Below, in pieces: positions 1-43,550 of a stretch of DNA of 43,550 nucleotides. Every line of letters begins with the position of its first letter. Position 1 is the stretch's first letter. The notes under the pieces were generated by a model. It was not told the DNA's origin. It saw only the letters and a list, made by a program, of their open reading frames with translations, and made no database searches. The stretch comes from a virus: the IMG/VR virus record IMGVR_UViG_3300005613_000127, positions 1-43,550 of that record; one strand, 5' to 3'. Both the position numbers and the translations under genes were made by a program.

Positions 1-125
1 CAATCAGTTCGACGTGCGGGCAGTCCGGATATTTCACAACGAGAACACCTCGCGTCGGTTATTGCCTTCGCGGAATGAGATATGCACCCAACCACTGGTC
101 GGGTCTCCGGGTACAGCGCACTCCC
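1..125. repeat. Terminal redundancy, left copy
   Basis: The first 125 bases recur at the right end of the window with two mismatches (positions 112 and 120). This is what a circular or circularly permuted phage genome looks like when assembled past its own junction. Both mismatches lie near the extreme contig end, where low coverage makes errors likely, so I prefer an assembly overlap to a true direct terminal repeat. The repeat covers the 3' end of the endolysin gene, which is intact here. Confidence 0.9.
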
Positions 126-522
126 GGATCAACTGATCAAATTCCAGATTGTCCGCGCACCATCCAAACAGATCATCGTTAGCCACGCCGGGCACTTCTA
201 TGTCGCATGCTTCACCCTCAGGGTGCGACTTTAGACTGAAATACAGCGCCCAGTTTTCTTCGCTATCGGATAGCCCTTTTTTACGCAGCCATTTCGGATA
301 GGAGTTTTTCGTTACGAGTTTTTCCAATTCTTCGCACCGGTACCAGCTTTGCGGGGTGTACGGCACGCCGAAATGGTCCCGAATTGGCTGTAGGCAGTTC
401 ACGGCCAACGCTTTGGCGTGCGCGAGTACCTCGGGCGGCGGTGTGTTGTCGATGCCGTTACGTTGCGCGATGTACGATTTGCTGACTTCGGCGGCATAGA
501 AGTTATCGCTGAGTTTGAACAT
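34..522 (-). CDS. Endolysin, peptidase M15-like (L,D- or D,D-carboxypeptidase/endopeptidase fold)
   Basis: The 162-aa protein has the zinc-peptidase signature of the M15 family: H100-P-E-G-x-A-C-D107 and a later W-V-H147, giving the His/Asp/His zinc ligands, plus the SWYRCEELEKLV helix typical of phage M15_3 enzymes. It should cleave peptide cross-links in peptidoglycan at lysis. No signal peptide is visible, so export would depend on a holin. Its start overlaps the small membrane-protein gene upstream by 20 nt. On the circular map the holin gene follows directly across the junction, forming a lysis cassette. Confidence 0.88.
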   Translation of the reverse strand: MFKLSDNFYAAEVSKSYIAQRNGIDNTPPPEVLAHAKALAVNCLQPIRDHFGVPYTPQSWYRCEELEKLVTKNSYPKWLRKKGLSDSEENWALYFSLKSHPEGEACDIEVPGVANDDLFGWCADNLEFDQLIRECAVPGDPTSGWVHISFREGNNRREVFSL

Positions 523-751
523 TCAGATTCTCCGGGGTGTGCGGGCATCGGGTTTCGACTATCGTCACACGACGGTCAAGGTCGCTGATCTTGCCGTGTA
601 GATCCGTCTCGATATTGTGCATTGATTCGGCCATTAGACCGAGCCGGTTGTATAGTTTGTTGCCCATCCAGCCCATGATCACAGTTAATACGCCGAACAG
701 CGCAACGATGATTGTTAATAGCATGGTGAGAATTTGTGCTTGATCGATCAT
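503..751 (-). CDS. Small membrane protein, holin- or XhlA-like lysis accessory
   Basis: This 82-aa protein has one N-terminal hydrophobic segment (about residues 8-28, LTMLLTIIVALFGVLTVIMG) followed by a charged helix that looks able to form a coiled coil (MHNIETDLHGKISDLDRRV). The layout resembles phage XhlA/haemolysin-type membrane accessories and some class III holins, although in those the membrane segment is often C-terminal. It lies between the fibre gene and the endolysin, which supports a lysis role. The exact function is inferred from topology and position only. Confidence 0.6.
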   Translation of the reverse strand: MIDQAQILTMLLTIIVALFGVLTVIMGWMGNKLYNRLGLMAESMHNIETDLHGKISDLDRRVTIVETRCPHTPENLNVQTQR

Positions 752-754
752 AGC

Positions 755-1867
755 CTACGCCGTGTATTCTGTGATAGTGATAGACGAGGCCATGACGCCG
801 CCGAACAACCGCAAGCCGCCCGAACCATTGAAAGTCGTAGTGCCGCCAGTGCCGCCGCCCCGGATTTTGAAAGTTGTTGCGACGATAGTACCCGCCGTCA
901 TCCAGTGGGTCACTGAGATAGATTCAGGCTTATCACCGCCTTGACCCGTAGCCGCACAAACAGCCAACGCACCCGCCGTCGCATCCTGGAACAGTGCGGC
1001 GGCTAGTTGACCACCGGCCAAACTGGTGGCTAGGTTAACGACACAGTCTATGCGCAATAAATTCGATGCGGAAGTGGGTGTTATTGCCAGCGTCATATAC
1101 TCGTCGCCTTCCGTATTCTGCGGGATCGTATCGTCGAAGGGTATTGCGGTGGTTCCCGTCGCTACTGCGCCCGTCTCGAAGTTAACTACCTGCACGATCT
1201 CACCGCCAATACGATCCGCGAGTACATTGGTCTCGTCACACAGCACGCCTTGACGCTGACCAGCAAGCACCACCACGCCTGTACCCGCCGCCGTTTTGAC
1301 CGTGGCGTTGTATGTACCGGCAGAATTATCGACGATATATTCCCGCGCTTCATTCGGCACAATGATATTGTGGCCGGATGTCCACAACCCATCGGCAAGC
1401 GTCAGAACGTGCGAGCGCGATTGTGCTGCGGTGAGCGTCACATCCGTATCGGCGGCGGGCGTGATTGCCGAAAAGTCGATTGTGTTATCAATCAGCGTAC
1501 GCCAATTCACTGCGTCTGCTTCGGGATCGTTGCCGACATTGTTATTCGTCAATGACACGTACAGAATGCCGTTTCGATTAGCGATTGAATCTGTGTGATA
1601 TTCCTGCGTAGCGCTCCACTCCGGCACACCTGTCTGATGTAAGTACGCAATGAACTGCCCGAGCGTAAAGCCCAGGGCGCTGAAATCAGAACGGCGTGGG
1701 AATCCGTTAGCGCCGATAATCCCCCAACCACGTAGGAAATCAGCCGTCACGTTGCCATCAAGCGTGTCCGATGTAGTGAGCGTGTCACCGAATACGGTAC
1801 GTTCCTCGACCAGCGAATCGGCGGCGAACGCTTTGACGTTGCCTGAATATCGGGTAATTTTAGCCAT
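755..1867 (-). CDS. Tail fibre / receptor-binding protein
   Basis: The 370-aa protein begins with an attachment-type region (MAKITRYSGNVKAFA, then DFLRGWGIIGANGFP and AYLHQTGVPEWSATQEY) that I recognise from phage tail fibre and collar-type proteins. The rest is Gly/Thr/Ala-rich and beta-prone, as expected for a trimeric host-binding tip. It follows the baseplate genes directly (one-base overlap with the DUF2612 gene) and precedes lysis genes, the usual fibre position. The receptor cannot be predicted. Confidence 0.75.
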   Translation of the reverse strand: MAKITRYSGNVKAFAADSLVEERTVFGDTLTTSDTLDGNVTADFLRGWGIIGANGFPRRSDFSALGFTLGQFIAYLHQTGVPEWSATQEYHTDSIANRNGILYVSLTNNNVGNDPEADAVNWRTLIDNTIDFSAITPAADTDVTLTAAQSRSHVLTLADGLWTSGHNIIVPNEAREYIVDNSAGTYNATVKTAAGTGVVVLAGQRQGVLCDETNVLADRIGGEIVQVVNFETGAVATGTTAIPFDDTIPQNTEGDEYMTLAITPTSASNLLRIDCVVNLATSLAGGQLAAALFQDATAGALAVCAATGQGGDKPESISVTHWMTAGTIVATTFKIRGGGTGGTTTFNGSGGLRLFGGVMASSITITEYTA

Positions 1868-2442
1868 TAAACAAATACCTTACGTGCAAATACGCCGCTG
1901 CCAAATCCGACCGCCGCTGGGTTCTCGGCGAACCCGAACGTGGCGAACGGTTCCGCTTCGATGATCAGACTATAACGCACGCCTTGGGGCTTTGGCAATA
2001 GCCCCAGATCAAGGATGAGAGCAAGACGGGTACGATCGAAGCCCGGCTGTATGTATAGATGCAGTGTCATGTCTTTGCGGTCGATCACGTAGGCCAGACC
2101 GTCGAACGCGAACAGCACCACGTCCTGTATCGATGCGCGGTCTGTTGTGATCATAAAGCCCGATCCGTTGTTGCGCGCAATGACCAGTTTGATAAAGAAT
2201 CGGTACTCCGAATCGACGGCAAACTCAGGACGCAACGTGCGGCGCAGGCCGACCGTTTTGCCGATGATGTCCAGCTGCGCACCGACAGCTGTGTCCACAT
2301 CAAACTCGGTGGCGAAATCAGCCAGAATATCGCGAATCGCCTCCCAGCCCGCCGCCTGTGCGGCAATCTCGGCCGCGGCGTTTGGTTGCTCCCAGTATTG
2401 CTTAATAAGCAGCTTTACGTATTGATCGGTAAAGGTACTCAA
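1867..2442 (-). CDS. Baseplate wedge / tail protein, DUF2612-like (P2 gpI role)
   Basis: The 191-aa product carries the motif VDTAVGAQLDIIGKTVGLRR (residues about 50-69), characteristic of DUF2612 and of gpI-like proteins that sit after the J-like wedge protein. It probably connects the baseplate wedge to the fibre. The start ATG overlaps the end of the J-like gene by 4 nt, indicating translational coupling. The family assignment is from motif memory and gene order. No enzymatic residues are expected. Confidence 0.75.
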   Translation of the reverse strand: MSTFTDQYVKLLIKQYWEQPNAAAEIAAQAAGWEAIRDILADFATEFDVDTAVGAQLDIIGKTVGLRRTLRPEFAVDSEYRFFIKLVIARNNGSGFMITTDRASIQDVVLFAFDGLAYVIDRKDMTLHLYIQPGFDRTRLALILDLGLLPKPQGVRYSLIIEAEPFATFGFAENPAAVGFGSGVFARKVFV

Positions 2443-3614
2443 GGCGTGATGTCCGTGATCGTGATATTAGCGGTGTCGATGCTAAACACCGCACCGGGGG
2501 CCGGTTCGATGTAATCATCAGTGTATGTGATGTCGTCATCGCTGATTTCTAACAGTGTCGCGGCGAAGGTACTGGCCACCGTGTAGACTGTCGCGTACAA
2601 ACTGGACGCGCTTGCCGTCTCGGCGATGTGGTACGACACGGCGGCCAAGGCTGTTTTAATTGCGGCGGTATCCACGACAGCACCGTTCAGCCCCTCGACG
2701 GTCAGCGTGATGTAAAGCGGCACATCGGTCGGCCTGTCGAAGGCCATCTCGTGCGTGATATCGTATGTCGTCTCATCGGGGCGGGTCAGTGTTTCGACAT
2801 ACGTTCCGGTCACGGATCCTTTGACACCCGTACCGCCGGTCTTATTTTTGGCGATTGTTTCTATAATGTCGGCAGTCACACCACCCTCGACGACGCACCA
2901 GATCGCGTGCGCGGCCAGGCTCAATGTCGCATCGAGAACGTCTGTATCGTTCTCATAGACGATGAGATCCGTCACGCCGGGCAGATTGCCCAGCGCGGCG
3001 AACATACCGCCGACGGTGCTGGTAGCGGGCGTGGATAGCGAAGCATTACGACGGACGCGCAATTCCTCGTCTGTCTCTTCTTCGCGGCCAGGCGTCGCAG
3101 CCAGTGCATTTGTGACAGACAACACGCCGATAATAATGTCGACCGGCTCCGTTACGGTAGCCGCGTCGGCTTCGATGTTGCCGAAGTCCTGCGATACAAG
3201 CGTGGCGGCATTCGCACCGGCAACGCATGCGACCAGTGCGGTAGTAACCCACACTTGCCCGAGCGTATCGGCCACCGCGTACCCGCTGGGTAGGTTTAAC
3301 GCGCGGTCTGTCGTGACGGTCACATCGACTGATGAGCGCGCAGGTGGTTGTCGTGTGATGCCTGCGTATTTAACAACCTTGTTCTGCATTTCGCCGGACG
3401 CCAGATCCGGGTCGAGCTGGTTGAATAACGACAACGCATAAGCCTGCGCATCGAGCCGGGCTTTCGCCTCAATGCCGATCCGCTGACCGTCCGGACTGTT
3501 GGCGTCGGTGTTAATGTCCGCGCCGTAGATGCCCTGGTAGGCCGTCACCAGCTCGTCATAGATTTCCTGATACGTTTGGATCGTCAGGCCGGTGGCGGAG
3601 AATGTAAGACTCAT
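2439..3614 (-). CDS. Baseplate J-like wedge protein
   Basis: The 391-aa length and the internal segment PGREEETDEELRVRR, followed by a Gly/Ala-rich stretch and LPGVTDLIVYEN, are hallmarks of the Baseplate_J family (P2 gpJ, Mu gp47, T4 gp6). The protein forms the iris-like wedge ring of contractile baseplates. The N-terminus (LTIQTYQEIYDELVTAYQ) also fits. It lies between the gp25-like and DUF2612 genes with 4-nt ATGA overlaps on both sides, the standard baseplate operon order. Confidence 0.9.
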   Translation of the reverse strand: MSLTFSATGLTIQTYQEIYDELVTAYQGIYGADINTDANSPDGQRIGIEAKARLDAQAYALSLFNQLDPDLASGEMQNKVVKYAGITRQPPARSSVDVTVTTDRALNLPSGYAVADTLGQVWVTTALVACVAGANAATLVSQDFGNIEADAATVTEPVDIIIGVLSVTNALAATPGREEETDEELRVRRNASLSTPATSTVGGMFAALGNLPGVTDLIVYENDTDVLDATLSLAAHAIWCVVEGGVTADIIETIAKNKTGGTGVKGSVTGTYVETLTRPDETTYDITHEMAFDRPTDVPLYITLTVEGLNGAVVDTAAIKTALAAVSYHIAETASASSLYATVYTVASTFAATLLEISDDDITYTDDYIEPAPGAVFSIDTANITITDITP

Positions 3615-3967
3615 GGTAGCGTCACCGTTTCGTTAATTTCAGTATTGAATATATCATTATAGGTCAAACGGAGTTGAGCGTCCCGGTGCGTGCCGATGCT
3701 GTCAATGCGCAGCAAGGTGATCGAACGCACGCCGAACGTGGATAGCACGACACGTTCAATCTCGCGAAGGGTGCGCCGCTCCGTCTCTTTGTTGCCCATC
3801 AACTCGAACCACGGCAGGCCGTCGGAAATGTCTAGGAACCAGTCATCGGTGAACGACCGCAACCGTGTGACGACGTTCTGCGCGATGGCATCCGACCGGG
3901 TCAGGTACGAAGCCTTGCCCTTGCCGAATTGCCAGTCACCCGATGCGGTCAGTCCTGCTACTCTCAT
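3611..3967 (-). CDS. gp25/gpW-like baseplate wedge protein
   Basis: From the ATG at 3967 the protein is 118 aa (MRVAGLTASGDWQFG...). I chose this start over a longer frame because it makes a 4-nt ATGA overlap with the upstream gene. LTRSDAIAQNVVTRLRSF and the later RTLREIERVVLSTFGVRSI match the GPW_gp25 / Mu gp46 type of small wedge protein that initiates sheath polymerisation. Position just before the J-like gene is diagnostic. It is likely structural and present in six copies per baseplate. Confidence 0.8.
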   Translation of the reverse strand: MRVAGLTASGDWQFGKGKASYLTRSDAIAQNVVTRLRSFTDDWFLDISDGLPWFELMGNKETERRTLREIERVVLSTFGVRSITLLRIDSIGTHRDAQLRLTYNDIFNTEINETVTLP

Positions 3968-4461
3968 GATATGTTCTCGCTGAACGGTGTCGGCACGCCG
4001 CCGATTAATTCTGTCACCGTCCATGTTACCGCAGATACGCCGATGTTTTCTATATTGACGATCAGCTGCTCGAAATAAGGCGCTGTATCCACGTCCGTTA
4101 TGCTGGCGACGATAGCCGACCGGAACGCGGCGACTTGCGACAGCGCGTCATTCACCACCGACGTGACGGACGTGCCACCATGGGCAGGCGATCCCGGCGT
4201 GATAGCCACAGTTGCCCAGTAGTCTGCCAGCGCCTGTGCGAATTCGTCTATCGTTTCAACACGGCTGATCACCGCAGCCACGAATGCTTCCAGTATCGAC
4301 TCCGTACCGCCCGTGTTGGTAGCCCCCGGCACGGTGCCTGCCGACGCGTAGGTCTCATAAGCGGAGGCGAACGCCGGGGCATAGTTGACCGGTGTGCCCA
4401 ATACGATTGGCGAATAGGCAGTCCACAGAGCCGCCGCACAGGTTGCAGGCACGAGCGCCAT
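3964..4461 (-). CDS. Hypothetical baseplate-region protein
   Basis: The 165-aa protein is Ala/Thr/Val-rich, has no cysteine-based or catalytic motif, and has no membrane segment long enough to be convincing. I do not recognise the family. It is tightly packed between the spike gene (one-base overlap) and the gp25-like gene (4-nt overlap), so a baseplate structural or assembly role is likely. Because its operon position is fixed by coupling, it is a real gene. Confidence 0.6.
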   Translation of the reverse strand: MALVPATCAAALWTAYSPIVLGTPVNYAPAFASAYETYASAGTVPGATNTGGTESILEAFVAAVISRVETIDEFAQALADYWATVAITPGSPAHGGTSVTSVVNDALSQVAAFRSAIVASITDVDTAPYFEQLIVNIENIGVSAVTWTVTELIGGVPTPFSENIS

Positions 4462-5063
4462 TACGTACCACCTGTAGGCGGGCTGGTCGGTGCGCCCAGG
4501 TTGCCGGTGTGCAGATGGGTACTCAGGCTAACGCTTGCACCGTCGGATAGCGCCGTGACATCTCCCGACGCGATCACATTACCCGTGACGATAATGTCGC
4601 CAGTGATCTCGTAATTTCCGGTATGCATCGCCGCGCCGTCGTGATTAGTTTCGCCGGTCGTCTGTATGACGCTGGGTATCGTTATCGCGCCGGATAGCGG
4701 ATTGATACCGCAGACCGCCACACCGTCGCTGTAATCGTGCATTCTGAGTTCGGCGGGCGACTGGAAGTCCTGACCGGCATACCACCGATCAAAGCATCGT
4801 TCTGTGAATATCAGCAGGCAATAATCACCCACCGCAATCGGATGCGCCGTGTAGCTGCTACCGCCCTGCATGAATAGCGGCGGCACTTCGACAAATTCAG
4901 GCAGTGCGATGGACTCGCCATCGACAACCCGATTGACGACCGGCCGGCAGTTGATCGTAGCGGCGTTGACCGCGGTTATTTTGGCAATCGTAGCGGTGTG
5001 CAGGTTGGCCAGCGCCCCAGTAATAGCAATCATCAATGTTTCTGTCAGGTTCTTACTTTCCAT
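4461..5063 (-). CDS. Baseplate spike / membrane-puncturing protein (Gp138-N / Mu gp45-like)
   Basis: The 200-aa protein has an N-terminal OB-type region (residues about 20-115, with PLFMQGGSSYTAHPIAVGDYCLL) typical of Gp138/gpV-type spikes. It is followed by short beta repeats (NYEITGDIIVTGNVIASGD) of a triple-stranded helix. The C-terminal HLHTGNLGAPTSPP carries the H-x-H apex motif that binds iron at the tip of P2 and phi92 spikes. It therefore probably pierces the outer membrane. It lies directly downstream of the hub gene. Confidence 0.85.
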   Translation of the reverse strand: MESKNLTETLMIAITGALANLHTATIAKITAVNAATINCRPVVNRVVDGESIALPEFVEVPPLFMQGGSSYTAHPIAVGDYCLLIFTERCFDRWYAGQDFQSPAELRMHDYSDGVAVCGINPLSGAITIPSVIQTTGETNHDGAAMHTGNYEITGDIIVTGNVIASGDVTALSDGASVSLSTHLHTGNLGAPTSPPTGGT

Positions 5064-5902
5064 TAGAGTACCGTATAGCCCCCAGCGAGTAGTCCGGTCA
5101 CGCTCTGCGACCAGGATGCGCCGTAATTGTCGCCATTGTAGCCTATCGACTCGATTTTATACACGCCGTTCAGGTGTGGGGCAGTGCTGCTCACGAGGCT
5201 ACACAGCCCGCCGATCTTAAGCGTAGGATTCAGCAGCGTATCAAATGTTATTTTAGACTGTTCGCGGGTCGGTGTGTTGATCAGACCGGTGGCTGCACTG
5301 ACCAAGGGCACGAAGCTGCTGGTCACCTCGCCGGATTTGACGATGTAGAGCCGTTCATCATCAACATACCACGTCTCAGTATCCGCGATCAGTTCGTCAA
5401 TCAGACGGGCAGACGGGCCGACCAGGACCTTCGGGCGGGTGATCGGAGCCAACACGGTGATCTTACCCCGCGACGTGTTCGGCAGGTCGGACAGGATGGC
5501 AGTCACAGCCTGATCTTTGCCCTTCACCGTTTTGTTCGTGAAGCCGGACAGAAAGTCGTGACCGCCATCCAGACATTCCAGTTCGGTGACTAACTCGGCA
5601 CCTTCGCGCGAATTCGTGCCCCGGTGCACTGTGCCCTTAAACAGCAGTTTAAGCGACCCTTCATAGCCGACGCGGAACGACAGGCCGATTCGTTTGTCCT
5701 GATCCTCCGCATCTTTGACCAACGCCAGTCGGTGCGACTCATTGAGATTGTAGACCCGCACTGTCAATTTGTTCAACCCACCCGATACCGACTTGTTCGC
5801 GCTAAACGATACGCGCATCGGCGGCACGACAGACACGGTGCTGCGCTTGCTGACCTGTACGATCAATTCAAAGTCGCGATTAAAGCGGGACGGGCTGGCC
5901 AC
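5063..5902 (-). CDS. Baseplate hub protein (P2 gpD / T4 gp27 role)
   Basis: This 279-aa beta-rich protein has the hub-like core SFSANKSVSGGLNKLTVRVY near residues 33-52 and FRVGYEGSLKLLFKGTVHR near 82, resembling hub proteins of small-genome myoviruses. The hub sits between tail tube and spike. The next gene downstream is the spike and upstream is the small plug-type protein, which supports the role. The assignment rests on pattern and order, since hub sequences diverge widely. Confidence 0.7.
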   Translation of the reverse strand: MASPSRFNRDFELIVQVSKRSTVSVVPPMRVSFSANKSVSGGLNKLTVRVYNLNESHRLALVKDAEDQDKRIGLSFRVGYEGSLKLLFKGTVHRGTNSREGAELVTELECLDGGHDFLSGFTNKTVKGKDQAVTAILSDLPNTSRGKITVLAPITRPKVLVGPSARLIDELIADTETWYVDDERLYIVKSGEVTSSFVPLVSAATGLINTPTREQSKITFDTLLNPTLKIGGLCSLVSSTAPHLNGVYKIESIGYNGDNYGASWSQSVTGLLAGGYTVL

Positions 5903-6218
5903 GTAGCTCCTCCATGTCCGCCGCTTCGAGCATGTACAGTGCGCAGCGATCCGTCGAAAAGTCGTTTAAATAGATCGGGTCGAGACCCAGACCGGCTTGA
6001 TCCCTAACGATGAAATCAAAGGGTAGATTGCGGGACTGCATGTGTGCCACTCCGACGGACAGCTTATATCCGCTCGCCACGATGCCCTTATATTCGATAT
6101 CGAAGGTCCACGTCTCGATGGTCGGATGGTAGCGCAACGTCAGCACGATTTCCGATTCTTCAAACAGGAGGATGTGCTGCTGGTGTGCCTCATCGGTTAT
6201 GTTTTGCACGCGAATCAC
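5880..6218 (-). CDS. Small baseplate protein (plug/adaptor-like)
   Basis: The 112-aa protein (motifs FEESEIVLTLRYHP, TIETWTFDIEYKG, LPFDFIVRDQAGLGLDP) resembles a widespread short protein found between the Dit/LysM-type and hub genes of small myoviruses. It overlaps the hub gene by 23 nt and the upstream gene by 4 nt. A central-plug or adaptor function is inferred from its position. The sequence shows no catalytic or membrane motif. Confidence 0.6.
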   Translation of the reverse strand: MIRVQNITDEAHQQHILLFEESEIVLTLRYHPTIETWTFDIEYKGIVASGYKLSVGVAHMQSRNLPFDFIVRDQAGLGLDPIYLNDFSTDRCALYMLEAADMEELRGQPVPL

Positions 6219-6979
6219 GAGCCGCCTCCGAAGATACCCTGTTTGAGTTGAGTCGCGAATGACTCCTCCACCGCCGCACCTTCCTGCGTGCCTTTGTCGG
6301 CTCTTTCTTCCAGCTGTCCGCCGGTGCCGGGCGCTGGCGTGGTGATCTCCGCGAATTGCAGCTCCGCGTATTTAATCTGTTGCGCTTCCAGGGCGAACGT
6401 TGTGGAATCAATCTCGTTATCGTAGGAGACCGACAGCGAGGTGATTACCATATTGTTATGCTGACGGTAGGGCATCTCAATGGTGAACGCCTGCTTGCCG
6501 GTGTGCAATGCTTCCATCACGTCAAGAAACTGTTCCTGTAGCGATTTGGATGCATCGTCTTTATTGCCGAAATAGTCCAGCGCCTGATCGCCAGTAGCCA
6601 ACAGATTGTCCAGCTGACGAATCGCGTCAGCCGCATCGTTGGCCAGCGTAGCGGCTTTCTGTAGTTGCGCCTGGGTGCGAGCCGGTGCGTACTGGGAAGT
6701 CACATTACCGATCTCTGCCTGTGCGCGGGCGAAATCACGGATCGCCGGAGAGGCGCGAAGATGTACGTCCGACACATCGCCTTCGATGCTCAGCGTCAGC
6801 GGCTTCAGAATGATGTGATCATTAACGAACGAGCCATCCTCGACCGGCGTGGTCGGCGCATCGGCGGACAGATTGTACCGCTCGCGGGTGCGCACCAGCG
6901 CGGTGAATGAACCGATACCGATCTCTTTAGTCGGAGCGTTCGCCAGATTGCGTTCGAGGAATGATTGTACAGCGGCCAT
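6215..6979 (-). CDS. Dit-like distal tail / baseplate tube-extension protein
   Basis: The 254-aa protein follows the tape measure gene, the normal place for a Dit-like or tube-extending protein. The N-terminal half (EIGIGSFTALVRTRERYNLS, then LKPLTLSIEGDVSD) is beta-rich. The middle is helical and Ala-rich (residues about 85-145). The beta pattern resumes with MPYRQHNNMVITSLSVSYD. I prefer the ATG at 6979, which has GGGGG nine bases upstream. A GTG six bases earlier would overlap the tape measure stop as GTGA. Confidence 0.65.
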   Translation of the reverse strand: MAAVQSFLERNLANAPTKEIGIGSFTALVRTRERYNLSADAPTTPVEDGSFVNDHIILKPLTLSIEGDVSDVHLRASPAIRDFARAQAEIGNVTSQYAPARTQAQLQKAATLANDAADAIRQLDNLLATGDQALDYFGNKDDASKSLQEQFLDVMEALHTGKQAFTIEMPYRQHNNMVITSLSVSYDNEIDSTTFALEAQQIKYAELQFAEITTPAPGTGGQLEERADKGTQEGAAVEESFATQLKQGIFGGGS

Positions 6980-6981
6980 GG

Positions 6982-8373
6982 TCACATACCCCCGACGCCG
7001 AGCTGTGTGTTCGCGTTATCGAGTTGACGCTGCAAGCCGTCTTGTACGGCGTTACCCGTGGCCTGTGGATCGCCTGCCACAATATTCATGTCTATGTTTT
7101 GCGTGACCTGATTGCTGGTCGATCCGCCGCCCGCAGGTGCAGCGCCTGTACCGACCGGGATGTTAGCCGCCGCTGCGGTTATCTTGGGATCTACGTCGGC
7201 ATCTCCAAACCCAAAGAAATCGGCGATTTTCGCACCTCCGGACACGATACCCCCGACCAGCTTTTGCCACAGACCCCACAACGAGGTGAGCGTATCGATA
7301 ACCGGATTGATCGCGTTATCGACTAGGAAATTAAACGATTTAGTCAGCGCGTCCACAATGTCAACGCCTAAAAATTCTTTGAAGAAATCAGCGATAACGG
7401 ACTGCCCACCACTGAATGCCACAATCAGATCATCCACGATGAGCAGCAACGCGACAACACCCGCAGTGATCAGCACTATCGGGGAGAGCACGAGCGCCAT
7501 AGCGCCCCCGAACCCGAGCGCGGCCACCTTCATAGCCAAAAAACCGGCGCCCACGATGGCGAAGAACGGCAGCAACCGGTGGAACGCTTCGAGCAAATTG
7601 CCGACCCACCGAACTGTGAACTGTATGCCGCCGATGATCCAGTCCTTATTGTCGGCTAATAGTTTTGTGAAACCTTCGGCCATGTTACTGAGCTCGGGCG
7701 CAACACCGATCGCGATCATCTGTTTGACGGAGTTCAAGCCGAACCGCATAGAGTTGAGGGATTGCTTATAGAGTTCCGCCTGTTCGGTCTGTTCGGCGGT
7801 GAGGGTTCCCAGCTCGCGGGCGCGGTCGCGCATGACGGCCATTTCGCTGCTGGTCTTACCCATCATCTGCAAAAGGCTCGAATCGATACCCAGCGCACCG
7901 GCGAAGGTTTTCTGTTCTTCCAGCGACAGGCCGAGCGCCTTGAATCGCTGCCCCACTTCGTCCAGGATCACGTCGGCGTTCTTCACTTCGCCGTTCATGT
8001 CGCGAACGCTAATACCCAGCCGCGCAAAATCCTCGCTGCCTTTCTGTGCAGCCGAACCGATGGTACTGCTGAGACTACGGAGCGTTGAATCGACAGCGGC
8101 GGACGTGCTTTGCGTCTGTCCGGCGATGTAATTTAATTCTTGAATACGAGCGACCGCGACGCCTGTTTCTTTGCGAAGCTGACCCACAGCATCCACTCCG
8201 GTCAGCACACCATCCGCCCAATACGTGAACGCACCCGCAGCGGCTTCCAGCCCGAGCAGCATACCGCCGAGCAGTTTGATCGATCCACCGAGGGATTGGT
8301 TGTAGTCTTTTAGTGGCGCATCGGAACCCAGAAAGCTAAATTTTGTGACAAGGTCTTGAACTACTGTGGCCAT
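6982..8373 (-). CDS. Tail tape measure protein
   Basis: The 463-aa protein has long Ala/Gly-rich helical stretches, a central hydrophobic block (about residues 270-315, FFAIVGAGFLAMKVAALGFG and LSPIVLITAGVVALLLIVDD), and a low-complexity Gly-rich tail. This is the usual composition of tape measures. At roughly 1.5 angstrom per residue it predicts a short tail near 70 nm. It lies immediately after the frameshifted chaperone gene, the canonical arrangement, and before the Dit-like gene. Confidence 0.88.
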   Translation of the reverse strand: MATVVQDLVTKFSFLGSDAPLKDYNQSLGGSIKLLGGMLLGLEAAAGAFTYWADGVLTGVDAVGQLRKETGVAVARIQELNYIAGQTQSTSAAVDSTLRSLSSTIGSAAQKGSEDFARLGISVRDMNGEVKNADVILDEVGQRFKALGLSLEEQKTFAGALGIDSSLLQMMGKTSSEMAVMRDRARELGTLTAEQTEQAELYKQSLNSMRFGLNSVKQMIAIGVAPELSNMAEGFTKLLADNKDWIIGGIQFTVRWVGNLLEAFHRLLPFFAIVGAGFLAMKVAALGFGGAMALVLSPIVLITAGVVALLLIVDDLIVAFSGGQSVIADFFKEFLGVDIVDALTKSFNFLVDNAINPVIDTLTSLWGLWQKLVGGIVSGGAKIADFFGFGDADVDPKITAAAANIPVGTGAAPAGGGSTSNQVTQNIDMNIVAGDPQATGNAVQDGLQRQLDNANTQLGVGGM

Positions 8374-8374
8374 G

Positions 8375-8605
8375 CTATTTGTCTCGCTGGTAGTGATACG
8401 CTTCTATATCGTTCTGGATCTGCTCGTATTCGATCACATCCATCAGGCGCGGCGTGTCCCACTGTTCGATTTCTTCTAACGAGCCGTAACCTTTGCGCAC
8501 CAGGTAGAAGAACGTCGCGTCGTCGTCGCTAACATTACTAAACGCCACAAACCCTGTAGAGTCGCGCCGTACCCTAACTGTTAGTCGGTAGGGACGGCGG
8601 GCAGA
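8375..8605 (-). CDS. -1 frameshift extension of the tail assembly chaperone (T-like part)
   Basis: This stretch has no convincing start codon of its own, but the -1 frame is open for 76 codons from the slippery site to a TAG two bases before the tape measure ATG. It encodes RRDSTGFVAFSNVSDDD, FFYLVRKGYGSLEEIEQWD and TPRLMDVIEYEQIQNDIEAY, a helical acidic region like other chaperone extensions. Translated by slippage, it gives a fusion of about 194 aa (118 from the upstream frame plus 76). That matches the lambda G/GT layout. Confidence 0.8.
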   Translation of the reverse strand, partial: SARRPYRLTVRVRRDSTGFVAFSNVSDDDATFFYLVRKGYGSLEEIEQWDTPRLMDVIEYEQIQNDIEAYHYQRDK

Positions 8606-8958
8606 AAAGGGAAGCTAATCGCGGGAAGCATCGTCATGACGAACGTGACATAGTCGTCCGGGTACTTCTCCCAGTGCGCATCACCGAGAATCGACAACAG
8701 TGAATCGTTGTACGCAACCACATTGTTAATGACATTTTCCACCGGCTCAAACTCTGCCGAATCGATGAACGACATGTCGCCGGTCTCGACCTGTTTGCCG
8801 ACGCGGGTGTAAAACGCGAACACCTTGCGGCGTTGCTTGTGGGTCATGCGCGTCATTTTGTAGGCGCGTCCGTTGATCTCCGCTTCCTGATCCTCAAAGA
8901 CCGCACGGATCATCGCCTGACCCGTTTTGAATTTCTCCAACTCTTCAGGTGTAGCCAT
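8581..8958 (-). CDS. Tail assembly chaperone (G-like)
   Basis: The 125-aa protein sits between tail tube and tape measure, the fixed place of tail assembly chaperones. Residues 35-60 (MTRMTHKQRRKVFAFYTRVG) and the acidic helical middle look like the DUF-type chaperones of small myoviruses. Near its 3' end (codons 117-118, CCT TTT) lies a C CCT TTT heptamer where ribosomes can slip -1 and continue into the overlapping frame. The unshifted product ends PAVPTD. Confidence 0.78.
   Translation of the reverse strand: MATPEELEKFKTGQAMIRAVFEDQEAEINGRAYKMTRMTHKQRRKVFAFYTRVGKQVETGDMSFIDSAEFEPVENVINNVVAYNDSLLSILGDAHWEKYPDDYVTFVMTMLPAISFPFLPAVPTD
8605..8611 (-). promoter_or_regulatory. -1 programmed ribosomal frameshift slippery heptamer CCCTTTT
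   Basis: Read on the minus strand, the zero-frame codons are CCT TTT preceded by C, so the heptamer fits X XXY YYZ exactly. After slipping, the tRNAs re-pair with CCC and TTT (still Pro and Phe). The zero frame ends 24 bases downstream while the -1 frame stays open to 8375. No strong downstream pseudoknot was evident by eye. Confidence 0.75.
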
Positions 8959-8960
8959 GA

Positions 8961-9392
8961 TTAAATATTCCGGATAGCGTTGCGGAAGCGAATCGTGTAT
9001 TCCATCATGCCTGACCCGTCCTGATTGTTTTTGACATTGCTGGGCTGGGTGGTGATCGATCCGTTCTCGAGAATGTAGGACTCAGCGCCCGCAATCCCGT
9101 CGCGGATGAAATCTTCTTTGACCGATCCGCCGAACACGGTGGGCGTCTCCTGATTGATCGCACTGTTGAAGAACACGTCCGATGCGCTGAACTTCTGCAC
9201 ACGCACGATCAAGTCATGCACCGCCGCGTCGATACGCTTGTTGATGTTCACACCGCCAGCGCCGGAATTGATGTGGCTTGTAACCGCGTTGACCGGATTC
9301 AGTTCGATGTAATCGCCTTCCGCGAAATCCGTGACCACCTGCCCGTTGAGGATCAGCGTGGTGCTTTCTGCTGCGAGTTGTATAGCTGCCAT
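8961..9392 (-). CDS. Tail tube protein (DUF3277-like)
   Basis: The 143-aa protein (LNGQVVTDFAEGDYIELNP, VNINKRIDAAVHDLIVRVQK, GSITTQPSNVKNNQDGSG) matches the small tube proteins that follow DUF3383 sheaths in small myoviruses. It should polymerise into the inner tail tube. It lies 12 nt after the sheath gene and is followed at once by the chaperone. Length is typical of this tube family. No processing site is evident. Confidence 0.8.
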   Translation of the reverse strand: MAAIQLAAESTTLILNGQVVTDFAEGDYIELNPVNAVTSHINSGAGGVNINKRIDAAVHDLIVRVQKFSASDVFFNSAINQETPTVFGGSVKEDFIRDGIAGAESYILENGSITTQPSNVKNNQDGSGMMEYTIRFRNAIRNI

Positions 9393-9404
9393 GGTGGGCC
9401 CCTG

Positions 9405-10919
9405 TTAAGCGTTAAAGTTGATGATGATGTTGGCGGAATGGATCGCACCGGCATTCTTGACGGCGGCTTGCAGCACCGGCGATTTGCGTGCGGCACGATC
9501 CGCCTGCGGCTGGTCTGCCAGCGAACCGGCAATCCAGTAGAAACCATTCGCCGAAATGTTGCGCGTGAAGGTATCGTAGTCGCCGAAGAAGTCAGGGCTT
9601 GACCACGTACCGGGTGCGAACACACCGGCGCGAACAAAGCCGCGGGTCGTCTTTTCGCCCTGATCGATCAACTGATTCACGCCGGACTGTGTTTGCGGGA
9701 TCTTGGTGGCGGTCAGCGACAGCAGGTTGAACATATCGGTCTGTACCGCATCGATGAACGCAATAAGATTGTAGCGATTGTCCATGAAGTCGTTCGCGCC
9801 GCTGGTCAGAACCTTCGGCACGTCTTTGATCGTGGTGTAGATATCCAGGCCGACAGTTTTGGCGGCGGTGATGACGGACTGACTGTAGTCCTCTGCGGCT
9901 ACGCTCAACGCTTTCAGGTGCATCGTCAGTGCCGATTTTTCCGCGTTGAAATTGACAACATGCGCCCGCGCCATGTAGGTGCTGGCCATCTTGCGATTAT
10001 TCGCGGCGCTGTACAGCATGCGGTAGTTCGTGTGGCCTGCCAGCTTGATCTCCCAGACGACGTTCGTGGCGACGGCGGTCGTCAGGTAGACGGCGCCGCT
10101 AAACACCTCGTACACCAGCACGCTGTTCGCCTGAGCCCATGCGGCCATCAGCAGCCGGTTCTCGTCGGTGTCTGCATCGATGATGGACAGACCTTTAAAA
10201 TTAACCAGCGCTTTCAAAGCGGTGGCGGCGGCAAGCTGTGTTTCGGCGGTAAGCACTTCGGCAGCGGCACCCTGTACGGTAGTCGCACCGGTACCAGTGC
10301 CTATGCCAAGTAACGTGCCGACATAGGTGCCGGTGCCCGGATCGGACGCGACGGTCATCAGACTGAGAACGCCTGTGGTGTCGCTGGTCACGACGATGCG
10401 GTTATCCGTGCTAACGGTAACGGTCGCGCCGGTAATGCCGGTCACTTCATTGTCAAGCAGCGTAGCGACTTCCGCGAGGGTAGTCACGCCTTGCAGATCG
10501 AGCGCCGTGACGCTGACCGTCGTGCCGTCTACATCGATGTCAAGAGTGCCGTCGCTGATCGCCTGTAGTTGATCGATGACGGTGGTTTCTGTTAGTTGTG
10601 CGCCTGTCAGTACCGCAGCCGTAGCGGCGACCGACTCGCTGGCACCACGCCAATAGCCTGCAACCAGTACGCCTTCCGCGTTGGTGGGGTTCGGCGTGGT
10701 GCCGAAGAATGCGGTGGCATGGGCGTACATGTCGGAATCGGTGCCGAAGTCCGTCGCAACGCTGGCGATGTCGCTGTACAGCTCGTAGCGATTCGCGGTA
10801 GACAATGGGCCGGACTGCTGGCTGGTCATAATCGCCACGACGTTCATGTTGTCGCGGGCAGCCGCTACGCCTTCGGGCAGTAGTGTGACGCTGATCACGT
10901 TTGAGATATTAGCCGACAT
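9405..10919 (-). CDS. Contractile tail sheath protein (DUF3383)
   Basis: The 504-aa protein starts MSANISNVISVTLLPEGVAA and contains the sheath-like core with KTTRGFVRAGVFAPGTWS and DYDTFTRNISANGFYWIAGS near the C-terminus, characteristic of DUF3383 sheaths. A beta-rich inserted domain rich in Thr/Val/Gly occupies residues about 95-205 and probably decorates the sheath exterior. It is the largest virion structural gene and is followed by the tube gene, as expected. Sheath contraction drives DNA injection. Confidence 0.9.
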   Translation of the reverse strand: MSANISNVISVTLLPEGVAAARDNMNVVAIMTSQQSGPLSTANRYELYSDIASVATDFGTDSDMYAHATAFFGTTPNPTNAEGVLVAGYWRGASESVAATAAVLTGAQLTETTVIDQLQAISDGTLDIDVDGTTVSVTALDLQGVTTLAEVATLLDNEVTGITGATVTVSTDNRIVVTSDTTGVLSLMTVASDPGTGTYVGTLLGIGTGTGATTVQGAAAEVLTAETQLAAATALKALVNFKGLSIIDADTDENRLLMAAWAQANSVLVYEVFSGAVYLTTAVATNVVWEIKLAGHTNYRMLYSAANNRKMASTYMARAHVVNFNAEKSALTMHLKALSVAAEDYSQSVITAAKTVGLDIYTTIKDVPKVLTSGANDFMDNRYNLIAFIDAVQTDMFNLLSLTATKIPQTQSGVNQLIDQGEKTTRGFVRAGVFAPGTWSSPDFFGDYDTFTRNISANGFYWIAGSLADQPQADRAARKSPVLQAAVKNAGAIHSANIIINFNA

Positions 10920-11412
10920 ATTCTGTGCCCTCTTCCGTTCTGATTTCGAGCTGCGCGGTATCTATGCGCAGGATTGTTTCTGTAAATTCGGTACTCACTT
11001 CGACCTGCATTTCAATCTGTACACGCTCACCGTATATCTGGCCTGTGAGCTGCTTCAAGTCGGTCGGCCCTGTCGGGTGGTAGATCGTGATCCCGTTCGT
11101 GCGTTGCAGTTCGCGGGATGTCTGTGACCGTAGCCGCAGCGTCAATTCAATAGCCCGATTGTATGTCCCGGAGCCGTACAGGTCAAGCGTCACGGGGCCG
11201 CGCCATATTGCGCCGAGGCTTAACTCTTCGGCGGTGCCGTCGTACGTCTCAAGGCTTGCCGTCTGCGCAGCCTGACCGAGCGCATCGATTACGATGTAGT
11301 TCGTCTCAAAATCGACCTGTTCGAAATTCTGCCTACCGATGCGGATCAGCTGCTCGTTATACGTGAGCAGATCGCGTATAACTTTGGTGACTTTGGTCAG
11401 TGTAGGATTCAT
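10909..11412 (-). CDS. Neck / tail terminator protein, LIC_12616-like
   Basis: Using the ATG at 11412 (one-base overlap with the upstream stop), the product is 167 aa (MNPTLTKVTKVIRDL...). The segment LIRIGRQNFEQVDFETNYIV resembles the LIC_12616 family found just before sheath genes, and the protein probably terminates or joins the tail tube at the neck. The overlap with the sheath start is 11 nt. The identification is from motif memory and position. Confidence 0.65.
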   Translation of the reverse strand: MNPTLTKVTKVIRDLLTYNEQLIRIGRQNFEQVDFETNYIVIDALGQAAQTASLETYDGTAEELSLGAIWRGPVTLDLYGSGTYNRAIELTLRLRSQTSRELQRTNGITIYHPTGPTDLKQLTGQIYGERVQIEMQVEVSTEFTETILRIDTAQLEIRTEEGTEYVG

Positions 11413-12272
11413 TACGCAGGCTCCAGATGTCCATACCACGATATGCCGACGGTCGCGGCTTTGCTCGACGAGTGCAAACCGCCGATAATCGTGCCCTCTG
11501 CGAAATTTTGAGGCGTGGGGAAATTGAAACCAATGCCTCCGTTCGACACCCCGGTAGACCCGAACGGAATCCAGATGACCGGATCGCGATACTTATGACC
11601 GTATATGTCGTTGGCTACCAGAAACAACGTGGTCTGCGTGTCGGCGGTCACACTGTTGCTGCTGCCTATAGCACCATCGATGTATAGCTTTTTGCCTTTC
11701 GGCACCATGCGGAACGATGAAGAACAGCGCGGAGCGCCTATCGCTATCTGACTAAACACAGCTCCGCCAACCGTCGCACGCAGTACAATCGTACCGGCGG
11801 CGTACCCGGCCTCTTGATCTGACGTGTGCATGCACTGCACGAAGGTCACGTCATCGACCGGGAGTTGTACGGGCGTCGTGCCGTTCATCTCGACTTCAAT
11901 TTCTATTTCGTTCAGACCGCCGTCAAGGTAGTGGATCGACGTATACGCCATCCCAGTACCGCCGGGAGCGTCCTCTACCGATGTGCTCACAATCTCCAAC
12001 TGTGTGCCGCCGTTGTACGCCACACCTACCGTCGCACCGTCTGGCCAAACCGGGAATCGAGTCTCGGCACCAGTACTGGTTCGCAGTCCATACGCACCGA
12101 ACCCACTGGCGCCGGGGTACTCCCCACGTGCAATGCTCAGAGGCAGGCGGCGCAGGAATTCAGCGATGTTGACCATCACGCCGTCATCGGCCATGAACCG
12201 GCCAGTGAACGGGTGCTGATCCGCGAGCCATTCCTTCGCCTTCGCTATGCCGCCGGTCAAGTACGTGATCAT
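11412..12272 (-). CDS. Hypothetical virion protein (neck or decoration)
   Basis: The 286-aa protein is Gly/Thr/Val-rich and likely all-beta, with IPFGSTGVSNGGIGFNFPTP near the C-terminus. I do not recognise its family. It lies among connector genes between the small 114-aa protein (4-nt overlap) and the neck protein (1-nt overlap), so a virion role such as neck collar, whisker or decoration is likely. Unlike its neighbours it is not small, which argues for an exposed domain. Confidence 0.5.
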   Translation of the reverse strand: MITYLTGGIAKAKEWLADQHPFTGRFMADDGVMVNIAEFLRRLPLSIARGEYPGASGFGAYGLRTSTGAETRFPVWPDGATVGVAYNGGTQLEIVSTSVEDAPGGTGMAYTSIHYLDGGLNEIEIEVEMNGTTPVQLPVDDVTFVQCMHTSDQEAGYAAGTIVLRATVGGAVFSQIAIGAPRCSSSFRMVPKGKKLYIDGAIGSSNSVTADTQTTLFLVANDIYGHKYRDPVIWIPFGSTGVSNGGIGFNFPTPQNFAEGTIIGGLHSSSKAATVGISWYGHLEPA

Positions 12273-12613
12273 GGCGTCACGACCAACAACGCCTGTTTAG
12301 TTTGTTCGGCGACGGCCTCGGTAAAGCCGTACGCCTGCCAGTCGCCATTGTCGATGATTTTATAATCTTCGCCGCCATACTCCAGATACTCGCCGTTCTC
12401 TATCGGGTCGGGCGAGTGAACCAACAGATATCGTTTCGACCAGTCGATGGCGTCGGTGTTTAGTTTTTCTTTTTGCGCGACCTGCACCACGGCGGGTAGC
12501 GTGCGAGCGGTCACGACCACCGACTCTACGAAATCCACGGTCGTCCGCGTTACCGTCTTGAGCGAGTAGTCGGACAGCCAGTCATCGAACGCTTCGGAGA
12601 CATCAGGCAGCAT
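12269..12613 (-). CDS. Head-tail connector / stopper-like protein
   Basis: The 114-aa protein (SKRYLLVHSPDPIENGEYLEY, YKIIDNGDWQAYGFTEAVAE) has the beta-barrel pattern of head-closure or stopper proteins and lies between the gpG/HK97-gp10-like gene and the neck genes. The motif of a hydrophobic strand followed by NGDWQ...Y...A is common in this connector slot of small myoviruses. Assignment is by position and length. No enzymatic motif is present. Confidence 0.6.
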   Translation of the reverse strand: MLPDVSEAFDDWLSDYSLKTVTRTTVDFVESVVVTARTLPAVVQVAQKEKLNTDAIDWSKRYLLVHSPDPIENGEYLEYGGEDYKIIDNGDWQAYGFTEAVAEQTKQALLVVTP

Positions 12614-13095
12614 TACGATCTCCGTACAACAGATGTTAGGGAACCCTTAAGGATGCCTTTATCGACAAGTACCTGACTCGAACCTTTCCGGCGTTTAGTC
12701 TCGTCGGTGATGTCCGGCCATTCGCCGTAGCCTTTCGTTGTGAATGCCCCTTTGCTGATGTTCGTCGCCACTACGCCGATGCGCCCGAGACCCACATCGG
12801 CGTCGCGCTTGCCGCCCAGTACCGCCTCGAACTGTTTAGCGATAGCGGCGTTCAGCTGTTTGCGTTTGGTGGCGAACGGTACGCGCAGGAACGAGCGCTG
12901 TGGAATGCCGCGAACCGGCACCCCGTATTCATGGATCGCACCGATCCGCAGAACGGTCATGCCGTCGCCGTACACCTTGCTGCCCACCTTCTCGTTCGGC
13001 AGGCCAACGAATATGGCTTTCTGTTTCATCTCGACCAGGCGGTCGGCCATACCAGTAGTATAGGCGAGCATTTGAGCAGGCGTGAGCGTGGTCAC
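12613..13095 (-). CDS. Virion morphogenesis / tail completion protein (HK97 gp10- or Mu gpG-like)
   Basis: The 160-aa protein shows VLRIGAIHEYGVPVRGIPQR and SFLRVPFATKRKQLN, the segment that in many phage morphogenesis proteins reads xIAxxHEfGxxxxxIPxRpFLR. The C-terminus, WPDITDETKRRKGSSQVLVD followed by KGILKGSLT, matches the family's RRKGSsxpLxDTGxLrxSi ending. It completes the tail/neck before joining to the head. It overlaps both neighbours by 1-4 nt. Confidence 0.82.
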   Translation of the reverse strand: MTTLTPAQMLAYTTGMADRLVEMKQKAIFVGLPNEKVGSKVYGDGMTVLRIGAIHEYGVPVRGIPQRSFLRVPFATKRKQLNAAIAKQFEAVLGGKRDADVGLGRIGVVATNISKGAFTTKGYGEWPDITDETKRRKGSSQVLVDKGILKGSLTSVVRRS

Positions 13096-13442
13096 ACTGC
13101 CACTCCGCCGTATCGGCTCGCAGTCAGCAGCATGAACCGCTGACCGTATTTAGTCGCGCTGTAGAAGTCATTCAGCTCACCACCGGCCCGGGTCTGCGAG
13201 GCGTAACTAACCGACACGCTGCCGACCGACTTGCTGGCGACCTGCTGCCTCGATGCCGACCCGCTTGCCGTCTCGACAGTGAGCAGGTGTGCTAATAGCT
13301 GGAGCGTCGCCTCCTGGGTGGCGGCAACGTAATCCAACGCATAATAAGCAGGGTAAACCGGTTCGAGAATCGGCAGGTAAGTATCTACCGTCGCCGTCAG
13401 GAACTCGGGGAAGCGTGCCTTGAAGTCATCAATTATCGCCAC
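13092..13442 (-). CDS. Head-tail adaptor, DUF4054-like
   Basis: The 116-aa protein (FKARFPEFLTATVDTYLPIL, LDYVAATQEATLQLLAHLLT, VGSVSVSYASQTRAGGELND) fits DUF4054, a gp6-like helical head-tail adaptor that binds the portal. The pattern of helices followed by a SVSV strand and a C-terminal FYSATKYGQRF is typical. It follows the capsid and low-complexity genes and overlaps the morphogenesis gene by 4 nt. Confidence 0.82.
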   Translation of the reverse strand: MAIIDDFKARFPEFLTATVDTYLPILEPVYPAYYALDYVAATQEATLQLLAHLLTVETASGSASRQQVASKSVGSVSVSYASQTRAGGELNDFYSATKYGQRFMLLTASRYGGVAV

Positions 13443-13794
13443 GACTCAACACGCCCGTCTGTAAAGAATGTTCGATTTTAGCCATCAGCGATTCATCTTC
13501 AAGATCGTGGTCGGTCAGATCGTAAGTGCCGCCAACAGGAACGGTCACGCCACCGATGCGGCGCGGGTTCTTACTGACGTTCTTGATCGTGCGGGTGGGC
13601 GTCTCTGCTTTGACTACAGGCGCAGGCGTCTCAGCCACTACAGGCGCAGGCTTCTCAGCCACTACAGACGCAGGCTTCGCGGCGGCAGACCGTCTCTTCG
13701 GTGCAGGCGCTTTGGGCTTGTTCTGCTCTTCGAACTCAGCGAGCAGTTTGGCAGACTCTTCGTCGACCGGGGTGTTTGGGTTTTCTTCGCTCAT
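13429..13794 (-). CDS. Low-complexity virion-region protein with Pro/Ala/Val repeats
   Basis: The 121-aa protein has an acidic N-terminus, an Ala/Pro/Lys-rich linker with tandem PAPVVAE-type repeats (residues about 38-62), and a C-terminal domain TRTIKNVSKNPRRIGGVTVP followed by VGGTYDLTDHD. The C-terminal part resembles small head-associated beta domains found next to capsid genes. The linker could expose or tether that domain on the head. It is encoded over a tandem DNA repeat. Function unknown. Confidence 0.55.
   Translation of the reverse strand: MSEENPNTPVDEESAKLLAEFEEQNKPKAPAPKRRSAAAKPASVVAEKPAPVVAETPAPVVKAETPTRTIKNVSKNPRRIGGVTVPVGGTYDLTDHDLEDESLMAKIEHSLQTGVLSRGDN
13613..13684. repeat. 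Three tandem copies of a 24-bp unit inside a coding region
   Basis: Units at 13613-13636, 13637-13660 and 13661-13684 share the core ACTACAGGCGCAGGC with a few substitutions, the third being most diverged. The period is a multiple of three, so copy-number change would lengthen or shorten the Pro/Ala/Val linker without shifting frame. This is a coding minisatellite, not a CRISPR array, because the units are directly adjacent with no spacers. Confidence 0.85.
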
Positions 13795-13846
13795 GGTTCT
13801 CTCCGCGATGAAATGAATAGGTGCCCGTCCGTGGGCGGAGTAACTC

Positions 13847-14839
13847 TTAAAGACCGGTCAGGATGTAACCTGCGGCATCTTCCAGTACGTCAAGACCGGC
13901 GATGCGGTACTTGCTGTCCATGTGGTAGTTGAAGCTGCCTACCTTGATGATCTCGCCAACGGTCAGCGGAACAGGGATGCGCATCTTCATGGCTTCCGTG
14001 TTGGTGCTATACGCGACGGTGTGCGATACGCCTGCACCGCCTGCATCATCCGCGCGGAACGTGCCACGGAAGTTGACACCCGGATAGTTGGCACGCAATG
14101 CACTGAGCACCGTGGCCGAACCGGCGGCGGTGTTGAGGATCTTCACTTCCAGCGCGTTCAGCACATAGATCGGCATGTCAACATTGACGGCCATGTATTC
14201 CGGCGTGTTGTTCACCGCGTTCTTCTGCGCCTGGATCAAGCCGGAGATATCGTCATACATCTGCTGCGCAGTTAGCGCCGCGATAGCGCCAGTAGCCGCT
14301 ACGGCGGTGAAACCGGCATAATTCAGCAGGCCGGTGCTTGCTGTTTTGTCTGGGATACCCAGATAGCCGATCTCGTCGATCTCACGCTGGTAGATCGCGT
14401 TGTGACCAGCCACGTAGTCGGACACCAGGTTGATGTTCTGCAATGTGGCTTCTTTGATCTCGCTATCGGACCAGTCGGATTCCGCTTCGCGTTCAACGAC
14501 CAGAATGTCATTGTCTTCACCAGCCAGCGAGATTTTGCCCCGGTTGCTTGAGGTGTCGCCGGCGGTCTTAAAGCCGCCGAGGTTACGCTTACGAAGAGAC
14601 TGGATGCGACGTGCATAGCCGCCGGTATTATCCGCCGCGATGCCGCTGTTCACGAATGACAGCTCCGGGTACTTCTTCTCGAAGATCTGCGGATCGATGG
14701 CGGTCAGATTGCGACCCAGCACACTGCCCGCGTAGGCGTCAGTGTAGCCGGCAGCCAGCAAAATGCTCTTGCTGGTGTCCGCGTATGTGTCAGACGCTCT
14801 CTGAAAGCTGTCCAGATTGTATAAGTTACCGATTTTCAT
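13847..14839 (-). CDS. Major capsid protein (DUF2184-like)
   Basis: The 330-aa protein matches the DUF2184-type HK97-fold capsids of small myoviruses: LSFVNSGIAADNTGGYARRI, the acidic EREAESDWSDSEIKEA helix, and the C-terminal IPVPLTVGEIIKVGSFNYH. It has a strong ribosome binding site (AGGAGATATACAAA before ATG), fitting the most abundant virion protein. It follows the cement gene by 30 nt. I see no cleavable N-terminal delta domain, consistent with a separate scaffold in the protease gene. Confidence 0.85.
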   Translation of the reverse strand: MKIGNLYNLDSFQRASDTYADTSKSILLAAGYTDAYAGSVLGRNLTAIDPQIFEKKYPELSFVNSGIAADNTGGYARRIQSLRKRNLGGFKTAGDTSSNRGKISLAGEDNDILVVEREAESDWSDSEIKEATLQNINLVSDYVAGHNAIYQREIDEIGYLGIPDKTASTGLLNYAGFTAVAATGAIAALTAQQMYDDISGLIQAQKNAVNNTPEYMAVNVDMPIYVLNALEVKILNTAAGSATVLSALRANYPGVNFRGTFRADDAGGAGVSHTVAYSTNTEAMKMRIPVPLTVGEIIKVGSFNYHMDSKYRIAGLDVLEDAAGYILTGL

Positions 14840-14869
14840 TTTGTATATCTCCTGATCTGGATCAAATTA

Positions 14870-15775
14870 TTAAGCTAGGGCTGCGCCGTCATTGACAACG
14901 GTACGCCATGCAAGAACACCACCGATCTGCACACCTTCCAGCTCGACGAAATCCCCGGCCGTGTTGAGTGTGATAGTAGTGTTACCCGCCTGGTTGATCG
15001 CGGAAGCCACTGTAATCACAGCGTCACCAACCGCGTACACGTCGCAAACTAGACCCATTCGCTGGCCGATGAAGGACGGGATCGCCAGTGTGCGCGTTTC
15101 GGCTGCTGCTGTAGTGATCGGGCACACACCGGAGCGCGTAACGGGGATCGCACCCGCGTCGCCCGGATCTGCGATCAAAGCAGTGGAGCGTGGATACAGT
15201 TCGGCAAGAGCCGCTTCAAGTTCGATAGCGGTAGTAAAGCCGCCGGTATCAAGTAGGCTGATCGCACTGGCCGCGTGAGCACCTACCGCGTCGCCTGTAT
15301 GCGCTGCGATGTCGCCGGGTGCTGGGTTCAGATAGATCATCCAGACGTTCGTCTGGATTTCCATGATGAACTCAGCGTTAACAGCGACATCGGTGTTGGT
15401 GGCCGTAGCCAGACCGTCGTTCGCGTCACCGGCGTTGCTGACATAGACACGGTCGAACAGTGCGGGCGTTTCGCCTGCTTTGACGTCTACCGTGTAGATG
15501 CCCTGGCGACCGTATTCGATTTGTGAGTAAATTGCCGAGTCGACCACGTCGCCGTCTTCTACGACGTTGGCGACGTTACGCAGGACGATACCGGCAATCA
15601 CTGGCGTGGCTGAACCATCCATGTTGTCGATACGACCTGTGTCGAGTTTGGCAAAGCGGCCGACTTTGAGCTGATCCTCAAATGAGGTAGCAGTCAGGGC
15701 GATGATGTTCGCGCCGTAGCGTTCACCACCCGCGACTTTGGTCGGGTCGTCAGTATATGCAATGGGAAAGGCCAT
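14870..15775 (-). CDS. Capsid cement / decoration protein (DUF2190-like N-terminal half)
   Basis: The 301-aa protein lies between the protease/scaffold and the capsid, the usual slot for structural cement. Residues about 1-150 have the short-strand pattern of DUF2190-type cement (VIAGIVLRNVANVVEDGDVV, EYGRQGIYTVDVKAGETPAL, FDRVYVSNAGDAN). The C-terminal half is a second Ala/Thr/Gly-rich beta domain that may extend outward. SD AAGGAG sits nine bases before the ATG. Confidence 0.72.
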   Translation of the reverse strand: MAFPIAYTDDPTKVAGGERYGANIIALTATSFEDQLKVGRFAKLDTGRIDNMDGSATPVIAGIVLRNVANVVEDGDVVDSAIYSQIEYGRQGIYTVDVKAGETPALFDRVYVSNAGDANDGLATATNTDVAVNAEFIMEIQTNVWMIYLNPAPGDIAAHTGDAVGAHAASAISLLDTGGFTTAIELEAALAELYPRSTALIADPGDAGAIPVTRSGVCPITTAAAETRTLAIPSFIGQRMGLVCDVYAVGDAVITVASAINQAGNTTITLNTAGDFVELEGVQIGGVLAWRTVVNDGAALA

Positions 15776-15778
15776 GAC

Positions 15779-16957
15779 TTATAGCTCCTTATCTTTGAGG
15801 TTGTTAAAACTGGATGTTTGTGTATCGGCGAATTGCTTATAATTCGCGTCGGGTTTTTTCAGCAGCTTGAATGCCAGCGCCAGTTCGGTGTCGGCAAATT
15901 GCTCGGGGTCGACCGTGGCCAGCGCGTCGCGCATGATCTCGTCGGTATTCTTGTCCGCGAATTTGTAATCCTCAGCGAGGAAGCCGCGCGCCTTTTCGAT
16001 CACGGCGGCATGTGCTTTCACAGCTTTATCGGCGTAGGACTTCATGTCGGCATCGGAGAACGCGGGCTTGTCTTCTTCCTCGTCCTCATCTTCGGTAGGC
16101 ACTTCGGGTGTAACCGGCTCCTTGGGTACAAGCGGCGCATCTTCGGGCGCTTCTTCTTCCTCGGCAGGCATCACACCTTTAGCCGCTTCGACGATCTGCT
16201 GGAGCGCGGGTAGCAACTCCTGCAACTGGTCAACGGGCACGGCTTTGATCGCCTCAGGCAGCGCGGTCGCCAGCTCAACGATCTGCTGTAGGTTCATGGT
16301 GCCCTCGGCATCGCTGAACGCTTTATGTAATTTAGTCTTAGTCGCCATTGGCTGGTCCTCGGGTTTCTTGTCGATAAAAGAGCACATCGAACCGCAACGG
16401 CCCCGGTCGACGATGGCCAGGTGATGTGGTCGGATGTTACGTTGTTCAAAATCATACTCGTCATGCGGCACGAGGTCGGCATGGTAGCCCAGCGAGAGTT
16501 CGCGCTTGCCCGCCTCAACGGTTAGGCACAACGTGTCACTGATCGCCAACTGATTGCGGATAGCAATTGTGGCCATCGCAGCGCTGTCAAGCGCGTCGAC
16601 CATTTCAGCCTCTGCGACAAAGCCACCACCCGTAGGCGGCATGGCATCCAGCAATACGTGTTCATCAGTGATCGGCAAGCCGCGCATCTTCATAGCTGTA
16701 TTAGCTATGGTGGCAGGCGAGCGATACACCTTGAACATTCGATCCGGCGGCTCCATGTTTAGCTCAATGCCCAGATACTCCAGCACACCATCGCGCACGG
16801 AGACGGCGGACTTCTCGGACGCGTTAAACACCGCCGAGTCGCGAAACTCACCAGTATACGTGTCTTTGAATTGCGCCTGACAGATGGCGTAGGCTTGCTC
16901 TTCGGTCTTACCCGACTTGATCACAGCCTGCACACAATCGTCTAATTTTTTTGGCAT
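15779..16957 (-). CDS. Prohead protease fused to scaffold (DUF2213-like)
   Basis: From ATG 16957 the product is 392 aa. Residues 1-40 (MPKKLDDCVQAVIKSGKTEE, then QAYAICQAQF) form the small helical domain often found at the front of these proteins. The middle shows DUF2213 features (RMFKVYRSPATIANTAMKMR, GLPITDEHVLLD, ELSLGYHADLVPHDEYDFEQ, IRPHHLAIVDRGRCG). The C-terminal 170 residues are acidic and helical (EEEEAPEDAPLVP, DEDEEEDKPAFSDADMKSYA), as in a scaffold. A longer TTG-start frame is rejected because it would span the promoter. No Shine-Dalgarno sequence is visible. Confidence 0.82.
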   Translation of the reverse strand: MPKKLDDCVQAVIKSGKTEEQAYAICQAQFKDTYTGEFRDSAVFNASEKSAVSVRDGVLEYLGIELNMEPPDRMFKVYRSPATIANTAMKMRGLPITDEHVLLDAMPPTGGGFVAEAEMVDALDSAAMATIAIRNQLAISDTLCLTVEAGKRELSLGYHADLVPHDEYDFEQRNIRPHHLAIVDRGRCGSMCSFIDKKPEDQPMATKTKLHKAFSDAEGTMNLQQIVELATALPEAIKAVPVDQLQELLPALQQIVEAAKGVMPAEEEEAPEDAPLVPKEPVTPEVPTEDEDEEEDKPAFSDADMKSYADKAVKAHAAVIEKARGFLAEDYKFADKNTDEIMRDALATVDPEQFADTELALAFKLLKKPDANYKQFADTQTSSFNNLKDKEL

Positions 16958-16964
16958 AGGCCGA

Positions 16965-16993
16965 TTTATACCCCAGCAGATGCGGTATGTCAA
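16965..16993 (-). promoter_or_regulatory. Strong sigma70-type promoter for the capsid half of the late operon
   Basis: On the minus strand this reads TTGACA (16988-16993), 17 bases, TATAAA (16965-16970), nearly consensus. The expected transcription start, seven or eight bases beyond the -10, coincides with the A of the protease ATG at 16957. The mRNA would therefore be leaderless or nearly so, which fits the lack of a Shine-Dalgarno sequence. Such a promoter is needed here because plus-strand genes separate these genes from the terminase half. Confidence 0.65.
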
Positions 16994-17004
16994 CAACCAT
17001 AAAA

Positions 17005-17018
17005 TGACGGGCGCGTCA
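17005..17018. promoter_or_regulatory. Palindromic operator, site 1 (TGACG-GGCG-CGTCA)
   Basis: This 14-bp inverted repeat is identical to site 2 at 30801 and matches the arms of sites at 35700 and 37621. Here it lies 11 bases upstream of the -35 of the late promoter and about 80 bp before the plus-strand Ogr-like gene. It could control either or both directions. Confidence 0.65.
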
Positions 17019-17100
17019 ATACCCCTCCATGAATATACACCGAAGCGGGTGGAGGGCGTAATGTTCGAGGCGTCAATTAACCAACCGCGAGAACACGAAA

Positions 17101-17400
17101 ATGGACTCTGATCAATTTACCGATGAAGAAGGCGTGTGCCGTATGCCCTGTCCGAACTGCGGATCGCCGGTAGAGGTGGTAAGCAGCCGGGACGGTAGGG
17201 TGTTATCGACCTATGCACAGTGCCAAGGGCCGGAGCATGTCTGCGGCGGACAGTTCTTTACTACCGAATCCCATGAGAACCCTAACTGGCTCGATCATTT
17301 ATCCCAGTCGGATTTCGACACGGTGGCCATTAAGTTTGACCAATGGGCCCACACCTCCAAAGCGTCCGAAGGCTATCGACGCGACGAAGAGTGGACTTAA
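17101..17400 (+). CDS. Ogr/Delta-like zinc-finger regulator
   Basis: The 99-aa protein contains C17-P-N-C20-G ... Y-x-Q-C41 ... C48-G-G-Q-F-F, the CPxCG...YxQCxnxxCGxxF layout of the P2 Ogr / P4 Delta family of late-gene activators (zinc-binding, contacting RNA polymerase alpha). The C-terminal half is acidic and not part of the usual family. It reads opposite to the late genes it might activate and begins the plus-strand region that splits the late operon. The ribosome binding site is weak. Activator function is inferred. Confidence 0.68.
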   Translation: MDSDQFTDEEGVCRMPCPNCGSPVEVVSSRDGRVLSTYAQCQGPEHVCGGQFFTTESHENPNWLDHLSQSDFDTVAIKFDQWAHTSKASEGYRRDEEWT

Positions 17401-17426
17401 ACTTTTAACCAACAGGAACCAAGCCA

Positions 17427-17672
17427 ATGAGCCTAGCACCTATATCCGTAATAATGACCCGCATCAAAGCAGCCACCCCCGAGTCGCCTATCGCGGTATT
17501 CAAGCCCGTCATCCGCGACTACGGTCAACTGGACGCCATGTTCGGCAGCACGGTGCGCACCCAGGAGCGCGTAGAATCAGGCGACCCGCTGTTCGTCGGG
17601 TACTTTCACAGCCGCAACGGCATGTCAACCGACGCACTGTTCGCATTATTGAAGGTGGCCACTAATGGTTAG
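17427..17672 (+). CDS. Hypothetical small protein
   Basis: The 81-aa protein (MSLAPISVIMTRIKAATPES...) has a good ribosome binding site (AGGA nine bases before ATG) and overlaps the next gene by 8 nt, so it is likely real. FGSTVRTQERVESGDPLFVG followed by YFHSRNGMSTDALF has no motif I recognise. Base composition is phage-like, unlike the cassettes downstream. It probably belongs to an operon with the Ogr-like gene. Confidence 0.5.
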   Translation: MSLAPISVIMTRIKAATPESPIAVFKPVIRDYGQLDAMFGSTVRTQERVESGDPLFVGYFHSRNGMSTDALFALLKVATNG

Positions 17673-17859
17673 CGATAACTGCCACGCCCGACTCGACCGA
17701 TCCGGTGGGTACTCGTGCCCCCGGTGCGGCCTACAGTGGGATGCGGATGATACCGATCCGCCGGAGTGCAGGCAGGAACCGGGCAAGGCCAGTGAGACAA
17801 CGCGCGTGCGTGAACTGGGGCGTGTGCAGGATATACTTAACAGAGCTAATGAGGGTTGA
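17665..17859 (+). CDS. Small zinc-ribbon-like hypothetical protein
   Basis: The 64-aa protein has a C-P-R-C-G knuckle near residue 18 and a further Cys at DPPEC, plus an early Cys at DNCHARL, so it may bind zinc with a minimal ribbon. The C-terminus is a charged helix (RVRELGRVQDILNRANEG). It overlaps the upstream gene by 8 nt. Its stop codon lies in GGTTGAATG, where GTTGAAT fits the integron core consensus GTTRRRY, a possible left edge for the cassette array. Confidence 0.5.
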   Translation: MVSDNCHARLDRSGGYSCPRCGLQWDADDTDPPECRQEPGKASETTRVRELGRVQDILNRANEG

Positions 17860-18108
17860 ATGATGCGTGAATTATTAAACGAACTATTAGAATTTAAAAA
17901 CGCCATTAGTCATAACGGATGGATAATTCTACCACCATCGCCAGAGGGTGAGCTGAGAGTTCGTGTGGAATGGTGTCTTGCGGAAAGGCACGGATTTGAG
18001 ATGAACTGGAGCCTCTTAGAAATTGAAAAGTCAAATACCAACCTTGCTAAAGTATTTGTAGCTAACGCAAACCGATACATAAAAAGCGTTGTTGATAAAA
18101 ACCAATAG
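17860..18108 (+). CDS. Hypothetical 82-aa protein, possible first cassette ORF
   Basis: The protein begins MMRELLNELLEFKNAISHNG (the first or second ATG is possible; GAGGG lies just upstream in the preceding gene). Composition is clearly more AT-rich than the three genes before it, like the cassettes that follow. I recognise no family. The segment WIILPPSPEGELRVRVEWCL suggests a small alpha/beta fold. It may be part of cassette 1, whose attC lies 90 bases further on. Whether it entered with the array is uncertain. Confidence 0.5.
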   Translation: MMRELLNELLEFKNAISHNGWIILPPSPEGELRVRVEWCLAERHGFEMNWSLLEIEKSNTNLAKVFVANANRYIKSVVDKNQ

Positions 18109-18120
18109 GGTGCCTAAGTA

Positions 18121-18198
18121 ATGGAGCTAATATTACAAACCTTATCGGCGGGCATTCTACTGGTGACGGCCGTGCTGGTGGTTCGGCTTTGGTGGTAG
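18121..18198 (+). CDS. 25-aa single-pass membrane peptide
   Basis: A short ORF encodes MELILQTLSAGILLVTAVLV followed by VRLWW, essentially one transmembrane helix. AGGGTG lies about nine bases before the ATG. Its TAG stop abuts the GATTAAC that begins the first attC hairpin. It could be a phage membrane micropeptide or a toxin-like cassette product. Too short for a firm call. Confidence 0.35.
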   Translation: MELILQTLSAGILLVTAVLVVRLWW

Positions 18199-18301
18199 GA
18201 TTAACGACCAAGCTCAGGGGCGCAATAAAGCGCCCACTGAGGCCCAAATTTAACCACAAACCGCGCCGCTTTATTGCGTCGCCTGGAGCTAATTGTTATG
18301 C
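18199..18301 (+). repeat. attC site 1
   Basis: The outer boxes are GATTAAC (18199-18205) and GTTATGC (18295-18301), total 103 bp. The arms AGCTCAGG...CGCAATAAAGCG and CGCTTTATTGCG...CCTGGAGCT pair over a perfect inner 12 bp and an outer segment with one extra-helical base. The outer segment and flanks closely resemble attC site 7 at 20361. The GGAG inside the right arm serves as ribosome binding site for the next ORF. Confidence 0.82.
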
Positions 18302-18522
18302 AAGTTTTATACACCGATTATCCTTTTGTTGAGCTTGGCGATACGCCAGGCGAGATTGCGCCAGTGCGGAAAGTGATGCCGCTGGAGTATGACGGAGATA
18401 AGTATTGCACAGTGCTAGTTGATGGCATCAAGAGTGAGATCAAGGCCGGGTACATTTACACTAAGCGCGGAAGGTGTGGTGAAGTGCCGGTATTTAACCC
18501 TGCTGAATACTTTTCTGCATAA
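18298..18522 (+). CDS. Cassette protein, hypothetical (74 aa)
   Basis: The ATG lies inside the GTTATGC core box of attC 1, with GGAG nine bases upstream inside the attC arm, so I prefer it to a TTG start 24 bases earlier. The stop TAA is part of the next GCATAAC box. The protein (MQVLYTDYPFVELGDTPGEI..., EYDGDKYCTVLVDGIKSEIK) looks like a small beta-rich domain, possibly SH3-like, of unknown function, a common type of cassette product. Confidence 0.72.
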   Translation: MQVLYTDYPFVELGDTPGEIAPVRKVMPLEYDGDKYCTVLVDGIKSEIKAGYIYTKRGRCGEVPVFNPAEYFSA

Positions 18523-18581
18523 CGCCAACATAACCGGCACGTAGCGAAGCGGAGTGTCCGCAGTTAATGTGCCGGTTATGT
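18517..18581 (+). repeat. attC-like site 2 (atypical)
   Basis: It starts with GCATAAC (18517-18523) and ends with GTTATGT (18575-18581). A perfect 14-bp inverted repeat, AACATAACCGGCAC / GTGCCGGTTATGTT, encloses a 28-base loop. The left flank TAACGCCAACATAA matches the truncated site at 19050, so both belong to one attC family. The perfect arms without a bulge are unusual for attC and may reflect partial degeneration or a modified site. Confidence 0.6.
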
Positions 18582-18599
18582 TCTTTTGAGGACATAGAT

Positions 18600-18776
18600 A
18601 TGGAAATAGTCACAAGCTGGCAGACGTTAATGCTATACGCCAAAGAACTTGGGCGGGCAAGACTGAGCGGAGATGAAGCTCGTATAACAGAGGCTAAACG
18701 AAAACATGACGAGTACCGCGATCTTTGCCTTAGAAGTGACAGAGTGATTTTACCGTGCGTCTTTGGCGACTTGTAG
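18600..18776 (+). CDS. Cassette protein, hypothetical (58 aa)
   Basis: The ATG at 18600 has GAGG nine bases upstream. An in-frame ATG at 18567 lies in the attC hairpin and is rejected. The protein (MEIVTSWQTLMLYAKELGRA, RITEAKRKHDEYRDLCLRSD) is mostly helical and charged. It ends one base before ACATAAC of the next attC. No family recognised. Confidence 0.62.
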   Translation: MEIVTSWQTLMLYAKELGRARLSGDEARITEAKRKHDEYRDLCLRSDRVILPCVFGDL

Positions 18777-18844
18777 ACATAACAAATTAGCTAATTAGTG
18801 AGCCGGCGCTTTTCCGGCGAATCAGATTTAGCGCCTGGTTAGGC
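18777..18844 (+). repeat. attC site 3
   Basis: Boxes ACATAAC (18777-18783) and GTTAGGC (18838-18844), 68 bp. The arms GCTAATTAGTGAGCCGG and CCGGCGAATCAGATTTAGC pair as GCTAA, TGA and GCCGG blocks separated by mismatches and extra bases, with a short apical loop. GTTAGGC is an exact GTTRRRY core. Confidence 0.78.
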
Positions 18845-18857
18845 GCAGGAGAACATG

Positions 18858-19055
18858 ATGGAACTTGAAGTAATAGAGCAGCAAATAGCTTGCAACGAAC
18901 TAACAGCGGCGCAGGTATTTACACAGATGAAACAGTATATAGATATTGCGCATAAAGCTGGCTGGGATGGTGCAGTATTAGCTGTTGTTGATCTAATGGA
19001 GACTGGCGCTGGCGTTGATGAAGAAACAATTAAAGAACAACTTTTGAGCGCCTAA
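18858..19055 (+). CDS. Cassette protein, hypothetical (65 aa, helical)
   Basis: AGGAG stands six bases before the second of two consecutive ATGs (18855 or 18858), and I take the second. The protein (MELEVIEQQIACNELTAAQV, YIDIAHKAGWDGAVLAVVDL) is acidic and all-helical. Its TAA stop is inside GCCTAAC of the next site. The pattern of ORF stop inside the R'' box recurs along the array. Function unknown. Confidence 0.62.
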   Translation: MELEVIEQQIACNELTAAQVFTQMKQYIDIAHKAGWDGAVLAVVDLMETGAGVDEETIKEQLLSA

Positions 19056-19086
19056 CGCCAGCATAAACGGGCGGCGATTTGCCGCC
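19050..19086 (+). repeat. Truncated attC site 4 (left half only)
   Basis: GCCTAAC (19050-19056) is followed by GCCAGCATAAACGG and a perfect GGCGGC-GATTT-GCCGCC hairpin, but the matching right arm and GTTRRRY core are absent. The sequence runs directly into the AGGAGA of the next gene. Two former cassettes thus appear fused. Confidence 0.6.
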
Positions 19087-19105
19087 AGAACAGGAGATTG
19101 AGACG

Positions 19106-19441
19106 ATGACAAACGAAGCCGAGAAACCAGAAGCAACCGCCGACCAAGCCGCTCCGGTTGATGCACTTGTTATGCGAGTCCTCCGGTTTGTGCAAATGGT
19201 ATCGGATGGCGGCGCAAGGACTCCGAACGGCACCCAATTTGTGTGGGCCACATGGTTTTGGAGCGACGACTATCGCCCGGAAAACAGCGTGAGGAGCGTG
19301 CTACCTGGCGAATGGAGTGAACTGAAGGCGCGGGCATACATGCGCCTACTTGGGCGCTTTGGTCTCATCAGCGGTTGCCATTGCGGGTGTCGCGGAGATT
19401 ATGTGCTGACCGAAAAAGCCAAAAGGTTGATTGGCGCATAA
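19106..19441 (+). CDS. Cassette protein, hypothetical (111 aa, winged-helix-like end)
   Basis: Start ATG 19106 has AGGAGA about nine bases upstream, and an in-frame TTG at 19079 is rejected. After an Ala/Glu-rich leader the protein reads VMRVLRFVQMVSDGGARTPN, ELKARAYMRLLGRFGLISGC, then HCGCRGDYVLTEKAKRLIGA. The GLI-x-G...Y-x-L-T-E-K-A ending resembles the wing region of winged-helix proteins. It is the most GC-rich cassette. Stop TAA lies in GCATAAC. Confidence 0.65.
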   Translation: MTNEAEKPEATADQAAPVDALVMRVLRFVQMVSDGGARTPNGTQFVWATWFWSDDYRPENSVRSVLPGEWSELKARAYMRLLGRFGLISGCHCGCRGDYVLTEKAKRLIGA

Positions 19442-19506
19442 CGGTGTGCTCAGCGGTAGGAATGGAGCGCAGCGGAATGACTATCCGCTGGAGCTATTTG
19501 TTAGCA
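19436..19506 (+). repeat. attC site 5
   Basis: Boxes GCATAAC (19436-19442) and a slightly degenerate GTTAGCA (19500-19506), 71 bp. Arms GCTCAGCGGTAG and CTATCCGCTGGAGC pair with extra-helical C and A, the same GCTC-AG / CTGGAGC theme as sites 1 and 7. The loop contains a second AGCGG copy. Confidence 0.74.
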
Positions 19507-19525
19507 ATTTTATTTGGAGAAAATA

Positions 19526-19762
19526 ATGGAACTTAAAAAACTTGAAGGGCTGATAGAAGACAAGGTGGTAAAAGGTGAAATGCCTTGTGGACTATTCGAC
19601 ACCGGGGTGCAGATTGTGCGTGTGTACCTCGGCGGTGACGATTTCGATACTGTTTGCTTTGAGTGGTTTCCGCACCCGGAGGCTCTTGAAGCATACCTGA
19701 TTGCTAACGATGAAGCTGTGCGGCAGGCAGCCGCCAAACTTGGAGAAAACGACGATGACTGA
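19526..19762 (+). CDS. Cassette protein, hypothetical (78 aa)
   Basis: GGAG seven bases before ATG 19526 supports this start over a TTG at 19514. The product (MELKKLEGLIEDKVVKGEMP, DTVCFEWFPHPEALEAYLIA) is an acidic alpha/beta protein. Its end overlaps the next ORF by 8 nt (ATGACTGA), making this a two-gene cassette with translational coupling, which is less common than one ORF per cassette. Confidence 0.64.
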   Translation: MELKKLEGLIEDKVVKGEMPCGLFDTGVQIVRVYLGGDDFDTVCFEWFPHPEALEAYLIANDEAVRQAAAKLGENDDD

Positions 19763-20036
19763 CGAAACCACGAACACCGAACAAAACCGCGTTGCGGCTG
19801 ACTGTCTGAACGAGCGCCTTCTTATGCGCTACGGGTACTGTTGCGACTGCAAACATATCCACGCTGAATCTGTGGTTCAAGCCAGTAAAATCCCCGGACA
19901 CCCTTGCAACGGGTGCTGGTTTACTGATGATAAACACAATTGGGAATCGAGGGATGGAAAACAATATTATACGGATGACGGCATGCTGATGAATGGTGAC
20001 GGAACAAGAAGCATATTTGATGATGTTGACGCATAA
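19755..20036 (+). CDS. Cassette protein, Cys-rich, possible zinc binding (93 aa)
   Basis: Starts inside the end of the preceding ORF with GGAG nine bases upstream. It contains YGYCCDCKHIHAES and GHPCNGCWFTDD, giving two CxxC-like knuckles with nearby His, so a single zinc site is plausible. The C-terminus is Asp/Gly-rich (YYTDDGMLMNGDG). Stop TAA is inside GCATAAC at 20031. Unknown function. Confidence 0.64.
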   Translation: MTDETTNTEQNRVAADCLNERLLMRYGYCCDCKHIHAESVVQASKIPGHPCNGCWFTDDKHNWESRDGKQYYTDDGMLMNGDGTRSIFDDVDA

Positions 20037-20037
20037 C
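20031..20037 (+). repeat. attC remnant 6 (R'' box only)
   Basis: GCATAAC at the stop codon is followed by GTGAAAGCTAACAGGAGAACGAA and then the next start codon, with no hairpin and no GTTRRRY core. It looks like the left end of an attC whose remainder was deleted, joining two cassettes. Confidence 0.5.
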
Positions 20038-20060
20038 GTGAAAGCTAACAGGAGAACGAA

Positions 20061-20366
20061 ATGAGCAAAGCGAATGAAGTGAATCCGGTTGAGCGATTTG
20101 TCATGCGTATCGGTAACGTCGAAGTTAGATGTTGCGATAAGCATTTATGTAGCACCGGATTTTTAGAAACTGCTGAAATTGTAAAGTGGCATGATGGTGG
20201 TGAAACTTGCCACACTATCGCTGCATGGCGCAGAGATAACGAAGGATACGACTTGTATTTCATTGGTGGCAGACCGTTTGATGCTTGTGGTGCTGATGTT
20301 TTCTGGAAGCTGGCAAAAGCAGGACAAGACCATTTAGATGATTACTTTGAAGAAACGGACGCATAA
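20061..20366 (+). CDS. Cassette protein, hypothetical (101 aa)
   Basis: AGGAG nine bases before ATG. The protein (NPVERFVMRIGNVEVRCCDK, ETAEIVKWHDGGETCHTIAA, DVFWKLAKAGQDHLDDYFEE) has the look of the small alpha/beta proteins common in chromosomal integron cassettes. Cysteines are scattered (CC, C, C, C) without a clear ribbon. It stops inside GCATAAC of attC 7. Function unknown. Confidence 0.66.
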   Translation: MSKANEVNPVERFVMRIGNVEVRCCDKHLCSTGFLETAEIVKWHDGGETCHTIAAWRRDNEGYDLYFIGGRPFDACGADVFWKLAKAGQDHLDDYFEETDA

Positions 20367-20461
20367 CGACCAAGCTCAGGCGACCAGAACCGCCTGCACA
20401 GAGTTTAAATTTACCAATAAAGCCGACGCGGTTCTGGGTCGGCTGGAGCGTAGTGTTATGC
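20361..20461 (+). repeat. attC site 7
   Basis: Perfectly complementary outer boxes GCATAAC (20361-20367) and GTTATGC (20455-20461), 101 bp. Arms AGCTCAGGCGACCAGAACCGC-type and GCGGTTCTGGGTCGGCTGGAGCG-type pair almost fully with two extra-helical cytosines. The central TTTAAATTTACCA resembles the centre of site 1. It is the most canonical attC in the array. Confidence 0.85.
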
Positions 20462-20634
20462 GTGACTTTGAAATAGGTGACATTGTTGAGATCGGGGCGC
20501 TTGATGAATGGTATGAGGTTGTCGGCGTAATTCACGACGAGGAACGGCTATTTGTTGCTACTGGCCCATCATGGTGCGAGCAAGAATTTCCGTTTGGCTC
20601 AGTGGTGGCACAGTACCGACGCATTGACGCATAA
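20458..20634 (+). CDS. Cassette protein, hypothetical (58 aa, SH3-like)
   Basis: The ATG is inside the GTTATGC core, with GGAG nine bases upstream inside the attC arm, the same arrangement as the ORF at 18298. MRDFEIGDIVEIGALDEWYE, VVGVIHDEERLFVATGPSWC has the strand pattern of a small SH3-like barrel (GDIVEI...WYEVVGV). Stop TAA is in GCATAAC. Similar to the 74-aa cassette protein in style, but not clearly homologous. Confidence 0.68.
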   Translation: MRDFEIGDIVEIGALDEWYEVVGVIHDEERLFVATGPSWCEQEFPFGSVVAQYRRIDA

Positions 20635-20697
20635 CGACTTGCGATAACCGGAGAGGCGCGGCTTTTGCGCCGAATCCGGTTTATTGCTTTGTTATGT
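20629..20697 (+). repeat. attC site 8
   Basis: Boxes GCATAAC (20629-20635) and GTTATGT (20691-20697), 69 bp. Arms GCGATAACCGGAGAGGCGC and GCGCCGAATCCGGTTTATTGC pair in GC, ATAA, CCGGA and GGCGC blocks with an extra-helical A and an internal asymmetry, around a short CGGCTTTT-type loop. Good attC geometry. Confidence 0.8.
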
Positions 20698-20708
20698 GAT
20701 TTTAGTGA

Positions 20709-20737
20709 TTGACATTGATTGGTGCCTGATGTAAAGT
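20709..20737 (+). promoter_or_regulatory. Promoter carried by a cassette
   Basis: TTGACA (20709-20714), 17 bases, TAAAGT (20732-20737), upstream of the AlpA-like gene. Most cassettes lack promoters, so this one may drive its own regulator and the last cassette. The -35 is perfect and the -10 matches in four of six positions. Confidence 0.55.
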
Positions 20738-20768
20738 TAAAACTCTTAAACAATATACGGAATTAGCT

Positions 20769-20960
20769 ATGAATGTCGACACTAAAGAATCTATTTATTA
20801 CTCTGATAAGTGCTTAGCAAAAAAATACTCAGTTAGCAGGGCTACTATTTGGCGATGGGCTGACAATGGGACACTGCCTAAGCCGTTTAAGTTTTCTGGC
20901 GGTGTAACTAGGTGGAGAAATAGTGATATAGCTGAATTTGAAAAAACACTTAGCACATAA
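20769..20960 (+). CDS. AlpA / excisionase-like DNA-binding protein
   Basis: The 63-aa protein YYSDKCLAKKYSVSRATIWR, WADNGTLPKPFKFSGGVTRW, RNSDIAEFEKTL matches the MerR-like winged-helix AlpA/HTH_17 pattern (..ha..ygvSraTiWRwvk.G.lPkPvklg.....W...di..w). AlpA-type proteins regulate or excise mobile elements. It is carried as a cassette with its own promoter and sits between attC sites 8 and 9. Its target is unknown. It could act on phage or host promoters. Confidence 0.82.
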   Translation: MNVDTKESIYYSDKCLAKKYSVSRATIWRWADNGTLPKPFKFSGGVTRWRNSDIAEFEKTLST

Positions 20961-21039
20961 CGATTGAAATAAGCGGCGGCGTTGCGCTGCCAGATAAAAA
21001 CCTACTGTATGACCGTCGCGCTAGATTGACTGGTTAGGC
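20955..21039 (+). repeat. attC site 9
   Basis: Boxes ACATAAC (20955-20961) and GTTAGGC (21033-21039), 85 bp. Arms around AAGCGGCGGCG and CGTCGCGCTAG pair imperfectly, and the loop is longer than in the other sites. The AlpA-like ORF stop lies inside the left box. The core box is an exact GTTRRRY. Confidence 0.66.
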
Positions 21040-21063
21040 ATTTTTCCTACGGAGTAAAAGTTT

Positions 21064-21306
21064 ATGAATGAAGATATTAGATGGCTTATTGAAACAGGTT
21101 CACCCGCTAAATGGTGGCAAAGTGGAGGAAGGGCGATGTTCGGCGGCGAGTACATTGAAACATGGGTAGACGATGCTAGTCACGCGCATGATTTTCGCAA
21201 AAAAGAATGGGCAGAAGCGGAAATAAAAAGACTTGAATCATTTGGTGTTACTACTCCAATGACCGCAACTGAGCACATGTTTGGCTGCTGGACTGGTGAT
21301 GCCTAA
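21064..21306 (+). CDS. Cassette protein, hypothetical (80 aa), last in array
   Basis: GGAG ten bases before ATG. The protein (MNEDIRWLIETGSPAKWWQS, KKEWAEAEIKRLESFGVTTP, TEHMFGCWTGDA) is small, acidic and Trp-rich. The stop TAA is inside GCCTAAC at 21301, where an attC should begin, but the phage sequence follows within a few bases. I do not recognise a family. Confidence 0.64.
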   Translation: MNEDIRWLIETGSPAKWWQSGGRAMFGGEYIETWVDDASHAHDFRKKEWAEAEIKRLESFGVTTPMTATEHMFGCWTGDA

Positions 21307-21307
21307 C
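21301..21307 (+). repeat. attC remnant 10 (R'' box) at the array's right edge
   Basis: GCCTAAC is followed by TTGTCAATAG and then the 3' end of the minor head gene. No hairpin remains. GATGCCTAA occurs at 21299-21307 and again at 21319-21327, where the second copy overlaps the head gene's stop codon, a short direct repeat at the junction. Confidence 0.5.
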
Positions 21308-21322
21308 TTGTCAATAGGATGC

Positions 21323-22147
21323 CTAATCGTCCTCTGGGATGATTAGCTCATAGTCACACCGACACTGGTAGTCTACGCCTGGTAGCAACCACTGACCGTC
21401 GCACGACGAGTACAATCCTTTGCCCAGCTCGAACTCTTTACCCTCGCGGCGTTCGTGGCATTTCCGCACCCGTTCGTCCTTACTCGTGCGCCAGATCGCC
21501 TTTTCGATCCCCAGGTTCTGCGCGCGTAGCTTTGTGGTGATGCTGTTGAAATTGCCGATCTGATTGCGCGCGGTGAACTTGGCATGGTTCTTGCGCTTCT
21601 CCACCATTCCGTCGAACTGCGACAGGATCTCTTCCAGGCTGCTACCCTGCGTCATAGCTTGCAGCGTGTTGGCGGTGTACAGCTCCAGCGTCTCGTCGCG
21701 TAGCTTTTTGACCCATTGTGCTGTCTCAAGATTCAGCGCGTTGATGTCCGCCGTCAGACCTTCCGTAGCGGTTAGCTCGGTCGTGGACAGCCCGATAGCC
21801 TTCTCGACCCGACTGTACAACTCGCTGCGGTTGCGCTTGTTGACTTTACCCAGCACGCTTTTAACCAGCGCGTCGATGCGTTTGTTGTCGAACTGTTTAA
21901 TCAACTTAGATGACGTGCGGTTGGCCAGTCGCAGGAACACCCGCGCATAGTTGCCCGGTTGTGCATCCTCGAACTTGTCCACCGTGCTGGCGTGCAGGCT
22001 CTTGATCGCCTGGTTGCGGAATCGCTGGCTTATCTGCTCGATCATGTAGGCGGTAGCCTGCTCCAGCTCCCGTTCCTGCGCACGGGGTGACTCGGGTGCC
22101 TTTATCTGGATCGGCTTGTCGGCTTTTAGGTTACGCTTCACTGTCAT
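21323..22147 (-). CDS. Minor head protein (Mu gpF / SPP1 gp7-like)
   Basis: From ATG 22147 the protein is 274 aa (MTVKRNLKADKPIQIKAPES...). A longer frame overlapping the portal gene is rejected because GGG precedes this start. The C-terminal third, HAKFTARNQIGNFNSITTKL, AIWRTSKDERVRKCHERREG, KEF..., LPGVDYQCRCDYELIIPED, is the Phage_Mu_F signature with RxxHxxxxGxxF-like spacing and CRC. It binds portal and scaffold during head assembly. The cassette array lies directly beyond its stop. Confidence 0.85.
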   Translation of the reverse strand: MTVKRNLKADKPIQIKAPESPRAQERELEQATAYMIEQISQRFRNQAIKSLHASTVDKFEDAQPGNYARVFLRLANRTSSKLIKQFDNKRIDALVKSVLGKVNKRNRSELYSRVEKAIGLSTTELTATEGLTADINALNLETAQWVKKLRDETLELYTANTLQAMTQGSSLEEILSQFDGMVEKRKNHAKFTARNQIGNFNSITTKLRAQNLGIEKAIWRTSKDERVRKCHERREGKEFELGKGLYSSCDGQWLLPGVDYQCRCDYELIIPEDD

Positions 22148-23321
22148 CATCCCTGAACATCGTCGCGAAATCATCCTTCGCCAGCACGTCCTTATCTTCG
22201 AGGTATAGGCGGTAGTCCTCGCCCATTTCATAAAGTACGCGGGCATTGGCGATGGCTTTCGTCTCGAAGTCCATGCGACCCTGCGGTGTCTCGCCCTGGT
22301 TCTCTTTGAATTTGACGATACCCTGCCCGAGCTTGCGCATCAGGTGGTTAATTGGTTCGAGCAGATAGTCGGATTGCAGCGCCTCGATCATATCCTGATC
22401 CATTGCCCGTTCGTTATCCCCGGTCGCGCCCAGCCCCTTCGGACTCTCGCCGACCAGCAGAGTGAGGGATAGCCCTGTGACCATAGCGAGCCGTCGGAGC
22501 GTGATCTGATCCGCGTCGGCAAGGTTAGCGATGGTCTGCTGTATGACTTCGATGTCGTCCTCCTTGTCGACCAGCCCCGCCGAGTAGATGCTGACCAGAT
22601 CGTTCATCTTGGTGAAATAGCTCACCATAGCGGTCTCTTGACCGGTGCGCATCGCGTCCTTGAAGCCGGTCACTTTGTAGAAAATGATTGAGGCCTTCTC
22701 GATAATCTTCGGGCTAGAGCGCTGCACGATGCCATCCGCGATCAGCTGTTCGTAGACCATCTCCGTCTCACTGATGCCGCCGTATCGGTATTGCACCGCG
22801 TCGAGCTCCGGCGGTTCGATATAGGTGAAATCGACGACACGCGACCAGTGGATCCCGTGCCCGCGCACGTTGTACGTAATCGGCTTGTAGTAGCGCGGCG
22901 AATCGAGATCCCGCTCAATGTCCCCGACGGTCACCATGTCGCCACTAAACACCTCGATTTGCATCTGTTCGGCTATCACACTCCCTAGCGGCGTACTCAG
23001 GTCGTCGCCTCGTCGATGCAGCACCACGATGCCCCGACCGAACGCCAGCATCCATTTAGCGGTGCGCTTCACCTTGCTGGCTAGATGCAGGTCGTAATAT
23101 TTCTCATCCTCGGTGCTCTCGAACTGTAGTGTATCCTTGAGCGCGTACCCGGCTTTCAGGCGGATGATCTTATTCATGATGCCGTGGCGGTAGACCCGTC
23201 GCAGCGTTTCATCGCTCAGCACCGTCGGGACGATGACGTTCTGCGCTGTGACAAGCCGCTGATTGATCGCCGCGCTGACGAAACTCTTAACGCCGTCGGC
23301 AAATTGGGATAGTTTGTTCAT
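22131..23321 (-). CDS. Portal protein (DUF1073-like)
   Basis: The 396-aa protein reads LRRVYRHGIMNKIIRLKAGY near residue 40, HGIHWSRVVDFTYIEPPEL near 155, and MVTGLSLTLLVGESPKGLGA, TGDNERAMDQDMIEALQSDY near 285, the hallmark of DUF1073 portals. Twelve copies form the DNA gateway at the head vertex. It follows large terminase with a 4-nt overlap and precedes the minor head gene, as is normal. Confidence 0.88.
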   Translation of the reverse strand: MNKLSQFADGVKSFVSAAINQRLVTAQNVIVPTVLSDETLRRVYRHGIMNKIIRLKAGYALKDTLQFESTEDEKYYDLHLASKVKRTAKWMLAFGRGIVVLHRRGDDLSTPLGSVIAEQMQIEVFSGDMVTVGDIERDLDSPRYYKPITYNVRGHGIHWSRVVDFTYIEPPELDAVQYRYGGISETEMVYEQLIADGIVQRSSPKIIEKASIIFYKVTGFKDAMRTGQETAMVSYFTKMNDLVSIYSAGLVDKEDDIEVIQQTIANLADADQITLRRLAMVTGLSLTLLVGESPKGLGATGDNERAMDQDMIEALQSDYLLEPINHLMRKLGQGIVKFKENQGETPQGRMDFETKAIANARVLYEMGEDYRLYLEDKDVLAKDDFATMFRDDDSEA

Positions 23322-24682
23322 AACAGCCTCTCGTAATCGACTAAGGTACCTATCAGGGGATTGTATGCCATTATGAGCGCGTCCGCCAGATTGTGGGATG
23401 GCACCTCGCGGGCGGCTAAATCCTTCTTGCTCTCGACCTTCACCTTACCCAGTGCGTCGAAGTCCTGCATGGGTGTCGACAGCTCGTCTATCAGGCGCTC
23501 CAGCAACGCAATGTTGCCGTTGATAGATATCAGTTCGTGTTCAGCAAATTCCTGTCCATGATGTATCGCTGCATAGGTATTCCGGAATCGATCCGCCACC
23601 AGCCACCATGCCTGCGCTTTGAGATTCGAGAAAAAGTCCTTATTCAAAATGCCGGGCTGGTACTCCGCGTCCGGTTTGTGTTTCTTCTCACCGGCGCCGA
23701 ACCCTTTGGATCGTATGCGCGCGCGGGTCGTCTCGTTCAGTTCCTTGAATTTGGATCCGGCGAAGGCACCGACCCCGATGTTGTCATAGTAGATATCCGC
23801 CTGTAGCTGCCTGGCCTGTAGGTGTACTCGCTTGCAGCTGCCCATCAGATCGTCTACCTGTCCCTGCCATTCCTGCACGCTCAACGCCAACAGACCGAAC
23901 GCGGCGACCGTGGCGTTCTTATCAGCCCCGTCGTCTGCAATGTCGTAGCCGATCCGCTTCCTGCCCGTAGGCACGATGCCGAGTTTCTTGTGCGCATCAA
24001 TGGCCGCCATGATCCATGACCGTTGAATGATGACCCTGTCGTTGTCTTCCATCGGTTCGCCGAGATACACGTGACGGTGTTCGTCTGGGTTGTCCCGCTT
24101 CATCGTTTCGATCTTTCGGCGGCTGGTATCCGACAGGAATTGATTCTCTGTGTAGTTGATATGGCGGACGACCATGTCATCGGTTCGATTAACAACGAAA
24201 TGCTTCCACACGAAATCGGTCACGAATTTAGGGTTGAAGATCAGCCAGACTTGCGCACCTTCCTTCCTGAGTGTCGGGTCCAGGTCGCGCCACTGTTCCG
24301 CGCTTAGAAATTGCGCCTCCTCGATCCACAGGATGTCCACGCCTTCCGTCGATTTGACCTCTGCGAAGTTGCGGGCCAGACCGTAGAATATGAACTCACT
24401 GCCTGTATGGTTGTGGGTGATCTTGTTTTGCAGAATGGTGAAATCGTTAGTCAGGCCAAACCGTTCGATCTGTACCTTAAGCAGCGAATAGACCGACTCT
24501 TCGATCCGGTTCTGGAACTGCCGGCAACACATGAACTTAAGTCGACACATCTGTGACATAGCGATGGCCATGCCCGCCGCGTCCCAACTCTTAGTCGAAT
24601 CGCGACCCCCGTACAGAACCCGATATAACGCCGGTGTCAACCAGAACGATTCAAGGACCGGATTCAGGCTTGGCTTTGGCAT
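23318..24682 (-). CDS. terL: Terminase large subunit
   Basis: The 454-aa packaging ATPase/nuclease has a Walker A-type motif LYGGRDSTKS (residues 23-32), a Walker B with catalytic Glu ILWIEE (117-122), and RNase H-like nuclease acidic residues at GYD247, YYD300 and LAD near 434. It packages the DNA and cuts it at the portal. Length is typical of Terminase_3/6-type subunits. It overlaps the small terminase by 32 nt and the portal by 4 nt. Confidence 0.93.
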   Translation of the reverse strand: MPKPSLNPVLESFWLTPALYRVLYGGRDSTKSWDAAGMAIAMSQMCRLKFMCCRQFQNRIEESVYSLLKVQIERFGLTNDFTILQNKITHNHTGSEFIFYGLARNFAEVKSTEGVDILWIEEAQFLSAEQWRDLDPTLRKEGAQVWLIFNPKFVTDFVWKHFVVNRTDDMVVRHINYTENQFLSDTSRRKIETMKRDNPDEHRHVYLGEPMEDNDRVIIQRSWIMAAIDAHKKLGIVPTGRKRIGYDIADDGADKNATVAAFGLLALSVQEWQGQVDDLMGSCKRVHLQARQLQADIYYDNIGVGAFAGSKFKELNETTRARIRSKGFGAGEKKHKPDAEYQPGILNKDFFSNLKAQAWWLVADRFRNTYAAIHHGQEFAEHELISINGNIALLERLIDELSTPMQDFDALGKVKVESKKDLAAREVPSHNLADALIMAYNPLIGTLVDYERLL

Positions 24683-25379
24683 AAAAATCTGACAGCTTCA
24701 TCGGCTCAAACGATCCACCGTTGTTTTTGTGGTCTACGTTATCCGTGAACATTGCGAGGTGACGCCCTAACAGTTCGATAGCTTTATCCCGACTGTGTGT
24801 CTTTATTTCGATACCGTGCTGTGTCGTCTTGACGCCTGCGTACAGCTCGCGTGCCTCGGGTGATAACGTGCTGGAATCCTTGACAAAAACTTCTTCCACA
24901 CCGTCACCGAAACACTCCATGCAGTCCGGTACTGGAGGGAGCCGTTTATGGAATCCAACGCCCCCGCCCGGGTTGGGCATTGCGGGAGGGGATCTGTTGT
25001 CGCGTTCCGCATCCTGTGCATCGAGCGCATGCCGGGCCAGCACTGCATCCCATTCGCCTTGAGTGAACTGATATTTATTGTCGACACCGTAGCAACACCG
25101 GCAACAGTTCCGACGCACTTCGATCAGTTCGTTATGATCCGCTGTGGCGGTTGCCCACAGCTTGCGAACAATGTCTGCGACTTCGACGCCTTTCTCTTCG
25201 ATGCGTTGTTGGATCAATGCCCGGACGCGTTCGCGTATGTCAGGATTTGTCAACAGATTGCTAGCGGATCTCCTCGCTGATTCTTCACTACTATCCGGAT
25301 ACACAGCGAGATACGCCTTCGTGCCGTTAAAGGCTTTGGCTATGTATTCAAGGCAGAATAATTCATGTTCGGGTTTCAT
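24651..25379 (-). CDS. terS: Terminase small subunit
   Basis: From ATG 25379 (MKPEHELFCLEYIAKAFNGT), the 242-aa protein has the classic Terminase_2 helix-turn-helix opening (..FcleYl...NgtkAylavyp..se.sArrsas.lL.np.ir.rv). The middle contains NCCRCCYG and PDCMECFGDG, a probable zinc-binding insertion common to this subgroup. It recognises the packaging start site. It precedes the large subunit with overlap. Confidence 0.9.
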   Translation of the reverse strand: MKPEHELFCLEYIAKAFNGTKAYLAVYPDSSEESARRSASNLLTNPDIRERVRALIQQRIEEKGVEVADIVRKLWATATADHNELIEVRRNCCRCCYGVDNKYQFTQGEWDAVLARHALDAQDAERDNRSPPAMPNPGGGVGFHKRLPPVPDCMECFGDGVEEVFVKDSSTLSPEARELYAGVKTTQHGIEIKTHSRDKAIELLGRHLAMFTDNVDHKNNGGSFEPMKLSDFYAKAKPESGP

Positions 25380-25403
25380 GTTCGCGAGTATACGACGCAA
25401 CCG

Positions 25404-25745
25404 TCAGGCTTTCAAGCCGATACCCTTCCAGCAGCGCAGGCGGTCCCCGCTGGCCGGTCGGTAGTCGCGGATCTTGTCGCCGAGCAGCTGGCGCAGTTCG
25501 CGGGCAAATACACTGGCACCCCGTAAGTCCGCCGAGTAGACCATGTACACCTCGTGGAGCTGCTCCTTGCCGATCTGTTGGCTTGCAGTCACATCGCACG
25601 CATCTGCCACGAACTGTTTAATGCGGTCGTCTACCCGGTGGGTGTACTTGACGGGCTGTTCGCACCACTTCATGTACAACGCCCACAGCTGTTCTGGGTT
25701 TCTAATCTCTTCGGCTTTTAGGCTCTTCATAAATTTACTGATCAT
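25404..25745 (-). CDS. Stand-alone protein resembling the primase C-terminal domain
   Basis: The 113-aa protein ends IKQFVADACDVTASQQIGKE, LREL..., RDYRPASGDRLRCWKGIGL. This parallels the C-terminus of the phage primase-helicase, KAFIVDACTVRADAMVAKDT, FHDYRPITCDEQGHRVRYWK-GISL. It is therefore a duplicated winged-helix domain of D5-type primases encoded alone at the head of the terminase operon. It may bind DNA or compete with the primase. No Shine-Dalgarno sequence precedes its ATG. Confidence 0.68.
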   Translation of the reverse strand: MISKFMKSLKAEEIRNPEQLWALYMKWCEQPVKYTHRVDDRIKQFVADACDVTASQQIGKEQLHEVYMVYSADLRGASVFARELRQLLGDKIRDYRPASGDRLRCWKGIGLKA

Positions 25746-25751
25746 GGTTGA

Positions 25752-25780
25752 ATTGTATCCCGGTTCGCGTTAAATGTCCA
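25752..25780 (-). promoter_or_regulatory. Promoter of the terminase operon
   Basis: On the minus strand: TGGACA (25775-25780), 17 bases, TACAAT (25752-25757), five of six matches in each box. The ATG of the next gene begins six bases after the -10, about where transcription should start, so the message may be leaderless, as at 16965. Confidence 0.6.
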
Positions 25781-25904
25781 GCATTGTTTTTTACCCACAT
25801 CGGACGGATGCGGACGGATTGTCACAATTTTGCAATAACATCAACGTCTTACGGTCTTTTAGTGGCATGTTGGCGGGGGTATTTGCGCTCTATGTTGTGT
25901 AACT

Positions 25905-26035
25905 AAAAGGGATGTTATTCATAAATTAGTATGTATTATATTATTATACTATGTTAGTATGTTAATTGTATAATGTATTAACAGTTATTATTCTATTAGA
26001 TGTTTTAACTAAATTTAACACAGTCCAACATGAAA
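25905..26035. other. Very AT-rich intergenic tract, possible replication origin or promoter region
   Basis: The gap 25781-26135 holds no gene I can support. Its core is almost purely A/T in an otherwise GC-rich genome. It contains two direct copies of TTAGTATGT (25926-25934 and 25954-25962) and a TATAAT (25969-25974) without a good -35. It lies between divergent units (terminase operon leftward, zinc-ribbon gene rightward). Strand-opening for replication is plausible but unproven. Confidence 0.4.
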
Positions 26036-26135
26036 ACAGGGACGAACCGCGACACAACGGCACGTCCATCGTGCCGTCCAACGTAGACACAACCGACATG
26101 GACGGACGACAACCAACGAAAAGAGGCTAAATACC

Positions 26136-27059
26136 ATGATATGCACAACTTGTAACCAAAACCCTAGCAGCCATAAGAACCGGAATATATGCGAAACATG
26201 CTCAGATAAATACGCAAAGATATATTACAAGCATAAAGTTTCAGGGATGTCATGGCCTGAAAATATAAATATAGTAGAAAATATACGACAAGCAGACGCC
26301 GCGCTAGAAGGTGTAGCACCTGTACCCACTAACCCAGCCGAAGCACAAGCCGCCGGATCGTCTGTCTGGTTACGCTGGGACGCCTGCAAGCCTGCCGGAC
26401 ACGTCGGCCTCAAGATGCTGGATGGCGAATGCTGGTTCTGCGCCAACGGGTTCGACCACGAACCGCTGGAACGCTCGCCACGCCAACAGGCCATCGCCGC
26501 CGGTGAAAAGTGGTACACCCCATCAAAGCCCTGTCCGATCTGTAGCACCACCGCCCTGCGCCATGTCGACAATGCACGCTGTCAAGGCTGCCACCCATTA
26601 CCCGCCAAGGAGCGCTCGCCCCGACAGCAAGCCATTATCGACGGCGAGAAATGGTACACACCCACCACGCCTTGCCCCCGATGCAACACTAAAGCTCTGC
26701 GGCACGCCAACAACGGATCGTGTAAAGGATGCGCCCCGGCCACCAACCGCGTACAGTCACCACGCCAGCAAGCCATCATCGACGGCGAGAAGTGGTACAA
26801 GCCGACAACCCCCTGCCCGAGGTGTGACAGCCTCGCGCTTCGTCACGTCGCTAACGGTAAGTGTCAGGGCTGCACACCCGTTAAAGAGACACCTGCGAAC
26901 ACCCTACCCGCCGACACGGTGCTCAGTCGAGCCGACGCCCGCCTACTGGGGCTGGCCTACTATCGCACCGGCCTATACTGCCCACACGGGCACAACGGCT
27001 TCCGCCTGGTCTCCACCGGCGCGTGCGTTGATTGCCAGACGAAAAAATACCCGCACTAG
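26136..27059 (+). CDS. Multi-zinc-ribbon repeat protein
   Basis: The 307-aa protein is built of repeated CxxC...CxxC units. It has an N-terminal MICTTC...CETC ribbon and a second with DACKPAGH...CWFC. Three near-identical tandem repeats follow, of the form SPRQQAIxxGEKWYxPxxPCPxCxxxALRHVxNgxCqGC (about 47 residues each), then a final AYYRTGLYCPHGH...GACVDC unit. Similar ribbons occur in phage endonuclease-associated proteins, but no nuclease domain is present here. AGAGG precedes the ATG. It stands alone on the plus strand. Nucleic-acid binding is inferred. Confidence 0.7.
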   Translation: MICTTCNQNPSSHKNRNICETCSDKYAKIYYKHKVSGMSWPENINIVENIRQADAALEGVAPVPTNPAEAQAAGSSVWLRWDACKPAGHVGLKMLDGECWFCANGFDHEPLERSPRQQAIAAGEKWYTPSKPCPICSTTALRHVDNARCQGCHPLPAKERSPRQQAIIDGEKWYTPTTPCPRCNTKALRHANNGSCKGCAPATNRVQSPRQQAIIDGEKWYKPTTPCPRCDSLALRHVANGKCQGCTPVKETPANTLPADTVLSRADARLLGLAYYRTGLYCPHGHNGFRLVSTGACVDCQTKKYPH

Positions 27060-27065
27060 GCGGGT
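27042..27065 (-). terminator. Rho-independent terminator of the primase operon
   Basis: Read on the minus strand: ACCCGC-CTAGT-GCGGGT (perfect 6-bp stem, 5-base loop), then A and six T. It lies 27 bases after the stop of the last minus-strand gene at 27092 and overlaps the end of the plus-strand zinc-ribbon gene. Confidence 0.72.
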
Positions 27066-27091
27066 CAAAGGGGCGCTATGAAACTTGTCAA

Positions 27092-27418
27092 TCACCAGTT
27101 CTTCATCTCGGGATCAGAAGCCTTCCGGACATGCTCAGGCTTTGACCGCTTGCTTATATAGTAAATAGCCCATGTCATTTCATCCAGCTTTTTAATCGTA
27201 GTATTGTTGTAAATCTCGCCACCCGTCGCGCCGTGCTTAGAATCGGGATCTGCCTCCAATTCATCCATCATCTGCTCAATTTCAGGGATTGTCTTTGTTT
27301 TGGATAGTCTGATTCTTAGCGGGTCGCGTTTCACAATCCCACCTCCGACCAGCCGATCACCAGTAGCACCGTGAGCAACGCCGCCCGCCAATATCCCGAT
27401 AATAAATAGATCATTCAC
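27092..27418 (-). CDS. Hypothetical protein, GTG start
   Basis: I place the start at GTG 27418, which overlaps the previous gene's stop (GTGAATGA) and has GGAGAGGG just upstream. The product is 108 aa with an N-terminal hydrophobic stretch NDLFIIGILAGGVAHGATGD and a Lys-rich C-terminus. GATGDRLVGGG is followed later by KHGATGGEIYN, a repeated H-G-A-T-G motif. No family recognised. It is the last gene before the terminator. Confidence 0.5.
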   Translation of the reverse strand: MNDLFIIGILAGGVAHGATGDRLVGGGIVKRDPLRIRLSKTKTIPEIEQMMDELEADPDSKHGATGGEIYNNTTIKKLDEMTWAIYYISKRSKPEHVRKASDPEMKNW

Positions 27419-27788
27419 AATCCCTCTCCAATTTCTCAATAATTGCCGCCCGGATGAACGCCGAACGGTTGGTCGGCAGTGCATCCACCAGCCACACCGG
27501 CAGCCTGATCGACACGACGACACCCTTCTCATGTGCCTGGAGCGCCACTTTACGCCCCGCACCCTGTCGCTTGCCGCCATGGTTGCTCGTGGTACAGACC
27601 TGCTCCATCCGTTCAATAGGGATATCAGCGTTATCGCAGCACCGTTCGGTCCGCTCGAACCACTCAGCGACCTGCATACACGTCTCCGCAGTGCCTTCGC
27701 AACTATCCTCTGTCAGATGCGGGCACCCTGCGCAATCCGTCCCGTTACAGTCCGTCGTGCTGAATGCCGTCTCTTTTAATTCGCTCAT
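27411..27788 (-). CDS. Ribbon-helix-helix-type DNA-binding protein with Cys-rich N-terminus
   Basis: The 125-aa protein ends GGKRQGAGRKVALQAHEKGV, VVSIRLPVWLVDALPTNRSA, FIRAAIIEKL, the AGRK-linker plus ribbon-helix-helix pattern common in phage and plasmid repressors. Residues 14-54 contain seven Cys (DCNGTDCAGCPHL...DSC...ETC...RCC), probably a metal-binding module. A role in replication-gene control is plausible. It overlaps both neighbours by 4-8 nt. Confidence 0.68.
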   Translation of the reverse strand: MSELKETAFSTTDCNGTDCAGCPHLTEDSCEGTAETCMQVAEWFERTERCCDNADIPIERMEQVCTTSNHGGKRQGAGRKVALQAHEKGVVVSIRLPVWLVDALPTNRSAFIRAAIIEKLERDCE

Positions 27789-27985
27789 TCTCGGTACTCC
27801 GGTTTATACACGTAACCAGTACCCGCGCCTTTACCCACTTTGTCTTTATCAAAACCGCAATTTGGGTTAACAAAATGCTCGTACGTGCCGTCATCGAGTA
27901 CCCAAAATTTACAGCCGCAAGGGTAGCTTTCGATATTCTTGACGCCGTATATCGCTACGGCAGTTGGGTTTTTTATGCGGGTCAT
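27785..27985 (-). CDS. Hypothetical small protein with CGC motif
   Basis: The 66-aa protein (KNPTAVAIYGVKNIESYPCG, CKFWVLDDGTYEHFVNPNCG, then FDKDK) has three Cys in a C-G-C...C arrangement, possibly a small metal site. GGAG lies seven bases before the ATG. It overlaps the RHH gene by 4 nt. About 80 bases between it and the primase gene contain nothing else I can support. Confidence 0.5.
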   Translation of the reverse strand: MTRIKNPTAVAIYGVKNIESYPCGCKFWVLDDGTYEHFVNPNCGFDKDKVGKGAGTGYVYKPEYRE

Positions 27986-28062
27986 GTTGTTACTCCGTCT
28001 ACCGGCGCCGCGTTATTGCTTCGCCTTGATTGGTATATTACGCTAATCAAACAGGAATGCAA

Positions 28063-30444
28063 CTACCGTTCGTCAGGTTGCCCAAAAATAGTAGCCGCCA
28101 ACCCAGTCAGGCTGATCCCCTTCCAGTACCTCACCCGATGCCCCTGCTCATCACAGGTGATCGGTCGGTAGTCGTGGAACTGCCCCGGGTATGCTGTTTT
28201 GATGGTACGGGCGAAGATCTCTTTGCTCATCGGACGACCCGCCACACCGTTGTCGTCGTGCCATTTGCGATATGCGACCCACAGCGTATCCTTCGCCACC
28301 ATGGCGTCGGCACGCACAGTACAGGCATCCACGATGAAGGCCTTAACCGGCGACCCCAAGCTGTCCATCTCATCGACCAGCTCGCGGGCCATCTTCGGCG
28401 TATTGATCCGACCGTCCGCACGTAGCACGGTCAGACCGTCCAGCGCCCAGTTTAAGATACCCGGCAATTCGGCAAGTAGCTGATCGGTGAGGGCTTTATT
28501 CTCCCGGCCGTAGAAGCTGTTCGGCGTGTGAAACACCACGTATCGGCTGGCCAGCGCACCCGACGCGTCACCGAATACCGGCACCTCGTTGGACAGTACC
28601 AGCAGTCGGCTATGCAGGCGACCGTGCCAGTCATCGCGGTGTTTGCGTCCGATATCGAGCGCATCCTCGCCGCTGATCGACAGCAGACGTTCCGCCACGA
28701 TGGCCTTGTCCGTCCGGCGCCCGATTCGTGCATCCGGAAAGACGGCCAGCTGTTTACCAATCATCGCAGCCAGGCCAAAGTCGCCGCCTATCGTGTTAAA
28801 TGAAGGCGAACAGGTGTTCTGGGTGCCGATCAGTTCGCGCAGCACGCGGGCAATCGTACCCTTACCCGACCGCTTCGGACCGATGATCGCGAATATTTTC
28901 TGTAGGCTTGTGTCGAGCGTGAGCAGGTAGCCGAACAGCTTTTGCAACTCGGCGACCGACTCAGGGTCATTGTCGAACACCTCGGCGAGGAACTGCAGCC
29001 ATCGGATCGGCACGTCAGCATCCGGCGCGTAATCGAAAGGCAGGGCATTAAAAGTGAGCAGGTTGTCGGTGTGTGAATACATTGTATAGGTCTCCGGGTT
29101 GAGTATGCCATTCTTGCAAACGATCAGATTACGCGCAGCAGGCATATCTGCGGCGCCATCCAGCCAATAAGGTAGATCGACACCGTGGGCATCGATCACA
29201 AGTGCGGATTTCAGTTCGTCCACAGTCGCGTTGACTTTGGTCGTGGTCATCTGCCATGGGCAGGCGATACGCACCTCGGCGCGGATGATCTCATCGTCGA
29301 TGTCTCGATAGAAGCCGCCCGTCTCGCGGGTGAACCATGCGCCATTGAACCGGATCAGCCGACGCGATTCACGCTCCCCGAGAAAAGCGAACGTCTCGGC
29401 AGCGGCCTGGAATGGCAGCTGTATCCCTTCGGCAGCGACGGGCAGGACTTGTGCCTCGACGACGGCCGACTCGCGCTTACCCGTGTAGATATTGGCGCAC
29501 CGGGCGACCGCCTTGGTGATCGTAAAGTCGCGCAGGTAGGAATGGTTCGAGGTCCACTTGTCGCGCACCAGCCCTGACCGCCACATCAACCGTTCGACAC
29601 GGTCACAATCGCCACCCGTCCAGAAAGCCAGGTGTGCAGCCATGGCACCATCGGCCTTGCTCTCATCGTAAGCACGTGAGCCGTAATCGTCTGGGTAGGC
29701 ACGAGCCAGCACGTCAGGGTTCGCATGCCACAGGTCAGCCATGGAGGCCTTACCCCCGAACACCGACGCCGCACTACTACTTGAGCGTAGCATCATATCG
29801 ATCAGTTTGTCGTCATCTTCGGGGCCGCCATACCCTTCCCGAGGTGCAGACGTCCACTGTTCAGGGAGTAGCGTATCGCCGCCAGTGGACGGCGGAAAGT
29901 AGCCAGCCACTACGGCGGGTAGTATCTTTGTCGCATCGAAAGCCGCATTGCCCGAGGCGTGTAAGCCGGTCAGGGCGACGAACCGTCCGGTGTGGTACAT
30001 CTCCAGACCGAGGGCGCCGTTCTTACAACCATGCGCCGGTACGTCCATCGTCGCGCAGATAATATGCAACCCACTACCCGACTGCGAGACCTCCACAGCC
30101 GCACCGGTGAACAGCGTGCACAGATCAGTAGCAGTCTGCGACCACACGCCGTCCGTCAGTGCGCCGTCAATGTCGATAAATACGAACGGATCGCGCTCAG
30201 TGAACAGGAAGCCGACGCCATACTCAGCACCCATGTTGGCAGCCTGACTGATTGCCGTGGTGGCGTCGGTGGTAGACGTGGGGTCGTTCTGCCAATCAGC
30301 GCCACGCGGGTACATGCGCAACGTGTGAGGACTGATTGGCAGCTTATCGACCTTACCGGTGCCGTCGTTGCGGGGAACCAGCTTGTAGAGCAAAAATTGG
30401 CGGTAGTGATCCAGCGGCGCCAGTGCTTCGGGGAGTTGCTGCAT
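28063..30444 (-). CDS. Bifunctional primase-polymerase / D5-type helicase
   Basis: The 793-aa replication protein has an N-terminal prim-pol domain with FIDIDGA (D91, D93), SQSGSGLHI (120-128) and LEMY (148-151). A helical PriCT-like region with FWTGGDCDRVERLMWRSGL near 275 follows. The SF3/D5 helicase has Walker A GPKRSGKGT (522-530) and later LLVLSNEVPVFGDASGAL. The winged-helix C-terminus (FHDYRPITCDEQGHRVRYW) follows. It unwinds and primes phage DNA. GGAG lies six bases before the ATG. Confidence 0.92.
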   Translation of the reverse strand: MQQLPEALAPLDHYRQFLLYKLVPRNDGTGKVDKLPISPHTLRMYPRGADWQNDPTSTTDATTAISQAANMGAEYGVGFLFTERDPFVFIDIDGALTDGVWSQTATDLCTLFTGAAVEVSQSGSGLHIICATMDVPAHGCKNGALGLEMYHTGRFVALTGLHASGNAAFDATKILPAVVAGYFPPSTGGDTLLPEQWTSAPREGYGGPEDDDKLIDMMLRSSSSAASVFGGKASMADLWHANPDVLARAYPDDYGSRAYDESKADGAMAAHLAFWTGGDCDRVERLMWRSGLVRDKWTSNHSYLRDFTITKAVARCANIYTGKRESAVVEAQVLPVAAEGIQLPFQAAAETFAFLGERESRRLIRFNGAWFTRETGGFYRDIDDEIIRAEVRIACPWQMTTTKVNATVDELKSALVIDAHGVDLPYWLDGAADMPAARNLIVCKNGILNPETYTMYSHTDNLLTFNALPFDYAPDADVPIRWLQFLAEVFDNDPESVAELQKLFGYLLTLDTSLQKIFAIIGPKRSGKGTIARVLRELIGTQNTCSPSFNTIGGDFGLAAMIGKQLAVFPDARIGRRTDKAIVAERLLSISGEDALDIGRKHRDDWHGRLHSRLLVLSNEVPVFGDASGALASRYVVFHTPNSFYGRENKALTDQLLAELPGILNWALDGLTVLRADGRINTPKMARELVDEMDSLGSPVKAFIVDACTVRADAMVAKDTLWVAYRKWHDDNGVAGRPMSKEIFARTIKTAYPGQFHDYRPITCDEQGHRVRYWKGISLTGLAATIFGQPDER

Positions 30445-30447
30445 GCG

Positions 30448-30759
30448 CTACTCCGACATCAAAGAGTCAAGCGCGGCTCGTTTTAGTTCGTCCGGTGCTT
30501 TGAGTGCTCGCGGGTCGCGGGCGGCGATCCCCTGGGCGATGATCGGCAGAATGCGACGGGCAATAGCCACGCGCATTACATCGCGCTTGAGCTGGGGAAC
30601 TGTACCGTAATACAGATTGACGGTGCCCGCCCCCACGCCTGCCTGTTTCGCCACGCCGTCACGGGTGATGTGACTGAACCCATCGCGCATAGCCAGATTG
30701 ATCGCGGCATTTAGTACCGCATCCCGACGACCAGGCGTCGTGTTTTTGTTTTTACTCAT
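30448..30759 (-). CDS. Short TetR-like transcriptional regulator
   Basis: The 103-aa protein matches the TetR N-terminal helix-turn-helix: RRDAVLNAAINLAMRDGFSH, ITRDGVAKQAGVGAGTVNLY, YGTVPQLKRDVM. The family is normally about 200 aa, and here the ligand/dimer domain is reduced to about 45 residues. Its own promoter contains the TGACG-N4-CGTCA palindrome, so autoregulation and control of the other three sites is the simplest model. It is followed after 3 bases by the primase gene. Confidence 0.8.
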   Translation of the reverse strand: MSKNKNTTPGRRDAVLNAAINLAMRDGFSHITRDGVAKQAGVGAGTVNLYYGTVPQLKRDVMRVAIARRILPIIAQGIAARDPRALKAPDELKRAALDSLMSE

Positions 30760-30777
30760 GGTACAAGTCTCGTTGAT

Positions 30778-30945
30778 TTAATCGACACAATACAACCTAT
30801 TGACGGGCGCGTCAACACCGTAAACAACCCGCTGGAATTCATCAGCGCACTCATCTGCATCGTTTCGCCACTGACTGTCATCGAAATAGTGTCCGAGCGA
30901 GATCCGTTCATAGAACACCTGAAAAGTGGCAGTATCAACGCTCAC
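30778..30945 (-). CDS. Hypothetical 55-aa protein, GTG start
   Basis: A GTG at 30945 overlaps the upstream stop as GTGA and has GGAGGG just before it. The frame gives VSVDTATFQVFYERISLGHY, FDDSQWRNDADECADEFQRV, VYGVDAPVNRLYCVD, with natural-looking codon use. A competing ATG frame over the same bases gives low-quality sequence. The 3' end of this gene contains the promoter and operator of the TetR-like gene. Confidence 0.5.
   Translation of the reverse strand: MSVDTATFQVFYERISLGHYFDDSQWRNDADECADEFQRVVYGVDAPVNRLYCVD
30787..30815 (-). promoter_or_regulatory. Promoter of the TetR-like/primase operon with operator at the -35 (site 2)
   Basis: Minus strand: TTGACG (30810-30815), 17 bases, TATTGT (30787-30792). 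The -35 is one arm of the palindrome TGACGGGCGCGTCA (30801-30814), so a bound regulator would block RNA polymerase. The layout is the same as at 35686 and 37607. Confidence 0.68.
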
Positions 30946-31181
30946 AACCCACCCTCCAGCATACTAATCAGCAGGTCGATCTCGAACACGGCCTCTGCGG
31001 GCACCGTCTGTTTGATCTTGCACAGCTCGTTGGCTTTCCAGTGTGGCGGTCCCTCTGACCGCCACACCAACAGCACCGCATTGCGCGCCTCGCTGTAACG
31101 CTCCAGGGCGCCTGGGCACGCTTTGTGCCTCCACTGATCCCGTGCGGCATTGTTGCGGATCTGTTCGTTGCCGTAGGTCAT
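30942..31181 (-). CDS. Hypothetical 79-aa protein
   Basis: Product [60 protein letters not shown] is basic and helical. Its ATG overlaps the previous stop (ATGA) and its stop overlaps the next GTG start. It belongs to the nuclease/polymerase operon. No recognised family. Confidence 0.55.
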   Translation of the reverse strand: MTYGNEQIRNNAARDQWRHKACPGALERYSEARNAVLLVWRSEGPPHWKANELCKIKQTVPAEAVFEIDLLISMLEGGL

Positions 31182-31378
31182 CGCCGCTCACCCACGGCAC
31201 GGTCAACACGCGCGCACCACTGTCCGAAACGTTTGCCGGCAAGTAGGTTGAAATTAACACCCTGAGTCGCACGGCATCCTGATTGTTTGGTACCACCTGC
31301 GCCCACGTTGTGCACCATCCCCAATGCTACGGATATGTATTCTTCTTCGTTTGTTGGTTTCCTGTTTATTCGCTTCAT
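31178..31378 (-). CDS. Hypothetical 66-aa protein
   Basis: The product [40 protein letters not shown] is small and basic. It is kept as a gene because both ends show 4-nt ATGA overlaps with neighbours in the same operon. No motif recognised. Confidence 0.48.
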
Positions 31379-31872
31379 ACATCTCTCCCACCATTGGAAA
31401 ATTTAGCATCGCCACCCAGCGACACGATTAGTTCAGCCCACGCGAGTTGCGCGGCTTCGTGCGGCGTGCCGGTGTATCGCCAGCCCGCCGGTTTAGCTTC
31501 ACGCGACCAGAACTGACCGATCACCGTGCCGACCATATCAGCCGCGATCAGTACTGGCTTAATGCCGATCAGGTCATGTGATTTGATCACATCGTTCATC
31601 GCTGTGCTGTCGTTAGCCAGCCCCCACCGCACGAACGAACCGTCCTGCATGTAGCCCGCACCTCGATTGTTGCGCCATAGCCGACCGCCCGCCTTGCTGG
31701 CGTTCAGTCGGAGTTCAGCCTGCACTGACGCCTCACTGCTCAGCGCACGTCCTGGTGTGACAGCAGGCGGGTGATCCGCATCGGCAGCGCCCATCATCTG
31801 CAACAGCTCATGCACGGCCTGCATGCTGACGTGGTGGCGGATCGCCCATTGGTTTAGGGTGGTGGGGGTCAT
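31375..31872 (-). CDS. VRR-NUC-type nuclease
   Basis: From ATG 31872 (AAGGA eight bases upstream) the protein is 165 aa. [57 protein letters not shown] and [11 protein letters not shown] follow the phage VRR-NUC pattern. The PD-(D/E)xK core is SHDLIGI and R-E-A-K, where the usual E-x-K reads E-A-K. The first 50 residues add a small helix-turn-helix-like segment ([20 protein letters not shown]). It probably resolves or trims replication/recombination intermediates. Confidence 0.78.
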
Positions 31873-31876
31873 CACA

Positions 31877-32275
31877 CTAGTCCTTCTTAAAGCAGGGTGC
31901 CGGAGGTAACAACGAATAGATCGGATAAGCATCCGGGGCTGGTGCAGGTTGAGGCACCCGGTTGCGTAAGTACCCTAACCAGGCACCGTGTACCGCTGCA
32001 TCCTCGTACCCTAAACCATCGCGAGTCAGTTCTTCACCTTCGAAGTGTGCAAAAAAGGCGGTTTCGCGTACCCACGATTCAAAATCGTCACGTACAGCCT
32101 CGGGCAATCCCAACGTGTTTGCCGCGTTCAACACGGCGTTGATGCCTTTTAGAAACGCGGGCCAGTTCGTGTCACGTCCTTCCCGCTTCGCGATAGCTTT
32201 GGCGCTTCTACACACCGATAGTGCCCGATTCAGTACGTGATTCACATCTGCTAGTTCTTGTTCTGCTGTTTTCAT
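31877..32275 (-). CDS. Hypothetical 132-aa protein
   Basis: Start ATG 32275 has AGAGGA upstream, and a longer frame beginning at 32311 is rejected because it overlaps the polymerase remnant. Product [60 protein letters not shown] is helical with a Pro-rich end. It lies between the polymerase and the nuclease. No family recognised. Confidence 0.55.
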
Positions 32276-32279
32276 AATA

Positions 32280-32345
32280 TCAATCCTCTTTTTTATATCG
32301 ATAGTCTTCAAAGCCTGCAGCGGATAGCGGCAGGGTGGGTGTCAT
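32280..32345 (-). pseudogene. Likely 3' remnant of a family A phage DNA polymerase
   Basis: Directly after the family B polymerase stop (ATGA overlap) is a 21-codon frame ending LPLSAAGFEDYRYKKED. This resembles the conserved C-terminal tail of phage family A polymerases (..lPLaaeGFe..rY.Kd). With the matching 5' remnant at 34296-34388 it suggests that the original polymerase was replaced in place. The short length limits certainty. Confidence 0.55.
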
Positions 32346-34306
32346 TTAAATGTCCTCAATGGATCCACTAATTTCCTGGCCTCATTGATGTACCAGTCGT
32401 AATTGAAATCGAAGTCAGTGATTTCTGCTAAATTGTTGCAAGGGGTTATCAACCATCCTTTGTTGATGTCGAATCTTCGTTCCTTTGCGGGTATTCCCTG
32501 TGTTCCGATGAATGTCCCCTTTTTCTCAAACTTCTTAATCTCCGTTTTGGTTCGAGCCTGAGCGCGTGACCCGTCTGGCATTTCATAAATCTGAAAGGTC
32601 AGTATCTCTTTACCCTTCATTGGCGGCATGACCTTGGTGATCGACCCTCCAGAGTTGCTTATATAATACCGAGTGATATTTTGCAGCTGTATGTCACCCA
32701 TCATCAGTTTAGATCCTCGGGGTATCTTTGTTCGCAGCATAAAATCAAGAGGTTGAGGATGGGTTTTTATATAGTTTTCAATATTTTCGTCGTCTAATAA
32801 CGCCGACTCAGCAGCTTTTGCCACAACTTTACAAGAATGGTTTTGATGCCACCCCAGCTGATATTCGTAGGCACCTTTTCGCTTCACCTTCCCGTCAGTG
32901 TATTCAGCGATATAATTATTCACGTCGCGGATCATCATTCGACTGTACAAAGCTTCTTCTAATTCGAGTCCTGTGGTCAGGCACCATTCATCCCTCACCA
33001 TATAAACACGTTCTATCTGATTGCGCGGAACATAGACAGTCACGCCGTCGGTGTTCGCCTGAATCATTCGCAGACCTTCGACCTTCATTAGTTGTTCAGC
33101 CAGCATACACAAAGACAGCTGACCGTTTATTGTGATAGCCATGGTGAACTGTGGATCATAGAAAGGACTGTAAACGCTATTAGAATCACCGAAGGTTCCG
33201 TTCAATCCCAGTTTCAACATGGCATTGATCGCGCTACCTTTTGCGTGATTCACACGTTCGTCTTTTAATCTGGAATAAATATCGCAGAATTTCTCGCCCA
33301 AATGTGCAGGATAAAGGCGATTCACGATAGCCAAACTGGGATAGAAGCTAGTCACATCCAGATCAATAATGGTGTATTGTTCGTCGGCTTCGACTATCGC
33401 GCTGTCAATGGACCCGTGAATTCCCCCGAGACCGAACACAAAGTCAAAGCCGGCTACACTGACGCTCAAGTCTTTAAAAACACCCTTGGTCTCGGTGATT
33501 GTTTGTATTCTTAACCAGTCAAGGAAGCGATTGAAAGCAGGGTGATCGAATCGAATATAAGGAAGCACCACATCACCCAGGCAGATCATATGACGGATAG
33601 TCTGCCGAGGTTCCCTGCGACCACTTGACTTGTCGTAACATGGGATACCTGCTTTTTCCAACTCCATGATCAAGTATTCTTTACCGATCTTTGTGTCGTT
33701 GAAGTTGATGAAATTCCGATCATATCGTTCACTCAGCTCTTCGCGGAACTCAATCATAGGTTTACTATGATTGTAGAATTCAAGGGTTTCGGTTACGTCA
33801 TGATGGTTGTAGGTCAGTACCACATCCATCTGATCGCTGTTTAGAACAGTACCTGGTTCGAATGGTAGCTCTTCAATACTGTTTGACCGCATATTGAACT
33901 CAAGCATTTTTAAACTCGTTGCTTTCGACACGTTGTCAAAGTGATGAATTTTTAGCAAATCAACCTGTTCTATAAACCTGTCAGATTCCCATATCATGTG
34001 TTGGAATCGGTCATTCCAATCACAGTTAATGATACTCATCGCCTTATTGTAAATATGATCAACGGTAATCGATTCACCTAATTGCATGATCAAGTGAACC
34101 ACAGGATAATCAAATCCTTCATTGTTAAATCCAACTGCTCGGGATCGACTATCGGCCAATGCCCACAAGAATTGCAAATGTTCGGTTATATCATTCCGAC
34201 GGTCGCTAATCTCATACACCCAACAATCACCAGTCTTTGCGTTTATCGCGGTAAATGAGTAAAAATTAGGATATGTCTCAATATCGTAGATGTAGTCATC
34301 TGTCAT
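32342..34306 (-). CDS. DNA polymerase, family B with 3'-5' exonuclease
   Basis: From ATG 34306 the protein is 654 aa. Exo motifs: YDIETYPNF (D8, E10), GFNNEGFDYP (about 59-68) and YNHHDVTET (166-174). Polymerase motifs: GGIHGS (294-299), motif A DLDVTSFYPSL (315-325), motif B KGSAINAMLKLGLNGTFGDS (356-375) and motif C NTDGV (418-422). It replicates phage DNA. The gene is much more AT-rich than its neighbours and lacks a ribosome binding site. It starts inside a short leader frame that appears to be the start of a different polymerase. Confidence 0.86.
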   Translation of the reverse strand: MTDDYIYDIETYPNFYSFTAINAKTGDCWVYEISDRRNDITEHLQFLWALADSRSRAVGFNNEGFDYPVVHLIMQLGESITVDHIYNKAMSIINCDWNDRFQHMIWESDRFIEQVDLLKIHHFDNVSKATSLKMLEFNMRSNSIEELPFEPGTVLNSDQMDVVLTYNHHDVTETLEFYNHSKPMIEFREELSERYDRNFINFNDTKIGKEYLIMELEKAGIPCYDKSSGRREPRQTIRHMICLGDVVLPYIRFDHPAFNRFLDWLRIQTITETKGVFKDLSVSVAGFDFVFGLGGIHGSIDSAIVEADEQYTIIDLDVTSFYPSLAIVNRLYPAHLGEKFCDIYSRLKDERVNHAKGSAINAMLKLGLNGTFGDSNSVYSPFYDPQFTMAITINGQLSLCMLAEQLMKVEGLRMIQANTDGVTVYVPRNQIERVYMVRDEWCLTTGLELEEALYSRMMIRDVNNYIAEYTDGKVKRKGAYEYQLGWHQNHSCKVVAKAAESALLDDENIENYIKTHPQPLDFMLRTKIPRGSKLMMGDIQLQNITRYYISNSGGSITKVMPPMKGKEILTFQIYEMPDGSRAQARTKTEIKKFEKKGTFIGTQGIPAKERRFDINKGWLITPCNNLAEITDFDFNYDWYINEARKLVDPLRTFK

Positions 34307-34388
34307 GAGTAGTCTCAGCATAACGATACGTCCCGACCGTGATCGGCTGCTCGTTATATGTTTCGGTGTCTAGATAGAGGGTGGTCAT
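34296..34388 (-). pseudogene. Likely 5' remnant of a family A phage DNA polymerase, now a leader peptide
   Basis: A 30-codon frame starts 1 base after the previous gene and reads LYLDTETYNEQPITVGTY, then RYAETTHDR and stop. The D-x-E exo I motif and PI.vGTy.YAE match the N-terminus of phage family A polymerases. After about 25 codons homology ends and TGA overlaps the family B start (ATGACAGATGA). Translation of the leader may feed re-initiation on the polymerase gene. Confidence 0.6.
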
Positions 34389-34389
34389 T

Positions 34390-34605
34390 TTAGACGACCA
34401 TAGCATCAGGGTACTTGGTCGTCTGAGGGCGATAGTCTGGCCCCGCTTTCTGACCGCAATTTTTGCACACCATAACCGGTATCACGTTTTGGTGAAAATT
34501 CGTGTCATCGTACCCACTGCCCTCCTGTTCCGAGCCACAGTGCTCGCACGCATAGATCGCGACAAAGTCCCGACGGTGTCTGGATTTCATAATTTTGATG
34601 TACAT
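34390..34605 (-). CDS. Small zinc-ribbon protein
   Basis: The 71-aa protein MYIKIMKSRHRRDFVAIYAC, EHCGSEQEGSGYDDTNFHQN, VIPVMVCKNCGQKAGPDYRP has paired C-x-x-C-G knuckles (C20/C23 and C47/C50 region) as in rubredoxin-type zinc ribbons. Similar small proteins accompany replication genes in many phages. It probably binds nucleic acid or protein. It stops just before the leader frame. Confidence 0.68.
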   Translation of the reverse strand: MYIKIMKSRHRRDFVAIYACEHCGSEQEGSGYDDTNFHQNVIPVMVCKNCGQKAGPDYRPQTTKYPDAMVV

Positions 34606-34649
34606 CAGTCTTTACTCTTAAAAAATAGCCATCCTTGGCCGTGGTTAGT

Positions 34650-34832
34650 TTATCGGTTGCGCTGCTTACGCTTGGCCCGTCGTGCAGCCGGAATGCCTGT
34701 GCGACCCGGACGAGATACCGGAGGCACCCCACCGACCGACCGACCGACCGACCGCATAGCAGACATGGACGGCTGCCACGCATCGTGGTTGTCAAGCATC
34801 AGCGCTATCGCAGGGGGTACGCCAAACCTCAT
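34650..34832 (-). CDS. Small basic protein containing a tetranucleotide repeat
   Basis: The 60-aa frame MRFGVPPAIALMLDNHDAWQ, PSMSAMRSVGRSVGGVPPVS, PGRTGIPAARRAKRKQRNR starts with a 4-nt ATGA overlap with the ssDNA-binding-protein stop, which favours a real coupled gene. The DNA repeat (ACCG)6 encodes RSVGRSVG. Basic C-terminus suggests nucleic-acid contact. Slippage of the repeat would shift the frame. Confidence 0.48.
   Translation of the reverse strand: MRFGVPPAIALMLDNHDAWQPSMSAMRSVGRSVGGVPPVSRPGRTGIPAARRAKRKQRNR
34731..34754. repeat. Simple tetranucleotide repeat (ACCG)6
   Basis: Six perfect copies of ACCG (CGGT on the coding strand) in 24 bases. Tetranucleotide tracts of this length in coding regions are known substrates for slipped-strand phase variation. 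It lies within the small basic gene at 34650-34832. Confidence 0.9.
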
Positions 34833-35605
34833 GGCAACATCATCCCTTTAGCGATCAGCAGTTCGTCAGTCCAGCCCGCATTGATAGCCGCTTCGTATGT
34901 CATGCCCTGGGCGGCGGCGGTCATGGTGTGCGCAGGTGGTGGAGGTGTGACGACGCCCGCGTTCTCGACAAAGCCCATGTTAGGCTGCACGGTTGGCGGT
35001 GGCGTAATCACAGCCCCGTTCGCCGCGACGTGGGTCGGTGGTGGAGTGGTGGTTGCCGCTGGAGCACCAAAGCAGGCCGCTACCTGACTGGCCGCCATAC
35101 CGCCACCGACGTCGAGTTTAGGTGCGGTGGCGTCTATGATCTGCACACCATCTAGCCCTGCACTCACACCTTTATTACCCGTGGCGTTGTACGCATAGGC
35201 GTGGATCAGCAATTTCACCACGGCACCGGGATAAAGCATCTTACCGTACTGCATCGCGTTCAATTCTTGCCCGTTGGCATCAAATACCTGCGGAGCACCA
35301 TTGCGAGTGCGGGCTGTAACAGCGATGCACCCATTCAGCAATGCAGCTGATTCGCCAAAACGACTTACGTCAATAGCCTTTATGGGCCATTTACCATTAG
35401 AGGGCAGAACCCCTTTAAACTCACTGGTGTTTAATACCGATTGCGCCAGCTGCTCGATTTCCGCTTTGTCACTTTCGCGAATAGCAACGGTCAGATTGTG
35501 CACCGGTGCGCCTGTGCGTTCGTCCAGATCTGGAGTGGTCAAGCCATCCCACATGATGATGCCGTCTGCTGTGACGACATTATTACCTTCATTTACTACA
35601 GCCAT
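34829..35605 (-). CDS. Single-stranded DNA-binding protein, DUF2815-like
   Basis: The 258-aa protein has an N-terminal OB-type domain (residues about 1-160: GAPVHNLTVAIRESDKAEIE, GKWPIKAIDVSRFGESAALL, GKMLYPGAVVKLLIHAYAYN, NKGVSAGLDGVQIIDATAPK) matching DUF2815 phage ssDNA-binding proteins. A Pro/Thr-rich linker and a helical tail (MTYEAAINAGWTDELLIAKG) follow. It protects replication intermediates and is first in its operon, behind promoter/operator site 3. Confidence 0.8.
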   Translation of the reverse strand: MAVVNEGNNVVTADGIIMWDGLTTPDLDERTGAPVHNLTVAIRESDKAEIEQLAQSVLNTSEFKGVLPSNGKWPIKAIDVSRFGESAALLNGCIAVTARTRNGAPQVFDANGQELNAMQYGKMLYPGAVVKLLIHAYAYNATGNKGVSAGLDGVQIIDATAPKLDVGGGMAASQVAACFGAPAATTTPPPTHVAANGAVITPPPTVQPNMGFVENAGVVTPPPPAHTMTAAAQGMTYEAAINAGWTDELLIAKGMMLP

Positions 35606-36765
35606 TACGTTTTCCTCTTTGAGAATACCGCCGAAGCGATGGTTTGTGTTGCAGGAACTAACTTAGCGTCAGTCCGTGGAGTAATAGAATACTCCGTAAT
35701 GACGGACTCGTCAACGCCTAATTTTAACGCTTGTTTAGGCGTGACGGGTTCCGCCGGTTTGCGGATATCCACACTGAGCAGATCGCACATCTGGATGATC
35801 GAGTCGTTATCCTCAGTCCATTTCTGGCGACCGTAGCCTTGCTCCATCGCGAAGCCGGGCACCGTTCCGCCGGATGCAATCAGCCCTTCCGCGTGTGCCT
35901 CCAGACCGGACAGACCGGCCTTTAGGATGTCGGCCGCACGTCGGTACATGACCAGCAGCGTACCGACCGCGTCGGGTTCCAGGCTGACGGGGATCGGCTT
36001 GCCGACGAACTCCAGCACCGACCCACATGCCGCGTGCAACGTGTCGCAGGCGTGGCGCGCCGTACAGTCTCGACACTCAGCACCAGCACGCGTGCCCGGA
36101 TCAGGGCCCAACGCCTCCGCCTCCACGTCGATCAGGCGATTCACGTACCCGCGCAGATCGGACGCCAGCACCGACCAGCTACGGATCGGCCCGTCACGGT
36201 GGTACGCACGCGGCTGCACGATGGTCATCACGACGCGGGTGTGCTGATCTGCCAGACCGTCGATCTCCAGCTTATCGAGGATGCCTGTCACATACTCGAT
36301 CATCTGCCAGTTCTCGAAGATCTCGACAGGTCGATGGCCGTATTTATAATCCCAGTCATACAGCGTGCCGGAATTCTTGTCGAACAGCCAGCAATCCGTC
36401 GTGCCCCACAGCTCGGGGTGGATGCGCGAAACCTCGACACGATCCTCCACATGCGGTGTGAACGTGCTTGTCGCCAGCATAACCTCCCGGATCGCCTCCG
36501 CGTACATCTCCGCAGCGTCGTAGCTTTCCTGCGTCCAGATCACGCCGTTGCTGGCCGCCTGACCGACAGCCTCGTCTGGCCAAGCTGTTCGGGCGCGGCT
36601 TGCCGACTCGACCATCAGCGCGGCCAACTCGTGCGAGGCGGTGCCCTCTCGGGCGTCGTCACTTTCTTCCGTCTCGGGGTGTAGCGACTCCATCAGATTA
36701 GAACCGGGACACTGCACCCGTCGCGCTGCCGATGATGGCGGGATGGTGGAGTGTTCGCCGCTCAT
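35605..36765 (-). CDS. RecB/Cas4-like nuclease, DUF2800
   Basis: The 386-aa protein has the DUF2800 layout: SSAARRVQCPGSNLME near the start, EGTASHELAALM (motif with His), LWGTTDCWLFD (Asp), LYDWDYKYG (D-x-K) and a C-terminal Cys cluster (AECRDCTARHAC, then C) that may hold an Fe-S or zinc site. It probably acts in phage recombination or DNA processing. It overlaps the preceding gene by 4 nt. Its 3' end contains promoter/operator site 3. Confidence 0.83.
   Translation of the reverse strand: MSGEHSTIPPSSAARRVQCPGSNLMESLHPETEESDDAREGTASHELAALMVESASRARTAWPDEAVGQAASNGVIWTQESYDAAEMYAEAIREVMLATSTFTPHVEDRVEVSRIHPELWGTTDCWLFDKNSGTLYDWDYKYGHRPVEIFENWQMIEYVTGILDKLEIDGLADQHTRVVMTIVQPRAYHRDGPIRSWSVLASDLRGYVNRLIDVEAEALGPDPGTRAGAECRDCTARHACDTLHAACGSVLEFVGKPIPVSLEPDAVGTLLVMYRRAADILKAGLSGLEAHAEGLIASGGTVPGFAMEQGYGRQKWTEDNDSIIQMCDLLSVDIRKPAEPVTPKQALKLGVDESVITEYSITPRTDAKLVPATQTIASAVFSKRKT
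35686..35714 (-). promoter_or_regulatory. Promoter of the SSB/polymerase operon with operator at the -35 (site 3)
   Basis: Minus strand: TTGACG (35709-35714), 17 bases, TATTCT (35686-35691). The palindrome TGACGGACTCGTCA (35700-35713) overlaps the -35. It lies inside the 3' end of the DUF2800 gene, about 80 bases before the ssDNA-binding-protein ATG. Confidence 0.62.
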
Positions 36766-37568
36766 TTAGCCACCTTTTGGTGTGTTGAGATTTCAGCCCA
36801 TAGTTCAGGAATATGTTCGGGGACTTTACCCACCAATCGCAGGTTAGCGATACCTTTAGCGTTTACCACCTCCAGAACGCGCTCCATGCTCGTCTCACCG
36901 GCGGTCATTTTATCAGCGCACGCCTTGAGGAATTTCGCGAAGGACATGCCGTCGGCTTCGGCTACAGGCGGTGCGATCACAACGGGTTCGGGCTCAGGCT
37001 CGGCAGCTGCGGGTGGTGGGATTACAACGGGTTCCGGTTCGGTGGTGGCGGAGGGGATCGACATCAGGTTGATCAGTTCGGCTTCCACCTGTTCGACCAC
37101 GTCCTTATCGACACCTTTTTTCTTCTTCCAGCTACCGTCCGATATCTTCGTCTTAGTGCCTGCATGGATACGTGCATCCCACGGCATGTCGCGACTGTCC
37201 AATTCGGGACCTTTACGGTCATCGAAGCCTTCAGCCCACGAGCCGTCTTCTTCGCCGGTACCATCCTCAGCCACCACGTCGTCGATAGGTATGTTCAGTA
37301 CCTCGGCGACCCGGGCCACTGACCAGCCTTTAGCGAGTAGATCGGTAGGCGACCAGCCCCCGGCGATAACCTGCTCGGCGGTGTACATGCGACCGTCCAC
37401 GTCGTAGGTCTTGGCAACCGGCGCGAGTACGGTGGGTTCAGGCTCAACCGTCGGGTGTTCCGGTACAGGTGCATCGGCAGCCTCCCCGACAAGGTTCAGC
37501 AGCATTTTGGCCGTAGCCGACACGACGGCATGGTCTTCGGTTTCAATAGTAAAAGATAGTGTGCTCAT
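36762..37568 (-). CDS. Phage replication-region protein of unknown function
   Basis: From ATG 37568 (AAAGGAA upstream) the protein is 268 aa. The central LDSRDMPWDARIHAGTKTKI, SDGSWKKKKGVDKDVVEQVE segment is a motif I know from many phage replication-region proteins. It is flanked by two helix-type segments (MYTAEQVIAGGWSPTDLLAK, GWS...) and a Pro/Glu/Val-rich linker. The C-terminal FLKACADKMTAGETSMERVL helix ends the protein. It probably works with the ssDNA-binding protein and nuclease downstream. Confidence 0.65.
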   Translation of the reverse strand: MSTLSFTIETEDHAVVSATAKMLLNLVGEAADAPVPEHPTVEPEPTVLAPVAKTYDVDGRMYTAEQVIAGGWSPTDLLAKGWSVARVAEVLNIPIDDVVAEDGTGEEDGSWAEGFDDRKGPELDSRDMPWDARIHAGTKTKISDGSWKKKKGVDKDVVEQVEAELINLMSIPSATTEPEPVVIPPPAAAEPEPEPVVIAPPVAEADGMSFAKFLKACADKMTAGETSMERVLEVVNAKGIANLRLVGKVPEHIPELWAEISTHQKVAK

Positions 37569-37592
37569 GTGTGTATTTCCTTTGGTTAGTTG

Positions 37593-37621
37593 TTGACACG
37601 GCTCGAACAATACACGATAAT
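37593..37621 (+). promoter_or_regulatory. Plus-strand promoter of the Rrf2-like/helicase operon
   Basis: TTGACA (37593-37598), 17 bases, GATAAT (37616-37621): a perfect -35 and a -10 with one mismatch. The palindrome of site 4 starts at the end of the -10 and covers the expected transcription start. Confidence 0.7.
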
Positions 37622-37635
37622 GACGAACACGTCAA
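37607..37635 (-). promoter_or_regulatory. Minus-strand promoter of the 268-aa protein/DUF2800 operon
   Basis: Minus strand: TTGACG (37630-37635), 17 bases, TATTGT (37607-37612), the same form as at 30787. It overlaps the plus-strand promoter face to face. Confidence 0.68.
37621..37634. promoter_or_regulatory. Palindromic operator, site 4 (TGACG-AACA-CGTCA)
   Basis: A single palindrome sits over the minus-strand -35 and the plus-strand start, so one bound dimer could switch off both divergent operons. Arms are identical to sites 1-3. Confidence 0.7.
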
Positions 37636-37656
37636 CAATAGAACCGAGGAAATGTC

Positions 37657-37962
37657 ATGTTAAAAAGTAGAACAATGTTAGCGCTGGAGATCATCAGCAT
37701 ACTTAGTAAGTACGACTCGATCGTAACCGTCGCAATGATAGCCAAACAGACGAACCGCAGCACGTCACTTATCGAACCGATCATGAGCGCATTGAGTAAG
37801 GGCGGTATGGTGGTAGGGTTTCGCGGCCCAGGCGGCGGGTACAAGTTAGCGCCGATGGTTAAACAGCGTACGCTGCGGGTATTGCACCGAACCATGTATC
37901 CATCCGACAAAGTGCCCGCGAGTATGATAGGCCGCATGCGCATCTGGCAGGTGATACCATGA
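37657..37962 (+). CDS. Rrf2-like winged-helix regulator
   Basis: The 101-aa protein reads LALEIISILSKYDSIVTVAM, IAKQTNRSTSLIEPIMSALS, KGGMVVGFRGPGGGYKLAP, the Rrf2 pattern (IA....s..yleqil..L.kaGlv.s.rGpgGGYrLar). The three-Cys Fe-S cluster of IscR/NsrR is absent. GAGGA precedes the ATG. It is the first gene behind the divergent promoter and could be a second regulator of it, but the shared palindrome is not typical of Rrf2 sites. Confidence 0.75.
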   Translation: MLKSRTMLALEIISILSKYDSIVTVAMIAKQTNRSTSLIEPIMSALSKGGMVVGFRGPGGGYKLAPMVKQRTLRVLHRTMYPSDKVPASMIGRMRIWQVIP

Positions 37963-38570
37963 GCACTCCACGCGAGATAGCCACCGCAGCCGTCGGCGTG
38001 AAGAAGCCGAACAAACAGGAAGCACAGAAGATGGTGCTGGACTGGGCCGAACTGTACGGCATACCGTCCGATATGGTGGCGCCATTATATGCGTACTTCA
38101 TGCCGCCGATCCCCGCCAAGGCCAAAACGCCGGAACAGTGGGTCGCTAAAGCTGTCGGAGTTAAAGATCTGCGCGGGTACCTGAACTTCCTATACTCCGA
38201 CGGTATACGATTGATCGCCACGAACGGAGGCCAGCTGCGCATGATTCCAACAGAACTGCCCGAGGGCTTCTACGACAAAGCGATGAACCCGGTAGATCGT
38301 CAGGGCAAGTTTCCGCAGATCGACAGACTGTTCATGACCGGCACGCAGTACGTGCTCACGCTGTCAGAGATGACCGTGACGCCTTCCAGCAGTTCAAGGA
38401 GCGGGCATATCTATTTGATCAATGATATTCCGTTCGACAAGCGACAAGTCGAGGAAATGGCGGAGGGTGCCGATACGTTGATCATCACCCTATCGGAGCA
38501 TAAAGACCGTATCATGTGGGACGGCCCCGACGGTCGCCGCGCAATCATTATGGCGAACCGTACAGCATGA
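37959..38570 (+). CDS. Hypothetical 203-aa protein, possibly clamp-like
   Basis: Overlaps the regulator and the helicase genes by 4 nt each (ATGA). The segment WVAKAVGVKDLRGYLNFLYS, DGIRLIATNGGQLRMIPTEL, PEGFYD resembles sliding-clamp-type proteins, where a domain contains ..yL..v..dG..l.AtDGhRL... The rest (PIPAKAKTPEQ, HIYLINDIPFDKRQVEEM) is not diagnostic. A clamp or clamp-like processivity role is a guess from this pattern and the helicase next door. Confidence 0.45.
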   Translation: MSTPREIATAAVGVKKPNKQEAQKMVLDWAELYGIPSDMVAPLYAYFMPPIPAKAKTPEQWVAKAVGVKDLRGYLNFLYSDGIRLIATNGGQLRMIPTELPEGFYDKAMNPVDRQGKFPQIDRLFMTGTQYVLTLSEMTVTPSSSSRSGHIYLINDIPFDKRQVEEMAEGADTLIITLSEHKDRIMWDGPDGRRAIIMANRTA

Positions 38571-40438
38571 TCAAATACCGACCCTATCAATCAGAACTGG
38601 TTGATGCGATTCACGAAGCGTGGCAAGAGCACGACGTCGTCATGGCGGTGCAGGCCACGCGTACCGGTAAGACCGTCGTGTTTGCGGGCATCCTCGCCGA
38701 AGCCCAGGGCGCCGGTTGCGCCATCGCCCACCGGCAGGAACTGGTCAGCCAAATGTCCGTTGCGCTGGCCAGGTGTAAAGTAGCCCATCGCATCATCGCG
38801 CCAGAGAATGTGATCGCCCGCATCGTCAAGCGGCAGGTCAAAGAGACCGGATCGTCGTTCTATCAACCCGGCGCGACGCGAGCCGTCGCCAGTGTCGATA
38901 CGCTGATCAGCAAAATGGGCACCGGCGTGGATGGCGATTTCTACGTGCATCGCCTGGTCGATGGCTCGCTGGTCGAGTACGGCCCGAAACGTGCGGGCCA
39001 GTGGGGTATCGGACGGTCCGTAGACTATGAGCGCACCGACGCGCTATCTGGTAAAAAGCCGCCCAAGTCAGCAGACCATCGCACCTACGAATGGGCGCAA
39101 CGAGTAGACACGTGGGTCGTCGATGAAGGTCATCACGTGATTGCAGATAACAAATGGGGTCGGGCGATTGATATGTTCCCGAACGCTCGCGGCCTGTTGG
39201 TCACAGCGACCGCGTGCCGTGCTGACGGTAAAGGCCTTGGGCGGCATGCCGACGGTGTGGCCGATACGATGGTCGTCGGTCTGCAAATGCGCGAGGCGAT
39301 CAATGAAGGCTGGCTGCTGGAGTATCGGATATTCTGTCCGGAGGGTGATTTCGTGCGCCCCGATCAGTCAGACATCGGCGCGAATGGCGACTTTAAACAG
39401 GGCGCCGTAACGAAGGCCGTGCGCCGGTCGCACATCGTGGGCGACGTGGTGAAGAACTACCAGAAGATAGCGCCCGGCAAATCGGCCATTGTCTATGTGT
39501 CGGACGTGCAGACCGCTACCGACATGGCGCGGGATTTCAACGCGGTGGGCATACCGGCGGCGGTGGTCAGCGCAAAGACGCCCGACGCCGAACGCTCCAG
39601 CATCATGGTAAAGAACCACAACGGCGAATTGAAAGTGCTGATTAATGTCGACCTGTTCGGGGAGGGTGTAGACCTACCAAATGTTGACGTTGTGATCATG
39701 GCGCGACCCATCGAATCGCTAGGCTTATACGCCCAGCAGTTCAACCGCGCATCGACAATCCACCTGCCCGGCGGGGTACCGGAGACCAAAGCCGAACGCC
39801 TGGCCGCGATAGCTGCCAGCGATAAGCCCTACGCGATCATCATCGACCACGTGGGTAATGTGATCCGATTCAAAGGCCCGCCCGACGCGGCGCATAATCA
39901 GGAATGGTCTCTTGACGCCCGCGACCGTAAGAGCCGGGGAATACCGGACGACGTGATCCCGTTGCGCAACTGTCTGAACCCCACCTGCATGCAGGTGTAT
40001 GAACGGATCTATCCGTCGTGCCCGTATTGCGGTCACAAACCCGTACCGGCGAACCGATCCGCGCCTGAGTTTGTAGACGGCGACCTGACGGAACTCGATC
40101 CGGCGGTGCTGGCTTTAATGCGTAGGGAAGTCGAAGCCGTGGACAAATCGGCAGAGGAACGCCGCGAAGAGCTACGACGTGACCGATGCCCGGAGATCGG
40201 CATCAATGCGAACGTCAAACGGCACGTACAGCGCCAGGACGCCCAAACGATCCTCCGCGATGCGATGGCGTGGTGGGTTGGGTACCAACAATCTATCGGG
40301 CGGTCTGACGCTGAGATCTATCGTCGATTCTATTACACGTTCGACCGGGTAGATATGGTGGCTGCCAAAGCGCTGAACACCGCCGAGGCGTTAGTGTTGG
40401 CCGGACGGATTAATGATCAGCTGGTGGGGATGTGCTGA
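38567..40438 (+). CDS. SF2 DEAD/DEAH-type helicase
   Basis: From ATG 38567 the protein is 623 aa. RPYQSELVDAI (Q-type start), Walker A ATRTGKTV (30-37), DEGHH (186-190), LVTATACRADGKGLG (motif III region), VDLFGEGVDLPNVDVVIMAR (motif V) and LYAQQFNRASTI (motif VI, with N-R-A-S where Q-x-x-G-R is usual) place it in the phage RecG/UvsW-like SF2 group. A CX4C...CX2C zinc site follows near residue 475. It remodels replication forks or recombination joints. Plus strand, coupled to the preceding gene. Confidence 0.86.
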   Translation: MIKYRPYQSELVDAIHEAWQEHDVVMAVQATRTGKTVVFAGILAEAQGAGCAIAHRQELVSQMSVALARCKVAHRIIAPENVIARIVKRQVKETGSSFYQPGATRAVASVDTLISKMGTGVDGDFYVHRLVDGSLVEYGPKRAGQWGIGRSVDYERTDALSGKKPPKSADHRTYEWAQRVDTWVVDEGHHVIADNKWGRAIDMFPNARGLLVTATACRADGKGLGRHADGVADTMVVGLQMREAINEGWLLEYRIFCPEGDFVRPDQSDIGANGDFKQGAVTKAVRRSHIVGDVVKNYQKIAPGKSAIVYVSDVQTATDMARDFNAVGIPAAVVSAKTPDAERSSIMVKNHNGELKVLINVDLFGEGVDLPNVDVVIMARPIESLGLYAQQFNRASTIHLPGGVPETKAERLAAIAASDKPYAIIIDHVGNVIRFKGPPDAAHNQEWSLDARDRKSRGIPDDVIPLRNCLNPTCMQVYERIYPSCPYCGHKPVPANRSAPEFVDGDLTELDPAVLALMRREVEAVDKSAEERREELRRDRCPEIGINANVKRHVQRQDAQTILRDAMAWWVGYQQSIGRSDAEIYRRFYYTFDRVDMVAAKALNTAEALVLAGRINDQLVGMC

Positions 40439-40468
40439 GTTCGGATAGGTGCTGGGCTTGGGTTAGGT

Positions 40469-41905
40469 TCATGTTGATCCGATCTTATTAATAAGCGCAG
40501 AAGCTACCGCGACACCTAAGGCATCATAACCAGCAGGGTCGGTAGGGTGCGTCCCATCAGAAGAAACCAAAGTATCTGAGTTTCCTATCCCAGTAGTTGC
40601 ACCAACGCGGCCAATACCTGATAAATAAGAATTGCCGATCATGGTAATGGGATCAGTAGCAGTTGCTTCGGTAGCCAAAGTACCGGCAATCGTAACCAAA
40701 GTATTAAGCCCGGATGCTGTCACATCAATGACTAAATACCGCTCACCAGTACCACCAGCATCATCACCAAGGCTGATAGTTTGATTTATCAAGCCATAGC
40801 CTTCATTGATAAATGGTATGTCAATAATAAATAAGGAAGCACCTGCGGCTGCGGTGGTAACTACCGTTCCGGTTTTATAAGGGAGTTCGTTTTCTTGTTC
40901 GGTAGGATCAACCCACATAATACCAGCAGCAGCAGCAGCGGCTTTTTTAGCTGCACGATTAGCAATAGATGCGGATGTTTCAGTATCAGCACCTCCTCTG
41001 GCCGTATGAAAAGCAACAATTAAAGCGTTTGGTAAACTCGATTTAGTGCGTGTATAAACATCGAGTGCGGCTGCGTATATCTGAGCATAGGTATAAGCGT
41101 CATCATTGACAGAGCCGCAGAATATAACGACTTGAGGCTCATAATCAATTACATCATGCTGCAAGCGCATTCCGTAAGTCGGCAACGTATCACCTGCTGT
41201 ATGCACATAGCCACTACCAGAAACACCTGAGCCCCATACATTACTCCACCCTAAAGCAGTAGCAAATGAATTTGGAAATGACGAAGCGTTTGCACAAAAA
41301 CTATCCCCAACGGCGATACAGTGAATGGCATCAGGACTTACTTTCGTTATAGTATCTGTTGGGCCGATAATTATATTTCTTATGACGTGAGAAGTAGTTG
41401 CGCCACCAGCAATTATCTCTATTTTTCTAGTTGCTGACGATCCCAGATCATACTTCCTATAAGCTAAAGTTTCAGTAATTGGTGTTACGCTTTCATACTC
41501 CCCATCTACTTTCACATAAAAAATATTATTAGCGGAAGCTATAAATCTTAATTCAAAATATTGGCCTGTGTGTATAAAACTAATTCTTCTTGTCGATTGG
41601 CTGAATGCGTCCAATGCAAAATTAGTCGTGATATTATCGCCGAGTAATTGAGAATTAGAGATAGCAACTACGGGCGAGAATCCCGTTATAGAAACTGCTG
41701 ACAATGGATTAGAATAGCCAAGCGGAAACGACCTTGAGTTAGCTACCATTGACGTTGTCGCACCGCTAGTAATGGTAGGCGCAACCGCCATCGTTTGGCG
41801 CAATGGTGATTTTATAGAGCTTGGAAAGTTTAAGCGCAAAGACTTTATTATTGCGTTTAGTTCGTTATCGGGTCCAAATGTTGCTGCTTGTGTTCTGCTG
41901 CCCAT
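40469..41905 (-). CDS. SGNH/GDSL-type hydrolase, probable tail-fibre depolymerase or deacetylase
   Basis: The 478-aa protein has the four SGNH blocks: IAVGDSFCAN (Ser), GSGVSGSGY (Gly), CGSVND (Asn) and SSDGTHPTDPAG (Asp/His). N-terminal residues 1-190 look like a beta-rich virion-attachment or carbohydrate-binding part. It probably removes acyl groups from host surface polysaccharide. The gene is more AT-rich than neighbours, as expected for exchangeable receptor modules. It is the last gene of the late operon on the circular map. Confidence 0.8.
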   Translation of the reverse strand: MGSRTQAATFGPDNELNAIIKSLRLNFPSSIKSPLRQTMAVAPTITSGATTSMVANSRSFPLGYSNPLSAVSITGFSPVVAISNSQLLGDNITTNFALDAFSQSTRRISFIHTGQYFELRFIASANNIFYVKVDGEYESVTPITETLAYRKYDLGSSATRKIEIIAGGATTSHVIRNIIIGPTDTITKVSPDAIHCIAVGDSFCANASSFPNSFATALGWSNVWGSGVSGSGYVHTAGDTLPTYGMRLQHDVIDYEPQVVIFCGSVNDDAYTYAQIYAAALDVYTRTKSSLPNALIVAFHTARGGADTETSASIANRAAKKAAAAAAGIMWVDPTEQENELPYKTGTVVTTAAAGASLFIIDIPFINEGYGLINQTISLGDDAGGTGERYLVIDVTASGLNTLVTIAGTLATEATATDPITMIGNSYLSGIGRVGATTGIGNSDTLVSSDGTHPTDPAGYDALGVAVASALINKIGST

Positions 41906-41907
41906 GA

Positions 41908-42516
41908 TTAAACTCCAATCGTTGTGTTGTGCGATGCAGACGTGCCACTAATTGCAGTCGTATCCGACCACATATAAGGCCAAGGCGTATTTACTTCTAT
42001 AGAATCGACGGCGGTAGTAGTACCGGATGGAGATAGCGTACCAAGCAGAGTGCCGTCTGTGTTCCTGTTTGTGTGCGCACCATAAACCAATACAGTAGCT
42101 GAAATAGTGCCTGTTCCCGTCAAGTAGCATTCAATTGTTTTCTCATTTATTGCAACATTAACTTGAGCCTGAGTACTAACGGTTGTTACTGCTGAGGCTA
42201 GCGTTATTGTTGACCCCTGCGCCACACCCGTCGAGCTGACCGGCGTCACCGATTGCACCCCATCGCCAACAGTCACGGCAAACGTGTGCGCCGTCTCGGC
42301 ACGCACCCACACGCTGCCCGTCAGGCCTTCGATCCGTGCGACCTCCCCGCCTACATACTTCTCACCGGCGAACGCCGCGTCAGGCTGCTCAGCGGCAACG
42401 GCAACGCGCCAGAACCCCGACTCGTTGTTCGACTTGATACGGACATTGAGCGCCGTCGATGAGACTAACGTCCAGCCGTCAGATAGGCCTTTGGTGAATA
42501 TGGTTGTGTCGGACAT
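41908..42516 (-). CDS. Hypothetical virion protein, likely fibre-associated
   Basis: The 202-aa protein is Thr/Ser/Val/Gly-rich and beta-prone (FTKGLSDGWTLVSSTALNVR, GGEVARIEGLTGSVWVRAET, ALNVR...). I do not recognise a family. It lies immediately before the SGNH-hydrolase gene (2-nt gap) and after the spanins, so it may be a fibre or capsid-decoration protein paired with the hydrolase. Confidence 0.5.
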   Translation of the reverse strand: MSDTTIFTKGLSDGWTLVSSTALNVRIKSNNESGFWRVAVAAEQPDAAFAGEKYVGGEVARIEGLTGSVWVRAETAHTFAVTVGDGVQSVTPVSSTGVAQGSTITLASAVTTVSTQAQVNVAINEKTIECYLTGTGTISATVLVYGAHTNRNTDGTLLGTLSPSGTTTAVDSIEVNTPWPYMWSDTTAISGTSASHNTTIGV

Positions 42517-42537
42517 GGTGTTTGTCTCCGTGAATTA

Positions 42538-43062
42538 TTAGTTGTCTGTGACCGTGTAGCATCCGTTCGATACACCGGCCTCGATGATGGCGATCAGGGC
42601 GCGGGTACGGAGACGGGCGGCGATTATTTCTCCGACGGAATTTTGTATCGCGTCAAGCCCGTCGGCTTCTGGATCTGGTCGCTTGAGATAATCACCGGCT
42701 GGCAGGTCTGGGGAATCGGCGGCTGCGTTGTACATCCGGTAGATATGATAATCAGGCTCATCACGATTGCTACCGCCACAAGGATCATTCCGTCGCGCCA
42801 ACCGTAGCTGTTGTTTTGTTTCATCGAGTTCTGCCTCTCTGTTCTGCTCATTGCGTAGCGCCTGATTATACCGATTATTCGCGGTAATAGCTTCACCCTG
42901 GGCGGTCTGTAGTCGCACCTCCGCCGCGGCGTTAATTTCTGCGACACGTTCCTGCCAGAATGCACGTTCCGCGTTCTCACCAGCAGTGTATTGGTTGTCC
43001 CCGTACCACGTGAAAAAGCCGATTATCGACAGCAGCAGGAACACATAGGCGAATTTAATCAC
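42538..43062 (-). CDS. Inner-membrane spanin (Rz-like)
   Basis: The 174-aa protein has one N-terminal transmembrane segment (residues 4-20, FAYVFLLLSIIGFFTWY) and then a long coiled-coil region (ENAERAFWQERVAEINAAAE, VRLQTAQGEAITANNRYNQA, LRNEQNREAELDETKQQLRL), the i-spanin layout. With Rz1 it fuses inner and outer membranes at the end of lysis. It overlaps the holin gene by 4 nt, and Rz1 is nested inside it in another frame. Confidence 0.83.
   Translation of the reverse strand: MIKFAYVFLLLSIIGFFTWYGDNQYTAGENAERAFWQERVAEINAAAEVRLQTAQGEAITANNRYNQALRNEQNREAELDETKQQLRLARRNDPCGGSNRDEPDYHIYRMYNAAADSPDLPAGDYLKRPDPEADGLDAIQNSVGEIIAARLRTRALIAIIEAGVSNGCYTVTDN
42624..42824 (-). CDS. Outer-membrane spanin lipoprotein (Rz1-like), nested in Rz
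   Basis: A second frame inside the Rz gene starts at ATG 42824 and encodes 66 aa: MKQNNSYGWRDGMILVAVAI, VMSLIIISTGCTTQPPIPQT. The hydrophobic stretch followed by S-T-G-C is a lipobox, and the mature protein is short and Pro-containing, as in Rz1. An upstream ATG of the same frame gives a basic non-signal leader and is rejected. The nested arrangement is classic for lambda-type spanins. Confidence 0.82.
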   Translation of the reverse strand: MKQNNSYGWRDGMILVAVAIVMSLIIISTGCTTQPPIPQTCQPVIISSDQIQKPTGLTRYKIPSEK

Positions 43063-43412
43063 GATTTTCTACTCACGGCATCGCGGATCATTCCACGCCA
43101 GTCTATTTCGATGAACAGCTTAAACGCGCCCACCGCCGCACAGCCCGACGCTGCACCGGCGAACATCCAGAACCATAACGGCTGTGAGGGCTGTCCGACT
43201 AAATATCCGGCGACGCCACCGAGCACACCGAAAGTAAAAGCCGCGAGCCAAAGAATCGCCCGCTTTCTCGACTTTCTGCGTTCCGGGAAAAACCCAAAGT
43301 AAACGTTCTTAAACACCTGGACGACAGCCATCACCCCTAATGTAATGACAACCAGGGCGGTCTGTTGTTCAGAGGTGAATAACTGTTTGAACAGGTTGAT
43401 CAGATCGTCCAT
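43059..43412 (-). CDS. Holin-like membrane protein
   Basis: The 117-aa protein has three hydrophobic segments (ALVVITLGVMAVVQVFKNVY, ILWLAAFTFGVLGGVAGYLV, PLWFWMFAGAASGCAAVGAF) separated by a basic loop (PERRKSRKR), a class I-like holin topology. GAGGA lies nine bases before the ATG. On the circular map it follows the endolysin gene and precedes the spanins, so it completes the lysis cassette. Confidence 0.75.
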   Translation of the reverse strand: MDDLINLFKQLFTSEQQTALVVITLGVMAVVQVFKNVYFGFFPERRKSRKRAILWLAAFTFGVLGGVAGYLVGQPSQPLWFWMFAGAASGCAAVGAFKLFIEIDWRGMIRDAVSRKS

Positions 43413-43425
43413 GTGTATCAGTCCT

Positions 43426-43550
43426 CAATCAGTTCGACGTGCGGGCAGTCCGGATATTTCACAACGAGAACACCTCGCGTCGGTTATTGCCTTCGCGGAA
43501 TGAGATATGCACCCAACCACTGGTCGGGTCTCCGGGAACAGCGCCCTCCC
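43426..43550. repeat. Terminal redundancy, right copy
   Basis: Repeats window positions 1-125 with substitutions at 43537 (A instead of T) and 43545 (C instead of A). The holin start at 43412 lies just inside. Joining the copies gives a continuous lysis operon, so the molecule is circular or circularly permuted. Confidence 0.9.

Follow-up and report, generated by a model that had tools for sequence, protein, structure and literature searches.

Integron gene cassettes are generally taught as promoterless genes that carry an attC site at their 3' end and are read from the promoter of the integron, and bacterial integrons are now regarded as stores of anti-phage genes. Phage attC arrays have already been published as a route of cassette transfer (Qi et al. 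2023, PMC9892861); the phage arrays are clusters of attC sites lacking an integrase (CALINs), several of which carry methyltransferases. The strand of an attC is set by its extra-helical bases (Bouvier 2009, PMC2727003).

This study analysed a viral record of 43,550 nucleotides (IMG/VR record IMGVR_UViG_3300005613_000127, here referred to as the window), for which an earlier note had proposed an attC cassette array without an integrase. The best explanation of the locus, at a probability of about 0.72, is that an integrase-less array of ten inverted cassettes was integrated into a myovirus hot spot by a host IntI acting in trans. Since no integrase is present in the record, we infer the recombination.

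The phage genome and the insertion site

The window is a myovirus genome with terminase, portal, MuF, protease, capsid, sheath, tape measure, DNA polymerase and primase genes, i.e., the attC array is housed in a genuine phage. The insert and its surroundings are as follows.

15779-16996, minus strand: head maturation protease, far side of the accessory hot spot (phrog_530, E 1.4e-38)
17101-18198, plus strand: upstream accessory ORFs of the phage, oriented like the cassette genes
17101-17400, 17427-17672, 17665-17859, 17860-18108, 18121-18198, plus strand: the individual upstream accessory ORFs
18205-21306 (3102 bp), canonical attC strand minus: whole insert, ten contiguous attC cassettes, G|TT at both ends
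21301-21307, minus strand: lone R-type box GTTAGGC, an attI/attG-like entry point (ACAAG|TTAGGC)
21323-22246, minus strand: MuF-type head morphogenesis gene, bordering the insert (phrog_324, E 1.7e-48)

The gap between the MuF and protease genes measures 35-125 bp in most relatives and 0.9-3.1 kb in others; the latter have different accessory genes at this position, running in the direction of the window's cassette genes. In relatives, therefore, accessory genes collect at the MuF-protease junction, and the insert fills a spot that is nearly empty in most of them. The array was previously described as splitting the late operon; it does separate the MuF-type head gene from the protease, but it does so at the accessory hot spot of the relatives. 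The attC model search of the corresponding locus in relatives gave no attC matches. As had been proposed, no integrase accompanies the array: a TIGR02249 search gave no match anywhere in the record, which may be incomplete and in which no complete integron (intI gene, attI and Pc adjoining the array) is present.

The block has a lone G|TT site at one end, a complete attC at the other, and an exact partition into ten cassettes between them, the edge pattern that integron integrases leave. In its edge pattern, the stretch from lone G|TT to complete attC corresponds to an attG-type insertion, with TATTGACAAG|TTAATCC as its target. In a phage without the insert, the empty site would read TAGGATTAACTTGTCAATAGG. 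A direct repeat, CAATAGGRTGCCTAA, found near both edges was considered as a target duplication and rejected, the G|TT boundaries being the better explanation of the insert.

The attC sites

Seven hairpins had been listed before, and all of them are present; the array in fact comprises ten attC sites in ten cassettes, the sites at 19050-19175, 19702-19827 and 20031-20106 having been missed. They are listed below with their support from two covariance models (CM), R1 and R2, and other tests.

18199-18301, minus strand: attC1, last in canonical order, its R' box GTTAATC being a hybrid with phage sequence; weak R1/R2 matches, extra-helical base
18517-18581, minus strand: attC2; R2 13.6 bits on minus
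18777-18844, minus strand: attC3; CM strand ambiguous (plus 11.2, minus 10.0)
19050-19175, minus strand: attC4, gene 4 start in loop; hairpin-plus-box score, R1 match, box pairing
19436-19506, minus strand: attC5; R2 31.9 bits, E 1.5e-5 on minus (match 19436-19505)
19702-19827, minus strand: attC6, degenerate, CTTATGC box, inside gene 5; box pairing, no CM match
20031-20106, minus strand: attC7, gene 7 start in loop; R2 14.3 bits, compensatory change
20361-20461, minus strand: attC8; R2 12.7 bits (partial), extra-helical bases
20629-20697, minus strand: attC9; R2 26.1 bits, E 3e-4 on minus
20955-21039, minus strand: attC10, weak hairpin; box pairing, strand not settled by the arm test

Rfam has no matching family at its gathering threshold, and attC covariance models were therefore built for this analysis from attC sites found elsewhere, namely in class 1 plasmid integrons and other arrays. 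R1, trained on mixed site orientations, was replaced by R2, trained on canonical sites only (class 1 plus the phage L221). An alignment of full sites with MAFFT (model A2) was dropped on account of a misaligned L' arm; half-site alignments (A3, A4) worked. Both models place their best window matches in the block: 7 of the 8 best places for R1 and all of the 6 best matches for R2 in the 43.5 kb window. Taken singly, attC1, 3, 4, 6 and 10 have no significant CM match. The hairpin-plus-box score reached 29, 31, 23 and 22 in the array, and shuffled sequence never gave a score of at least 22.

The outer boxes (RYYYAAC / GTTRRRY) and paired L''/L' arms are strong in attC1, 4, 5, 7, 8 and 9 and weak in attC2, 3, 6 and 10, with attC3, attC6 and attC10 the weakest sites. 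In each cassette R'' is complementary to the cassette's own R' end (40/40 variable bases; permutation p 1.4e-4), and seven pairs chosen without hindsight gave 28/28 (p 0.005). On these sequence criteria the hairpins are real integron attC sites, and ten of them in one orientation, with short ORFs between them and no integrase nearby, constitute a CALIN. A scan of virus contigs with a 15-base attC motif was abandoned, chance matches being dominant. An early idea of a Verrucomicrobia origin of the sites was likewise dropped, because several longer-pattern matches in genomes had no attC-like site and were apparently due to chance.

Orientation of the cassettes

According to the covariance model and the extra-helical bases, the attC sites are canonical on the minus strand and the cassette genes lie on plus, so that every attC is located 5' of the gene in its cassette; in a canonical cassette the gene would be on the attC strand, with the attC 3' of it. 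The previous description, in which hairpins and small ORFs share one direction, is wrong. All of the five best R2 matches are on the minus strand, and the L'' arm has its extra-helical bases on that strand, opposite to the ORFs, with an extra C and A in the 5' arm like class 1 attCs; attC3 and attC10 are ambiguous as to strand. The orientation call rests on the covariance model, the extra-helical bases and a single cassette common to an unrelated phage.

This phage, L270, has exactly one cassette in common with the window, cassette 7, which is also the only window cassette found in another phage. The homology (20040-20367) coincides with the boundaries of the inverted cassette (20037-20366). 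Substitutions between the two copies number 37 at third codon positions against 16 and 13 at the other two, and attC7 differs by a compensatory pair change. Cassette 7 was absent from the 564 genomes searched (369 gammaproteobacterial and 195 of the Verrucomicrobiota phylum).

The cassette genes

18298-18522, plus strand: gene 1, 74 aa, start codon inside the attC1 box GTTATGC
18600-18776, plus strand: gene 2, 58 aa
18858-19055, plus strand: gene 3, 65 aa
19106-19441, plus strand: gene 4, 111 aa, phage family phrog_5135/14052
19526-19762, plus strand: gene 5, 78 aa, extending beyond the cassette 5/6 boundary
19755-20036, plus strand: gene 6, 93 aa, cysteine-rich
20061-20366, plus strand: gene 7, 101 aa, in the cassette also carried by L270
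20458-20634, plus strand: gene 8, 58 aa, start codon inside the attC8 box GTTATGC
20769-20960, plus strand: gene 9, 63 aa, HTH_17/AlpA-like regulator
21064-21306, plus strand: gene 10, 80 aa

Eight of the ten stop codons fall in the boundary box, and three genes (4, 6 and 7) start in an attC loop; this rule for stop and start codons is not universal, as the genes of phage PH101 start 57-100 bp from the attC. A sigma70-like promoter is predicted at 20709-20737, with gene 9. Relatives of gene 1 occur in Pseudomonas jumbo phages and Synechococcus phage B23; for cassettes 1 and 10 as such, no close relative was found among viruses. The product of gene 4 is possibly a winged-helix protein (AlphaFold pLDDT 73), its best PDB matches including winged-helix DNA binders, none of them significant; the gene 7 model (pLDDT 52.6) was left out of use. 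NCBIfam gave only sub-threshold matches, and blastn of the block against plasmids and phages gave no matches.

Inverted cassettes in other phages

Inverted cassettes are present in 8 of the 9 phages examined, i.e., the window phage and seven others. Among four phages of Qi et al. (2023, PMC9892861) that were re-examined, PH101, MW202573 and P12002L have inverted cassettes and TJE1 has canonical ones. The other phages with inverted cassettes are L221 (with Mom and a methylase), L148 (with Tad4, a Thoeris inhibitor), G007 (with a methyltransferase) and L270. Based on the longest ORF per cassette, gene and attC have the same direction in 67 and opposite directions in 18 bacterial cassettes (~79% same-direction), versus 8 and 24 in phages (Fisher p 1.5e-7). 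The longest-ORF rule chose the wrong strand in G007 and once in L221, where the homologous gene is on the other strand, and the comparison therefore understates inversion in phages.

The suggestion that the array is a store of anti-defence genes holds for the cassettes of other phages, which do carry counter-defence cargo, but neither a defence nor a counter-defence function is assignable to any window cassette. The proposed integrase-less array in a phage is supported, and one of its cassettes is common to an unrelated phage; its direction and count are revised, and phage attC arrays as a transfer route were already published. What is new is the inversion of gene and attC as a phage feature, with counter-defence cargo elsewhere; phage attC arrays as such were known (Qi et al. 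2023, PMC9892861).

Discussion

In the proposed mechanism, IntI would cut the plus strand of the attC (the 'bottom' strand) while the phage DNA is single-stranded, and would add or remove cassettes at the lone ACAAG|TT site. Read on its complementary strand, the IntI core G|TTA is the stop codon TAA followed by C, and the attC 5' half, read likewise, can offer a GGAG resembling a Shine-Dalgarno sequence together with an ATG (GTTATG), so that each inverted cassette would add one complete gene to the plus-strand operon. It would join the accessory operon without harm to its neighbours, and would be silent from the usual integron promoter inside a host integron. The cargo may consist of small early or counter-defence genes of phages, with phage promoters driving them. 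Our reading is that these are phage-adapted reverse cassettes, which host integrases would mobilise and which would be expressed as part of phage operons. A broader proposal is more tentative, at somewhat less than even odds: that phages share a pool of reverse cassettes, in which the other strand of the attC acts as a 5' gene module (RBS and start) and the IntI cut site gives the stop, with host IntI shuffling early and counter-defence genes from phage to phage in cassettes that would be off in host integrons and on only in a phage operon.

Integration of inverted cassettes by host IntI is weakened by attC6, which is damaged and lies inside gene 5, by the poor individual scores of several attCs, and by the canonical cassettes of TJE1. 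The last also demonstrate that phages with canonical cassettes exist, and the window might contain ordinary cassettes that came from the chromosomal integron of a host, genes and attCs sharing one direction and the strand calls being an artefact of near-palindromic boxes, as in the ambiguous attC3 and attC10. This is quite improbable: model score and extra-helical bases agree on minus, the cassette in common with L270 ends exactly at the inverted boundaries, and the same strand test finds class 1 integrons and TJE1 canonical and the homology-supported genes of other phages (MTases, Mom, Tad4) inverted.

It is also unlikely that the hairpins are no longer IntI substrates, being either a frozen remnant or attC-like repeats between which the phage's own proteins shuffle genes by homologous recombination. 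The record has no integrase, a Gp2.5-like annealing protein and an exonuclease are among the phage's gene products, and some sites such as attC6 are degenerate. The sites nevertheless have little sequence in common, which makes homologous exchange between them unlikely; the perfect within-cassette box pairing and the compensatory change in attC7 argue for selection on the folded site; and IntI1 recombined 5 of 6 attCs of other phages (Qi et al. 2023, PMC9892861). A chimeric assembly of a bacterial integron fragment and phage sequence would fit the GC content of the block (0.476, versus 0.55-0.57 in neighbouring phage genes), yet is very improbable: each edge lies precisely at a G|TT recombination point and the stretch between them comprises a whole number of cassettes, an arrangement that random misassembly would not produce. 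Moreover, relatives have different accessory genes at this position, in this same orientation, and one of the cassettes also occurs on another phage contig.

Should inversion be systematic among phage cassettes, these would form a separate population, silent in a bacterial integron and active in a phage operon. The bacterial anti-phage stores would then have a mirror image in phages, made up of counter-defence genes, with one and the same integrase moving both. The direction of attC versus gene would then be a simple rule for mining phage counter-defence genes, and cassette exchange between phage and host would become directly testable.

Comparison with known systems

The window resembles the CALINs of virulent phages (Qi et al. 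2023, PMC9892861) in having attCs and small ORFs without an integrase. Those arrays were treated as canonical or mosaic, whereas in the window gene and attC are on opposite strands, and the insertion point and a common cassette are resolved. With class 1 and sedentary chromosomal cassettes it has in common the R'', L'', L' and R' boxes, two extra-helical bases, box complementarity within cassettes and G|TT boundaries, but IntI, attI and Pc are lacking, and the attC is 5' of the gene on the opposite strand instead of 3' on the same strand, as in class 1 and most bacterial arrays. In non-classical attG insertion, as cited in PMC12901181 (Loot et al. 2024), a lone G|TT likewise faces a complete attC at the opposite edge; the likeness is one of edge pattern, the target here being a phage genome and the insert ten inverted cassettes. 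Finally, like phage moron hot spots, the locus is a place where small genes vary, flanked by two structural genes of opposite strand, and differs from them in that its accessory genes are organised as attC cassettes.

Insertion spot of the array

Over the whole record (43,550 bp), the window holds viral sequence only, without host genome. Its minus strand encodes a terminase, portal, MuF-type head protein, protease, major head protein, sheath and tape measure, and the record also has genes for a DNA polymerase, primase, Gp2.5-like annealing protein and exonuclease; on this gene set, the window is classed as a myovirus. Its distant kin are Vibrio phages (major capsid identity 43-51%), and metagenomic contigs are closer (terminase identity 66-69%). 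The insertion region is organised as follows:

MuF-type head protein gene: minus strand, end 21323
Protease gene: minus strand, end 16996
Between these two: small plus-strand ORFs
attC block: 18205-21306, within the MuF-protease gap

This gap measures 35-125 bp in most related MuF loci and contains 0.9-3.1 kb of non-attC genes in others. Since the gaps of related virus contigs (L001, at 13378-15335, L084, L109 and L118) carry differing small plus-strand genes without attCs, it is an accessory hot spot that is present independently of the array.

attC sites and number of cassettes

Four block sites scored 22-31 for boxes plus hairpin, and 0 of 40 shuffles reached 22. Two covariance models were trained on attCs from outside the window, namely, R1 on 24 sites and R2 on 15 sites from class 1 plasmid integrons and the array of phage contig L221. 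Such a search had been proposed in an earlier note describing seven attC hairpins, and it placed the best window matches in the block, i.e., seven of the best eight for R1 and all of the best six for R2 (top 31.9 bits, E 1.5e-5; 26.1 bits, E 3e-4). Neither model matched in the MuF-protease gap of relatives. The shuffles and both models thus identify the block sites as real attCs; the count of seven did not stand.

The left end of a cassette (TTRRRY) has to pair with the R'' of its own attC. Read by this pairing, the block resolves into ten cassettes, three of whose sites were absent from the earlier note. Left end and R'' match at 40/40 variable bases (29.4 expected with shuffled partners, p 1.4e-4), and at 28/28 (p 0.005) without the three sites, which were chosen with hindsight. 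Box pairing inside single attCs is only 25/40, as expected for an array.

Orientation of the cassettes

In known attCs, the 5' (L'') arm of the canonical strand contains one additional C and one additional A. In the window sites, these bases lie in the minus-strand arm, e.g., AGCT[C]CAGCGG[A]TAG in attC5, independently of any model. The best five of five R2 matches are likewise on the minus strand, and the block ORFs are on the plus strand. Net arm length calls minus in 7/10 sites; it is zero for attC7 and attC9, whose bulge positions are those of the minus-calling sites, and for attC10 this test favours neither strand. Strand choice is directed by extra-helical bases (Bouvier 2009, PMC2727003).

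Cassette 7 is also present in L270, a phage unrelated to the window (genes Bet, RecE, helicase, methyltransferase), with 80% nucleotide identity over window 20040-20367. This homology corresponds to the inverted cassette 7 (20037-20366), not to the unit expected with an attC 3' of the gene. Differences fall 16/13/37 over the codon positions of the plus-strand ORF, so this ORF is the gene. Between the two phages, attC7 differs by a compensatory change (GCT/GAGC to GGT/GACC). Because of the R2 strand, the extra-helical bases and the boundaries of this shared cassette, an attC is placed at the 5' end of each cassette gene, and the earlier claim that attCs and ORFs point the same way is refuted: the cassettes are inverted. 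The start codons of genes 4, 6 and 7 lie in the attC loop, the ATG of genes 1 and 8 lies within the GTTATGC box, 9 nt past GGAG of the L box, and the TAA of the boundary box is the stop codon in 8/10 cassette genes.

Insert edges and cargo

Read in the canonical register, the insert is 3102 bp long and divides into ten cassettes with nothing left over. Its minus-strand start is a solitary box, TATTGACAAG|TTAGGC; at its other end stands a whole attC, and phage sequence completes the R' (GTTAATC) of this attC. The rejoined flanks read TATTGACAAG|TTAATCC. Edges of this kind are what an integrase would be expected to leave when inserting DNA at an attI- or attG-like site; because of this match, a chimeric assembly of block and phage sequence is unlikely. 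A near-perfect direct repeat, CAATAGGRTGCCTAA, occurs at 18103-18117 and 21312-21326; in the inferred empty site its copies are ~90 bp apart and flank a 25-aa hydrophobic ORF (18121-18198).

Gene 4 is a member of a family found across phages (phrog_5135; 99 phage records), relatives of gene 1 occur in Pseudomonas jumbo phages and one Synechococcus phage, and gene 9 codes for an AlpA/HTH regulator; sequence searches gave no functional assignment for the other cassette genes. A sigma70-like promoter match (20709-20737) directly precedes gene 9; no other cassette has a convincing promoter of its own, and promoter-like matches in the region are near chance overall.

Arrays in other phages

Four phages with integrase-less attC arrays from Qi et al. 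2023 (PMC9892861), namely, TJE1, PH101, MW202573 and P12002L, were re-examined, and further virus contigs were found by motif or homology. TJE1 cassettes are canonical; the others are as follows:

PH101: three attCs plus, genes minus; inverted
MW202573: attCs minus, genes plus (among them a methyltransferase that starts inside an attC); inverted
P12002L: attC plus, methyltransferases minus; inverted
G007 (L268 2140-2818; 37 kb): methyltransferase phrog_954; inverted
L221, 6811-11434: twelve attCs in a phage contig with tail genes; inverted
L148, 3616-5763: attC array adjoining terminase; inverted

G007, a second myophage, shares its methyltransferase family and attC type with the MW202573 cassette. 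L221 encodes a Mom-like DNA modification protein, an N6_N4 methylase, DUF551 and phrog_12600, all opposite to its attCs, as are the Thoeris inhibitor Tad4 (E 1.4e-30) and a helicase-loader-like gene in L148. Cassettes are inverted in 8/9 phages, window and L270 included, with TJE1 as the exception. When, as a mechanical rule, the longest ORF between each two adjacent attCs was taken, 67 were directed with and 18 against the attC in 18 bacterial regions, 4 and 0 in class 1, and 8 and 24 in eight phages (Fisher p 1.5e-7, cassettes within one array being non-independent); P12002L, with its single attC match, was left out, and seven R2 training sites come from L221. A 52-kb record in the virus collection (that of L224) contains attCs and an integron-integrase-like gene (G575:C1:10657-11598; 231 bits, short of the cut-off of 265); it is perhaps a prophage or bacterial contig.

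Proposed mechanism and comparison with known arrays

Beyond what was observed, namely, the sites, pairing, orientation, edges and sharing of the array and its generality across nine phages, a host IntI may act on single-stranded phage DNA. Inside the host integron, inversion would keep the genes silent from Pc; in the phage, they may be read with the accessory operon, plus the sigma70-like promoter before gene 9. Read on the gene strand, the integrase core G|TTA would supply a TAA stop, and insertion would thus extend an operon cleanly. The position of cassette 7 in L270, directly behind the TAA of an upstream phage gene, fits such extension; PH101 fits less well. A counter-defence role may be supposed from other phages' cargo only.

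No description of inverted phage cassettes was found in the literature searched, most subscription journals and bioRxiv lying outside its coverage. attC arrays in phages are already known and this is not a new kind; what we call new is the variant with cassettes inverted relative to their attCs.
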